A stretch of DNA of 64,000 nucleotides from Turbatrix aceti (taxonomy: Eukaryota; Nematoda; Chromadorea; Rhabditida; Panagrolaimidae): assembly GCA_963969345.1 (NCBI GenBank), contig OZ017770.1:4907246-4971245 (forward strand), read 5' to 3'. Positions 1-64,000 of the stretch are shown piece by piece. The number at the start of each line of letters is the position of its first letter. Positions within the stretch are counted from its first letter, which is position 1. Made by a program: the position numbers and the translations under genes. The notes under the pieces were generated by a model that saw only the letters and a program-made list of their open reading frames with translations, did no database searches and had not been told where the DNA came from.

Positions 1-1286
1 CCCTCAACGGTAGCCTCGCCTCTAACTTGGATGCCAGTGAGGTACGTGTTATGGCTGGAGTAGATAAAGTAATTGAAAAGCGGCTGCGTCATGTCCATAA
101 AGATATTCTCGTGGTTGGGTTTTATGATGCCGCCCCATCTAAAGTAAAGCATCCGGCGGAATCCTGAGACTGTGAGCTCTTTACGAGCTTTGCCATCTGC
201 CGTTGGTTCGCAAAACGTAATAACAGCCTCGGCTTTTTTCTCGTCGACTTCGTCAAACTAAAATAAATGAAAATTACGACACCGTTGAATCATGCTTACG
301 CCTTGTTCTTCTTTAAGGAATCTGACGAGTTGCTGCACATTGAGGAAGGCCTGGCCATCACCGTTGGCGAGCAAAAGAGCTTTCTTGTACTCCGGCAAAT
401 CGCTCAACGCTTCAAACAATTTGAGAAATTCTTCCTCCTTCAATTGAGAAGACTGACTGTTTTTGAGCGTCAGCTAAAATAATAAAAGAAATAGCATGTC
501 ATTATCAATGCATTTAATTTTGAGAAAGGAACATACGTCAAACACGCCACGAGCGTAATCAATTGGAACTTGCAAGTTGAGAGTTTTAAGCAGTTTCCAG
601 AGTTCATTGAAACTTATTTCGCCACTGGAGTTCAAATCTGCCGCACGAAAGTTTTTCAAAAGCCATTCTTTCTCGTTGAAACTGATACAATGGTTTCCCT
701 TATCAATGAGGTGCTGGAGAGTTTTGACGCAATAGTCACGGTGTTCCTCGGTATCGGCAACAAAGTCAATAGATTTGCACACAAATTTCGGGTGTTTAAC
801 GACAATTGAAAAGCATCTAGACTCAGGTGCAGCCACTTGGAAGCGATATTTTTTCGCCGCACGATGCAACCCGTCTGTTCCGTAGCCTTGACGCACTTCC
901 AACAACTGCGAAACGTCGACTGAAAACCAACGCAATTGTTATTTTTCATGGAACAACAAGAATTCCAAAAGCGAATGAAGAATTCACCAGGTGTGCATGC
1001 AAAACAAAAAAAAAAGATGAAAAAAGTGTTGAACAACAAACTCACTTTCTTTCAGTCGTCGACGGTTTCTGTTGCAAAAAACGAAGGAACTAGCGGACAA
1101 CGGATATTTGAGCCATTTCTGATCGTGAAGCAAAATAGGCATAGGATCATTAATCTTGGCACTTTTTATGCGGCGAACATTCAAGCCAGTCTCCAAAGCT
1201 CTGAGCGCATGCTCCAGATGATGATCAGACTCGCCAACTGTGGCAGTGGGATCCGTCAAGTTTCCATTTGTGACCACTGGTGACAT
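1..1286 (-). CDS. Phosphoinositide phospholipase C, delta type (5' part, truncated by window edge)
   Basis: This enzyme hydrolyses PIP2 to IP3 and diacylglycerol at membranes. Exons on the minus strand are 1286-1046, 919-537, 473-300 and 257-<1, all in phase with GT/AG ends. The first exon carries the start of a PH domain, and the second continues it with EVRQGYGTD, a typical PLC-delta PH motif. An EF-hand follows (FRAADLNSSGEISFNELWK), then a second helical EF region (LKEEEFLKLFEAL). The last visible exon enters the X catalytic domain with MTQPLFNYFIYSSHNTYLTG, which contains the first catalytic His of the family. The rest of X, Y and C2 lies outside the window. The order PH, EF, X without other insertions points to the delta class (nematode plc-4 type). 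The start is the only ATG preceding the PH domain in this exon. The gene is divergent from the innexin that follows. Confidence 0.92.
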
Positions 1287-2099
1287 CTTGAATTACACGT
1301 CAACGGACGATAAACAAAAATAACAAAAAACAATGTTACAAGACGCAGATTTGAGCAACAAAACCAAGAGAGAGCTCTTATAAACGGGTCGCAGCTCAAA
1401 AATTGTTTGTTGCGGTCGTGGCGAGGCGTCCCAGATGTGAGTCGTCCTGCATGTGCAGCAGACGCGCTGTTTTGCCTTTCCGCCCTCCTTCCTTTTTCAC
1501 GTTTATTCACAGCGATTTTATTTGTTGTTTGTCCAAACCTGAACTAGGTAGTAAAAGGGGCCGCTGAAAATTGACGTGACTAAAAATGCACAATTTGCCA
1601 ATGTTTATTAATTGCTCAGATTACACGGGCAAGTGACACTCAGCTGTGTATATATGCGATTGAATCAAAGACATGCTCCGAGCATGTTGCTGCCTTGCAA
1701 AAACATGATAACAGTTGCTACGAAAAATGGCACCGGCAGAAGATGGAATATCGTCTCACAAGAAAACATAACATACTTTTCATTGTCTTTCGGCCAAAGG
1801 CCTGTCGTTTTTTTCCTTCTTTTTAGCTAAGCGAGAAATCACGGATGAGGGCCACGGAATGGACAGTTGTTTGAAGACGTCCTCATGTTGCGACCAGAGC
1901 CGAAAGCACACTCAGACTTAGTAACAGCGACACTCCTTTTGCTTCACAATTTGTTCCATCAAATTGCCTTTTTGTCATAATTTTCTATTGGTCTGTGCAA
2001 AAGATTCTTTGTCGGTGCAATCAAGGCAATCAGTTGAGCATCAGGCTTTGCAATATCCACCTCCACCGCCCTCGGGTTCATTGCCAGCATCATCGTGCA
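1287..2099. other. Divergent intergenic region between PLC and innexin
   Basis: This 0.8 kb separates two divergently transcribed genes and presumably holds both promoters. Small open frames here have no splice partners or recognisable domains. I see no RNA gene. A TGTATATA run occurs near 1647, which is not obviously functional. Confidence 0.6.
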
Positions 2100-3570
2100 A
2101 TGGTAGCCGGCACTCGTGTGGGTGTTCATTTTCTGACGTCGGCGTTACGATTGCTAGAACCCAGAGTTGATGATGACTTTATCGACAGACTTCACTACCT
2201 CTACACGTCTATTTTGCTGCTCATGTTTGCCCTGCTGGTATCAGCCAAACAATACGGTAACGTTTATGACTAAAAATTAATTCCCCTTTATGGTCCATTT
2301 TCAGTTGGACATCCAATAGAATGCTTCGTGCCGGCTCAATTCACGCGTGCTATGGAGCAGTACACCGAGAGTTACTGCTACGTCGATCGCACGTACTGGA
2401 TTCCATTCCAAGATCACATTCCCCATCGCCTGGATGACCGAGAGCGCAAACAAATCGGCTACTACCAGTGGATTCCCTTTGGCTTGGCGATATCGGCTCT
2501 AATGTTCCACTTACCTGCTTCGGTGTGGCGGATGCTCTCGAACCAATCCGGCCTCAACATCAGTCTCGTCCTACAGACCGCTTGTCAGGAGCAAAACATA
2601 GATCCTGTTGTCCGAAACCACACAGTTGATATATTGGCACGACACGTCGATGACGTGCTGCAGTATCAGAGGGAATTTGGCTCAAAACACAAAAGTGTAT
2701 TTCTGTTTTCCCTTCTACGAATCGGCAAGTTTTATGGTTCGTATGTTACAGTAGTCTACCTATTTGTCAAAATGCTGCATCTCTCAAATGTCATCATGCA
2801 GTTTTATTTTCTCAATGTGTTTCTGGAAACAGCAGATTATCCACTGTTCGGCGGGCATGTCTTGTACGACTTGCTTCAGGTTCAATTCAGCTTTAAAATT
2901 TTTGTTCACAAAAAATATTTCAGGATCGAGAATGGCCAGATTCCGGAAAATTTCCAAGAGTCACGCTTTGTGATTTTGAAATTCGAGTTTTGGGCAATAT
3001 TCACAGGTACGCACGACGCTTGATCAGATTGTTTCAAACAGTAGATTTTACAGGCACACTGTTCAATGCGTACTAGTCATCAACATGTTCATGGAAAAAA
3101 TTTTCATCTTCCTTTGGCTGTGGATGGTCTTTCTGATTTTCCTGTCCATCATCAACCTGACCCTATGGCTTGCAACATTGTCAGTGCCCAGCTGCAGACA
3201 AGCCTTTGTCGAAAAGTATCTGGAGCTTTCTGTCGATCCTTCAACAGAACTGACACCCTTTGTTGAACAATTCCTGCGCCCCGATGGCGTTTTTCTTCTA
3301 AAAATGGTCTCCGTTCATGCTGGAAACATTATCTGTTCACGGATAACGGAAGCGCTGTGGACAAGATTTGTGGAATATCAAAACCTGCAGATGATGGCTT
3401 ACAAAGAAGACCAACGAAGGCGGTCATCAATCTCTGATAGTGTGGTCTTGCGACGGCGATCTCGTTCAAGAGATCGAGATCATAGGTTGTCAAGAGTGGC
3501 ACTGGCGTCATCACCCATCGAGCCCCCGCCTGATGCGTCAGTTTTCACTGACACAAAACATTACGTCTAA
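2100..3570 (+). CDS. Innexin gap-junction subunit
   Basis: Innexins form invertebrate gap junctions and hemichannels in the plasma membrane. Exons 2100-2256, 2305-2879, 2924-3006 and 3054-3570 join in phase to a 443-residue protein, the usual innexin length. It starts with a short cytoplasmic N-terminus ([13 protein letters not shown]) and a first membrane helix at about residues 33-50 ending AKQY, followed by VGHPIECF. The family signature YYQW lies at residues 104-107 before the second helix. Exon 3 encodes the conserved [12 protein letters not shown] stretch of the second extracellular loop, and exon 4 starts with [12 protein letters not shown] before the fourth helix. The C-terminal tail is cytoplasmic and ends in an Arg/Ser-rich stretch. 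Extracellular Cys residues typical of innexins are present. A poly(A) signal AATAAA is near 3621. I cannot assign it to a particular innexin (inx/unc-7/unc-9/eat-5) by eye. Confidence 0.97.
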
Positions 3571-4300
3571 CAAATTGGCTTTCATTGCTTGGTTAAAAAC
3601 GGGTATTTTGAAATGATAAAAAATAAACAACAAATGCCTTGTCCCGTTGCCTCAAATTATGTAAATGGTTAACCGAGAAATCGGATATAATCATCCCTTG
3701 GCGGCACGCAATTGAAATTTGCCCCCCGGCAAGTGTTGAGGTAATGAAATCCTTTGAAAATGAGCAATTGAGATCCAATCACATCGAGTGAGTCAGCAAA
3801 CTCTTACACTCGCAAGCCAGCACTCTTGTCGCCTGGAGGCGGTGGCGATCGGTGGCGCGGGTAACTGCGTAATGGTTGACTGGGACAAACCTACTGCAGC
3901 CCGCAAGCAAGCATCCTTTGTCTCTCACAAATATTGCAGTTGCATCTCGAGCAGATCCGCCAGAGCAGAGCGACACACGGACCAGAGAGGGGGGGTACTC
4001 GCTATCCTCGAGATTGCCGGGTGTCTGTGGATCAAGCTTGAAAATAGCTACTAGCAACCTTTTCCGTTCTGTGTGACTGGTTTTTTCAACGGATTTGCTT
4101 CGCAGTCAAAGTTTGATGTTTTTTGCCTCGTAGGCGTATCCGGTGTCTCAAGACAACAGATGTGCCCCCCTCGAGAATGTAGCTAGCGTTCCTTGATTGC
4201 TTTCACTTTTGTTTTGTTTTCCGATCTTCATCAGGCGTGTTTTTTTACGCGACAAATTGTGAAATAATGATTTTTTAGATATCCGTCTTGTCAACAAATC
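3571..4300. other. Intergenic, innexin 3' end to LIM gene promoter
   Basis: It holds the innexin 3' UTR with a poly(A) signal near 3621. Beyond that is a GC-richer stretch (about 3780-4070) open on both strands but without splice-supported coding structure, probably promoter or 5' UTR of the LIM gene. Nothing else is recognised. Confidence 0.5.
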
Positions 4301-7300
4301 ATGTCGGACATTGAAGATCCGTATGCCGTCAGCTCGGATTCCGAGGATGAAGAAACGTTGAAAAAACCACCGCCGAAGATCAATATTGAAAATCGTGCCA
4401 TCTCCAATATCCAAGACTTGGTAAGTTGCAATTTTTGATGACCAGTGACCCATTTGACTTTGAAAGATTAAAGCCGTTGACTTTAAAGTCCGGGCCAAGC
4501 GAATGCTTCAACCCCGGACAGTTGTCTAATTAATCACCTTTTTAGAAAGCAGCCATCACCGAGAAGAAGGAAAATACCAAAGATGAAGCGCGTCAAGAAG
4601 AAATTGAAGAACTGCGAAAATCCAAAGCAGCCGAAATGACAAAAGTAAAAAAAGAATTTGAAGAGAATAAGATCCACAACGCGACCGGTGTCCCTGTTCA
4701 GGAAGAGTTGAGTAAGGATAAACCGACAGGTCTCAATAAGGTAACAACCCGTATTGTCGTGTACAATGTGCTAAGCGTCCGTTCATCTTTAGGATACCCT
4801 GACTGCATTTAAAGACAAATTCGAAAAGTTCCACCAACATGAGGATGAAACCCTCGACGACCACCTCAAGACAATCGCTCTCGAAGGTGTGGGTAAAGAA
4901 AACCTCGCACAGATGAAGGCTACGTTTGAAAAACTTCAAACCGGTGAGCTGACCGTTGCCGAGGTTCGCGATGGCCAAGGCCTCGATTTTGAGTGTAGCG
5001 AAGCCGACAAAAGACGAATCCTCGCGGCTTTCATTGGCGTAAGTTAAATTATTTTTGATGAAAATCATGCTAATTGGTCTGTTTCAGCCCAAGAGTGAGG
5101 AAGACATTCCTAAAAACTGCGCGCTTTGCGAAAAGACTGTTTATCCTGTTGAGCGACTTTTTGCCAACAAAAAACTTTATCACACAGACTGCTTCCGCTG
5201 CAAGACATGCAACAAGAAACTAAGGTTTGTACTTTTTTATTCTTTGTTTGATTTACTAGTCAAAGAAAAAATCTATTTCTAGCGCCACGCAGTACAATAT
5301 CTATGAAAACGTGCTTTACTGCAAGCAGCACTATAATGAGGTTTTGCATCCTGATCTGACGCATGCCGTTGCAGATGGTGAGCCAGTTAATCCACAATAG
5401 CGTGACTCATTTATTTTTGTTTTGTTTTTCAGACAGCGCCGATCAAGCTGATGCCGCTGACGATGACGATGAGTTTGCTATCGTGTCTAAGCCAAAACAA
5501 CTCTCGTCCGATGTTGTGCGAGGTAAGGGATATGACCTTTCCTGAATGTAATCAATTTTGTCGAAGTGAAAAGGTGTCCCGATTTTTGTTTTGTTTTGCA
5601 ATCTGTCCTGCATTCTATTCGACTCCCGCCGGTCAGACCCAACTAACAGTTTGTTACCAATTCGCTCACTTCCCCCCTAAGCCTACAAATGCAACAAAGG
5701 GCCGATCGGCGAGAGAAGAGAGACACAGCGAGAATGGGAAGGGGATATATTATCCCGTACAACGAAAGCGCCGTTCTCTTTCCCGGCTGGCCGCTCTGTC
5801 CCTGTCACCATTTTTGCACATCCCATAAACATTCATAACATCGTCAATCCAACTAACTCCTTCTTATTTCTGCTGGTCATTTGTTCATTTTGCTCGTTGT
5901 ACAGTCTTGGAGTGTTTTAATCAACATTTCTGTGTTACCTAATAGCTATGGTTGTACAGCGTACGTCTCCAATTATTTGTTTTGATTTATGACAATCAAG
6001 TAGCTTTTAGCGGGTACCAACATCGGTGATGAACTCCAGCAAATTCGAAGCCTCAAGGAAAAAAAGCAAAACCTTGAAAGCTCGCTCAAAGCTCAAGAGC
6101 AAGTCAAAAAGCCCAAAGAAGAGATTCTCGAAATTAGCGGTAATGTCAAGGACAGGATGAGCAAGTAAGTATGTCACGGGCCTTACATTAGCTAAACATC
6201 CTAATTTTTAGAATCATCGCCGGCGGTGAAAAGGACGTTAACGACAACGATGACGAGGCGACCCGTGAAGAACTCGAGGCCATCAAAGCCCAGGTCGGCG
6301 ATCTCAAAAACAAGTGGAAGACCGGAGATGTCGAAAAAGCCGAAGTCAAGGACGGCGATGCCAAGTCGGAGCTTGAACAACTTCGCAAGGGTGAAATCAA
6401 GGTTCGCGAACGCTTTAACGAACGTCTGCAGCCGGCCGAGAGCGAAAACGTCACCAAATCTTACGATCGTACTGAACTTGATACTTCGCGTATGTTTTAT
6501 CAGTCCGACTGTCTACTCTACAATATCAACACATTTCAGACGCAGCTGAAGCTCGAAAATCATTCCTTGATGGCCAGGCCTACCAGACTGCAAAGGCGGA
6601 AAAAACTGCTACGGATCTTGACGAGCTCAAGTTTACTGGTATGTTTTTTCACTTATTATCCTAGTGTGAGTCAAAAGCAAACAAATCCTGCGTTCGTTGT
6701 TGAGAGGGATGAGGGAGTCTTCGCTGACGAGATCCATCACTCGCCCCCGCAGCTTTACAAAACGTCAAATCACAGCTGTCGATCCATATGACCGGCCGGT
6801 TGACCCACCACATTTGTTTCAGGACTTGGAACATTTAAAGATAAATTCGAGAAAGGCACCGGTGCTACTGAAAGCTCTGAGCGACACAGCATCGATATCA
6901 ACGTTGAACTCGGAAATATTAAAAAGGCTCTTGAAAAGGTAAGCTCTATTTTTTTAAAGTAAGCTTAATTAATTATCATTTCTTTTTAGGGCGGCGTGGA
7001 CGAAGCCGACATGACACCTGAAGAACGAGCTGAGCGCAAAAAGAAGGAAATTGAAGCGGAATTCCTTCGCTACAAGTTGGCACGCAAGCTTCAAGAAAAG
7101 AAAGCGAAGGAAGAAGCTGCCCAAGAAGAGCCCGCACCTGCCGAAGGTATGTTTACATTGTTTTTCAGAAAAAAAAATTTTTCGCGTTTTTTTAGAAAAA
7201 ACAACTCCCGAAATTGAAATCAAGATGGCTGGAAAGGCACGCGAAAAGTTCCGCAACATCGAAGCCCAGAACCCCAACTCCATTCCTTTGCCCAAGCAGG

Positions 7301-7866
7301 CTGAAAAGCACAAGACGAGCAAGTGGGATGACAAGAAGAAAGATCAAGCTACAGCGGAGGTGGTCAACCGCCGAAACGTCGAGGAATCCGAGTCAGAAGA
7401 AGAAGACGAGGATGCCTTTGATGTCAAGAACATCATGAACAAGTTTAAGAACATCCAAAACACAGAAACCAGGGTGGAGAGTGCTGCCAACGAGGAGCTC
7501 GAAGCCTTGAGGCAACAGTCAAACAACTTCAGAAAACAGTTTGAGCAGCACAGTCAACTCGTCGAAAACGAACAAAATGAAGAAAAGAAAAAACAACTTG
7601 CAGAAGAATTCGAAAGACTCAAGAGTATGTTTATCTCATTTTTTTGCAGTCTGATGCCAAACATGCTGATTTTAGGTGAGCGTTCCAAACTGCAAGAACA
7701 ACTCAAGGCAGAGGAAGAGGCCCAATCACAGCGCGAGACTGAAAAGGAAGAAATTCACGTAGCCGCCGATCACGCTTCCAAGATGACAGCAAAATGGGAG
7801 AAAATTCACAAAAAAGAAGCAAAGAAAGCTGGAAAATCAAAAATGCCGGAGAAGCAGAAATCCTAA
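4301..7866 (+). CDS. LIM-domain cytoskeletal protein, EPLIN (LIMA1)-like
   Basis: Thirteen exons join in phase to 768 residues: 4301-4420, 4546-4740, 4793-5038, 5088-5224, 5283-5377, 5433-5522, 6011-6164, 6212-6489, 6540-6638, 6823-6938, 6990-7146, 7196-7624 and 7676-7866. A single LIM domain spans about residues 198-255. It opens CALCEKTVYPVERLFANKKL and continues HTDCFRCKTCNKKL, closest in pattern to the EPLIN/Xin/LIMD2 class of LIM domains. The rest is highly charged Lys/Glu-rich helix with no other zinc fingers. The motif FKDKFEK occurs twice (exons 3 and 10), with related KFRNIE and KFKNIQ blocks later. EPLIN-type proteins bind and bundle actin, so a cytoskeletal role is inferred. The 488-bp intron after exon 6 could hide an alternative exon. 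The number of micro-exons makes isoforms likely. Confidence 0.75.
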
Positions 7867-8258
7867 GCTATGGCTTATCCGCCGCATATTTTTTCTACGA
7901 GTGAAAGAAATGAAACCATAAAGGTTGACTGAAAGATACTATCGCTTTTTTTGTAAAAAATTGATATTTCTGATAAACGTGGTTGAGCAGACGAAGGAAA
8001 GGAAAACAAAGTGCAGGGGCTCATCGGGACGGGGAGACGTGCATCGCCGTCGCCAGACTACTAGGCCAGATCCCTGCGCACCTCAAAAACAATCTCTGAC
8101 TGATTGCGGCCATTCCTTAGCTCAATCATGCGACTGCCCATTTGTTTTGTTGTCTTCTATCTGAATTCTGCTCGTCTTTTTAGTCGTTTGCATGAGGTTG
8201 GCTCACATCGGTTTTTTCAGATTGTCTCGGTCGTTGACATTAACCAAGGGAACTAACA
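7867..8258. other. Intergenic between LIM and PUF genes
   Basis: The 3' UTR of the LIM gene and the promoter/5' UTR of the PUF gene share under 400 bp. No further coding or RNA structure is supported. Confidence 0.5.
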
Positions 8259-10124
8259 ATGGATACGTCTTACTGTAACGGTCGGTATTATTACGTCATG
8301 AACACGGGTAGTCCTGTGATACCAGCTCGATCGGATATGCTACCTTACACGATGACCGGCACTGTACCGATCGGCAACTTTGTCACGTCGCACCCCGTAT
8401 GTTTGTGTTTTGGTATCGATCAGAGAGCGAAAGTTCGCTTTATAGGTCGAAGCTCTAGCTCACAATGTTTCCCGTCCCTACGGCGGTGCCCTCTCTGTGG
8501 TATGTTTTAACAGTCCCGCATGCTGAACACGTTTTACCCCCTCCTGTGGACTTTTAGCCGGAGTATGAAGCCCTCACGGATTACATGAACCGCCTCAACA
8601 TGTCTTCGCGGGGTTATCTGCCGCACTGGGTGTACGACGAAAGCGGCGCCATCTCGGCCACGCTTCAGGACATCGTTGATCAAGACCTGCTTTTTGTTTG
8701 CATGCGTGATAAGAAAGGAAGCCAGTAAGTCAATTTGAGGAGAAAAAAGGAGAAAAATTACGGTGGTTTGCAGATTCGTTCAAGACAACTTTCCCACGGT
8801 TGAGAAGAACCCGACGTTGAGGGCATCCATTTTTGACCTCATCATCGCGTCGCAGTCGATTCACAATATCGCGAAAGACATGTTCGGGAACTTTGTACTG
8901 CAGGTCAGTTTTTTTATGAAAAAACAGCTCTTTAAATTTGAATCTTTGATGCAGTTTTGGTAGAAAAACGAAAAAAACGAATGACGTGAAAAAAATATCA
9001 AACAAGTGTTAGACATTTTTTGCGCCGTTTGATGACATTTAGAACAAAAAATGGTGATTAAAATAGATTGAAGAGCGTTCTCGAAGTTTCTTCTGTTTTT
9101 TTTCAGAAAATGATCGAACAGACCGGCGACGATTACGGCAAGGTCTTCTTGGGCATCTTGGCCAAGGAAGCAGCGAACCTTTCGTTCAACCGTTTCTCGT
9201 GCCGCGTCGTACAGAAGGCTTTGGAAGTTTTCCCCGCAGCTGATCTCGATCCGATGATGATTGCTTTCCACGGCTATGTCAAAGCCATGTGCACCGATCA
9301 AAGCGGAAATCATGTCGTACAGAAGATGATCGAAGTCCTGCCACCGGAATCCTACAGTTTTGTCATCACGGAGATGTGCCAGGGCACCAACATGCCTGAC
9401 ATTATCTGCAACAAGTTTGGATGCCGTGTTGTTCAGTACTGCGTTGAGAAGCTTACCGGGTTCATCGACAAGGACGTTCAGCGTGGAGGGTTTGTAGTTT
9501 TTGTTTGTGCATGCACGTTTTGTTTTTGTTTTTTTTCCATTTTCAGCTGTGTTGCGTCCGCCCTTCTTCGCGAGCTGCTGCAAAACATCAGCAAGCATGC
9601 GTTGGAGTACAGCAAAGATGAGTATGCCAACTACATCATCCAACACATCATCAAGCACAAATATCTGAAGCACTTTGCAAATCAGATCATCAGCTGTCAG
9701 TTAAAGGGTCATCTGGTATCCCTCTCCTTGGATAAATTTTCGTCGCACGTCGTTGAAGAAGTCTTTGAGCATATCTCTGACAAACTCTTTCCCTTCGCCA
9801 TCGACGAGATATTCAACGGCAAGGTGAACCCCAAGTGAGTTATGATTGAATCGACAAACATGGCATTTCATATTTTTTGATTACAGGAATGGGCGAGATT
9901 CCCTCGAACAAATGCTTTTTGATCAGTATGGGAATTACGTCATCCAGCGCCTGCTCAACATTGCCGTCGGCATCATCCATGACAAACCCGACTGTCAACT
10001 TCCGTGGTTTGATTATATCGTGAACAAGATCACCAAAAACGCCAAACAATTGCGCGTCTTTTCTTCCGGTAAAAAAATCATCGATCTCCTTAACCGTGAA
10101 CTCAGTCAACCTATCGCTTGCTAG
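8259..10124 (+). CDS. Pumilio/PUF RNA-binding protein with eight PUM repeats
   Basis: PUF proteins bind 3' UTR elements and repress or destabilise mRNAs. Exons 8259-8396, 8558-8724, 8774-8903, 9107-9489, 9547-9834 and 9887-10124 give 447 residues, almost all PUM homology domain behind a short N-terminus. Eight repeats are visible. Their base-reading residues are R1 S-Q-Q (GSQFVQ), R2 N-F-Q (GNFVLQ), R3 C-R-Q (SCRVVQ), R4 N-H-Q (GNHVVQ), R5 C-R-Q (GCRVVQ), R6 N-Y-Q (ANYIIQ), R7 S-H-E (SSHVVE) and R8 N-Y-Q (GNYVIQ). By the established PUF code, read from R8 to R1, this predicts UGUAUAUA, the classical Pumilio element rather than the longer FBF site. Compared with fly and human Pumilio, the long low-complexity N-terminus is missing or lies in unrecognised upstream exons. 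Confidence 0.95.
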
Positions 10125-12296
10125 TTTCCCAGTTGGTTTTTTATGCTTGTGCGTGTTCTGTGCACTTTTATCATTGGACTTTCCCTAATTTAATGCACTA
10201 ACATAATTAACAGTATGTCAACGACCGTCCTCTTGTATTAACAAAGCCTCATATAAGTTGTAATGTCTAAAGGTTTTTTTTCATGCCTCAAATACACAAA
10301 TAAATAATGCTCGTGAAATTGAATCGGTAGCGATAACAGTCGTAATGTTGTACATTGTTGGCGTTATTTTCAGCCGGATTAATGACTTTTTTTAAGCTGT
10401 TTGCGCCATTATTATCTTTGACAGAAGCCTTGTCATTGCGTTCGCTCCCCCTAGCTTTAGTAATTTTCTCTGCACACATTATGTCGAGTTCGCGAGGCAA
10501 GCAGTTGATTAAAAGCCAAACAAGGAGCTCGTAGGGCACTCAACATACAAACAAAATACTCTGTGCCGACTCGGAACGGCGCCGTGGCACGCAGGTAAAT
10601 TGCCGCTTGTGTCAGCCGCCGTTTTTGTTTGCGACAGAGCGAGATATACAGTCATCATTAACTTTCTTCTCTTCTCTATTTTTTTAGAAAAAAAGCTCGG
10701 TGCCTCGGACTACCACTCCAGCGGTTAAAATAATAAATACTTTACGCAACATTTCTCTCTTTTTTTTCAGCTTCATCATTGGGGTTTTCCCCAGTCGATC
10801 GTATCTCAAAAATTACGCCTATTTTTACCTCGAACTTCGGTTGTGTTGTCACTGACGCCGTTGTGTGTTGTTTGATTACATTTAAAAATCGTTGTTTAGA
10901 ACATTGGGGGAGTTTGTTGTAGATAAACAGCGGCTTTTTTGGGGGAGAATTAGAATCTGGCGATTTGTAAGCCCCTATTTTCCAAGAGCAACTGTTTACT
11001 GGATAATTTAAGTGGTACTAGTATATATGAGTTTGAGAGTCGTATAATGCGACACGACATATGGTTCAGTCAAGACCAGCTGAAAGCGGTTTGGAGGGCG
11101 TAATTAGTTTTTAATGTCGAAGGTCGCGCTTTGTGAGTGTTTGCGTGAGCCGGATTTGGTGTGTCGGCATCTGGCAGGTTCAGCCGACCTTTATAAATAC
11201 AAACGACAGTGTCGGCGTTTTACTCTTTAGGATGTTAAAAAAATAAGAGTACGATGTAGAAGGCGAATTTTGATACCTCTTTGTATCGCCAAGATGCACT
11301 TGACCGTATTCAAATACGGAAAAGTGACCCCTGGCTTATTGTTTCACTGGTACTCCTGTGTATACGCAACGGAGGATATGAATAAGGCTACTTGGGTTTC
11401 TGTGATTTACATTTGCGTTTTGACACATCTGTAGTCGGTGTACATCACTTGTTTTGACATTCATTCGCGTGTTTATTTGCTTGAATTTTATGACCGGCCG
11501 TAAGCCACAGAAGCGGCAGCAAAAAGCGAATTTTATCTCTGTATCGTCTTCATTTGTTGTCCAAACGAGCGTTCGGAAAGCCACTGTTTGAACGACTGTT
11601 GGAGGGGAAACAAATACGACGTGCCAATTGCGTGCCTCGTCTGTTTGGTAGTCCTCACTGAGTAAGAGGTGGCGCAAAAAGGTGCGATAGGAAAAAAAGA
11701 AGAAAAGGTAATGGACATCATGTTGCTGACTGGCTGTCTGAGCGGATGATTGCGGGTAGGAGGGCTGCATTATGCAGGTCATTGCCATGGTTGCGCCTTT
11801 GCTTTTTGCCGTTCGGGGTCGCAAAGGTGCGTGGACATGCTCGCTCTCAGTCTGAAGGGGGGGCAGATGCAATGGATGTATATTTTTAGGCGCGCTCGAG
11901 TCGGACAGTCTGGTTTGGCAGCTGGCCAAGACCCGGCTCGGATCCTGGGAGTACGGAGGTCAGAGAGCAGAGAGCATTACCGTCTGCTGGGCTCGTTTGT
12001 TTCACTGCCCGACCTCAGTGCCGACCAAGACTGTGTCGGCCCTGGCCGAGGTGCGTCGTTCACGCGGGATATCCGACAAAGCTGGTCTCCGAAAATAAAA
12101 CTGGGCGGGGTTATTCGGCTAACTGTGCGGCCGTCGAGTGACTGTTTTGCGCATTGAGGCTCGGACTGCACCACTGGAAGTCTGCTTGTTTTTCATTGCT
12201 CGTAGAATGTGACTGTTTTGCATAGCGCGTTTTTTGGTTCTTTTCATGCACTCGTCAATTCGTGATTTTTAGAAATCGCATTGTCAACCAACAAAA
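10125..12296. other. 2.2 kb intergenic region upstream of caveolin
   Basis: There is no gene I can support. Open frames on either strand at 11336-12174 are overlapping and lack family features. An acceptor-like TTTTTAG lies at about 12266-12272, 25 bp before the caveolin ATG, so a 5' UTR intron or trans-splice acceptor for caveolin is likely here. Confidence 0.5.
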
Positions 12297-13168
12297 ATGG
12301 CCGAAAAGGTTGAAACTTCTGAGCAGACCCCTCTCAAGACCGACGTCGACCCCGTCGATTCTGGTGCCGCCGCCGACGTTGAAGCCGGTGCTGCTCCCGC
12401 CGAGCCTGAAAAGAAGAAGAAGGGCTTCTTCAGTCTCAAGGTATATTTTTTTGGTATTCCTGTATCAAAAATATTAATAACGTGTTTTAGTTCAAGAAAA
12501 CCGAGTCCACGGCCCCGGTTGAGACCAAGGAAGGCGAGGAACCCGTCAAGAAGAAGGGATGGTTCTCGCGCAGATGCGAGAAATCCGAGAAGGAACAGCA
12601 GCCGTCCTTCGGACTCGACCTGATTAACCGCGATGAGCATGGACTGCAGACGGCAATCGACCTGGGTTTTACCGACATCTTCGGCGAACCCGACGCTGTC
12701 CACAGCATCAATGGCGTCTGGAAGCTCACCAACTCCGTATTCAACACTGTCCGCTGCGTTGTTTACAAGCTGGTCACGCTATTTTTCGCCATCCCGCTGG
12801 CGATTATTTTTGCCGTCCTGTTCGGTATTATTTCTGCTCTCCAAGTCCTTGTCCTCGTTCCCGTTGGCCGACTCTTCCAGATTCCGGCTGGATGGCTTTT
12901 CAACGTAAGTGAGCTTGACACAATTTTCAAATTGTCGTTTTGGTTAACCTGGCTCACTGCACACAGTGAATTGAGTCAATTCAAAGTCTTGACACCCTTT
13001 AATTATCGATATTGATGTTTAATGTTCATCCCGCAATTTCAGGCCTGGAGCTTCGTGATCAGCAACGTATTCGATCCCATTGCCCGCTCGATTGGACTAG
13101 TCTTCTCCAACTTCAACATCCGGAAGTATGGTATCAACAGCGAAGTCACCCAACCCATTGCCGCCTAA
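12297..13168 (+). CDS. cav-1: Caveolin
   Basis: Caveolin is a hairpin membrane scaffold of plasma-membrane caveolae. Exons 12297-12440, 12491-12904 and 13043-13168 give 227 residues. The N-terminal third is acidic/Ala-Pro and Lys rich. The caveolin block follows with GLDLINRDEHGLQTAIDLGF and DIFGEPDAVHSINGVW, then the hydrophobic intramembrane hairpin (about 20 bulky residues on each side of a Pro-containing turn, VLVLVPVGRLFQIP). The last exon encodes the conserved AWSFVISNVFDPIARSIGL. The layout matches nematode CAV-1. A poly(A) signal AATAAA is at 13333-13338. The gene stands alone, with 2.2 kb upstream and 3.9 kb downstream lacking other supported genes. Confidence 0.96.
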
Positions 13169-14356
13169 AACTACTCGCAACAACAACATGATAATCGTTT
13201 CTCTGGCTTTCGTATTTGCACTGTCGTTCTCACTGATTCCATGCGAATGTTCTCACTGTTGTTAGCTGTTGCTTTTGCTTCAGTTGCAATTTATGTCTTT
13301 GAGCGTTGCTGTTACTTTTTTTTATGCAGTATAATAAAGTGAACAACGGAGTGGCATCTTATTGGCCTTGAGATGAATAGCATCAACAGTTTCAACTATG
13401 CTTTTTGGTCGGTCGCGCATTGACTAGAACTGATAATTTATTTAACAACATTAAGCATATTAATTAACGGTCACTGATTTTTGGCAGGAAAAGATTTTTT
13501 TGCAGACACCGTTCACTTGAATTATTTACACGCGGCTGTATAAGTTTTAAGTTTCTGCACTCGAATAAAACTTATTTTTATGCACATCACGAGAGGATGT
13601 TCTACATTCAGTGAACTCAAAGAAAAACAATCCGTTGGAAAAACAAGGTTACAAGAAAAGCATACTACGTCAAATGTCCCTGGAAAGATGAACAGAGGAA
13701 GACCTATTTTCCACGACAATTAATTTCGGAAGCTTTATTAAAATGCATACACGTATATGTTTTCACGATTCCTAAGTGTGAAGGGAATACAAGAATGTTG
13801 CCAAGAATGATTAGTTCATGGTTATGAGCAATGTGCCGTACTTGAAAGAATGCACAATTTATACGACCATGACGACGTTCGAACAAGGTTCCTTTTTATG
13901 TAACTCGAATTCCGTAAAATTTTTTTTCAATTCGGTTGCAAAAAGTCATGTCCTTAAATTGCAAACTTTTTCTTCCTGATTGTGCTTGATGTGTAAATTT
14001 CTATTTACATTTCTTCGAACTGTCGAAATGTTGGTATTTAAAACATTTTAAAACTTTTACATCACTTGTAGCAAAGGTTTGTTGTATTCGGTATTATTCC
14101 TGAGTTCGATAATAATCAAGCAACGCCCCCGTCTTTGTTTTCACTTTCTGTCGTGCTTGACAGGTTTCCAAGTCTTTTGACCCCTTAATTTTGTAATTTT
14201 GTTCACAATATTTATGAGAATTTATTCGCATCAATGTACACTGCGCAATCACCTGAAAATATCATCATATTTGAACAAAATACTATCTTTTTTGCATGCT
14301 ACAACTAAATAGCTAATTATCAGAACCAAAATTAATAAATAAAAAAGTTAGCCTTT

Positions 14357-14385
14357 AACGCATCAAATCAGCGATTTGATGCGTT
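14357..14385. repeat. Perfect 13-bp inverted repeat (hairpin)
   Basis: The arms at 14357-14369 and 14373-14385 are exactly complementary around a 3-nt loop. It lies in an AT-rich intergenic stretch. It could be a cruciform or the stem of a short RNA, but no flanking promoter is apparent. Confidence 0.8.
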
Positions 14386-16003
14386 GTTTATTTCCAAGTA
14401 TGTCCTTAAAGTTGCTGGAACTTATTCTCATTACTGCTTAACATCCTTGAATTTCATGAATTTAGTCCCGTCGTTACTTATACTGCTTCTCACTTACAAA
14501 TTTATGATATGTGTTTTTTCTTTCCTTTTTATTGCTTTCTTTTTCTTGTTTTCATTCCCTACGCATTTCTATTTTTTCCCATCGATATGTTTTGCTCCGT
14601 GATTGATATCCAAAAATATTTATGAATGAAATAATTTGGTTGTTTGTACTATAATATAACGCATTTTCTGAAGTTGCTTTTAAAAAAATAATAACCATAT
14701 GAGGGCAAAAATAGCACGCATAATTATCCGTAAACATTACGGCTTTGAGAAATCAAGTTCAGATAGGGGGGGCAGTATCAGTGCAAAACACCCCCTCAAA
14801 AATCGATTTAATTTCTTAAATTTGTCGTTTTTTAATAGAACAGCGCGAAAAACGTTTCAAACAAAAATGACCCCTATTGTAATACATCTGAGGCAAAGGA
14901 AGTTCCGCATTTACCAAACTTGCAAGTTTGCAGATTTTTTTAGTTAGCATCATGAAAGTTTATTTGTAGTATAATTCAGAAGATTCTATTTCCTGTAGAT
15001 TAAGTGGACGACGAGAAAGTACTGGAACCTGTTATTACTAAAAAAAGCTCTTATTAACCGGAAGCTCGTACAATTGTTATTAGCAAGCTTCCGTTTATAA
15101 TGGCGACGTTGCCTGCATGATAATTTTAAAAACAACGTTCAAAAGTCATTACAGGCTAAAGGCAAAGAACAAGGCCACCGTAAATTTAGAAATAGAAAAT
15201 TTCGGGTTTTCAGGGCAGATTTATTGCACGACTCACATGCGTGATGCTTGTAGGAATTGTCTTTCCTTTCATGTATGCCTTCTTTGGGGAAATCAAGCGG
15301 GTTACAACGCAAAAATGATGCGTTTTTGTTAGCACGCTATTTTGTCACGACGCCTCCTCCGGGAATCGGAAAGTCGCCGTTTGAATCACGTTATAATGCC
15401 CTGTTTCCGACAGAAACAAAAAAAAAATTTTACGCGGATGATGTTTGCCATGTTGGTTTTTGTTTGGGCCTTTTGTCTTCACACTTGGAAGTTCAAGCTC
15501 CTACGATCCAATATTTGAGATATTTTTTACCCCTATTATGATTTGTGCTTTACGCCCCTGAGGTTTCATTAGATTTGCCCTGTGACATAAAACTTCCTAA
15601 TTGTATTTGTGTCTTACGCCCTCATGTTTTTACCCGGCTCAATCGCGGCATTTCCTCCCCTGTAATTGTTTCTTCCTTATTTAAAAACTGTGTAGCTGTT
15701 TCTGACGCTATCACTCATGCTTTTTTTCATGAATGTAAAATTGGTAGTAGGATAAGTTTTGCCTGAAGGATGAACAATGAGGACAAAAAAAAGCCGCTAC
15801 ATCCTTCCGAACCGAACGGCTGTCTGTTATCATGTATGTCTCACTTATTTGGTTAATTGAAAGTTTCCAAGTTCATTCTGGATCCTAATATAGAATGAAG
15901 TTGACCATTTTTTTCTAAAATGTATTGTACGTATCTCTTTTCACCTTGACTATCGTAAACGCTGGATATCCATCAATTTTGACATGTTTGGCGTGCTTTT
16001 CAG

Positions 16004-16088
16004 ATGTCGGCCCCACTGCCACCATACTCCAAATCCTATCAATCACCTTCGAATAACAGCACAAGCTATACTACGAACTGTACCAGAC
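16004..16088 (+). other. Isolated exon-like segment (PPxY-containing)
   Basis: A good acceptor (TTTTCAG) is followed directly by ATG and 28 open codons rich in Ser, Thr, Tyr and Pro (MSAPLPPYSKSYQ at the start), then a GTATGT donor. I could not find an in-phase continuation in the next kilobase. It may be a first exon of an unrecognised gene or an alternative 5' exon of the downstream LAPTM-like gene. The evidence is weak. Confidence 0.3.
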
Positions 16089-17076
16089 GTATGTTAAAAT
16101 TCTGACAAATGGATATGAACTTTATTACTTTAAAACGACATCTTCGTTACAATTTCACGCTCATAGTGTTGCCAAGAAAATGAGATGCGTTGGCACGCGT
16201 TCATTCTGGAATGAGCGGATCTATTTTTTTAGCAAGTTGAGGCCAATTTAATTTTAACGTTTAAGATGTAAAAATAGACGTTTGACATGATGACGCAATT
16301 TTTTTGAAATGTCAAAGAGAATTGATGCTAGTCGTGTAAAAGTTATACCGTTGAAACTTGTCGTCTGAAAATTCATAGCACAAAGACCGAACTTTCGACC
16401 GAACTTTCGAGCGTACCACTGACGTAGTTTCTGGGGTAGGAATCGTGATCTTTCGAACGATGCCTAAAATTCCCTTGACTATTGTTTCTGCGCCATGACA
16501 TTCATCTTGTGGATTTTACATGAAATTTTTCCCTTGAGGATTATCCAAGTCGAAGTTTTTGTCCTTTTCCGAAATATTTGACATATACAAAAAGTAATAA
16601 GTAGCAAAAACATGCTTCACATGTGAAATTCAGTCTCATTCAAGTTTTTTTAAATGGAGTGTTAGTCACATTCGATTAAGATTAAAATTTTCTTGTTCCT
16701 CATTCCATACCAAGTTCCACGATATCATTTCCGGTCAAAAAGAGAAACAATTACCTCAGATCCTTTAATCTTTAGATCACCGTGAACACCGGTGTCTATG
16801 AATGTAACTTTAGCTTTTCTATCTAGTTATCGGTATCACAAATGTTAAAAACCCATTTTTAGAAAAGTGTAAAAAAATTAAAGTATGACTGATTTTTATG
16901 TACAGAAATGGCAGAACGGACAGCATAATCCTTTTATAATGCCACTTCCTGTTCGTAATATTTTGATTACATTTTATTCAATTGCCCCCATGGAAACGCC
17001 AGGCGTTGATACATATGTAGCTTTTTAGTTTTGCCGTGAAATATTTATTTTTGTTTTAAAACTTGTCGAGCCTGGG

Positions 17077-18047
17077 ATGTTCAGTAACCAAAATGTCCGA
17101 TTCGAAGTTGTAAACAGCGTATTTGAGCTGAAACGTACAATGTCTAGTCCTAAGCTAAAGCAGCAATTCTTTTTAGTCCCCAAAAATGCGATGTCTCGCG
17201 AGTGTCAGTCACTATGTTACATGCCGATGTCGGTTTCTGTTGAGTGCATCAACGACGAGCTCTTAGCTCTGGATGATCCTAGGAGCTACAGATGTTGTTG
17301 CGGAGCAATTCACGTTGTGGTAAGATTGTTCATCGTGTTTACCAAATTTTCAATTAACATTATTTTTCAGTTTGCTACAAAACTGTTTCTTATTTTTTAC
17401 ATTTTTACGACTGTATGCGGGCTGATATTTGGCATGATGTCTGCCTTTGTATGGATTGGCGTGCCTATTCTCGTGACATCCATGACAATATACGCTTTTA
17501 TACGACAGAAACACAAATACTTATACCCATTTTTGATAATCAGTGCCGTCCAGCTGATTGTATGCCTTGTTATGGCGCTCGTAGTCGTGGCATTTGCAAT
17601 AGTGAATTATGACACGCTAAAAGTTATAATTGGTAAGCCATTTGTATTTTTAAAGATAAAGTTGTACAAAAAAAGTTCACACGGTTTTTGCTCTTTTACT
17701 TTTGGTCTGTTCACTGCAAACTTGCAAGTTTAAAGGTCATTCAATCAAATCCGAAGTCACTACGTATACTGTAGTATGGGGAGTCGCACTGACAGTTGCC
17801 GGATGCTGTGCCTCAGCCTTAATTCACATTTGGCAGTGCATCGTCATTTACAGGTATTTTTTGTCCCTGCTTTTTTTACACCAATCCCACCAATTTTAGT
17901 TGTCTGCAATACTACGAATTTCTACACAGAAGAGAAAGCGGATCTGGTATGTCGACAGCACTCGGAAATCCCTGCATGTCGATTTACGAAAATAAAAACC
18001 GTATTAGTGTTAACGAAACGACAATACGAATGCCCAATAACCTCTAA
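17077..18047 (+). CDS. LAPTM-like multi-pass lysosomal membrane protein
   Basis: Exons 17077-17319, 17371-17632, 17736-17853 and 17900-18047 join in phase to 256 residues. The key block is YRCCCGAIHVV immediately before a run of hydrophobic helices (FATKLFLIFYIFTTVCGLIF, then two more in exon 2 and one in exon 3). This resembles the CCxGxxHV entry of the lysosome-associated LAPTM4/5 family, which has four to five membrane segments. The tail after the last helix is hydrophilic. The protein would sit in endosomal/lysosomal membranes, by inference. Exon 3 uses a weak acceptor (TTTAAAG), so that boundary is less certain. The start was taken at the first in-frame ATG, and an internal ATG at 17140 (MSSPKL) is an alternative. 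Confidence 0.6.
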
Positions 18048-18915
18048 TGCTGGTTATTTTTAAAAAGCAATCCACAAGTGCTCACTTACTGTTGTTCAAA
18101 AAATTGTGTATTTCTGACAAGTATAGTCATGATATTTACGGGAAAACAAAATATGAATAAAATGTCCGTGCCATACACGATAATGACGGCTGTAAAAAAA
18201 GTCGAAAGGAAAAATAAAAACAAGTGAAATCGTTCATTATAAATAACTTTTAACAACAAAAAAAGATTTTTGTGTGATGCAAATATATTTTTATTTATTT
18301 ATTTATATTTGTCCCTGAGTTATTTATCATTCGACAGTAATACGAATTTCATGGAAAAGATACCCCTAATTAAGTTGGTATAAGCATGAAATATCATTCA
18401 TCAGCTAGCCAGCGAAAAAAAACAAGCTCTATATCAAGAACTGATATATGCTAGTTAATATTAGCAGTGATTGCCATTACAAAATGTCACAGAATGAAAA
18501 ACTAGCTACTAAACAGTAACTCAAAAATATTTATTTTTTTGCTCTTATGTTAGTTTTTTGTCTACTTTTTTGTTCTTGCTTTCCCAGAACAGGATTGGGT
18601 GATTAGGTCAACAGTTTAAAAAAACAAACGTAACGTGCACGTAAAGATGACCGTATGATATCTTTTATACGCCGACGTGCACTTTCTTTTTTTTGTTTTG
18701 TTTTTTTTAACCTTGAGCATTTCTAAAAAAAACTAAAAAAACCAGACAGCAGGAAATTAAAGAAATAAATAAAAATATGCATTTATTTTTTATGTTCTTG
18801 TACTATTAATACAAAAATCTCCGCAATGATCGGAAGCAAAAACAAAAGAAAAAATCGTGAGCAAAAGCAAAAACTACAATCATGTCCGGGCCATGAAAAT
18901 CACCAGGAGAACTTT
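18048..18915. other. AT-rich intergenic
   Basis: This is AT-rich sequence with A/T homopolymer runs between the LAPTM-like gene and mrpl-32. I see no gene or RNA. Confidence 0.5.
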
Positions 18916-19597
18916 ATGTTGGCAAAGTGTTCCCAGTTTCGAGTACTGCGGGGTTTTTTTAACACAATCTTTGCCTTGCCGAATTGCTTGTTGCAAGCGT
19001 GTCTTCGGTGCTCATTGTTGATTCAGATGCTGTCAACGTGGATCAGACAGGGTAAAGCCGCTGTGGCAGTTGTCGTCAACACGCTGCGTGGCTTTCCACC
19101 TCAGGATTTGGCGCCTGTCATCTGCTCTGTCTCAGACATGGCTCTTCTTCGTAGCACATCTGCGACCGCTTCGTCGTCGGCTTTGCCTGATTTTCGCATC
19201 CTCTGGGGTGTTCCCAAGTTCCGGACTCCGAAGCGTAAGTCTAACAAGGTGGAGTGATGTTATTATGAGTTTGCCACGTTTTTCAGCCCGCATCATGAAA
19301 CGCAAATTTGCGTATACGCGTACGTTCAAGTTCGCCGACGATTTGACGACCTGCAAATCCTGTGGATTTTCGCATCACATTAGCACGATCTGCGGAAGCT
19401 GCTATGAAAGCATCCGGGAAGTCACCAACTCAATCAAGAGCAAGATGATGATGTACAACCCATATTTGGGCGAACGTCAGGACAAATCCATTGTCGTCAA
19501 GTACGAAGGCGATCCTGAACCCAAAGTCACCGAGAAGCAACGCATTATCGAGGTGCCGCACGAGCGAGTGTCGTGGTTCAAGAAGAAGCTTGATTAG
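18916..19597 (+). CDS. mrpl-32: Mitochondrial large ribosomal subunit protein bL32m
   Basis: Exons 18916-19234 and 19287-19597 give about 209 residues. A long N-terminal region with mitochondrial-leader character is followed by WGVPKFRTPKPRI, which matches the processing and N-terminal region of mature L32 (xVPKxK). A zinc ribbon follows: CKSCGFSHHISTICGSC has the CX2C-X9-CX2C spacing of the MRPL32 family. The C-terminus has RIIEVPHERVSWFKKK, like the RPSWF end of animal MRPL32. The mature protein assembles into the mitoribosome after leader removal. The start is uncertain: an in-frame ATG at 18826 would add 30 Lys/Arg-rich residues, and 19030 is also in frame. A poly(A) signal AATAAA is at 19623. 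Confidence 0.93.
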
Positions 19598-21161
19598 TTA
19601 GTTGTTTTGTTTGTTTTTGGTTAATAAAAATCGATTGTTCGGCAAGGACGTTGTACTACAACTAGCAATAGGCAAAGATTTTAATATTAAAATATTTTGT
19701 AGAAACGTAGATTTTACCTGATAGCGGGTTGAGCTTGCAGATATTTGGGAATGTTCTTAGTAATGTGTGAAATTAAAACAACCACATTAATAAGATACAT
19801 TCCAAATACCAAGCATGCTCAAGCGACTGGCCGACAGCGTTTTTTTGAAGCATAAATCCGACCAAGCGCAGTCTTGAATGTTTTTTAGTGTGGCGTATCA
19901 GGGTGTGCTCCGTTTTTTGTCCATCATACGCTTTTCAGTTTCTTTCTATCATTGACTTTATTTTATCGTTTAAAAAGCGTTCATTACACTATAGCAGGGG
20001 AACACATACAGAGGAGAATGGTTACGACATGAAAAACTGTTCAAAATATCAGCGGGATAGCTACAATCTCCACAAGAACAAAAAATTAAAGGGAAAAATA
20101 ACAAAAAAATTCATTGTGCCAGTTGCATTCAGGTGCCTGTTAGGGGTATTATCGAATGCTTTTTCTTGTAGAGAGTTGTCTGCATGGCCTCTGATTGGGG
20201 GAAATGACAAGCGCTGAAAAACAAAGCATTAAAAAAGTTTAGTTTTTATGTTAAAATAAAACTCACTTTAAAGGTGATAGAAAATGACTGAACAGTACTA
20301 CATGGTGTGATCCTGAAATCGAAGGATTACTTTAACTTTGATGCAGTTTTATTCGAACGCGACTGGTTCGTCTCCGATGATTGAAACTGTCAGTTGCCTC
20401 GTCAATCAATTTGATCCCCTATTAAGGTGCGTGTGTTATCAGCCACCGGCTTAGATAATGCAAAGCAAACCAACGTACATTGTACAGATGGCGGAAAGTA
20501 GCGTGATTAGCTGTCTGTACTACGTTCCCCCTGTGCGTAGCATGCGCGCGGGCAACGCATAATTTTCATGATGTCCTGCGAAGTCATAGATCAAACTGAC
20601 CATTTTAACACGCTGTTAACCTTTTACGGACGTCTGCTGTGTCATTAATTGACAATTTAATTCTTCTTGATGTTTCGTGATTTCTTTCGTGATTGATAGC
20701 ATAAAAATTGCTCCAAGTGTTCTCCGAATGCTCTTGATTTGCAACATTTTTATTACACATGAAATGAACACAACCAACGATTAAATCAATCAAAAAAACA
20801 AATCCGATCAGGGATACAAGAGCAAAACTGAAAGCCAAACATCTAACACTCACGTCCAAAATTAAAAAAAGTGACTACTCTGAATAGGAAACGCTACGAA
20901 AAAAACGCATTAAAAACTTGTTTCCGTAAAACTCCATGAGATCAAGTAAATTAGTGTCTCTAAAAAACCCAGACACTTTAATTAAAACCAAAGGAAGGTT
21001 TCTTTTTTTTTGTTTTTTTTGGTAGATATAGCGATAAAGAACCGCAGACAGTCGGTGTTAGAAAAAAAAAACAAATTTGTTACCTCGTCAGACATATTTT
21101 TTTTAGTTTTACATCTAACAAAAAATCAAAAATAATGTTAAGGAAAATGAAGACTAAGAAA
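19598..21161. other. Intergenic between mrpl-32 and TGF-beta gene
   Basis: The two genes converge. The region contains the mrpl-32 3' UTR and a long imperfect hairpin at 19729-19822 listed separately. The rest is AT-rich, and no other coding structure is supported. Confidence 0.5.
19729..19822. ncRNA. Candidate miRNA-type hairpin
   Basis: A 5' arm at about 19729-19767 pairs with a 3' arm at about 19783-19822 over some 38 bp. There are isolated mismatches and single-base bulges, and a 15-nt A-rich loop. Length, bulge pattern and loop size fit a primary microRNA hairpin. The minus-strand arm contains UUGGAAUGUA, whose UGGAAUG overlaps the miR-1 seed in sequence but sits in the wrong arm, so I do not assign a family. 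Strand and processing are unknown. Confidence 0.4.
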
Positions 21162-23233
21162 CTAAGCGCAGTCACACTTTCGAGCAATCATACCGGGAAC
21201 CTCCTTGATCCAAATATTGTTTTCGTTGGTTACGTAAACAATTGTTATACCTGTATACTCTTTTGGATGGCAGCATTGATAGAAGTCGACTTTAGCGTGC
21301 TGGGCGATACTTCCTCGGGCAGTAGATGACATCTGAAATAAAATATTCGATTTTTTTTTGGGTATGGGGATAACTGACCTGGCCAGCTGTGCATTCACCG
21401 TTGCAGATATAGGCGTTATATCTTTTTGGGGCAATCACAAAGTCCCAACCGGCTTTTTCGAAATCAATGGTCAAGTCGAAGAGGCAACACTTGTGTGCCT
21501 GAGCTCCAGGCTGGCAGACATTGGGTGCTCGCTTATTACGATTTTTCTGGATCATTTCGATTTCCAAAAACATGTTCTTAAAATGTTTTGTGGTTATCAA
21601 AAAACAAAAAGAAATCGTACTTCATTATTCCTGTCGTTTGGGTAGACAACAAGGTTTTCCCCGTCGTGCAGAGCCTCGATGTAAAGACCGAGTGGTGCAT
21701 TTTCGGTAGCGTAGTTCGTGATCCATCGTTCAACGTCAAACGTATCCAACGTCAGCTTGACAACTGAGTACGGATGGCTTGGCTTATGCAAGTTGACGTG
21801 TTTTGTTGCGATTCGGTCTCCGCGCTAAAAAAATTGATCATTTAGTTATGCCGTTGCGTATTTATTTTTCATGACGTGACTTACGGTTCCATTGAGATAT
21901 TGCTCGTATATGTTAACTCGCAGGCTCAGTGCGTCATTCTTGCTCACCGACCATGGGGGCCGAAGGAAAACGTGAATTGTCGCATGCGTCACAATTTTAT
22001 TCATATGGTCTTTGGAGAAGTTAAACATTGCAATCTCATCCACGAGGTTCTAAAAAATCAAATACCTGAATACATTGTCCGCATATTTGCTCGCCTAACA
22101 ATGGATGAATCATCACTTACGTGAACCCAGTCCGGGGGAGGCATTGACATTACAAAACTGCTTTCGCTGATGGCTTTTGAATCTGTTTCATACAGTTCTG
22201 GATATAGTCTATCTTCATCGCGTGAACTTGAACGACGAAATCGATGCACTCTTTCTTGAACAGATACGTCAATCATTTGCCGAACTCGGGGATCAACTTT
22301 ATCAAGCATAGGCAAATTGGTGTAGTCGGGAGTGATGTTTGGTTTTGCACTCAACTCCAGTTTGGCTAGTAGATCATCCAAAATTTGTTCTTGTCGAAAT
22401 TGTCTGTACTCATCGAATTGCCTCATATTGCAGCTGGCACAACGACGATGTGCATTCACTCGATACTGAAAACACGAATCTTGATATGATTTTTGTCCGT
22501 TTGGTACGTGATATATAGTAACAGAGAGAGAGTCGGCGAAAACGCCTTCTCAAATTTATCATTTTTCATTGTTTATGATTTCTGAGCTCATAAATTTACG
22601 CTACCTTTGAAAACGTGTGGTTTCACGCCTTTTAGGCCATTAATGTAGTTTCTTCTAGACCGGTTGCAGGGTGAAAACTGTTATCTCGTTCTGACGGAGA
22701 TGATATAAGAGGCGCAGTATAGTTAAGACAAAAAAATAAAATTGCGCCAATCACTTTTCCAGCTAACCGTACTGATTTGATTATGGTATTACATGCTATA
22801 GACTAAAAATGAGGCTAAAAACTATGTTATTATTGCTATGTATTTTGTATGTTATTTGACATTCCCCATTTTTTGCTCTCTATGTGATCTTTTAATGTCA
22901 CCGATGCATTATTCACGTCTAACTATACCCTCTGACTGTTTGTTATAATTGTTTTTTAAAGCACACACATGCCATGAATATCATTATTTTGATTTAAAAG
23001 TCAAATAAGGTACATAGAAAGCAGCTTATAGTATTTTTTAGTCACGTCGCAGACAGATTTTGCCAAGGCACTGGAAAACAACACGACACCTAAGAAAGTT
23101 CATCAACAGTACGATTACGGGTGCAAATTACGTTACGTAAATACGTCAGCGAAAAGGTGCACCTCCATTACCGACTTACCTCTGATACAACGCAAAATGC
23201 CGAAAAAAATAACAGAAGATGCTCTAAAAACAT
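21162..23233 (-). CDS. TGF-beta superfamily ligand, GDF8/11-activin type
   Basis: This is a secreted growth factor precursor. All six exons are phase 0: 23233-23180, 22465-22121, 22049-21885, 21824-21621, 21576-21379 and 21332-21162, giving 378 residues. Exon 1 encodes only a signal peptide (MFLEHLLLFFSAFCVVSE). Exon 2 opens the propeptide with RRCASCNMRQ and KLELSAKPNITPD, close to the CxxCxxRQ and APNI motifs of myostatin propeptides. A furin site RNKR precedes the mature domain, which has nine cysteines (CQPG, CC, ICNGEC, QCC, KCDCA) in the activin/myostatin spacing, with IAPKRYNAYIC at the core. In nematodes this class includes DAF-7-like ligands that act through SMAD receptors. The exon 5 acceptor is TTTTAAG, slightly weak but confirmed by phase. 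It is a complete, intact gene. Confidence 0.95.
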
Positions 23234-24765
23234 TCTTTACGAATGTTTTCGAGATTTCTTTGTTGCCAAACCAGTAACTGACTGAGATCTTTTTGCTGCC
23301 GATCACTCTGTTTCGAGCAATTGCAATTGCAAGATATGCCTAAAAAAGTAAAAAACTATGCGTCATAAAGGAGATGTTACACGTTTTATCAAAAAACAAT
23401 TAGGCAGTTTCGTCTCTAGAGAGTGAGAATATACGTATGAGCACTGAAAACCACGCTCGCACGGGAAACCGTGTCTGCGTATAACAGAATATAACACGGA
23501 GTTGACCAGACAGGCTTGAACCCCGCCTTCTTCCGGTTTAGCTCTCGATGAGCATACTGACTGCCTTCGGCAAACCCTGGCAGCTAGTTATACCAGGTGC
23601 CAGAATCGTACAAAGAGCTTAAAGCTTTTCAGTATCGCCCCGCCTATTAACAACGGTGAGCTGATAACAAGACCACGCCTTCAGGCTTTGCATTAGTTAC
23701 CTGTTGAGCAAAAAAAAATTAAATCTTATGGTGGAGCCATGTGCTACCTCCATAGAGACCTCAAGCCTCAAATCCAAAAATACTTCACTATCACCTTTTG
23801 ACCTACAGACCCCCTTTTTTTAATTATCAAACCCCACAGCTCTCGTTAATTTCGAAGCCGCCTGCATTCAGACAAGTGTACTTTACTTTCTTCCCCCGCA
23901 CCTACCGTAGAAGAGGCAAGGCAAAAATTTTTCTGAAAGTCATGTAAGATAGCAGTAGAAAGCCGGTTTTTGATTTAAAAATCCTTTATCTGGAAAAATA
24001 ATACGACAAACTACACAGATGATTGGCCAGTTGATGAATGTGCTCAATGTTCTACGCCAGAATATTTTACATGCAGTAAACATTACTTTCCTTGAGTGTT
24101 CAAAAAGTATTAAGTTGCACTGCATCACACCTTAATCGTCTACAACTAAATACAAATGATAAAAATCACAGCGTCTAGTCGAAGCGCTGTCTGCAAATAT
24201 CAGAGTGGTATGTCCCCGTCTGGTCATCGCGGGTCAACTGTCTGGGTCAAGAAAAGACTGAATGTTCGTGCACTTTTCGACTCTAACACAAATGTACAAA
24301 ACATAGTCCAGCCAAAATTGATTATAATTTGTCTGGGTCCCTTTGTCATTTCATGATTGATTTACAGTAAATACGTAAATTTTATCTTGTGCCAAAGTAT
24401 TTTTTTAACATATATTTTTAATCCCTCGATCAAAGTAAATTCGTTGTTAACTTAACCTCTGTTTGGACACAAAAAAAAGCTGTTTACGTATATGTACATA
24501 TGACGAGCATTATGAAGATGACAAACAAATCCACCCGCTATCATACTGTACCTTTGCCGTAAGCCTTCTCGACTTTACCAGTTCGTGATATCTCCACAAT
24601 AAAAAAAACCTAAATCTTGCCTGACTGTCAATAAACTTTTTTTGTGTTCTTTGAAAATTTTATTTCCAGACAGCAATATTATTATGGTAATGCTTCAGGT
24701 AATGCTTTTTTTCCTACTTTTGGTCCTTTGAGAATGCTTTACAACTAATTAGTCGGAAGAAATCG
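23234..24765. other. Intergenic, no protein gene
   Basis: This is upstream sequence of the TGF-beta gene. It holds one possible pol III unit (23390-23600), listed separately. Open frames are short and unsupported. Confidence 0.5.
23390..23600 (-). ncRNA. Possible tRNA-derived SINE or other pol III transcript
   Basis: On the minus strand, 23556-23541 reads like a tRNA D-arm/A box (TATGCTCATCGAGAGC). It is followed about 20 nt later by a good B box at 23524-23513 (GGGGTTCAAGCC). A T-run that could terminate pol III lies near 23397-23392. It does not fold as a complete tRNA. Three local hairpins are also visible: 23469-23499, 23562-23572 with a TTC loop, and 23576-23597. A SINE or tRNA pseudogene is the simplest reading. 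Confidence 0.35.
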
Positions 24766-26795
24766 TGTATTTGTGACGCACGAGACATTGATACTTAAAA
24801 GGGACTCTGCGAGCCGATTTGAGGTCGGCGACCCAGCTAATTTACAACTTCAAATGTTTTGTGCCCAAGTTGTAGGGGGGCCTATGGGAGACTCCAAATG
24901 GGCCATAATAGATTTTTCAGATGCCGGATTCTGGAGCTAGGGCTTCTCGAATGTTTTGACGTCAAAATTTCAAACTGCTTTTAAAAATCTGATTTTTGGC
25001 ATACAGGGGTATCTTGGCACGAGAAATCGACTGGTGTATTCCGATTTTTCAAAAAACATCTGACTTTTTTGAAAAAATTGATTTTCTTCGATTTACCTGT
25101 TTTTACCGTCAAAAATTGGCTGTGGCGTCCGAGAGAGGATCCTCCAGCGGGTTTTGACACCGGAATCTGAAAGCCCGTCTTTTTTGACGTCGATTGAGGT
25201 ATTACACAAAAAAAATTATGTCCCTTTATTTGACCAACACTAGGCTTGTATGGCGCGCACTTGGTAAAAAAACACCTTTGTCGAGTTTCCGAAATGAATA
25301 TTTTTATAGTTGGAAAAATCTAATTTGTGGTTTCCGGGGGTATTTTGGCACGAGAAATCGACTGGTGTATTCAGATTTCTCAAAAAACATCTGATTTTTA
25401 TGAAAAACTTGATGGTTGATGTTTTACCGTTATTTACCGTCACAAAATTGGCTGCAGCGCCCGAGGGAGAATCTTCCAGGCAGTTTTGATGCCAGAATCT
25501 GTTTTCCCATCTTTTTCGACGTCGATTGATGTATAACACAGAAAAATTGAGGTGCCTTTCTTTGACCATAGCCAGGTTTTTATCGCGCGCACTTGGTGCA
25601 AACACCTTTTTTTGCGTCATTGACCGAAAAAGACGTGGGCGCGCGTAACAGGAGTCATGTTCAAAAAAAAGCCCTGAAGCCAATTTTTGTTTTATGTGCT
25701 CACGGTCACCTGGGTGTGTTCAGGCATGTCCTAAATATTGTTTTTAGCGACTTGCGCTGATCATCCGATTATTTTGTGTATTGTCACTGGCATTAAAAAA
25801 ACATGAAACTGAAATATCGTAATTTACCGCTTCAATTATCTGATAAGGAGCGCAAGTCGCTAAAAACAATTTTTGGGACCTGTCTAAACATACCCAGGTG
25901 ACCGTAAGCACATAAAACAAAAGCGCTTACGTCTTTTTCGGTCAATGACGCAAAAAAAGGGTGTTTGTACCTAGTGCGCGCGATAAAAACCTGGCTATGG
26001 TCAAAGAAAGGCACCTCAATTTTTCTGTGTTATACATCAATCGACGTCGAAAAAGATGGGAAAACAGATTCTGGCATCAAAACTGCCTGGAAGATTCTCC
26101 CTCGGGCGCTGCAGCCAATTTTGTGACGGTAAATAACGGTAAAACATCAACCATCAAGTTTTTCATAAAAATCAGATGTTTTTTGAGAAATCTGAATACA
26201 CCAGTCGATTTCTCGTGCCAAAATACCCCCGGAAACCACAAATTAGATTTTTCCAACTATAAAAATATTCATTTCGGAAACTCGACAAAGGTGTTTTTTT
26301 ACCAAGTGCGCGCCATACAAGCCTAGTGTTGGTCAAATAAAGGGACATAATTTTTTTTGTGTAATACCTCAATCGACGTCAAAAAAGACGGGCTTTCAGA
26401 TTCCGGTGTCAAAACCCGCTGGAGGATCCTCTCTCGGACGCCACAGCCAATTTTTGACGGTAAAAACAGGTAAATCGAAGAAAATCAATTTTTTCAAAAA
26501 AGTCAGATGTTTTTTGAAAAATCGGAATACACCAGTCGATTTCTCGTGCCAAGATACCCCTGTATGCCAAACATCAGATTTTTAGAAGCAGTTTGAAATT
26601 TTGACGTCGAAACATTCGAGAAGCCCTAGCTCCAGAATCCGGCATCTGAAAAATCTATTATGGCCAATTTGGAGTCTCCCATAGGCCCCCCTACAACTTG
26701 GGCACAAAACATTTGAAGTTGTAAATTAGCTGGGTCGCGGCCTTCACCTTATTCCAAAATCGGCTCGCAGAGTCCCTCTTAACGTCACAAAAATG
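24766..26795. mobile_element. Foldback (long inverted-repeat) transposable element
   Basis: Two arms of about 0.95 kb, 24797-25758 and 25849-26780, are inverted copies separated by a 90-bp un-paired centre. Similarity extends outward to TTTGTGACG at about 24770 and its complement at about 26785. Each arm itself holds two diverged direct copies of a unit with period about 331 bp, marked by CACGAGAAATCGACTGGTGT at about 25019 and 25350. The arms translate identically in places (for example 25194-25394 plus and 26172-26372 minus), but this reflects the inverted repeat, not a gene. There is no transposase inside, so it would be non-autonomous. Foldback elements with internally repeated inverted termini are known in other invertebrates. 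The superfamily here is not identified. Confidence 0.85.
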
Positions 26796-27980
26796 CTCTA
26801 GAGAATACCTTTTGCGTGTTTTTAATAAAACACATAATATAATATTGTATTTCAATATTGCATTGTCAGACATTGCGCATTCTGGATCTTGTAATGCAAT
26901 AAGTTGCACTACCGTAAACTGGCCTAATTAAAAGTTCCGACGTCTATAATTCTGATAAGAGATTTCGCTGCGTGCACTCTTAAAACAACGAAAAGACTAT
27001 TTAGAGAGAAGATAATCATCTTCCTAATGCTAAAATGGCTCGGACATGTTGATGTCTAGTCATTGCCATTTCTAGCAATAGTTGTCTTTCAGTTTTTTTT
27101 CATTCTTCTCCCTAGCTACAGTATGATTTTGGAAAAAAAACACAGCTCGTAAGTCAAGTAGACAGCGGAAGTGAGGGTTTAAAGCGGATCCATTTTTTTA
27201 AACTCCGAGCAAACGTTGTTGCAAACAAATTGTGCATGTCTGAGCAGCGAGTTTTACGTGTGAAAAAAGACGCAAAAAAAATGTTGCATGCAACAAGAAT
27301 AAATGGGTGCAACTTAAGAAAAAGAGACTAATGATAGATATATCCTGTTACTGAGAATGCGCATTTTTTGTTGACCTTTTAAGATAAAAACCCAATTTTG
27401 GTTTTTTTTGGTAACGCAACATGGAGAGCATCCCGAAATATGCCAAAAACGGCTATTTGTTACAAATGAGTCATGTCTGAAAACAGACACCAAAAAAGGC
27501 TAAAAAAAGAAGCGCATCCGACAGACAATCCGACAACCAAAACTCAATTTCCACAAGCACGTCATCGTCAGACAAATGCCATTTAGGGTGCACATTAGCT
27601 CGCCTAAAATGGTCCGCCGGTCACAGAGGCAACTATGATGACTAACTTCGACTTTGGCTGGCCGCGTCGTCGCGACCCCCAGACGCCATTACATAGAGAA
27701 GAAGATGAAAAATCACTTTTGAGACAATTTTCCAGAACACATCAGAAATAGAAAAAAAAATTAAACTTTTTTTTTGGTCGAACAAAAAACAGACATTGTT
27801 ATCAGTTGTCGCATGGGTGCACCAGAAATTGTCTGGCGACGACCCAAGAAAAAAATAATCGGAAGTAACTCGTTTTTTTTTCTTAAATTAACTTTATTTT
27901 CGAGTAAACATGAGTCAACAAATACGCAGACCAAAAAACAGTACTTGTAGACTGGAGTTACCGTGAGCTATTCCCGTAGA
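26796..27980. other. Intergenic downstream of TRAPPC11-like gene
   Basis: AT-rich sequence. A minus-strand poly(A) signal (AATAAA, complement 27893-27898) lies about 85 nt past the TRAPPC11-like stop. No gene is seen. Confidence 0.5.
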
Positions 27981-30900
27981 CTACTTTGAGTGTGACACCG
28001 CGCCTTCTTCCGTATTCGGCTGAAAGTGGAAACATTCATGCACAGTATGCCTCACAAACTATAAACAAAAAACTTACCAAAACCGAAATTGTCTTTGGAC
28101 AAGTTACAACCAACTGGTGTTCCTCGCGGCCTTTGGACTGGATATCTATGCGGGGAAAAGGGAAAACGCCACAGCTCGATGCCGTGAACGAAATATCGAT
28201 ACATTTGACATCCCTTGGTTGAACACGGGACAATACCTAAAAAAGCAATAGTCTGTAAACATCAATATTTTTGTGCCAAATAAGCACTGATTATCTTCGA
28301 CTTACATTATTATGACCGGAATACATCAGGTTTTCGTTAGAATGCACATTGAGCTGAAGGTCTGCAACCTGATTAGTGTTATTGACACAGACGGCATTTA
28401 GCGTAATCGAGTTTTCCGCATGCAGAACTTTGGGTACTGCGAGAGTGACGTGCAAGTCTGTAGTCTTGACAAACACGCGATCCAGTGCAAATACGGTAAC
28501 GATAGACATGTCTGTCTCCGTCCTTAAAAATTATCTCGTTATCAATTTTTTTTACCGTAACCCGCAATAACAAACCTCGACCATGTAACTGTGATAGTGC
28601 CGAGCTCCACCTCGGCCGGACCACTGTAGTCATTGGGCAGAGTGAGCAAAAACAATGATGAGTAACTGAAATCTGGTTCAAGGTAAGCTGAACCCTGGAA
28701 CAGATTTTGAGGCAAAAATTCGGCAGAAACAGGATTGAAGTCGATTGACTGAATGATAAGCTTATCACGTGCTTTTAGGTTGACCGTACACGTCGAAGAC
28801 ACACCGGCGACCAGCAGAGCGTCCTTGCAGCTGGTATTATTTATTTGAAAGCCAAAATCAAATGGATCGACGATTTTGAAGAGCAGCGTGCTTCTGCTCT
28901 CTGGCACATAAGGGTAATCTGTTTCCGCCAAAAAAGTTGTAACCATCTCAACAGAGTGCAGACCAGGCTTATCGAAGCTAATTTCCAAATTATACGGTGC
29001 AGACGGATTAACCTGAATGTCGCAGTGCAATTCATCAGTTGTCGTGAGTACATCTCGCTTTGGACTTTTATCAAGGGTAAATGGTGTCTGACTGTGGAAA
29101 CAAATCCTATAAGTATTACCCGGAATTAACTAAAAAATTGACTAGACAGTGCTCGCTTACTTTTTTATCGCCACCGGTACAACGGCGTTTGAGGTAAAAA
29201 TAATTTTGTTCTTCTCCATTGCACGCGACAATCCATGAGACTTATTTTCAGGTGCAAAGGCAGCGCTCAGAGTTTGGTACTTTTCGAGTTGAACGATGGA
29301 ATCCTGCTCGGAGCAAATTTGATTGCAGAAGCTGACATTTTGGTCGATGACGTCTATGCGCTTGATGATGACTTCTCTGAGTGCGTGAAAATATTTCTTA
29401 TCCAGATCAAAGCGCTTGGTAAAAACACGATGACTTTGGGCTATTTCTGCATTCGGTGTCAGTGTCTGCTCTTTAAGCCCCAGGGGTGTGCGAAAGGATA
29501 CGGTAATGCGACTCGGGGAAAGTATGAAGTCTGTTGTGTTCGTTACATGCACCTGCAGAAATGCGTCGTTTCCATCGGGGGCGAGCCAGAAATTGCCAGA
29601 CAATTTGAAGGGAAACTCGGCTGAGTCATTTAACACAACCAAAGGAGCCGTCGTCTGCAACAACAAAAAAAAGTAACGATCAAGCGTAACCAATTAACAA
29701 GTTAAAAACAAGGCTACCACGAACCTGATTAATAATTGTTCGCATCGTATTTTTTAACTGCGTCCGATAATCGTATTTTTCTTCTGTTTGACACGTTTGG
29801 AGGTAGTATAGACCGGATTGGAGGAATCGAGCGACATTATTGGTCTTGTAAAAAAGATCGACGAATAAGGAAAGTTGCCGTGAGTAAATTGTAAACGCCT
29901 GAGAGTCGATGATTTTTTGAAAAGCCTTGTCGGCGTACCGCTCGGCTTCGTGAAGCGCGTTACATTCGTATAACAAGCGGATGAGTTTGATGTTGACGGA
30001 CAACGAAGATCGCGAGAACGAGAAGTGATCCGAAATTTGAAAATATTTCACCGCATCTTTATAGCACGCCGTTGGTTGTTCGTAGTTGGCGATAAAAACT
30101 TCCTCAGTTGTAGACTCGTAACCAAGAGAACCCGGATGGCGCCAGGAAATACGCTTGTCCACCGGAGTGGGCTGGAGCTCAATCTGTTTGTTCATAGTAA
30201 CAAAATCGTCGCCCGCAAAGACAAAGAGATTTCCGATGCTGCCTCGGATAAGCCGAGAGTTCTTGCTGTGCTTTACCATTATCTGAGCAAACGCCAAAGC
30301 CTAAATAAAAAAGCATAATTATGATCTTTGAAATCGCGGAACACTCACATCAGAACCCCGCAGGTTGAGCATCTCAATCTGGCTCACAGCCGTCGTCAAC
30401 TTGTCCCAAAAACTTGTCACGTAATAGTGCCGTCGGTGGTTGGAGAAGAACGTGCTGGCATTTGCCGGTTTTCCCGTAATTAAATAACACTCGCAAATCT
30501 AAACAAATATCTTATTTCAAAAATCTAAACCAAAAAATATTCAAACCTTGAAGGCCAAAAGTGAAGCGCCGTAATGCAGCTCGAAAGTTCCGTTATCCTG
30601 ACTCAAAGCGTAAAAAACAAAATCATAAGCCTGCTCAAAGTAGCGAATGGCATTGAGCAGTTCGCCACCCATCTCCATGATCAAACCCAGCTTGGCGAAG
30701 AGGTTACCCTGCTTCCAGGGATTGTCACCGCCGATTCGTCGTGCCCGGATTTTCTTCACCTTGCTGGTGCAAAACGTATGAACAAAATCCCAGAGAGTGT
30801 CGCTAACAGCATCCGTTGGCAGAAACTGCAAGACTTGCTTCTGAGGAATTCGGCATTCGTTGTGCACCTTGTGGGAGTCAATTCCATCTGCTCCGTCAAG

Positions 30901-31327
30901 TCGGACGCTGCACGCCAGCACGATGGCATCCTTGTGAAAACTTTCCCTAAATTCGTAAATCCGATAAAAAAAACAGCAAATATTATATCTAAACAAACCG
31001 ATGGGGTTCGTAAAGCTTTTTGAATTGTTCGATAAACAATTCTGTCGTTGTGAATTTGTTCACGGGAACAAAAACAACGACCAGGACGGGCCGGTGGAGG
31101 GTATACTTGAGCACCCAGTTGACATCGATGATAAACTTCAGATTGGTGATTTTGGCAGGCGAAATCAGCGAAAATTGTTCTTCATCGTCGAAAATAACAT
31201 TAAATTTCTTCTGCAACCGTAAACTCTGTCGAAAGTCAGCAGTACCTTCTGCCGACGTGAGTCCAAGAGCCGCGATGATAGGCACGATGCTGTCATGGCA
31301 GATTGCCGGGTTGGCGATCAGCACCAT
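27981..31327 (-). CDS. TRAPPC11-like trafficking protein (foie gras / gryzun type)
   Basis: Nine exons join in phase to 964 residues: 31327-30999, 30946-30547, 30498-30349, 30300-29725, 29654-29161, 29106-28576, 28522-28306, 28236-28078 and 28019-27981. The middle contains helical repeat sequence like the foie gras domain (NPWKQGNLFAKLGLIMEMGG and AIRYFEQAYDFV, later YQQ-type HPG context WRHPGSLGYES). The C-terminal half is rich in beta-type segments (VHVTNTTDFILSPSRITVSF), as in the gryzun/C-terminal Ig-like part of TRAPPC11. TRAPPC11 is a TRAPP III subunit acting in ER-Golgi transport and autophagy. The protein is shorter than vertebrate TRAPPC11 (about 1130). The N-terminus is not clearly conserved, so an additional 5' exon is possible. 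TRAPPC10 is the main alternative. Confidence 0.62.
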
Positions 31328-31952
31328 TCCGGCAGTCTAAAACGACAACAAATGAATCAGCATGAAATTACCATCACTTCTAAATGATAGAGCGGGTACT
31401 GCTCATCACAGTGAGCACTTTAATGACGCGACAAAACGGGATTTACTGCAGGAACAGCTTTTTTCAAAATATAAGCGAAGTGATTGTATATAAAATGGAA
31501 AATTTTTTTCGTTGCGAGATCACCGAACGTCACTGCTTCGTATTAGCACTATGCGCATATACATAAACGTGTACCTTTTGTTGCATTGTTCCTTGGGCAT
31601 TCGAGCAATTCTTTTAATTTTACTCTGAGTTAGTGCGATTTGTCTTCAGTGTTACCTGCTTTAGCTGCTTACAACGGTCAGCTCGTTATAAAAACAATTT
31701 GAGCTGTGATAATTGCGAGAGTTGATTTGTTTATCTTGGTTTGCATCTTTTTTTTTTCATTATGGCTGGGCGGGTTTCAAAAAGTATCAACGTATATTTG
31801 TTTCAGAATCCTTCAAGGGATGATGAGAAGGCAAACCCCAAAGTTTTTCAACCCCTGGGTTATGTTCTGCTTCCTGAATCGCATTTCTTGCAGTTTTTGC
31901 TAGGTCTGCCTTGAAGCATAAGAGATCGACTGGGGCTTAAGGTCATATCTTA

Positions 31953-31998
31953 ACAATATCAGCACTATAAGATATGGCAATTATAATGCTGATATTGT
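31953..31998. repeat. 12-bp perfect stem hairpin
   Basis: Arms 31953-31964 and 31987-31998 are exactly complementary around a 22-nt loop. It sits in the divergent promoter interval. Function is unknown. Confidence 0.7.
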
Positions 31999-32051
31999 GT
32001 CTACCGGAAACATACGTGGACTGATTTTTTCCAGCAAACGGGTTAGTTACG

Positions 32052-32075
32052 CCGGGTAATAAATGACTTACCCGG
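32052..32075. repeat. 8-bp GC-rich hairpin
   Basis: CCGGGTAA at 32052-32059 pairs with TTACCCGG at 32068-32075 around an 8-nt loop, just downstream of the previous hairpin. Confidence 0.7.
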
Positions 32076-32612
32076 TGGTTGTTTGCTCTTTGCTCTCCTT
32101 TATTACGTTAGAATGGGTTTTATGAGACCGATTGATTTGTTGCTCACTCAGTCTGCATTGTGATACTATTTGTTGCGCATTCTTAGTTTGATCTGGATGA
32201 ACTGAGTTTTATGCAATCGATTGCCTGATCTATAAGTGTGCGAGATATGATGTGACGTGACCTCTGTCTGTTGCAGCCATGCTAGGCGGGCGATAAGCCA
32301 TTGAAATTTTCTGATAGTGGCAGCCATGCGTACGAATTCTGTGTTTGTGCTTTTCGTGCGTTCATCCATTGTATCAGTCGTTTTTAACCTTTTTCGTAAT
32401 CTTGTGGGTCGCGTATTTTTTTTTACACAGGTGGTTTGTATAGTGAAGATATGACATTGAACTGTCCTGTCGCGAACATATAACTTGCTTACCTTTACTT
32501 TGTCCTTGACGACCACCAATACTCTCTTTTTCCTCCTGTTTTTAAACGTTATCGGATTTTTTTCTTCCTGGTTATGGTGTGATGCTTTTCAGGGTAATCT
32601 TGAGCTCGCGAC

Positions 32613-35600
32613 ATGCCCCGTCAGCGGGAGTCATCGTCACGTCTCGTACAATGTGGCAGAGCAAACCCGACCTTTGTAAATAATCAAATAACGTAAGTTT
32701 GGAAGTTTATTGAAAACTTGAGATGACTCATGCTCTTTTTTTAGCACGTCCAAATATACGTATTATAATTTCCTTTTTTATTTTCTCTTCAATCAACTTA
32801 AACGATACAGCAATATATTTTTTCTGTTCATAGCCGTCTGCCAACAGTTGCCTGAAGTTAGTCCTACCGGTAAATACACGACGGCTGTGCCGTTATTTAT
32901 TATTTTGTTTGTTTCTGCCATCAAAGAAATTTATGAAGATCAAGTATGTTTTTTTCTTTTTTTGCATTGGGAGTTCTGGGTTTTATTTGGCTTTAGAACC
33001 GAAGACGAAGCGACACCGTTGTTAATGGGACCCTCACGACTCTCGTCGCCGAAGGGAAACGCGATCCTCTCGAGTGGCAGCACGTGAGTTACTTCATCAC
33101 CGTAAAAGGCTTGGAATGAAAATCTCTGGTTGTAGGTGACAGTGGGAAACATTCTGTTGATTCAAGAAGATGAAGAATTCCCTGCTGACTGTCTTCTGCT
33201 TTCGACCAGCGATCCAGGAGGGCTGGTTTACATTCAAACCGCAACTCTCGACGGCGAGACCAGTCTCAAGACCCGCAGGCCGGCACATCTCACGTCTAAG
33301 CGTAGCGATGAAGCATCTTTCGAAACCCTCAGTGCCACCATCGATGCACCACCTCCGAACAACGATATCAATGTTTTTGACGGCGGATTTACCGTCGGCG
33401 GCGAGAAATCGGTCATCAAGCTCGCAAACGTTGTCTGGAGAGGCTCTATTCTGAAAAACACAACTTACGTCTACTGCTGCGTGATCTACAGCGGACACGA
33501 TACCAAATTGCTGCAGAACATGGCTGCCGTCAACATCAAACTCTCCACTATCGACCACGCCACCAACATGCGCATCATTTTCTTGCTTGGCACTCTTGTA
33601 ACCCTTGCCTTGCTCTCTGCTATCGGGCTCAAGATTTTTTCTCATGACGACAGAATTGCTGACGCTTGGTACCTGGATACGTTCAAAAGTCAATTTTTCT
33701 TATACGAATTGCTGACATTTTTTATCCTCTACAACAACCTGATCCCGATCAGTCTCCAAATTACCCTGGAAATTGTCCGCTTTGTTCAGGCCTATTACAT
33801 CACAAATGTGAGGTTTTTATGATTATGTTATTTATTTTACGGAACCGGATTTAGGATGAACAACTGTACGATCCGATGACTGACACGAACGCCGTTGCGA
33901 GAACTTCAAATTTGAACGAAGTTCTCGGACAGGTGGATTACGTTCTCTCTGACAAGACTGGCACGCTGACAAAAAACGTTATGAAATTCATATATCTTAC
34001 TGTGCTTGGAAACACATATCATGTTGACGAAACTACCAGCAAGATCGATGAAACGTTTGTAGTGGACATGAACGCATCCGATGCGAATAAACAACAAGTT
34101 TGTCATATGCTCAAAAACATGGCTCTTTGTCACAGCGTGAATCCTGCCGTTGTCAACAACGAAATTCATTTTCTCGGAACGTCGCCCGATGAGACAGAAC
34201 TGGTCCATGCCGCTGACAATTTAGGCGTATCGCTGAAGACAAGGTACATGGAGACGATCACAATTGACGTTTTTGGCGCGCTTGAGTCATACGAGCTCTT
34301 ACACACCATTGAGTTCAACAGCGACCGAAAGCGTATGAGTGTCATTCTCAAGGACAGTTCTGGACAGTTGCTCCTCTATGCCAAGGGAGCGGTGAGTGAC
34401 TGAAGTTTTTTATGTAAATGACAGACACAAATTTTAGGACAGTGAAATCCTGAAGCGTGTCACCAACGAAAATCCGACATTGAAGGAAAGTACTGAGAAG
34501 AACCTTCTCGATTACAGCAAGCAAGGCCATCGAACGTTGTGTTTTGCGTGGAAACCACTGAGTCCCGAGCTTGTCAACAGCTGGGTTCCCAGATACACAA
34601 ATGCTCTTGCTGCTGTGCCGAAAAATGAAGCCGTGATCGAAGCTCTGGAGGCTGAGGTCGAATGCGATCTAAAACTCATCGGAGGCACTGCTATCGAAGA
34701 CAAGCTGCAAGACAATGTTCCCGAAACGATAAAAGCCCTCAAAGAGGCCGAGATGAAGGTATGGATTCTCACTGGCGACAAAAAGGAGACGGCGATGCAC
34801 ATCTCGCAGTCTAGTGCAGTAGTCGACAAAGATACGCGATTTTACTCCATGGACGATCCTTCTGACTTTGACCGCCTGCCTTTTGTAAGTTTTATGACTG
34901 CCAGCTTTTTGCCATGGTTATAACTGTGTTTTTAGGAACTCCAAGCAAACCATATCACCGAATACGCGTTGCTCATCGACGGAACGATGATCGCCAATTT
35001 TGAACACTTTGAAACGAAACATCGAGATGTCCTATTCGAAGCATCCGGAATTGTGTTCTATCGCATGACTCCGTCCCAAAAGGCAACAGTGGTGAACTTT
35101 GTTCGAGATTTTAGTGGCAAGGTAGTATTGGCCGTGGGTGACGGCGGCAACGACGTGGCGATGATCCAGGCCGCTCACGTGGGCGTCGGCATAAATGGAC
35201 TCGAAAGTCAGCAGGCTGCATCTGCGAGTGATTACTCCATCGCCCAGTTCCAATTCCTTCGGCGTCTGCTCCTGGTTCATGGGACCTGGAACTACGAACG
35301 GAATTCAAATGTTATTCTTTACAGTTTTTACAAAAACATTTGTCTATACCTCATCGAATTCTGGTACGCCTTTCACTCCGCATTTTCTGGCACTACGGTT
35401 TTTGAAAGGTAGGTTTTTATACAGTTGTATGTTTTTTGAGGACAGCGTTTTAGATGGACAATTGCGATGTTTAACGTCATGTTCACTGCCTTGCCGCCAA
35501 TCTTCCTGGGGGTGTTTGATTGCATAGCTCCTGCCGACTTTCTGCTTGCCAATCCAAAGTGCTACAAACAGGTCAACCGTTTTGCCTTCTCTTTTCCTGT

Positions 35601-36471
35601 TTTTCTCAAATGGATTTTCCTAAGCGTTATCCACTCCTTCACGCTCTACTTTCTTGGCTACTTGATATTCCGTGACGAAATGCTCTGGAATGACGGCCTC
35701 GTCGGCGGATTCCTTACTCTGGGCAATGCAATCTACTCGGTTGGTTGAAGACTTGCATGCTTGGTTGTTTCATGGAAAACGAAATTGTAGGGCGTGGTGA
35801 TAGCGGTTTCGGCCAAGGTTCTCTTTGAAGCACATATCTGGACCACCCCCCTTGTCCTGGGATGTGCTGGATCGGTTTTGCTGTGGTTCTTAGTGCTTAT
35901 CATCTACTCACTCTTCTGGCCCACTATCCCGTTCGGTCCTGACATGTACGACCAAGCATTCATGTTGTTTTCAAGCATTCGCTTTTGGCTATCGTGTTTC
36001 ATCTTTCCGGTCGTTCTCTTTTTCGATGGTATCATCAAATCGTAAGTATTTTCCCGCTTCGTGTTTTTAATTAATTTTTTTTTCTCATGTTTAGCATTGA
36101 ATTCTTCTTCGCTTACGGCACAACCAAAGTCACAATACTGCTGTGAGTTTATTTTGTTTTACCTTAAATCAGGTTAAATTGAAATATCGATAATAGTTTA
36201 CAGCCCGTGCATTCAAAGCCACTACCGACGAACCATATCCGGGGACAGCGAGATGCTAGCGACTGGTGTTAGTAGTAACGTCGATGGCGAAAACGATCGA
36301 CCTGCTCTGAACTACGGCGCAGTAGACGGTAGGAACAACTACCACGGACGATCGGCCGAAAACGGGGCTTTAATAAGTCAAACGGGTGACGGTGGGTATG
36401 TTAACAAGGTTGCATTAGAAGGCATTCAATTGGATACTACAGATAACACTGCACGCTATGCACGCACATGA
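32613..36471 (+). CDS. P4-type ATPase (phospholipid flippase)
   Basis: This ATP-driven flippase moves aminophospholipids to the cytosolic leaflet. Eleven in-phase exons give 1115 residues: 32613-32692, 32745-32943, 32997-33083, 33136-33807, 33855-34391, 34438-34884, 34936-35408, 35454-35739, 35791-36041, 36095-36142 and 36204-36471. The N-terminus reads [20 protein letters not shown] then [20 protein letters not shown], as in P4-ATPases. The actuator motif DGET is at 161-164, PISL at 326-329 in helix 4, the phosphorylation motif DKTGTLT at 379-385, and GDGGNDV at 742-748. Six C-terminal helices follow, then a hydrophilic tail of about 90 residues. The [13 protein letters not shown] entry and LEWxxVxVG stretch suggest the ATP8A (TAT-1) branch, at moderate confidence. 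Flippases usually need a CDC50 partner, which is not in this window. A poly(A) signal is at 36618. Confidence 0.96.
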
Positions 36472-36976
36472 ATCTCTGCTTTTTTTCTTGCCGTTCGCTT
36501 ACCTGTCCGACGTTGTGATTTATTATTTCCGCACGGGTATATCTGAAAAAGAACATACGATGCCTTACAAAGTCATTCAAATTGATGTAAATTGGTTATT
36601 AAGAAATGTTCTGAAGGAATAAATGTGTTTATCTTTGTTTAACGGTGGAATTTTATATAATGGTAATGTCGAATACATGTATTAATACAGTCGTACTTAT
36701 CGACATTAGTACTTTTCAATGATAAATCAGTTGTTGAACTCTAAAAAGCGTGTTTTGGTGATTGCTGCGGGCAAACTGCGCGTTCCCGCCGAGATGCGTG
36801 TTCCTCGAAGCTTTTCTTCAATTCATCTGCGAATCTTTGGTCATTGATCGCTGTAGAGTGATCATTCTTCTGAGTCGTAGTGATGTATTGATGTATTATC
36901 ATAGGTCTAAAGTGTTTTGCTGTTTGCGTGGAATAAATACGCTGCGGTAGTCGCTTCAATCAAATTCTTTTCAGGC
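36472..36976. other. Intergenic between flippase and mrpl-44
   Basis: It holds the flippase 3' UTR with AATAAA at 36618-36623. An acceptor-like TTTTCAG at about 36968-36974, just before the mrpl-44 ATG, suggests a 5' UTR intron or trans-splice site. Confidence 0.5.
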
Positions 36977-39900
36977 ATGCTCTCGAAGCTGGAAACATTG
37001 GCGCATCGCGCTGCTACGAGTCCATGCATTACTTCTGGTAAGCTTGGAGATTTTGAACAACATTGTGATAATTATTATCTTGCAGTGCGTAATCTTCGAG
37101 CTCGCTACACACGCGGGTATCTCAAGGATCTTTATCACCGTCGAGTGCTTGCCGGTGCAGAGCCGCTCACTCATCGATCTGCTCTTCCGAACTGGTCAGT
37201 TTTGGTTTTATTACTAAATATTTTGTGTGGCTTTCCTTTGCACCGCTTTTTTGCTGTTTCTTACACCACTTTCTAGCGGTCACGTTGTTACTTTAGGACG
37301 TTTGCTCGTAGCCACCATTGTGCGGCATTTGTTGAACGCGAGCCGAATGTTCAACAATGGCCTGTTCTGGAGAGCCAGATTGATCCTAATTCACCCGATT
37401 TTATTTCTAACACCCAGGCAATGGAGGGGGTCGTTGAAAACCTAAAGTCTGTCGTGCAGCAGATTGTCGATGGCTCTGATCCCGTTGCAAAAGAACGCCA
37501 CCAGAAGCGAGGCAAGCTGCTTGCTCGGGAGCGAGTCGAAGCTTTGGTAGATCCCGGCACACCATTTCTCGAGTTTTCTCAACTCGCTGGCCATGAGATG
37601 TACGACGGCGAGGTCGTACCAGCAGGCGGCATCATCACCGGCGTCGGCACTGTCTGCGGCCGGCAGTGCGTCATTGTTGCGAACGACGCCACGGTCAAGG
37701 GCGGCTCGTACTACCCAATCACCGTGAAGAAGCATCTGCGAGCGCAGCAAATAGCGCTAGAAAACCATCTGCCATGCATTTATCTCGTTGATTCCGGTGG
37801 AGCTAATCTTCCTCGACAAGCGGATATTTTTGCCGATAGTCAGCACTTTGGACGCATTTTTTATAACCAAGCAACGCTCTCTGGCCTGGGAATTCCTCAG
37901 ATTGCCGTCGTCATGGGTTCGTGCACGGCTGGCGGCGCTTACGTCCCTGCAATGGCTGACCAGTCGATTATCGTGCGCAAGAATGGTACAATTTTTCTGG
38001 CCGGACCACCGCTGGTCAAGGCTGCTACTGGCGAGGAGGTGAGCATCGATGCCGTTTCGTGTACGACTGTCGTTGCTTCAGATATCTGCTGAAGAACTCG
38101 GAGGCGCTGACTTGCACTGCGGAACCAGCGGCGTGACTGATTACTACGCTCTTAACGATCAGCACGCACTCGCCCAAGCACGGAACGTTGTCTCTGGACT
38201 GTATTCGGCGGATTCGGTGCCACTCGTTGAAGGCGACTTTGAGGAGCCTCTTTATCCCGCCGAAGAGATCTACGGCATCGTTGGAACGAATCTCAAGAAG
38301 ACCTTTGATGTCCGTGAGGTCATCGCTCGCCTTGTCGACGGCTCGCGTTTTGATGAGTTCAAAAAGCGCTACGGTGAAAGCCTTGTAACCGGTTTTGCAC
38401 GGCTCTACGGCCGTCGGGTCGGCATCATAGGCAACAATGGCGTGCTCTTCAGCGAATCGGCCCAGAAGGGAGCGCATTTCATCGAGTTGTGTTGCCAGCG
38501 CAAAATCCCGCTTATCTTCCTCCAGAACATTACCGGCTTCATGGTCGGACGCGACGCCGAGGCAGGAGGCATTGCGAAGCACGGCGCGAAAATGGTTACT
38601 GCTGTTGCCTGCGCAAATGTTCCGAAGATCACTGTTCTCATCGGCGGTTCGTACGGCGCTGGCAACTATGGCATGTGCGGTCGCGGCTACAGTCCACGAT
38701 TTCTGTACATGTGGCCCAATGCTCGGATCTCTGTCATGGGCGGCGAACAGGCAGCGAACGTTCTCAGCCAGATTCAACAGGAACGACGTGCTCGTGAAGG
38801 CAAGGTCTGGACCGAAGAAGAAGAACGCAAGCTGAAGCAACCCGTCGAAGAGCGGTTCGAGCGCGAAGGCCACCCTTATTTCGCATCTGCTCGTCTCTGG
38901 GATGACGGCGTCATCGATCCTCTTGACACCCGTCGCGTCTTAGGTCTTTCCCTGCAGGCTGCCTTGAATAAGCCCTTGCAATCCACTAACTTTGGCGTTT
39001 TCCGCATGTAACTGTAGTGTGCCATGCTTTCTGTCACTGTCTCTGTCCTATGTTGATTTTTCAAAATCTTGCCATGACATAAAGTTTTTCAAAGTAAAAC
39101 AGTGCGTTTGTTGTTTACAGGGATTACTCCTCTGAGTTGTATGCCTTCCGGCATCGAGTCAACGCAGAAGATTTGTCGAATGAAACAGTGGTCAAGGCGT
39201 TGACCAGTTTGACGTTTTTCGACCGCAAGGACATCCAGGAGGATGCAGCTTATCATCAGCCCAGTCTGGAGGAAAATGTTTCGTCCCGAGAACACAACCT
39301 GGAACTTGCCATGGATGGTGAGTGTTTTTTTGAAAGATGAAAAATAGGAGTTTTTATGGGGTTTTTTAGGTGGCGTTCGTTTGAAGTCAATTTTGAGTGG
39401 TTACTTCCGCCTCCAGTACCCCAAGGCCCCTGAGCAGTACGTAAACGCTCTCGTCGACCAGCTGACGAGCGATGCAGCTCTGACATCTGCCGCAACGCAT
39501 CTTGGCATGCATCATCTCGTCCGCACTCTTGATTTTCCTCCTACGGAGGACACTCTGGCCACGGCGTTCAAAGCTCTGATTTCGGTGCTTTCCTACGATC
39601 GCTGCAAGAAAACAATTGCAGAGGCTATTCTGCCTAAAATCGTGGGTGTTGCATTCGAAGATGTGCTCCCCTTCAGCCGTCCTCTGGAAATTGTCCCGCA
39701 CTACGCCAAAAAAGTGTATGGTGAAAGCCCGAAGACCGAGCCCCGCATTCTGCATTCGAGTGGTCTGGACACCGTCACGCCTCTTTGGGTCGTGGGCATC
39801 TATGTTAACGAACAGCTGGTTGGAAGCGGTAAGTGCTTTTCCTCTGAGCGTAACCTTGACGTTCGTAATATATTTAGCACCCGGCGAAACGCTGCCCGTG

Positions 39901-40242
39901 GCCATCGACTTGGCTGCCCAAGCTACTCTTCTGCGCCTCTGGGACGTTGGCGTTCATCGTCTGGCGTTCCAGCCCAATCTCTTGGAACAGGACCTGGCCG
40001 AAGTGCCTCAAAATCACAGCATCTACGATGTCTGCCCGTCGGAAGTCGATCTTTCGCTGCTCACTCCCGAAGAACTCGCTCAGGACCCAGTCAACATCTT
40101 CCAGGCCGCCACGAATTACTATGACCTCGAGAAGAAGCTCGGCAGACAGCGCGTCAAGGTGCTTCGACACAGGTTCTCTCGCGGATCCCTGTTCAAGCGC
40201 AGCTTCCGTTACCTCGTCAAACCCCTTCCTCACAGTGTGTGA
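36977..40242 (+). CDS. mrpl-44: Mitochondrial large ribosomal subunit protein mL44 (host of nested gene)
   Basis: Exons 36977-37037, 37086-37194, 39121-39317, 39370-39828 and 39878-40242 join in phase to 396 residues. The first two exons encode a mitochondrial leader ([15 protein letters not shown]) and an Arg-rich stretch ending RSALPNW. Exon 3 continues [13 protein letters not shown], matching the PNWDYHxEIQAFxHRL segment of animal MRPL44. A degenerate RNase III-like domain follows, then a dsRBD-like end with [20 protein letters not shown], close to LYFVGLYxDKKLIAEGPGET. The 1.93-kb intron 37195-39120 contains the whole MCCC2 coding body on the same strand. Assignment of exons 1-2 to this gene rests on the PNW/DY join. 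It converges on the Clc-like gene, with only 60 bp between stops. Confidence 0.85.
37297..39011 (+). CDS. MCCC2: Methylcrotonyl-CoA carboxylase beta chain, nested in mrpl-44 intron
   Basis: This is the carboxyltransferase subunit of leucine catabolism in the mitochondrial matrix. The exons are 37297-38038 and 38082-39011, with a 43-bp intron inside [12 protein letters not shown]. The body is almost full length: [20 protein letters not shown], then [26 protein letters not shown], and in the second half [26 protein letters not shown] and [11 protein letters not shown], ending NFGVFRM exactly like animal MCCC2. No in-frame ATG exists between the stop at 37274 and the conserved body; the first is at 37421 (MEGVV), which would lack a transit peptide. 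The acceptor at 37297 is in phase with the mrpl-44 exon 2 donor at 37194, so the leader may come from mrpl-44 exons 1-2. An acceptor at 37276 is also possible. Confidence 0.93.
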
Positions 40243-40302
40243 GCTTGGTCTTCTTTGTTGTTGATTTGTTTAGCGCTTTATTGTTCAAAGTAGGCAGGAG
40301 GT

Positions 40303-41048
40303 TCAGAGTATGTATTGACGGGAAGATGACGCAACGACGACGTACATTCGGCGTTGATCCGCGACGAGACGGGCGATGACGGGACAGCTCATAGACACAA
40401 GTCCCAGGATGCAGGCTATGCCGTACGCCCACCCAAGCCTGAAAAAAGAAACGGAGCACTCATTCTTTGCCAAAATAGAGTCAGGACGAACTAACTTGCA
40501 ATTGTCGGCTGAAGGCTGCACGAGCTGCTGTGTGTAGCATGAGACGTCGCTGATGTCGAACGGCACTGCCAGGAGCACCAGAGATCCGACAATAGCTATA
40601 AACGTTCGATGACAAACATCTTGGAACGGCTTTTTTTCTAATCTATGAACTATCGTGGCCAGGAAGCGTGCAACCTACACGCCAGACACAGATTTAGACA
40701 GGGCGATAAATTGACTTTCTGATTAAAACACACGCTGTGTTGTTTGTTCCACTCACCGGCAAAAAATTGAATTGAAGCCGAAATTTCCAGAGGCTTAGTG
40801 TAGTTTGTACAAAAGATGTAGGGTATAGATAAGAGTACCGAAAATAGGAATCCTCCGACGCTCAGAATATACCCTGTCACGGTGAACAGTGCAAAATAGT
40901 GAGCTCGTGGATGGCACTCTGAAAGGTAGCACCACGCGTACAGACCTTGATGACGGGCCCCGTGGACAACCCAATCGGTCTGCGCGAGCATGAGGCATTG
41001 CCCAAGTGCAATGGAAACACTCAGCAGCAGCCAGATCGCAGCAAGCAT
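40303..41048 (-). CDS. Four-helix Clc/claudin-like membrane protein
   Basis: Exons 41048-40757, 40595-40496 and 40438-40303 give 175 residues. Four membrane segments are evident: AAIWLLLSVSIALGQCLML at the N-terminus, ALFTVTGYILSVGGFLFSVL, AIVGSLVLLAVPF and GWAYGIACILGLVSMS. A first extracellular loop contains W, two Cys (WCYLSEC) and HGxxxxGLYAW, the W-GL-C-C layout of claudin-superfamily and nematode Clc-like proteins. These act in cell junctions or as channel-associated subunits, so the role here is inferred. The start is the first ATG; an upstream TTG is not used. A poly(A) signal for this strand is at 40282-40277, downstream of the stop. Confidence 0.6.
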
Positions 41049-41429
41049 TTTGGACAGACTGCGCAAAGCCCGCTGGAACCATTAGCAGACAGTGCCGGGC
41101 GCGAGCTTATCGCTGCTGGCATCTCGGCGGTTTCGTGCTGTTTCGCCGCCCTTGTGTCTCTTTATTCCTGATTAATGCGCAGCGGTCAGTCGAGTAAGTC
41201 ATCCCATGCTAACCCCCCTCCCGCCAATGAATGCCCCAGTCCAGTCGATTTGGTCACCACAGTTTACCGGAATAACAAGACGATTCATGATCAAAGTGGG
41301 ATGCTGTTGCACAAAGAATCAACGATGTAAGGCGACAGATAGATGAGTCATTGACGATAAAGGGAACATAAGCGCAGTTACCACCGCGTGCAGGGATCGA
41401 ATAGCAACGCTGTCGTGTCTATGGCCGAA

Positions 41430-42026
41430 TCAGCGCTTGCCAGCAGAAGAGAGCTTGTTCAGGTTCATTCCAAGCAGGCCGTTGATGAGCTCGGCATTGG
41501 AGCGCTTTCCGATAGCGCTAAGCGTGTTCAAATCCATGCCGATGAGTCCGTTGATGAGTTCAGCGTTGCGCTTCTCCTTCGGCAGCAGATTTTTGAGCTG
41601 CAATCGTTTCGAGTCTCAGAATTATTTTTTTAGACTTTTGTTGACCCCTAAGTCTTAAAATTGGTCCAGACTGCATTCGCAGTCGGCTATCAAATATGAC
41701 TAGCTATTGGAATTAAATTCTGTTGTCCCCAAGGTCACTGGGGATTGGCTAACAAGCGCCAGTGCACTTGTACTAACGAAGCCGATTTTTACCACTATTT
41801 ACATGTTTGTTGCGCCCCCTCGCGCATTCCAAGCATTGGGCTTGATTGTTCCCCGCTGGTTTCTTCCTTTGAGAAGTTTTCAGACATCTGGAATGCCTAA
41901 TGACTTCCCTCCGCACTGCTGCCTTACCTGGCTAGGACGAAGGAATCTGTAGACCAGCGGAGTGGCCTGGGCCAAAGCCAGAAGGGCAATGAGAGCAATA
42001 GCGACGACAAACATGTTGATTTTCAT
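41430..42026 (-). CDS. pdf-1: Pigment-dispersing factor (PDF-1) neuropeptide precursor
   Basis: Exons 42026-41928 and 41597-41430 join in phase 0 to 88 residues. Exon 1 is a signal peptide (MKINMFVVAIALIALLALAQ) plus a short spacer. Exon 2 encodes a KEKR cleavage site and two tandem peptides, NAELINGLIGMDLNTLSAIG followed by KR, and S plus NAELINGLLGMNLNKLSSAG followed by KR. These are near-identical to the two PDF-1 peptides of Caenorhabditis. The Gly before each Lys-Arg can donate a C-terminal amide. PDF peptides signal through a class B GPCR in locomotor and behavioural-state control. The precursor is complete, and both prohormone sites are intact. Confidence 0.96.
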
Positions 42027-42666
42027 GATGAATGAATGAGATGATGACAGATAGAGTGATTGACAACGAAGAGCACGACTAACCACTTGCTGATTCGACA
42101 ACGACAGTAAGGAACAGTATGCTGAGCACGACGAATAATGGCGGCACGTATTTCATCATTCAACGTGAAAATAGCACCGCCCCTGTGTGCCGTGTTTCGG
42201 CACCGCCTCTCCGTCCCTTAGAGCGGCTAGCGTCGTGCCATCCGCTGATAAGTAACTGTTCAAACAGATTCAACCTTCTTAATTAAATTTCTTTGTGTAT
42301 CTGCCAATCCCCAGTGATGTGTCTGATTACACAGCCATCAATTTCCGTGCGTGGTTGGCCTCCCTTGACACCTCCAATGCGGTATCATCAAGTTTATCAG
42401 TCCGATTTAAAAACAGAAAGGCAAATATAGTATTTGAACCAAAAAACCAAACATTGCTGAAAAACCACCTGTAGTGTGTGTAAAATTTTTTACTAATTTA
42501 CGAATTAGCGTTAATGAAGTTAGTACATTCTGAATTTAAACTGACGCCTGCAACAAGGTAAAATTTGAAGAAAAAAATATCAATCGAGTCGATGGGATGA
42601 GAAAATGGCACTGAACGAAGAAAATGACAAGGTATCGTCGATTGCACGTATGAGAAAAAAATCGCT
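42027..42666. other. Intergenic upstream of pdf-1
   Basis: The pdf-1 promoter and the 3' flank of the LRRFIP-like gene lie here. No coding or RNA feature is supported. Confidence 0.5.
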
Positions 42667-44718
42667 TCACCGCCGTGTTTGCCTTAGTTTTTCAAGTCGA
42701 GTTTGCAAGTGCTTATTTGACTCCTCGGCTTCGTCCAACGCGTTTTCTTTGTCACGTAAAGACTTCTTGAGCTGTCGATTCTGAGTTTTGAGTTCTTCGC
42801 ACTCTTTTTCCGATTGTTCGGAAGATGTCTTATATCTTTTCAGTTGGCCTTCGATGCGAATCATCTGAAAAATACCCGGGGATAACAGTTTTCATGTTTT
42901 TCGAGTACAATAATAACTAACATTTCCCTGTTGATTCGTGATCTCGCGTTCTGCTTCTTGTAATTTTGATTTAAGATCCGCAATCTGCTTTGTTGCATCC
43001 CCTGTAATGAATATGAATTTCGGTTACGCGCTAAAGTGTCGTGTCATGCGAAACCTACGTTGAATGTCTTCGCTGAGAGATCCATTCATCGACGAAGCCA
43101 TGTGCTCGTTGTATCTCTGTCGCCGGGCGTAAAGCATCTGTTCGGCTTCTTCCACTTGCTGACGCATTTTTTTGTTCTGAAATCAGCAATGTTGAATACA
43201 TACAAGTCGTAATAAATCAAATTTTTTTGCGTTACTCAAGATTTCCAATAAAAAAGAAACCTGACATTTGAGACCCTACGGAATAAAAAAAAACGAACCA
43301 TGTCAACAAGCTTTCGGATTTTTTCGTCAATTGTTGAAGACCCTGGTATCGCCTTATCGACCAGGGTTAAAGTCAGCTGTGAGAACAGAATCGGTCCTTC
43401 TCGCCTAAAAATGGTTTTTCAATTATGCCAAAATGGACATGCACTTACAGCGTGGCCACGGACTCGCTGACATCCTCGCTCGAGATCTGTGACTCTTCAT
43501 CGCTGGCTTCTTCGACAATTACGAGACCGTTGTCGTTAATCAGCTGATCCCGTTGGGCAATTTCGTTTTTGAGGTTTTGCTGCGCGGTTGTCATGCCTTC
43601 GATGGTTCGCTGCAGTGCTTTGACTTGCTGCAAAAAAATGCGGTCAAATCAATGAAATTACCAGTTTACAAAAACTCACGCTTGTCAGATCTCTCGTCTC
43701 ACGCGTCGCTTGATATAAAACCTGGTCCTTCTCTTCGAGTTCATCCTTGAGTAAATCAAGTTCGTAAAGCAATGTTGACTTCTCATTATCGAGTTGGGAG
43801 TAGAGAAGCATCGCCTGCTGGAACTTGCCTTCAAGTTCGTTGACCTTCTCCTAAAAAAAATCCTCGTAAATTTACGGCTACAACAAAAACATAATAACAA
43901 AACTATTAAAAACCTAGTCAAACAGCAAAACAAAACAGAAATGCACTCAATTTTTTAACAGAAAGATACAAAATTAACCTTGAGTTCAGTTTCACCTGAT
44001 GAAGGTGACATAGTGGAAACTGCAGGAAAACCGTCGCACACAGATCGAGTTAATCGGAAGGCATGACTCTGAAGAAGTTGTCGGTCATCCCTTTTATGTC
44101 ACAGCAAGTCTTGGTAGTCAAATAAAAGTTAAGAATGCTAGTTAGAGCTCCATGTCGTTTCTTTGAAAAATTATTCGAAACAGAATGCCAGAAAAAAAAG
44201 CGTTAAAACGTGGAGGGTGGGGGATAGAGACAGAAAAAGCAAGCGAAAAAATGTCAAACTTGGTATCACCCCGTCAATACATTCACGCGTGCTGTGTTAT
44301 TGTCAACGCTTTGATAAGAGTGTTTTTAACCAACCAAACGTTAGTCGAAACCAAAAACAAATAAAAATAATGTAGACTTACCGCATTGCTGTCCGCTATG
44401 AGAAAATTTGCATCTCCATCCTGAAATGACCAAAGTTTGTTAAGTACATTGAAGCGTGAAAACCAGGAAAAAAGTTTACGTACAGCGACGATTTGTTTTT
44501 CCAGTTGTTCCATACGATATTGTCTTGCTTCTTCGCGCGTTTGTCGCTTCTTTATGAAAACTTCCCCTCCCTAAAGGTGCAACATTTTCATGACAGTAAA
44601 TCATACAATGACTGAGCATCAAATTTACCTTGCGAGAGATTTTGTCCAAAACATGCTCCTCTGCATCGTGTCCCAAGGGAATGCGTCGCCTTCCGGCTTG
44701 AGGCGAAAATGCGCTCAT
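42667..44718 (-). CDS. LRRFIP (flightless-interacting) family coiled-coil protein
   Basis: Exons on the minus strand are 44718-44629, 44570-44484, 44420-44382, 44019-43979, 43850-43680, 43627-43449, 43404-43299, 43176-43059, 43001-42922 and 42864-42667. The protein is a long coiled coil. [20 protein letters not shown] matches the LRRFIP1/2 SQLDNEKxxLxYQVDxLKD block, [15 protein letters not shown] matches HGLVIIPDG, and the end ([18 protein letters not shown]) matches LEGQVLRYKTAAENAEK. The first two exons resemble the LRRFIP N-terminal REARxxRxxELEKQ helix. LRRFIP proteins bind Flightless-I and modulate actin and innate signalling, which is a family inference. Exon 44420-44382 ends in phase 0 but exon 44019-43979 needs phase 1, so an exon is missing or the ATG at 44011 starts a shorter 294-residue isoform. 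Confidence 0.78.
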
Positions 44719-46057
44719 TGCGATAAGGAACCAGGAAAGAGTAGTGGTGGACTTCTCGAGCGGCGACTGCCTTAGAGCAACCCGTTTCCGCTGCAACCCA
44801 CGTCCGTCATCCACGCGCAAGAAAAAAAAGGCGCGCGATTCAATCCACGAGCCCGAGCCACGCGCCATCCATCCATCACCAATAAACAACATGGACAAAA
44901 CAAAAACAATTACAAAATCATGATCAAAAAATAAAAACAAAAAATACCATCAGATATTGATCGATTAGAAAAAGCATTATGCGCACAGCTTTCCACGACA
45001 ATCGGCTAAACATCGCAAATGTTTTATTGAGACATCCTTCTTGTTGAGACCCGCTGTGTCACTCTTAAAATCCCCCCTCGTCAAGGTAATTTTTGATTGG
45101 ATCAATAGTGACGGCAGGATCAATTGCAGCGAGGGACGCCGTCCTTTTGTACGAATTGAAGAAGAAACAAAATGAGTGTGTTCCTTTGGATGAATTGATG
45201 AAGCGGTCGAAGTTGCCTCGCATGTGTTCGCCATCATATGGCGAAGGTTTTTCTTTTGTGAATGCTATTAGTTACATAAACAACGCGGAACAAAGCATAT
45301 GCAAAGTTATTAAATTCATAAATTGCTTTTTTTCAGTTTTCATGCATATCCGTAATTGAGTTGTATATCAAAAATATACTAGGTACCTATTTAAACTTTG
45401 TCATAGGTTGAATTCCCTTTTTATGTTTTTTTTAAAACCAGACAGATTATGCGACGTAGTGTACATACAAAGTGACATGATAACTTGCTGAAAACGCTGC
45501 TTTTTTCGGAAATGACTTTTTTTCCCGCTGAATATTTTGGCAGACATCCTTGAACCGATTCCTGTTATTTTTTACTCGACAAAAAAACTTGTTTTTTTTA
45601 TTTTTGAATAAAAAACAATCCGCAATTATAGTCTTTGTTACCAGCAAGATATCACGACAGGCAGAATGCGTCGTCCAGTGCCAATTATGAGTCACCTGGT
45701 TAGTCACCAAACGCTAAAAGGTGCAAAAAAATGTTTCCGTGAACATAACGAAGAGGGAACGCCAGATGCGGAAGCTCATTGCGATTAAAATGTTCATAAT
45801 TTTTTTACAACAAACAAAGCACGTAACAGACAGGTGTAAATTCTTTTAGGAACACATTTAAATTCGTAAAACACATTTTATAAGCTCTGCACTGTAATAA
45901 CTTTTGGCATGCGTGATCTACCCAGGGACAATTTATAAACCTTTATAATTCAAAGTACTATAGCAGAGGATTGCGTGCCGTGGCAGCAAGGAACCGTAAG
46001 CTTTTGAATGAGTAACAACCCCGTAGGAGGGCGACGCACAGATAAAGCGTCGCAGAG
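44719..46057. other. Intergenic, LRRFIP-like to ITFG1
   Basis: It holds the promoter of the LRRFIP-like gene and the 3' flank of ITFG1. An open frame at 45093-45359 (plus) starts hydrophobic and becomes Lys-rich but shows no family motif. I cannot decide whether it is an exon, so I do not call it. Confidence 0.4.
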
Positions 46058-48079
46058 TTACATCGCATCGAAGTGAAAGCGGTTGAGCTGAGCTTGTCGT
46101 TCCTTGCGGTCTTGATGTCGCTCTCGGTAGTGAAGGATGATGATGAGTATGATGAGGAGCAGGCATACGCTGAGGAGCACGATGATGCTTTGGATGATAA
46201 GGCGGCTGGGGGTCAGGTACAGGCGGCTGAGCCACTGGACCGCATTGCCTTCGGGAGGCACGATCACGAGGCGCGAGTTGGGGACGATTTGTTTGAGTGA
46301 TGTATTCTGATTGCCAATGCTGGTCGAGAGGCGAGGACTGCCGAAGAACACTTCGTCCACGAAGTTGGGGGATCTGCCGAGTCCGAATAGGATCGACGGG
46401 CTGTACAAGGCACGATGCGAGGTTTGCGGTAATTGACATTGCACGGATTTGCGAGTGTTGCCGTACGAGTCAGCCATAGAGAACGAAGCACATGCCCCGT
46501 TCCATGAAATGCCGCTGCCTGAAGTTCGCTAACTTTATAAAAGTACTCACGCGCTCAAAACTCACCAATTTCATTCGGATTGGGATTCTGGCAGTCGCGA
46601 GTGCAAACGTTAGTGAATATCTGAGCTTTCAGGAAAGTCGTATCACCTTTTTCGTCGCATCGAATAAAACTGTACTGCGGAACACCATTCAAGTTGTACT
46701 CAACGAGGACATCCAGATTGCCGTCTTCTTTCAGGTCGAAGAAAGTGGACATTCGGATCCAGCTATCCATGATCTCGGGTGGAATTATGTTTGCGGGAAA
46801 CTTGTTCCCATTGATCATTTCAAACTTCCTAAAACCTTGCATTTAGTTTCACGCAAACTAAACCAAAGTTTAGACAAACCTCGAAAAGTTCTGATTCCCA
46901 ATGTACTCGACGTTTTCAAAGACGACAGGCAGTCTCTGATTTCCCTTGGTAACCGAAGCAATAAGATCTGGATACCCATCGAGAGTGAAATCTCCGACGC
47001 GGAAGATAGTACCAGCGTCGTTCTCACCGATCAGCTTGCACTCCTTGAGGTCGAGTTGGAAAGAAACCCAGCCAGATGGCTTTGAATACATCAGGATGTA
47101 CTCGACAACCTCGCATCGGGGACTCAAGCACAGAGGCACGAGGAGGTCCATCATGCCGTCGCCGTCAAAGTCACCCACCACACCGTTGCCGAAGTACTCA
47201 GGCTTCAATGTATCCTGGGGAATCGGCGGGATGATGTCTACTTTCCTCCAAGAAGCTCTGAAAAAACAACCAATAGTAAAAAAAAAAATTCATAAAACAA
47301 ACAAAAACCTACTTGTCATTGGCCATGTCGTGTAGTTGCCAGACTTCGAAGCGTAAAACTTTCGGGTTATCTTCAGTCTCCAGAGCAAAGACAAATTCAG
47401 AACTCAGATCACCCGTAAAGTCTGCAAAAATGTGTGGGAAGTTTTTAAAGGGATTTCTGAGGGTTGTGTGGTTGGGGAAGATTTCGTCAACGCATTTGGA
47501 ATCGTTGACGAAAGGTGATTCTTCATTGCCGAGATCAGCGTTGCCTCGGTAGCAGTAAATCTCGCCGTTTTCGAGGAAACCAACGATGTCAGCGAAGCCG
47601 TCACCGTTGACTTCCGCGACCATCGGAGGCTGTTTGAACTCGACTTGGAGAGATACTTGGTGGAAGAAGGTTCCCTGATTGAGGAATATTTCGCTCTTCA
47701 GGTGCTCGCTAGACGACGTTTGCTGAAAATGGAAAAGTTCATAACTCGGAAAAACAGGCGAGTAACGTACACTAGTAATAAGAATATCAGGCAACGCATC
47801 GCCGTTGAAATCCGCTACCGCGCAGACAGCTTGCCCCGGGTCAGTGAGGTTGATCGTACTCATCGTGGACGGACGAAATTTACCGTTCTCAGCTTGCAAC
47901 ATGATGTTGAATAAGTTTACAGATGAATGTTGCACAATAAGATCCGTATACCTGTCTTTGTTCATGTCACCAAAGCCACATATCTGACCGGGTAGAGGCT
48001 TAATGACGTCATCGTCCACGATGGGTATGGTCACCGCCTGTGCCTGAAGAATGTAAGCAACGAAGACGATGAGGATCAT
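46058..48079 (-). CDS. ITFG1: ITFG1 / T-cell immunomodulatory protein homologue
   Basis: This is a type I membrane protein with integrin-alpha FG-GAP repeats. Exons 48079-47771, 47722-47313, 47257-46880, 46828-46566 and 46518-46058 give 606 residues, close to the human 612. An N-terminal signal peptide (ILIVFVAYILQAQA) is followed by FG-GAP/VCBS-type motifs (GFGDMNKDRYTDL, VADFNGDALPDIL, GDFDGDGMMDLLV, GDFTLDGYPDLI). The last exon has FGLGRSPNFVDEVFFG, a single helix (IIVLLSVCLLLIILIIIL) and ends RFHFDAM, identical to the vertebrate C-terminus. The 48-nt intron 47723-47770 keeps the frame open, so its retention would add 16 residues. The function is not settled in the literature I can recall; cell-surface adhesion and R2TP-related roles have been proposed. 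Confidence 0.95.
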
Positions 48080-48260
48080 CGTTGCATAACCTAAAAGAAA
48101 GCCCCATTAAAAAATCAAAAATGCAAGAGACAAAAAGTATCAAAGTCGATAAAAACGACGTATTCGACCGGCTATTTTGAAATTTAACCTATTGGTTTAC
48201 CTAGGCAAGAGAAACAATAACAGTGAGCAAAAATCAAAATCAACAACAACAACTAGCAAA

Positions 48261-48677
48261 CTACTGAAGAGAGTTGATGATACGCTGACTGATCGTCGGC
48301 AGCACCTTGATGTGTTCGTCACCGCACACGCTGACACACTTCTCAATTTCCTTGTTGAAATCCTGCATCTGAGAGTCGGAGTACTTTGACGGATCGGGAC
48401 CGAGCTTCTGCACCAGCTTGTCGTAGCATGTCATTGCACAGCGCTGCATCTGAGCCTGAAGATTGCCAAATTCGTTTTCGAGAACATTGTGTGCCTTGTT
48501 TAACGGTTTGTTGCACGTCTCGACGCACTGCTCGACGGAAGTACGGGAACCAGTGCTGTCACAGCAGTTTGCAGAGCACAGGAGCACCTTCTTCTGCAGA
48601 GCACGCAGATGCTTGCGATCGAGCTCGTCGATGGTGCGATCGACGGCGTTCTTGATGCGCTGCTGAGTCTCTTCCAT
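48261..48677 (-). CDS. FAM136A: FAM136A mitochondrial intermembrane-space protein
   Basis: Single exon, 138 residues, the normal family size. It starts MEETQQRIKNAVDRTIDELD and carries four CX3C motifs (CSANC, CVETC, CAMTC, CVSVC), the twin CX3C pattern expected of proteins imported to the intermembrane space by the MIA40 pathway. FAM136A has been linked to intermembrane-space protein stability and, in humans, to inner-ear disease. The start ATG at 48677 aligns with the family. The gene lies 180 bp upstream of ITFG1 on the same strand. Confidence 0.94.
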   Translation of the reverse strand: MEETQQRIKNAVDRTIDELDRKHLRALQKKVLLCSANCCDSTGSRTSVEQCVETCNKPLNKAHNVLENEFGNLQAQMQRCAMTCYDKLVQKLGPDPSKYSDSQMQDFNKEIEKCVSVCGDEHIKVLPTISQRIINSLQ

Positions 48678-50025
48678 AGCTGACGACCGGCGATTCAAAT
48701 CGTGGATCCCTGGAAAAAACGACACACGATTTATCGATGAGCTGGATAAACCGCGAAGAAGGGAAAGTGATGAATACAACAAAAAGCAATGCCTCACAAA
48801 ACCACGCGTCCGATAGCGTATGCGAAAAGCGTATTATAATAAACGAGTGAATCATTCAGAACAATTCGACGCACATTGCCAATCCGGTAGTAAATAGTTC
48901 ACGAACAACTTTTTCTACTCTGCATATTTACTTTCTCCCTGCAGCATTTTTCGCTCTTATTTGACAGTCTGGATAAAAGCGCTACCTGTTTTAATAAAAA
49001 ATATCATATTGTTTAACGACTGTTGAAAGTCCAAGCTAGACTCGTGGACGACTGCTTTGATTTCCTAAAGAAAACACTGAATTCAAGAAAATGCATTATG
49101 CAATTATTTTTTTAATATTAATAAATTAAAAAGCAATGAGCTATTTAAAGAACATTCCCAACACAATTTAAGCGGTCAAAAATCTTTTTTGCAGAAAAAA
49201 TGTACTTCATTTGAGTAAAAAAAATGAAGAGCACAGCAGCGTGCCATTTTGTCAAGTACAAATTGATTGATAATTGCCAATTAAATGAAAGCCTCTGCAG
49301 CTTGCATTGATGGATCTTCAGTCGTTTATTAATTTTTCACTGGAATGTGGAATGAAAATTGGTAAAATATGTAAAAAGCAGCGTCTCGGATACAAGGCGT
49401 GTCACTCACTCATCGTTCTCTTTTCATCGTACGGCATTACGGGACAATCAACAATTGGATGAAAGCGGCTCATATGCCTTTTCCGCCTGGCTGCTTACGT
49501 CCAGCCATTGCCTCCAGTCATAACAGTCACTTTTTACTTCAGTATCCCATTTTCCCGGTATATTTGTTTATCTTACGCTTGCTTATTTGTATTACATATA
49601 TTTTTCGTATCGGTTGGCATAGAAAAAAAAGTGTTATATCGAATGACGTGAAATTAAAATTAGATTAAATAATGTGCATAGATCTGTGACGTTTTGCGTG
49701 TCAGATCTATGTATTTCTTATTACATTGAGCCGATGTGCACGTTGCATGGCAAAGACTTCTGCCCACAAGCATCAGTCAACAAAACGGTGGCGTGTGCTT
49801 GCAAATGCGGTCTGCTAGTTAAAAGAGGACATACGAGTGGCATGGTGGTGTGCCGTAGGCGCAGAGTGAATGTTGTTGTTGGAAGAATGCTGCGTTGTTG
49901 CCAAATATGCGGGCATTTGTCTTAAATTTTGCCTTATTCGCGCTTTGATATGTCCATTTTTGAAATTGCACAAAGTCTCCACTCCTGCTTGCTTTTAGGC
50001 AAAATTATTATTTCAGTTCGTAGTT
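48678..50025. other. Intergenic, FAM136A to SVOP-like gene
   Basis: This is the divergent promoter region. A 10-bp perfect stem hairpin sits at 49677-49711. An acceptor-like TTTCAG at about 50011-50016, just before the SVOP-like ATG, suggests a 5' UTR splice. The 49674-49925 open frame is Cys-rich but unsupported. Confidence 0.45.
49677..49711. repeat. 10-bp perfect stem hairpin
   Basis: CATAGATCTG at 49677-49686 is the exact complement of 49702-49711, with a 15-nt loop. It lies about 315 bp upstream of the SVOP-like start codon. Confidence 0.7.
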
Positions 50026-52086
50026 ATGGGCGACAAAGCTATCCTAGCCGAAGTCTTGGAGGCTTCTCGTCTCACAGATACGTACTCCAACCTGACGGCA
50101 CAATCCATTATTCATCAGTAAGAATTTTTTTGTTTGTCGCATTTCTGGATTAAATCCATTCTGTCAACGCTTGTTTTTAGCCTTAAGGGAAATGTCCAGG
50201 AAAGCAGCGTGCGCTACGAAGGCATCGATGGCGATTCGCAATCTATTGACATCCAGCACACTGCCGAGGAAAAATCCGCGGATAACGATACATTCACAGT
50301 CGACGACGCTGTCGAGTACCTGGGATTTGGAAAGTTTCAGTTGAAATTATCTTTTCTGACCGGACTTGCATGGGTTTGTATTATACCAATTCCCTTTGGA
50401 CATTAAAAAAAATTATTTCAGATGGCAGACGCAATGGAAATGATGATTCTGTCAATCTTGTCACCTGCTTTGTACTGCGAATGGGAAATAAATTCCGTGC
50501 AGCAAGCCATGATTACGACCTGTGTATTCAGCGGAATGATGCTCTCATCCACAGTTTGGGGCAAAGTTTGTGACAGATTCGGCCGACGAACGGTATTCTG
50601 ATTTTTTTTGCCACAAAAGTTAATCTACAGTTTCTAGGGTTTAATGCTGTCTGCGTTGCTTACGTTTTCAATGGGTGCGCTGAGTTCGTTAGCACCTAAT
50701 TTTAACTCTTTCCTATTCCTAAGGGCGTTAACAGGAATCGGCATCGGCGGCGTTCCTCAATCGTAAGATTTGTCTCCATTAATTCACTTTAGATTATCCG
50801 CGTTATTTCAGGGTAACGCTTTACGCAGAATTCCTGCCAATGGCACAACGCGCAAAATGCGTGGTTCTTATCGAATCATTCTGGGCAGTTGGCGCCGCAT
50901 TTGAAGCAATACTTGCGCTATTTATCATGGAAACGTGGGGCTGGAGGTGGCTGTTAATTTTCAGTTCATTGCCACTTCTCTTCTTTGCTGTATCTTGTTT
51001 TGTGAGTGAATCTCCCTCATTGCTTCCAAAATAGTTTGCTTTTTTAGTGGTTGCCGGAGAGTGCTAGGTTTTACATGGCATCAGGAAAAGTCGACGCAGC
51101 TTACGAGACTCTGCAGCGTCTTGCACGAGAAAATGGAAAAACACTGCCTGCAGGCAGACTAATTGAACATCCTAATCACAACGTACGTTACGCACCAACC
51201 TTGCAAGTAATTGAATTGAACGCAGACATTTTTAGCCGGATCATAGAGGACACGTTGCAAATCTCTTTGTGCCAGAGTTCTTCAAGACCACAATTCTGCT
51301 TTGGCTAATCTGGGCAGTCAACGCGTTTTGCTATTACGGCGTGGTCCTGTTTACCACGGTTTTGTTCCAATCCAGTGATGACTGTCATGGCGGAAGCTTA
51401 ACCAACGTAACTGAGATAGGATGCCGACCTCTCGTGCAGAAGGATTACATCGATTTACTTTCGACTACACTCGCTGAGTTTCCAGGTACTTACCGTAGTT
51501 TTTTCTGTGGCTATTGAAAATCGTTGTAGGACTTATACTGACAGCGTCAATTATTGAATGGTTCGGGCGAAAGAAAACCATGGCCATCGAGTTTTCTGTT
51601 TACGGTGTTTTCATGTTCTTGATGTTCTTCTGTCTCGGACGGTATGTTCTGGCATTTTTAAAAATTCAAATGTAACGTTAAAATTTTAGGGGCTGGATAA
51701 CGACGTTCATATTTATTGCTCGGGCATTTATCTCAGGCGCCTTCCAATGTGTTTATGTTTATACCCCTGAGGTAATAATCGATAACTTTTTGGCTCACAT
51801 TTCAGCAGTAATCTGTTTTTGTAGGTTTACCCCACAACTCTGAGAGCAATAGGACTGGGAGCTTCGAGTTCAATGGCCCGTCTGGGCGCAATAGTCACTC
51901 CGTTTGTGGCACAAGTGGCCTCTGGCTTCTCACTTTACATACCCATTTTTGTGTATGGCGCCGCCGCTTTCGTCGGTCTCGCTGCAGCAATATCACTTCC
52001 AATAGAAACTAAAGGCAGGCAAATGATGGTGAGTTGATAAAATCTGATTTGCATTGCAGTAACCTGCTTTTCAGGAAACCCATTGA
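50026..52086 (+). CDS. SVOP-like major facilitator transporter
   Basis: Eleven in-phase exons give 521 residues: 50026-50117, 50181-50373, 50422-50592, 50638-50762, 50812-51001, 51048-51182, 51236-51485, 51530-51641, 51690-51771, 51825-52028 and 52075-52086. The N-terminal part has [18 protein letters not shown] and [20 protein letters not shown], typical of synaptic vesicle 2-related protein. The MFS motif A appears as [11 protein letters not shown], and its second-half counterpart as [23 protein letters not shown] and the loop with Cys residues (DDCHG, GCRPL) agree with SVOP/SV2. The final exon encodes only three residues and the stop (ETH). The substrate is unknown for the family; a neuronal vesicle location is inferred. 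A poly(A) signal is at 52174. Confidence 0.9.
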
Positions 52087-52240
52087 TTTGTGATGATGAG
52101 TCACTGCAATTTTCGCTTACATTTCATCGACTTTCTCTGTTTTTTATACTGATGCTTACATACCGGAAAGAACAATAAACATGTCAAATAGCAAGATAAA
52201 CATTTTTTCAGGTGAAAGATATTGGCTCGACAGGTGCCAA

Positions 52241-52788
52241 TCATAGTGTGCGTTCGGAATAACTTGGCGGAGCAATGGATTCATCGGCAGGGGGTTGCTC
52301 ATGTTCATCGCTAGCAGACGTTGTAGGTATAGTAAATGTCAGTTCCTCTGGTAAGACAGGAGCTGGAGAAGTAATTTGCGGGGGAGTGGTGTAATACTTT
52401 TGCGATGCGTCATAGGTAGGCGGTGGAGGAAACTGACGCAAAATGTTTACCACATAGGACGGTCTTCGGGTTTCGCCTGAATGAACGTCTTCTAAATAAA
52501 TCCGATATAAATTATTAATTGTGACCCCTTTTATAAGGCAAACCTGTTGGAATCGTTGATACAGTTACATTTTCCGGAACAGCGGACGGAGCGCGATTCC
52601 CACGACGCCATCGCCTATAAAAATGTAATAAACAAATAAATAAAATGCGAAAAAAAAACAAACAAGCCGTTGAAAATTGTTGTGAAGCATCTTTTTGTGC
52701 TGTGACAGGATAAATAACAAATAATTAGCAAACAAAAAATTAGAAACACTGCAACCTCAAAAAGGTTAATATCATTGGAAATACCCAT
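52241..52788 (-). CDS. Small single-pass membrane protein with PPxY motifs
   Basis: Exons 52788-52664, 52614-52544 and 52491-52241 join in phase to 148 residues. One membrane helix near the N-terminus (EVAVFLIFCLLIICYLSC) is followed by a basic RRGN stretch and a Pro/Ser/Thr-rich cytosolic tail. The tail has FPPPPTYDAS and APPSYSE, both PPxY motifs that bind WW domains of NEDD4-type ubiquitin ligases. This architecture recalls VOPP1/WBP1-like and Commissureless-type adaptors, but I recognise no specific family. The first intron is less certain: without splicing the first exon runs to a stop after 58 codons. It converges on the SVOP-like gene, with 154 bp between stops. Confidence 0.6.
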
Positions 52789-53721
52789 CGAGGAAATCGA
52801 TCAAAAACACTGCTTTTCACACAATAAAGGTTGCGTATCGACAACCTCGTTGATAACGACATTTGACTGATATACAAAACTGAATGCTGTTTAACCTTTT
52901 TTTGTCATCTGAAAATCATGGTGATAAGAGAACGGGCATGACGTTCTTTGTGTACGAGGAAGTCTCCCGCATGTTATAGACTTTTTAGGACCCCTGCAAT
53001 AAAAGAAAAAGCCCCACCGCCAATAGCAAATACAGCCTTTCTTTGTTAAGGAAACTTGTATCAAGTGATGTTAGAACTTTTAACCCAAAAAATAAAAATG
53101 AAGATCATTTTATTGTAAAACAAATGGAAAAAATGCGTCGTTGAGTGAGTTTTTTGACCCCGCTAAAATAAATTAATAAAATGAATAATAATAGAAAAAA
53201 TCGAGCCGAATGAATGCCGACTTGGAATACTTTTTTTTGCAGAAAAAACTGACTCTATGTATTTATTTTTACCAATTCAGTGTGCGCGTAGAGGGTGCGG
53301 TGCGCTGCCGGTCGTCCGTTCAGTCCAGCACATTTTACCGACCAAATGACGCATTTGGGCCGAATGGTTGCAACGCTGAAAACAGAGTAGTTTTACAACT
53401 GAAATATAGCAACGCCTAACAAATGCTACCACATTGACAAATTCCGCTTCATTTGTTCGACAAAGGCTTGACAAATGTGAGCGCAAAATGAGAATGCAAG
53501 GAAACACTGCGTATTTTGCAAAGCGCATGAAAAAATTCAAAATAAAAGAAATATGTGGTTTTTTTGTGGAACTAAAGCTTATATGACATTATTAAATATC
53601 AATAAAGGTTGTAGTAATTCGTGATTCCGTAATTATTCATTTTAAATTAAATAAAAATAATTTTTTAAACCTTTTTTTAACATAAGCAATTTTTTTATTT
53701 TAACGTGGCAAGAAAAAATTA
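52789..53721. other. AT-rich intergenic
   Basis: Upstream flank of the PPxY gene, passing into transposon-rich sequence. No coding structure is supported. Confidence 0.5.
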
Positions 53722-54140
53722 TTGTTTTTTGACTCTTTCTTTGTCAACTCCATCCCAACAACAGGTGATGTTCCTGAGAAATTCGTTTTCTTAGACACCA
53801 TCCTACTGTTCAAAAAGGAAACGAAGCTGGCCAAGAAGTACGGAGAATTTCAACTCCCGCTCTATGCCATATTCGTCGACTTCCGAAAGGCCTTCGATAC
53901 GTATCTATCTAGTACTATCTCTGGCGTTTTCGGCAAGCCATCGGTGTCGAAGAACCACAGGTGCATTCCGCTGCGCCAACAGCAGCGCCGTTGTACGTGT
54001 CGGAGACATCGCTGCTTTGCCATTCAAAGAGGGGCTCTATAGAGCCTCTCGTCAATGTGATAGTCTGTGTTCAATCACATTGACTGGTCAAACCGAGGAT
54101 TCCAAATTGGCAAGCACCGACCTTGCCACCCTGCCTACAT
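53722..54140 (+). pseudogene. Non-LTR retrotransposon reverse transcriptase remnant
   Basis: A frame reading GEFQLPLYAIFVDFRKAFDT matches the first catalytic block of LINE-type reverse transcriptases (xFxDxRKAFDT). About 100 nt later another frame gives VRVGDIAALPFKEGL, like the RVGxxxSxPFxVxxGVRQG block. The frame shifts between the two, and the catalytic YADD region and endonuclease are missing, so this is a dead fragment. Clade is not assignable by eye. Confidence 0.65.
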
Positions 54141-54158
54141 AGCGCTCCAGACCAGACA

Positions 54159-54184
54159 CCCCGGAGAACAGACAATCTCCGGGG
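54159..54184. repeat. GC-rich 9-bp hairpin between RT remnant and foldback copy
   Basis: CCCCGGAGA at 54159-54167 pairs perfectly with 54176-54184 over an 8-nt loop. It lies at the junction of the LINE remnant and the second foldback copy, and may be a LINE 3' end structure. Confidence 0.6.
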
Positions 54185-55030
54185 TTTTCCGCCGCGCACT
54201 TACCTAGCAAAAAACAGTGCAAACAGCCTCTTTTTCGCGTCAATGGACAAAAAGAAGCGCATGCGAAGAGCCATGTTCAAAAAAATACCCTGAAGCCAAT
54301 TTGTGTTTCTTATGTTTGCGGTCACATGAGTATGATCAGGCATTTTCCGAAGATTGTTTTAAGTTAGTCGTGCTCCTTATTGCATAATTTTGCAGTATGT
54401 TTCGGCATTTCGAAGTTTCCTAATTTGTTTCGGCTGTAGCGATGCGCAGAATGGTCAGATTAAAAGCGCAAAACACTAAAAACATTATTTGGGGCATGCC
54501 TGAACCTACCCAGGTGATCGTAAACAAAAAAAACAAAAATTGGCTTCAGGGTATTTTTTTGAACATGAGTCCTCGCACACGCGCGCGCGCTCTTCGGAGA
54601 TCGCGGTCTGGTCGAACCTCCTAATTTTTTGTGTTTGGTATTCCTGGATACACAAAAGAATAAGCTGTAATATTATGCCGTCCTTACCCAATTCCCGATA
54701 AAAAAATACAGCTGCTATATCCCAAAAATGACGAGAAAGTCCCCAAAAAATCCGAAAATCGATAATGCCAAAAAATGAAGACGTTTTTTTAAGAAATCTG
54801 AGTAAGCCAATCGATATTTCGTGTCAAGAAATCCCTGTATACATAAAAACTGATTTTTTTAAATCATTTGAAAATTTAACGTCAAAACTTTTCAGAAGCC
54901 GCGGCTTTTGAAATAACATTTTCTCTAAGGGTACTCTACTACTTAAGCGTATGCAAAATTGAATATCTCGCATGTGTAAAATCGCTGTTCCGTTAAAACT
55001 AAATCGGCTCGCAGACCGGCTGTTAAACAT
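54185..55030. mobile_element. Second, decayed copy of the foldback element
   Basis: Blocks of 54200-54380 and 54480-54600 are inverted relative to each other and match the inner arms of the element at 24766-26795 (the TTCA..CCCTGAAGCCAATTT and CACGGTCACCTGGGT-like stretches). The centre, about 54385-54470, is unpaired. The block 54790-54910 matches the CGATTTCTCGTGCCAAGA part of the arm, and AAATCGGCTCGCAGA near 55002 matches the terminal sequence. Arms are shortened and diverged, so it is older than the first copy. Confidence 0.7.
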
Positions 55031-55036
55031 GATATC

Positions 55037-55102
55037 ACAACTCCTGATGCCGGCGTTATTTCCGTAATGACAACTCCTGATGCCGGCGTTATTTCCGTTA
55101 TG
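55037..55102. repeat. 33-bp tandem duplication
   Basis: Two adjacent 33-bp units, 55037-55069 and 55070-55102, differ at one base. They lie between the foldback end and the older gypsy fragment. Confidence 0.9.
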
Positions 55103-55142
55103 ATGCGTCTCGTCAATATCCCATTCATCACCTGCGAGTTGG

Positions 55143-55533
55143 TGTTGTATCCGCGGCGTAAGGCAAAAGAGGAAGACAAAGAAGTGTTGCAACCCGCGCT
55201 CCAACCTTTGGCGCGAGGGGCCAGCCGCGCGAGCTAGCAAGTCGTTAGACAAATGACTTGCGCCCGCGGACGCGATCAACACCTTGTTCCCTCTCTTTGT
55301 CTATCTCCCTGCCACAGTATCCGGAAGCAAACAACGCCCCATTAGCATCTTTATATAAGAGCCTAAGACACGGGGTTTCACGAACCACTGTCTAGGGCCA
55401 AGTCCCCCGGTTGCTTGTTGTAATTTGTGTGATTTTGCTGAATAAATTTGATTGTTGTATTGTGATATTGTGATTGGTATTGTTGTTAGAGGAGTTAAGT
55501 AGGGAGCCTTAGAGAGGAACCGGGTACACATTA
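55143..55533 (+). repeat. 5' LTR (391 bp)
   Basis: It starts TGTTGTATCC and ends ACACATTA. A TATATAA box at 55352-55358 and AATAAA at 55441-55446 mark likely U3/R/U5 signals. The sequence matches the 3' LTR throughout by eye. Confidence 0.95.
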
Positions 55534-55534
55534 C

Positions 55535-55551
55535 TGGTGCCACTCCCGCTC
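55535..55551 (+). other. Putative primer binding site
   Basis: TGGTGCCACTCCCGCTC begins one base after the LTR and begins with TGG, the complement of tRNA CCA. The priming tRNA cannot be named without a tRNA set from this genome. Confidence 0.6.
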
Positions 55552-55646
55552 TAAAGGCACCCCCTGCCTCCTCCCCATTTTTCCGGAAAAATTGCCCCTG
55601 CCCTATTGTCTATTGTGTGATATTTTATTTTGTGTAACGTCTTTTG

Positions 55647-58600
55647 ATGACAAACTCTCGGCATACGTACTCGAAAATGCCATCCCTATTCGAAAACTGC
55701 CACACCGTCGAACAGCTAGTCAAAACGCTGATGGTATTCGAAAAGAGCACGTTGTTATCGATAAATAATTTGGAAACCGCGATCAAGGAAGTAAAGGAGG
55801 ACATTCAGACCCTCAAGGATCGACAAGCAGATGTTATTGAAGAGCAGGTGAACATTGCGCTCACAGAGAAGATTGGTGATGCTTTGCACGGCGACACAGA
55901 CAAGTACGATGAATTGAAGAAGCTTCTTGGAACGGCTTTTACGAAGCAAACGACGGATCACGAGAAAACTACGATACGATTGACGGCATTGACCGAACTA
56001 ACTACGAAGGCGTGCAACGCTACGAAACAGCTTGATGAGCTGCGTGACGAAATCCGTAAACTGGAGACGAAAATTAACGAACTGAATCTAGACTCAAAAC
56101 CGAAACCCCCTACGCTAATTCGCCGGGATAAATTTTGTGCTCCGATGAAATCCCAGGCCATGCTTGACCCCACTGCTCAGGCAATCGAGCAACTACGAGC
56201 CCTGTCTATGCAAAGCCAAGCTCCCCAGTCAAGCTCAACGGAGTACCACACTACGAACGTCATGTTTGGGACAATGAATTCGATGTTCCACTTTGACAAT
56301 GGCTATTTTGTCGATGACATGGACGAATTTCCTGACGACGCTAACGACGATCCGCCGACGCAGGCCCCAATGCTCATGATAGCCATGAACCCAGCGATTG
56401 ACAGCTGCCCCATGTTCGATGGTTCACCAACGCAGGCATTCTCCCACTGGCTCCGCAAGTTTGAATTATACATTGCCCGAGGTCCCTTTCATTTACTCGA
56501 AGGACAACGCCTTGCCCATCTTGTTTCCAAATTGGAAGGTGCCGCATTTTTGGCTTACGATGCTTTGAACGCTGCCGTTCGTGCAGACTACGACGCAACT
56601 TTGGAAGCCCTGAACCGTCGTTTTCCGAGCCGTACGGCTAAACTCGCTGCAGAGGAGAACTTCGGACAGTGCTACCAGCAGAAGGACGAAGCGGTGCATC
56701 AATTCGCGACTCGCCTTGCCACTCTCGTCTACACCATGATGGAAGGCGATCCTCCTGAAATGATCGAAAACGTGCTTCGACGCGAAACCATCAATCGCAT
56801 GAACGGTGAATTGCGCGCTTACGTTCGTGGGCATCAGCCAGCGACCACCGAAGAAGCTGTTGCCATGGCTCATCGTCAAGAGCTTATTCAGGCAGAACGT
56901 GCCAGAGCCCGAAAGGAAGTTCATGACCTCCAGAATGCGTTTAAGGCTTCCATGCGAATCGGTGAGACGACGAACGCCTACAAAAACAGCGAATGTTTTT
57001 ATTGCCACAAAACTGGACATATTGCGCGCCACTGCTACCAACGCAAACAGGACGCAGATGATCGATCCCATGGTACTCGTGACCGCTACCAAAACGATCG
57101 TAGGTCACGCAACGACAGCCGCGATCGAAACCGTCGGAACGACAGCCGCGATCGAAACCGTCGGAACGACAGCCGCGATCGAAACCGTCGGAACGACAGC
57201 CGCGACCGAGACCGTCGCAGCGATAGCCGAGATTACAGTCGGCACTATCGTAGCGATAGCCGCGACCACCACGAACGCAATCGCAACTACCGAAGCGACA
57301 GTCGCGACCGCTATGAAACCAATCGTTACCGCAACAATAGCCGTGACCGCTATGACCACCACCGGAAGAGAAGCGATTCGAGCGGCTCCGATAACAGTCG
57401 ACATGGAGGTAGACGGCAGTTCAGCAAATCGCCCGACCGTAAACCCTCTGTCCGCTTTGCCAACCAACATTCGATTTATTCTATGGCCATGCCTATTGCA
57501 TCCTCTGTGCTAACTCGACCAGACAATCGCCCGAAAACACGACCTTTGTCTTGGACTTGGAAGACAATCGTGCTCTGCGTACTCGCTCTCTTTGTTTTTC
57601 CGATCCAAGCACACTCGCAGAACGACGACGTCTTGTTTTGCACCCACGATGCTGTCACCTCGTATTGGACCTTACCCAACAAGCCACCCTGCCATGCACC
57701 CACATTCCGCAAAAATGATGCTATTGTAAACACTAACTGGGAAGTTTACCGACCGAACACTATCGAGTACAAAACTGAGGCACACCACTGCCAGTGCATT
57801 CGCACTACCCAGACGCACAGCTGCTCATTTTTTGGAACAGACGTTTATTCCGATGCCATCCATGACCCTATTCCTACCACCAGCGCCGATTGCAAACGAA
57901 TGGCCACTGTCCAAATTTCGGAACATGGAACCCTGCTGAACCATACTGATTTCTTCGCTACGAACAATACTTTGATTTTTTCTGATCGCTGGTGGCCGCG
58001 CTACATGTGGAGTGAAAAGCAGTCAGTCGTTAATTGCTATCTTACGACGACGCACATTTACACCCGCCACGGAACAGAAGAGGTCACGAAAATCGTCCCA
58101 TCGGCAACCGCTTGCTACTACCGCCAAGGCTCGTGCCAACTTGCCGAACAAGGTGTACTAATCTGGGAGCCCGATAACACGCATCAGTGTCGCTTTATTC
58201 TAATGCAGGCAATGCATGGCTCATTCGGTGGAAATACATTTATCGCCGAAAGCAAGCAATTTGCACTATCGTTTTCCAGTAACGTCAAAGAAATTCCTAT
58301 TCGTGATTGCAACAAGACCATGCTTGTCACCGATCAGGGATACGCCATAACGAACAAGACATGGCAAGACGCTCAACAGGAACTCGAACATGCAGCCGAA
58401 TTGAAGCGCATTCCGCGCGACGCTGGTATTGTTCTAACGAATCAACTGGCCGCGCAACTCACTGCCCTTCAACGAAACGCTGACAACGTTGCCAGACAGT
58501 TTTTCGAGGCATCCATCAAACACATTTGTTCCGCTCTCGAAGCTATTGCCGAAGCAACCGTCGCCCTCGCTACAGCCAACCCAACTTTGCTGGCTCGCGA

Positions 58601-61600
58601 ACTGCTCAACCAAACCGCAATCAAAGCCCGATTGGTTACAGCGACAACGCTCGAAGTCAAAACGTGCAACGCCCTACCGTTTGAGTCAGTAACATTTTTG
58701 CCTCAACCCGAGTGTTACAACCGCCTGCCGGTCGAATTCATCTACCATGGACGGAAACTGCAAGCATTCCTGGATCCCATCACCAGAATTCTTGAACCGT
58801 CTGCCGACCGAGTCAACTGTGCCGATGTTCCGTACATTCATTTTGATCGACCGAATAACCAACTACAGCGGTACGATCAGCAAACCGGCCACATGGCATT
58901 TGTTCACAGACTCGCCGAGATTGGCCGTTTCCGCAACGTTGATTTCCCGGAACTATACGTTGGCGACAAACACCAAGTCTACGCTAATCTGATTCTGACG
59001 AACCTTTCGGAAGTATTTTCCTTCCAACAATTCTACAACGATATCGTGAACCACATGGACGTGAAAGATGTGATCGACACACTGGACTACGCATCCAACG
59101 CCGTCCCTGGAACTCGGACAAATTCTATCCGATCAGCCCAGACTGAAAAGGCCAAACAATTTGCCGAATCACTAGTTGCTAATGGTCTTTTTGGATTCCT
59201 CACAGGTGGACTTATTTCTCCAACTCAACTCTGGGTATTTTCGTGTTGCATCTACATTACCTTGACAATCGCTGCAAGGATCATTCTCCCAGCCCTGATT
59301 CAAGAATGTATGCGCTACGTCAATCTGCCATTCCTGACAACCCGTCTATGGCACCGCGCACGCACTTGGCGGAGAAATAGAAACTCCCACGCCCAGGACG
59401 CTACCGAAGAACCCACTTTGCCCTTGCAACAAATGTATCCAATTCGCAACCAAGTGAGCACCACGTGCGTCAAGCTAAGTGGTTTTATTAACGATCTATC
59501 AGCCAGACTGCTCGTCGACACCGCTGCCATGTACTCGATCATTCATCAGTCATTCGTTGACCGCTACAATATTCCAACAACGAAACCAAACGAACCCTAC
59601 AATCTCGTAGGTATTGATGGAACACCGATCAAGGTCAATGAAGTCGCGCATGTCAAGCTCAGAATTGGCTCACAATGTGTCGAAGTCAAACCACTGGTAC
59701 TCGACCAAGAATTGTTCGATGACCACTACGACGTACTGGTTGGAGAAAGCATTCTCAAGAAGCTGAACGAGATCACCATCAACTACACTGCAAAAACTTG
59801 TCGAATCGGTAGCGAAACTTTCAAACTTTCCCAGGTACTCGTTACTCTTCCGAAAAAGAAGGACGAACTGCTATTCTCGGATACTGGAATTTCTGGTGAC
59901 AAACTCATCGATCTTTGCGATTTGATCCAGCGCCACGACGACATATTCAGTCGAAACGACAAAGATCTGGGACGATGCACCATCACTGCTCCTCGCATGC
60001 GTGTCACCTCGACTAAACCGATCTCGACAATGCCGTATCGTATCCCAGAAAAGGCAACTCCCGCAGTCGATAAGTTTATTACGGAAATGCTGGACGCGGG
60101 CGTACTCGTGGAATCTACCACGCCATGGGTCAGCGGAATCGTAGTCGCGCCAAAGAAAAGCGGTGAACTTCGTTCTTGTGTCGATTTTCGACGCCTGAAT
60201 AACGTCACCGAGACCGACCCCTTTCCACTACCACGGATTGAGACTCTACTAAACCGTACTGCCGGCTGTTATTGGTATTCCACGTTGGACCTAAAATCGG
60301 GGTTTCTACAAATCCCTCTGGATGAAGAAACTAGTCGGTATTGTGGCATTACTACCGAAAAAGGCATCTACCAATTCAAGACTATGCCATTTGGTCTGAA
60401 GAATGCGCCTGCAATATTTTGCCGCGTCATGTCCACCGTCCTGAAGGGATTGGAAGACGTCGCATTGGCGTACATGGACGACGTGATTATTTTCACGAAG
60501 TCGGAAGACCCTGCTACGCATCTCGCCGCGCTTGAGAAAGTCTTCAAACGATTTCGCGAATTTGGTCTCAAGATTCATGCCTCGAAGTGTTCGCTGGTCA
60601 ACCGACACGTCACTTACGTCGGTCACCGAATTGATAGCGACGGTATTAGTCCATCAGACATTCACGTTCGTGCGATCAAGAACTACCCCGCTCCAACATC
60701 TGCACAAGACGTGAAACGCTTCCTTGGACTGGCCAACTTCTTTCGAAGATTCATCCCTCACTTCGCAACCATTGCTCGCCCTCTGACGAACCTGACTCGC
60801 AAGAACGTTCCATTCAAGTGGTCAGAAACCGAGCAGATCGCATTCAACACGCTGATCCTCGAACTGACGAAACCACCAGTGCTCGTTGCCCCCAACTACG
60901 ACCGTGAATTTGTAGTTCACACCGACGCCTGTCTTGAAGGCCTTGCATCTGCGCTACTCCAAGCAGACGACAACGGAAACCTTCGTGCAGTTGCTTTCTT
61001 CTCTCGCCAACTGACCAAGGCGGAAAAGAACTACACAATCACCGAGCTCGAACTTCTGGCACTTGTGGCAACGCTGGACCACTTCAAGCACCTGCTTTAT
61101 GGCACACAAATCATCTGGAACACTGATCACAATCCACTGACTCATCTCCAGAGTGCCTCTTCGAAATCGGCCCGCCTCAATCGATGGCTCTTGCACATCC
61201 AAGACTTCGATATCGTCCCGTGCTACATCAAGGGTCCGAACAACCTTGTTGCCGACGCCCTGTCACGCTCAAGTCTTCCACTCGACAACGCTTCAAGCCT
61301 GAACACGTACTCGTACTTTGGTTTTGAACCCGAAGCTGAGGAAGACGATGAAGAAATCGATAACGAGGCGACCGAACCAGATCAATCGATTGAAATCCCG
61401 AAAGCCGACACTCTGATGACCCCCGAAGAGGACGCTGTGATTCAACACGTCATTAAAGCTCTGCTGAAAGGCTGGAAGACTCCCACAGAAGCCGAGCTGC
61501 GCCCTTACTTCATCGCTCGTGCCGAACTACATGTGGAGAACGGACAACTCTTCAAAGACAGCCGCGTTGTTGTTTCCCCCAGCCAGCGCAAGCATGTGCT

Positions 61601-64000: not shown

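What the first reader, a model, noticed from the sequence alone, without database searches (positions are those of the whole stretch)
55647..62495. LTR retrotransposon polyprotein with an envelope-like glycoprotein inserted between gag and pol in one frame
The frame encodes gag and a CCHC knuckle (450-463), then a block with signal-like helix (636-655), a long Cys-rich region with N-glycosylation sites and a C-terminal membrane helix (1195-1217), then PR, RT, RNase H and IN. Known env-bearing Ty3/gypsy and BEL/Pao elements carry env after pol, usually as a separate or spliced frame. A gag-env-pol order in a single polyprotein would need an internal signal sequence and cleavage to release all parts, a different expression strategy. 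That the block is an envelope is inferred from topology only.
Basis: partly seen in the sequence, partly recalled or inferred. Interest (0 to 1): 0.88.

Follow-up and report, generated by a model that had tools for sequence, protein, structure and literature searches.

The report
Worm retroelement with envelope gene mid-polyprotein
A jumping gene in a roundworm genome carries a virus-type membrane-fusion protein in the middle of its one long protein, between the capsid and the copying enzymes, which suggests an unusual way for a retrovirus-like element to make its coat.

Summary
Confirmed. The 2282-codon frame at 55647-62495 lies between identical 391-bp LTRs with a 5-bp target duplication and encodes gag, an envelope, then PR, RT, RNase H and IN. 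The envelope is now more than topology: it passes Pfam's cut-off for Monjiviricetes fusion glycoproteins, its predicted fold matches herpesvirus gB and mononegavirus and chuvirus glycoproteins, and a furin-type site lies near the central helix in 15 of 15 main-lineage sequences examined. The order is not a freak of one copy: of 30 such envelope matches in this nematode genome, 23 have RT downstream on the same strand, 21 of them with equal frame length, 0 have RT upstream. Full-length polyproteins of the same order occur in Panagrellus and two unnamed datasets. Where measurable, env dN/dS is about that of the polymerase. Most likely mechanism (inferred): an internal signal threads one precursor through the ER membrane, Gag and Pol staying cytosolic, with signal peptidase, furin and the element's protease cutting it. 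Precedents: planarian Burro (in-frame env between gag and pol) and hookworm Atlas (single Gag-Pol-Env polyprotein). New variant of a known kind.

The parts
55138..55142 (.). 5' copy of target site duplication GTTGG
55143..55533 (+). 5' LTR, 391 bp, identical to the 3' LTR
55535..55551 (+). putative primer binding site TGGTGCCACTCCCGCTC; the primer tRNA was not identified
   Evidence: position and TGG start; 15 genomic copies of its 14-nt complement, 4 of them in known copies of this element; 3 of the other 11 tested, no tRNA found
55647..62495 (+). single open frame, 2282 codons, gag-env-PR-RT-RH-IN
55647..57437 (+). gag region (PNMA and DUF7083 matches below cut-off)
   Evidence: similarity to gag of other families
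56994..57035 (+). CCHC zinc knuckle, aa 450-463
57549..57605 (+). hydrophobic core of the internal signal peptide
57618..59243 (+). class III (gB-like) envelope ectodomain and stem
   Evidence: PF24664; folds
58407..58418 (+). furin-type site RIPR before the central helix
58437..58577 (+). predicted long central helix (block residues 303-349)
59244..59300 (+). C-terminal membrane helix, followed by an arginine-rich tail
59481..59759 (+). aspartic protease; active site DTA at 59517-59525
60150..60632 (+). reverse transcriptase, YMDD
60819..61208 (+). RNase H
61575..62054 (+). integrase: H2C2 zinc finger and rve core
62721..62733 (+). polypurine tract AAAGGGGGAGGGG
62734..63124 (+). 3' LTR
63125..63129 (.). 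3' copy of target site duplication GTTGG

Best explanation
It is a recently inserted Ty3/gypsy-type endogenous retrovirus of a nematode. It belongs to a diverse nematode lineage that carries a class III fusion glycoprotein (Monjiviricetes / herpesvirus gB fold) in frame between gag and PR. Shown by computation: the order, the intact frame, the fold similarity, the conserved furin-type site, purifying selection on env in sister families, and the recurrence in other families and species. Inferred: one genomic RNA makes one precursor. An internal signal sequence inserts it in the ER so that Gag (N-terminal) and Pol (C-terminal) stay cytosolic on either side of a lumenal Env. Signal peptidase and furin process Env on the lumenal side, and the element's own protease separates Gag, Env and Pol on the cytosolic side. 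Env mediates cell-to-cell or germline entry by class III fusion.
Against: No RNA or protein data: signal use, cleavage and fusion are untested. AlphaFold confidence is moderate (mean pLDDT 66) and whole-chain rmsd to gB is large (30 A or more in many rows), so the class III call rests on many consistent hits, not one good superposition. Sequence search against PDB chains found nothing credible. PF24664 is below its cut-off in 4 of 5 partial relatives scanned (P0003, P0004, P0006, P0007) and absent in P0008 at E 1 and in the L031 and L042 pieces at E 0.01 (L031's place scored 31.2 bits). dS was undefined in 10 of 30 comparisons, including both with the window's own env; in L031 vs L032 env (0.122) is above RT-RH (0.086). 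The window family's protease has DTA instead of DTG/DSG. 7 of 30 env matches have no RT in reach. In the second lineage gag is inferred by position only: no CCHC and no gag match.
Confidence: 0.78

Rival explanations
1. RNA-level separation: the block behaves as an alternatively spliced segment, with a spliced RNA encoding Gag-Pol and unspliced or differently spliced RNA encoding Env, so the single frame is a reservoir, not the main product.
For: Cer1 of C. elegans has a single long frame (PMC3315495, passages) yet makes a spliced CERV mRNA (PMC10309623, abstract and passages). Nematodes cis- and trans-splice (recalled); SL1 is abundant here, 145 exact copies.
Against: No conserved 3' splice-site-like motif: within 600 nt upstream of the signal 3 of 9 rows have one, at different places (one of those rows, L038, was mis-centred), and 1 of 9 has one after the membrane helix. 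Only simple consensus motifs were tried. With no stop after the membrane helix, a spliced env RNA would still run on into pol.
Confidence: 0.15
2. The envelope gene is carried but not used for entry: the elements move inside cells, and Env acts as a superinfection block or has lost fusion function.
For: Most Ty3/gypsy elements move without Env (recalled); protease DTA in this family differs from the relatives shown.
Against: dN/dS of env is well below 1 in the 4 locus pairs where it could be computed, 0.05-0.12; furin-type site kept across species; copy L039 is 100% identical to the window in env, PR, RT, RNase H and IN and also has identical LTRs, so env-bearing copies spread recently.
Confidence: 0.12
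3. Two independent captures of a class III glycoprotein at the same place (main lineage, and L040/L041 with a mucin-like insert) rather than one ancient capture.
For: The wider RT-RH trees place L040/L041 apart from the main lineage: 2 changes, 3 with P0022 and P0026 included.
Against: Holding all env-bearing rows together is not rejected (p-AU 0.225 and 0.093); the in-genome tree separates env-bearing from env-less by one branch, 100/100; env profiles match each other over 208 columns (hhalign probability 94.5, E 7.5e-8).
Confidence: 0.4

Closest known systems
Burro giant gypsy-like elements of planarians (PMC6431247, section 7 read)
   Same: Env in frame between gag and PR in one polyprotein of a gypsy-like element; [quoted passage not shown]
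   Different: Burro exceeds 30 kb with a 4,873-aa ORF1 and BCL2-like, BIR, dUTPase-like and other domains; its env is compared with gypsy Env and mononegavirus fusion proteins. Here the element is 7,982 bp, Pfam shows no such extra domains at E 1, and the env is gB-like class III.
Atlas and related belpaoviruses of hookworm (PMC9094657, passages read)
   Same: Nematode element with a single uninterrupted polyprotein that includes Env, and identical LTRs.
   Different: Order Gag-Pol-Env, BEL/Pao RT with YVDN, class II phlebovirus-like Env at the C-terminus.
Anakin, BEL-Pao plus chuvirus glycoprotein, mosquitoes (PMC7642597, passages read)
   Same: LTR element with a chuvirus-derived glycoprotein.
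   Different: BEL-Pao polymerase; in the passages seen I found no statement placing its glycoprotein between gag and pol in one frame. The paper places the envelope-like proteins of Roo, Tas and Cer-7 downstream of the polyprotein and says one of the three came from a herpesvirus.
Jingchuvirales glycoproteins beside Gypsy fragments in insects (PMC10084718, passages read)
   Same: Glycoproteins of this type next to LTR-Gypsy sequence; two nematode integrations are also reported.
   Different: The paper finds no clear evidence of capture by Gypsy or Copia, and its nematode integrations are flanked by simple repeats.
Cer1 of C. elegans (PMC10309623, abstract and passages; PMC3315495, passages)
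   Same: Nematode Ty3/gypsy element with one long frame.
   Different: In the passages seen, no envelope between gag and pol; CERV comes from a frame 3' of pol, is made from a spliced mRNA and is nuclear.
Errantiviruses of insects (mostly recalled; envelope likely from baculovirus per PMC12440569, abstract and part 1 of 5)
   Same: Ty3/gypsy with an env.
   Different: Env of baculovirus type, in a separate frame after pol (recalled).

Membership tests
Ty3/gypsy (Metaviridae) | PR-RT-RH-IN order with gypsy-type RT/RNase H and integrase | tested here: met
   trees (no reference Errantivirus, Cer1 or BEL-Pao sequence was in the trees)
Ty3/gypsy (Metaviridae) | LTRs, PPT, 4-6 bp TSD | tested here: met
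   TSD GTTGG here, CAAGT in copy L039, GAAGG in L037; L032 shows no clear TSD
Ty3/gypsy (Metaviridae) | tRNA primer binding site | tested here: inconclusive
   TGG-starting site 1 nt after the LTR; primer tRNA not found
Class III viral fusion glycoproteins | gB / rhabdovirus G fold with long central helix between beta domains | tested here: met
   (predicted model, mean pLDDT 66)
Class III viral fusion glycoproteins | profile membership (PF24664) | tested here: met
   37.8 bits vs cut-off 27
Class III viral fusion glycoproteins | bipartite fusion loops and membrane fusion activity | not tested
   loops not mapped; fusion activity cannot be assayed here
Burro | env in frame between gag and PR | tested here: met
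   against PMC6431247
Burro | giant element with extra domains (BCL2, BIR, dUTPase) | tested here: not met
   7,982 bp; none of these in Pfam at E 1
Anakin / BEL-Pao | BEL-Pao polymerase | tested here: not met
   RT, RNase H and IN match PF00078, PF17917/PF17919, PF17921 and PF00665; no BEL-Pao-specific model appears at E 1 (which models are BEL-Pao-specific is recalled)
Errantivirus | env as a separate frame after pol | tested here: not met
   env lies between gag and PR; no ORF of 150 aa or more is listed after 62495
Atlas-type belpaovirus | class II Env at the C-terminus, YVDN RT | tested here: not met
   class III-like env in the middle, YMDD

The most novel reading that the evidence does not exclude
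A widespread, ancient group of nematode retroviruses assembles from a single membrane-threaded Gag-Env-Pol precursor in which Env itself bridges the cytosolic Gag and Pol, so that fusion protein, capsid and enzymes are made and sorted together at equal dose without splicing or frameshifting.
Probability: 0.5. Interest if true: 0.85.

Novelty: new variant of a known kind. Interest (0 to 1): 0.66.

Why it matters
Textbook retroviruses make Env from a separate spliced RNA. A recurring gag-env-pol polyprotein with a class III fusion protein would be a different solution to making and packaging Env, and would show that Ty3/gypsy elements captured a Monjiviricetes-type glycoprotein; PMC10084718 states that it found no clear evidence of such capture by Gypsy elements (passages). 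It gives tractable worms in which to ask whether such elements pass between cells or animals.

Tried and rejected

Led nowhere: PDB sequence search with the block (0 hits at E 1) and with profile A1 (3 chance-level hits); IMG/VR scan with A1 (51 pattern matches, 0 confirmed); primer tRNA; PADLOC and NCBIfam. Papers: a search for 'gag-env-pol' with three other terms gave 0 papers. Passages of PMC3118150, PMC8556966, PMC11118728 and PMC11952523 reported no such order. I found no paper describing gag-env-pol elements in nematodes in those searches; most subscription journals and bioRxiv-only preprints are outside that library, and recalled work on metazoan errantiviruses could not be checked.

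Weak points of my own calls: rows P0002-P0007 were gapped alignment rows, so their positions are invalid and unused; the L038 row was centred on a wrong guess; a working note counting 0 of 7 env-less loci with a hydrophobic segment is corrected here to 1 of 7 (L049, its RT active-site strand). Dropped from trees: P0003, P0004, P0006 (RT piece too short); P0023, P0024, P0025; P0022 and P0026 for the rerun. The script used 29 of the 150 RT matches; one search repeated it with all 150 and gave the same 23, 21 and 0. One search also shows 4 of 24 RT matches in frames of 2000 aa or more without a PF24664 match beside them: one is L042, which has an env by similarity; the other three were not examined. 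RT matches are themselves the best 150 of 227 candidates.

Full report
The observation. The frame is real and intact: 55647-62495, 2282 codons from ATG. It sits in a 7,982-bp element with identical 391-bp LTRs, a polypurine tract and a GTTGG target duplication; a second copy (L039) has CAAGT. Pfam on four separate pieces gives a CCHC gag region, then PF24664 Monjiviricetes_fusion (37.8 bits, cut-off 27), then aspartic protease, RVT_1, RNase H, H2C2 and rve.

The host. The genome is 59.9 Mb in 28 contigs and unnamed. 145 exact SL1 copies, an innexin gene in the window and nearest relatives from Panagrellus, Panagrolaimus and strongylids make it a nematode, probably a panagrolaimid. The species is not established: the Panagrellus relative P0008 is 55% identical to the window over 377 residues of RT-RNase H.

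The order is a property of a lineage. Of 30 PF24664 matches in this genome (the 14 control genomes gave none), 23 have an RT match downstream within about 3 kb on the same strand, 21 of these with the same open-frame length, and 0 have RT upstream within about 6 kb; 7 have no RT on their strand in reach (against all 150 RT matches listed). In the 20 loci fetched, similarity searches with separate window pieces place gag, env, PR, RT, RNase H and IN in that order and one reading frame in L031-L034, L036, L037 and L039, and the same in L038 with a shorter gag match. L035 has the same order but its frame ends before the main integrase match. L042 shows gag, env, RT and RNase H by similarity, with PR by motif only. 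The second lineage, L040 (frame 2501 aa), L041 and L050, has signal, env, anchor and PR in the same order, with an env piece of 761-935 aa that contains a threonine-rich, mucin-like insert; its gag is inferred from position only (no CCHC, no gag match). In L041 the RT lies in an overlapping frame, and in L050 no RT was found. Outside this genome, P0008 (Panagrellus redivivus, 2285 aa) and P0009 and P0010 (unnamed sources, 2245 and 2612 aa) carry CCHC, env, PR, RT, RNase H and IN in one protein; P0008's env is recognised by similarity to the window, not by Pfam. P0002-P0007 are partial proteins with env followed by PR, three of them from strongylids including hookworm; of the five scanned, PF24664 is over its cut-off in P0005 and below it in the other four.

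Evolution and selection. In the RT-RNase H tree of in-genome families plus P0005 and P0007, 15 env-bearing rows are separated from 7 env-less rows by one branch, 100/100. With outside gypsy sequences added, the main lineage of 16 rows stays together at 100/99, but L040/L041 fall elsewhere in the best tree; one clade of all 18 is not rejected (p-AU 0.225; 0.093 with the long-branched P0026 and with P0022, whose best tree also leaves L042 and P0007 outside the rest of the main lineage). Whether env was captured once or twice is open; the two env profiles are related. Between families L032 and L036 dN/dS is 0.050 for env, 0.057 for RT-RNase H, 0.090 for IN, 0.140 for PR and 0.181 for gag (NG86, dS about 1 or above, so approximate); between L031 and L032 env is 0.122 and RT-RNase H 0.086; within the L032/L034 family env is 0.102 and RT-RNase H 0.188. 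In 10 of 30 comparisons, including both with the window's env, dS was undefined. Env is thus kept about as strictly as the polymerase in these sister families.

How it probably works (inference). The hydrophobic signal follows a basic stretch and the second helix is followed by an arginine-rich tail, which by the positive-inside rule puts Gag and Pol in the cytosol and Env in the lumen. Signal peptidase and furin would cut Env; the retropepsin would cut in the gag-signal linker, where an [IVF]RF[AG] motif recurs in 6 of 7 sequences aligned, and in the tail before PR, where the window has MYPIR and the close families L031, L032 and L036 have LYPVR, LVPTR and LIPVR; P0002, P0005, P0008, P0009 and P0010 do not share that tail motif. 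No splice-acceptor-like motif recurs at one place near the junctions. The DTA active site of this family's protease is a caveat.

Against the literature. Env in frame between gag and pol has been reported once in what I read: Burro of planarians (PMC6431247, section 7). A single polyprotein including Env is known in hookworm Atlas, as Gag-Pol-Env (PMC9094657, passages). Chuvirus-type glycoproteins in LTR elements are known in BEL-Pao Anakin (PMC7642597, passages); a later paper reports such glycoproteins beside Gypsy fragments in insects but no clear capture by Gypsy (PMC10084718, passages). Cer1, the known single-frame nematode Ty3/gypsy element, has a 3' frame that contributes to a nuclear protein instead (PMC10309623). 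So this is a new variant: compact nematode gypsy elements, class III env, gag-env-pol, with many families and recent copies.

Noticed in passing
L038 (G000:C1:1811000-1820900), reverse-complement positions 375-396 and 8727-8748; also L029: The family of L038 (a gag-env-pol element) carries an exact 22-nt SL1 spliced-leader sequence, sense strand, inside both LTRs and not followed by a GT donor, as if the R region had been copied from a trans-spliced RNA. Another locus (L029) also has SL1 before other sequence, and L040 holds one copy.
   Followed up: partly
L040, L041, L050 env regions: A long Thr-rich, mucin-like insert lies within the env of the second lineage.
   Followed up: no
L041, 5867-6044: In this family the frame with env and PR and the frame with RT-RNase H-IN overlap by 178 bases, suggesting recoding between PR and RT or a broken copy; no simple slippery heptamer was found.
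   Followed up: partly
G000:C4:728148-753676 and C5:3151492-3168744: SL1 copies at about 1.5-kb spacing look like a tandem SL array; three SL1 copies 8,626 bases apart on C5 may mark tandem elements.
   Followed up: no
G000:C1:10326871, C6:3964116, C6:10979955: Three further RT matches lie in frames of 2077-2493 aa without a PF24664 match beside them; they may carry other extra domains.
   Followed up: no
P0003: A hookworm env-PR-RT protein is named 'putative ATP synthase F0, A subunit' in public databases, a likely misannotation.
   Followed up: no
window 54257-54582: Inverted repeat, 137-nt arms, 74% complementary, just upstream of the element.
   Followed up: no
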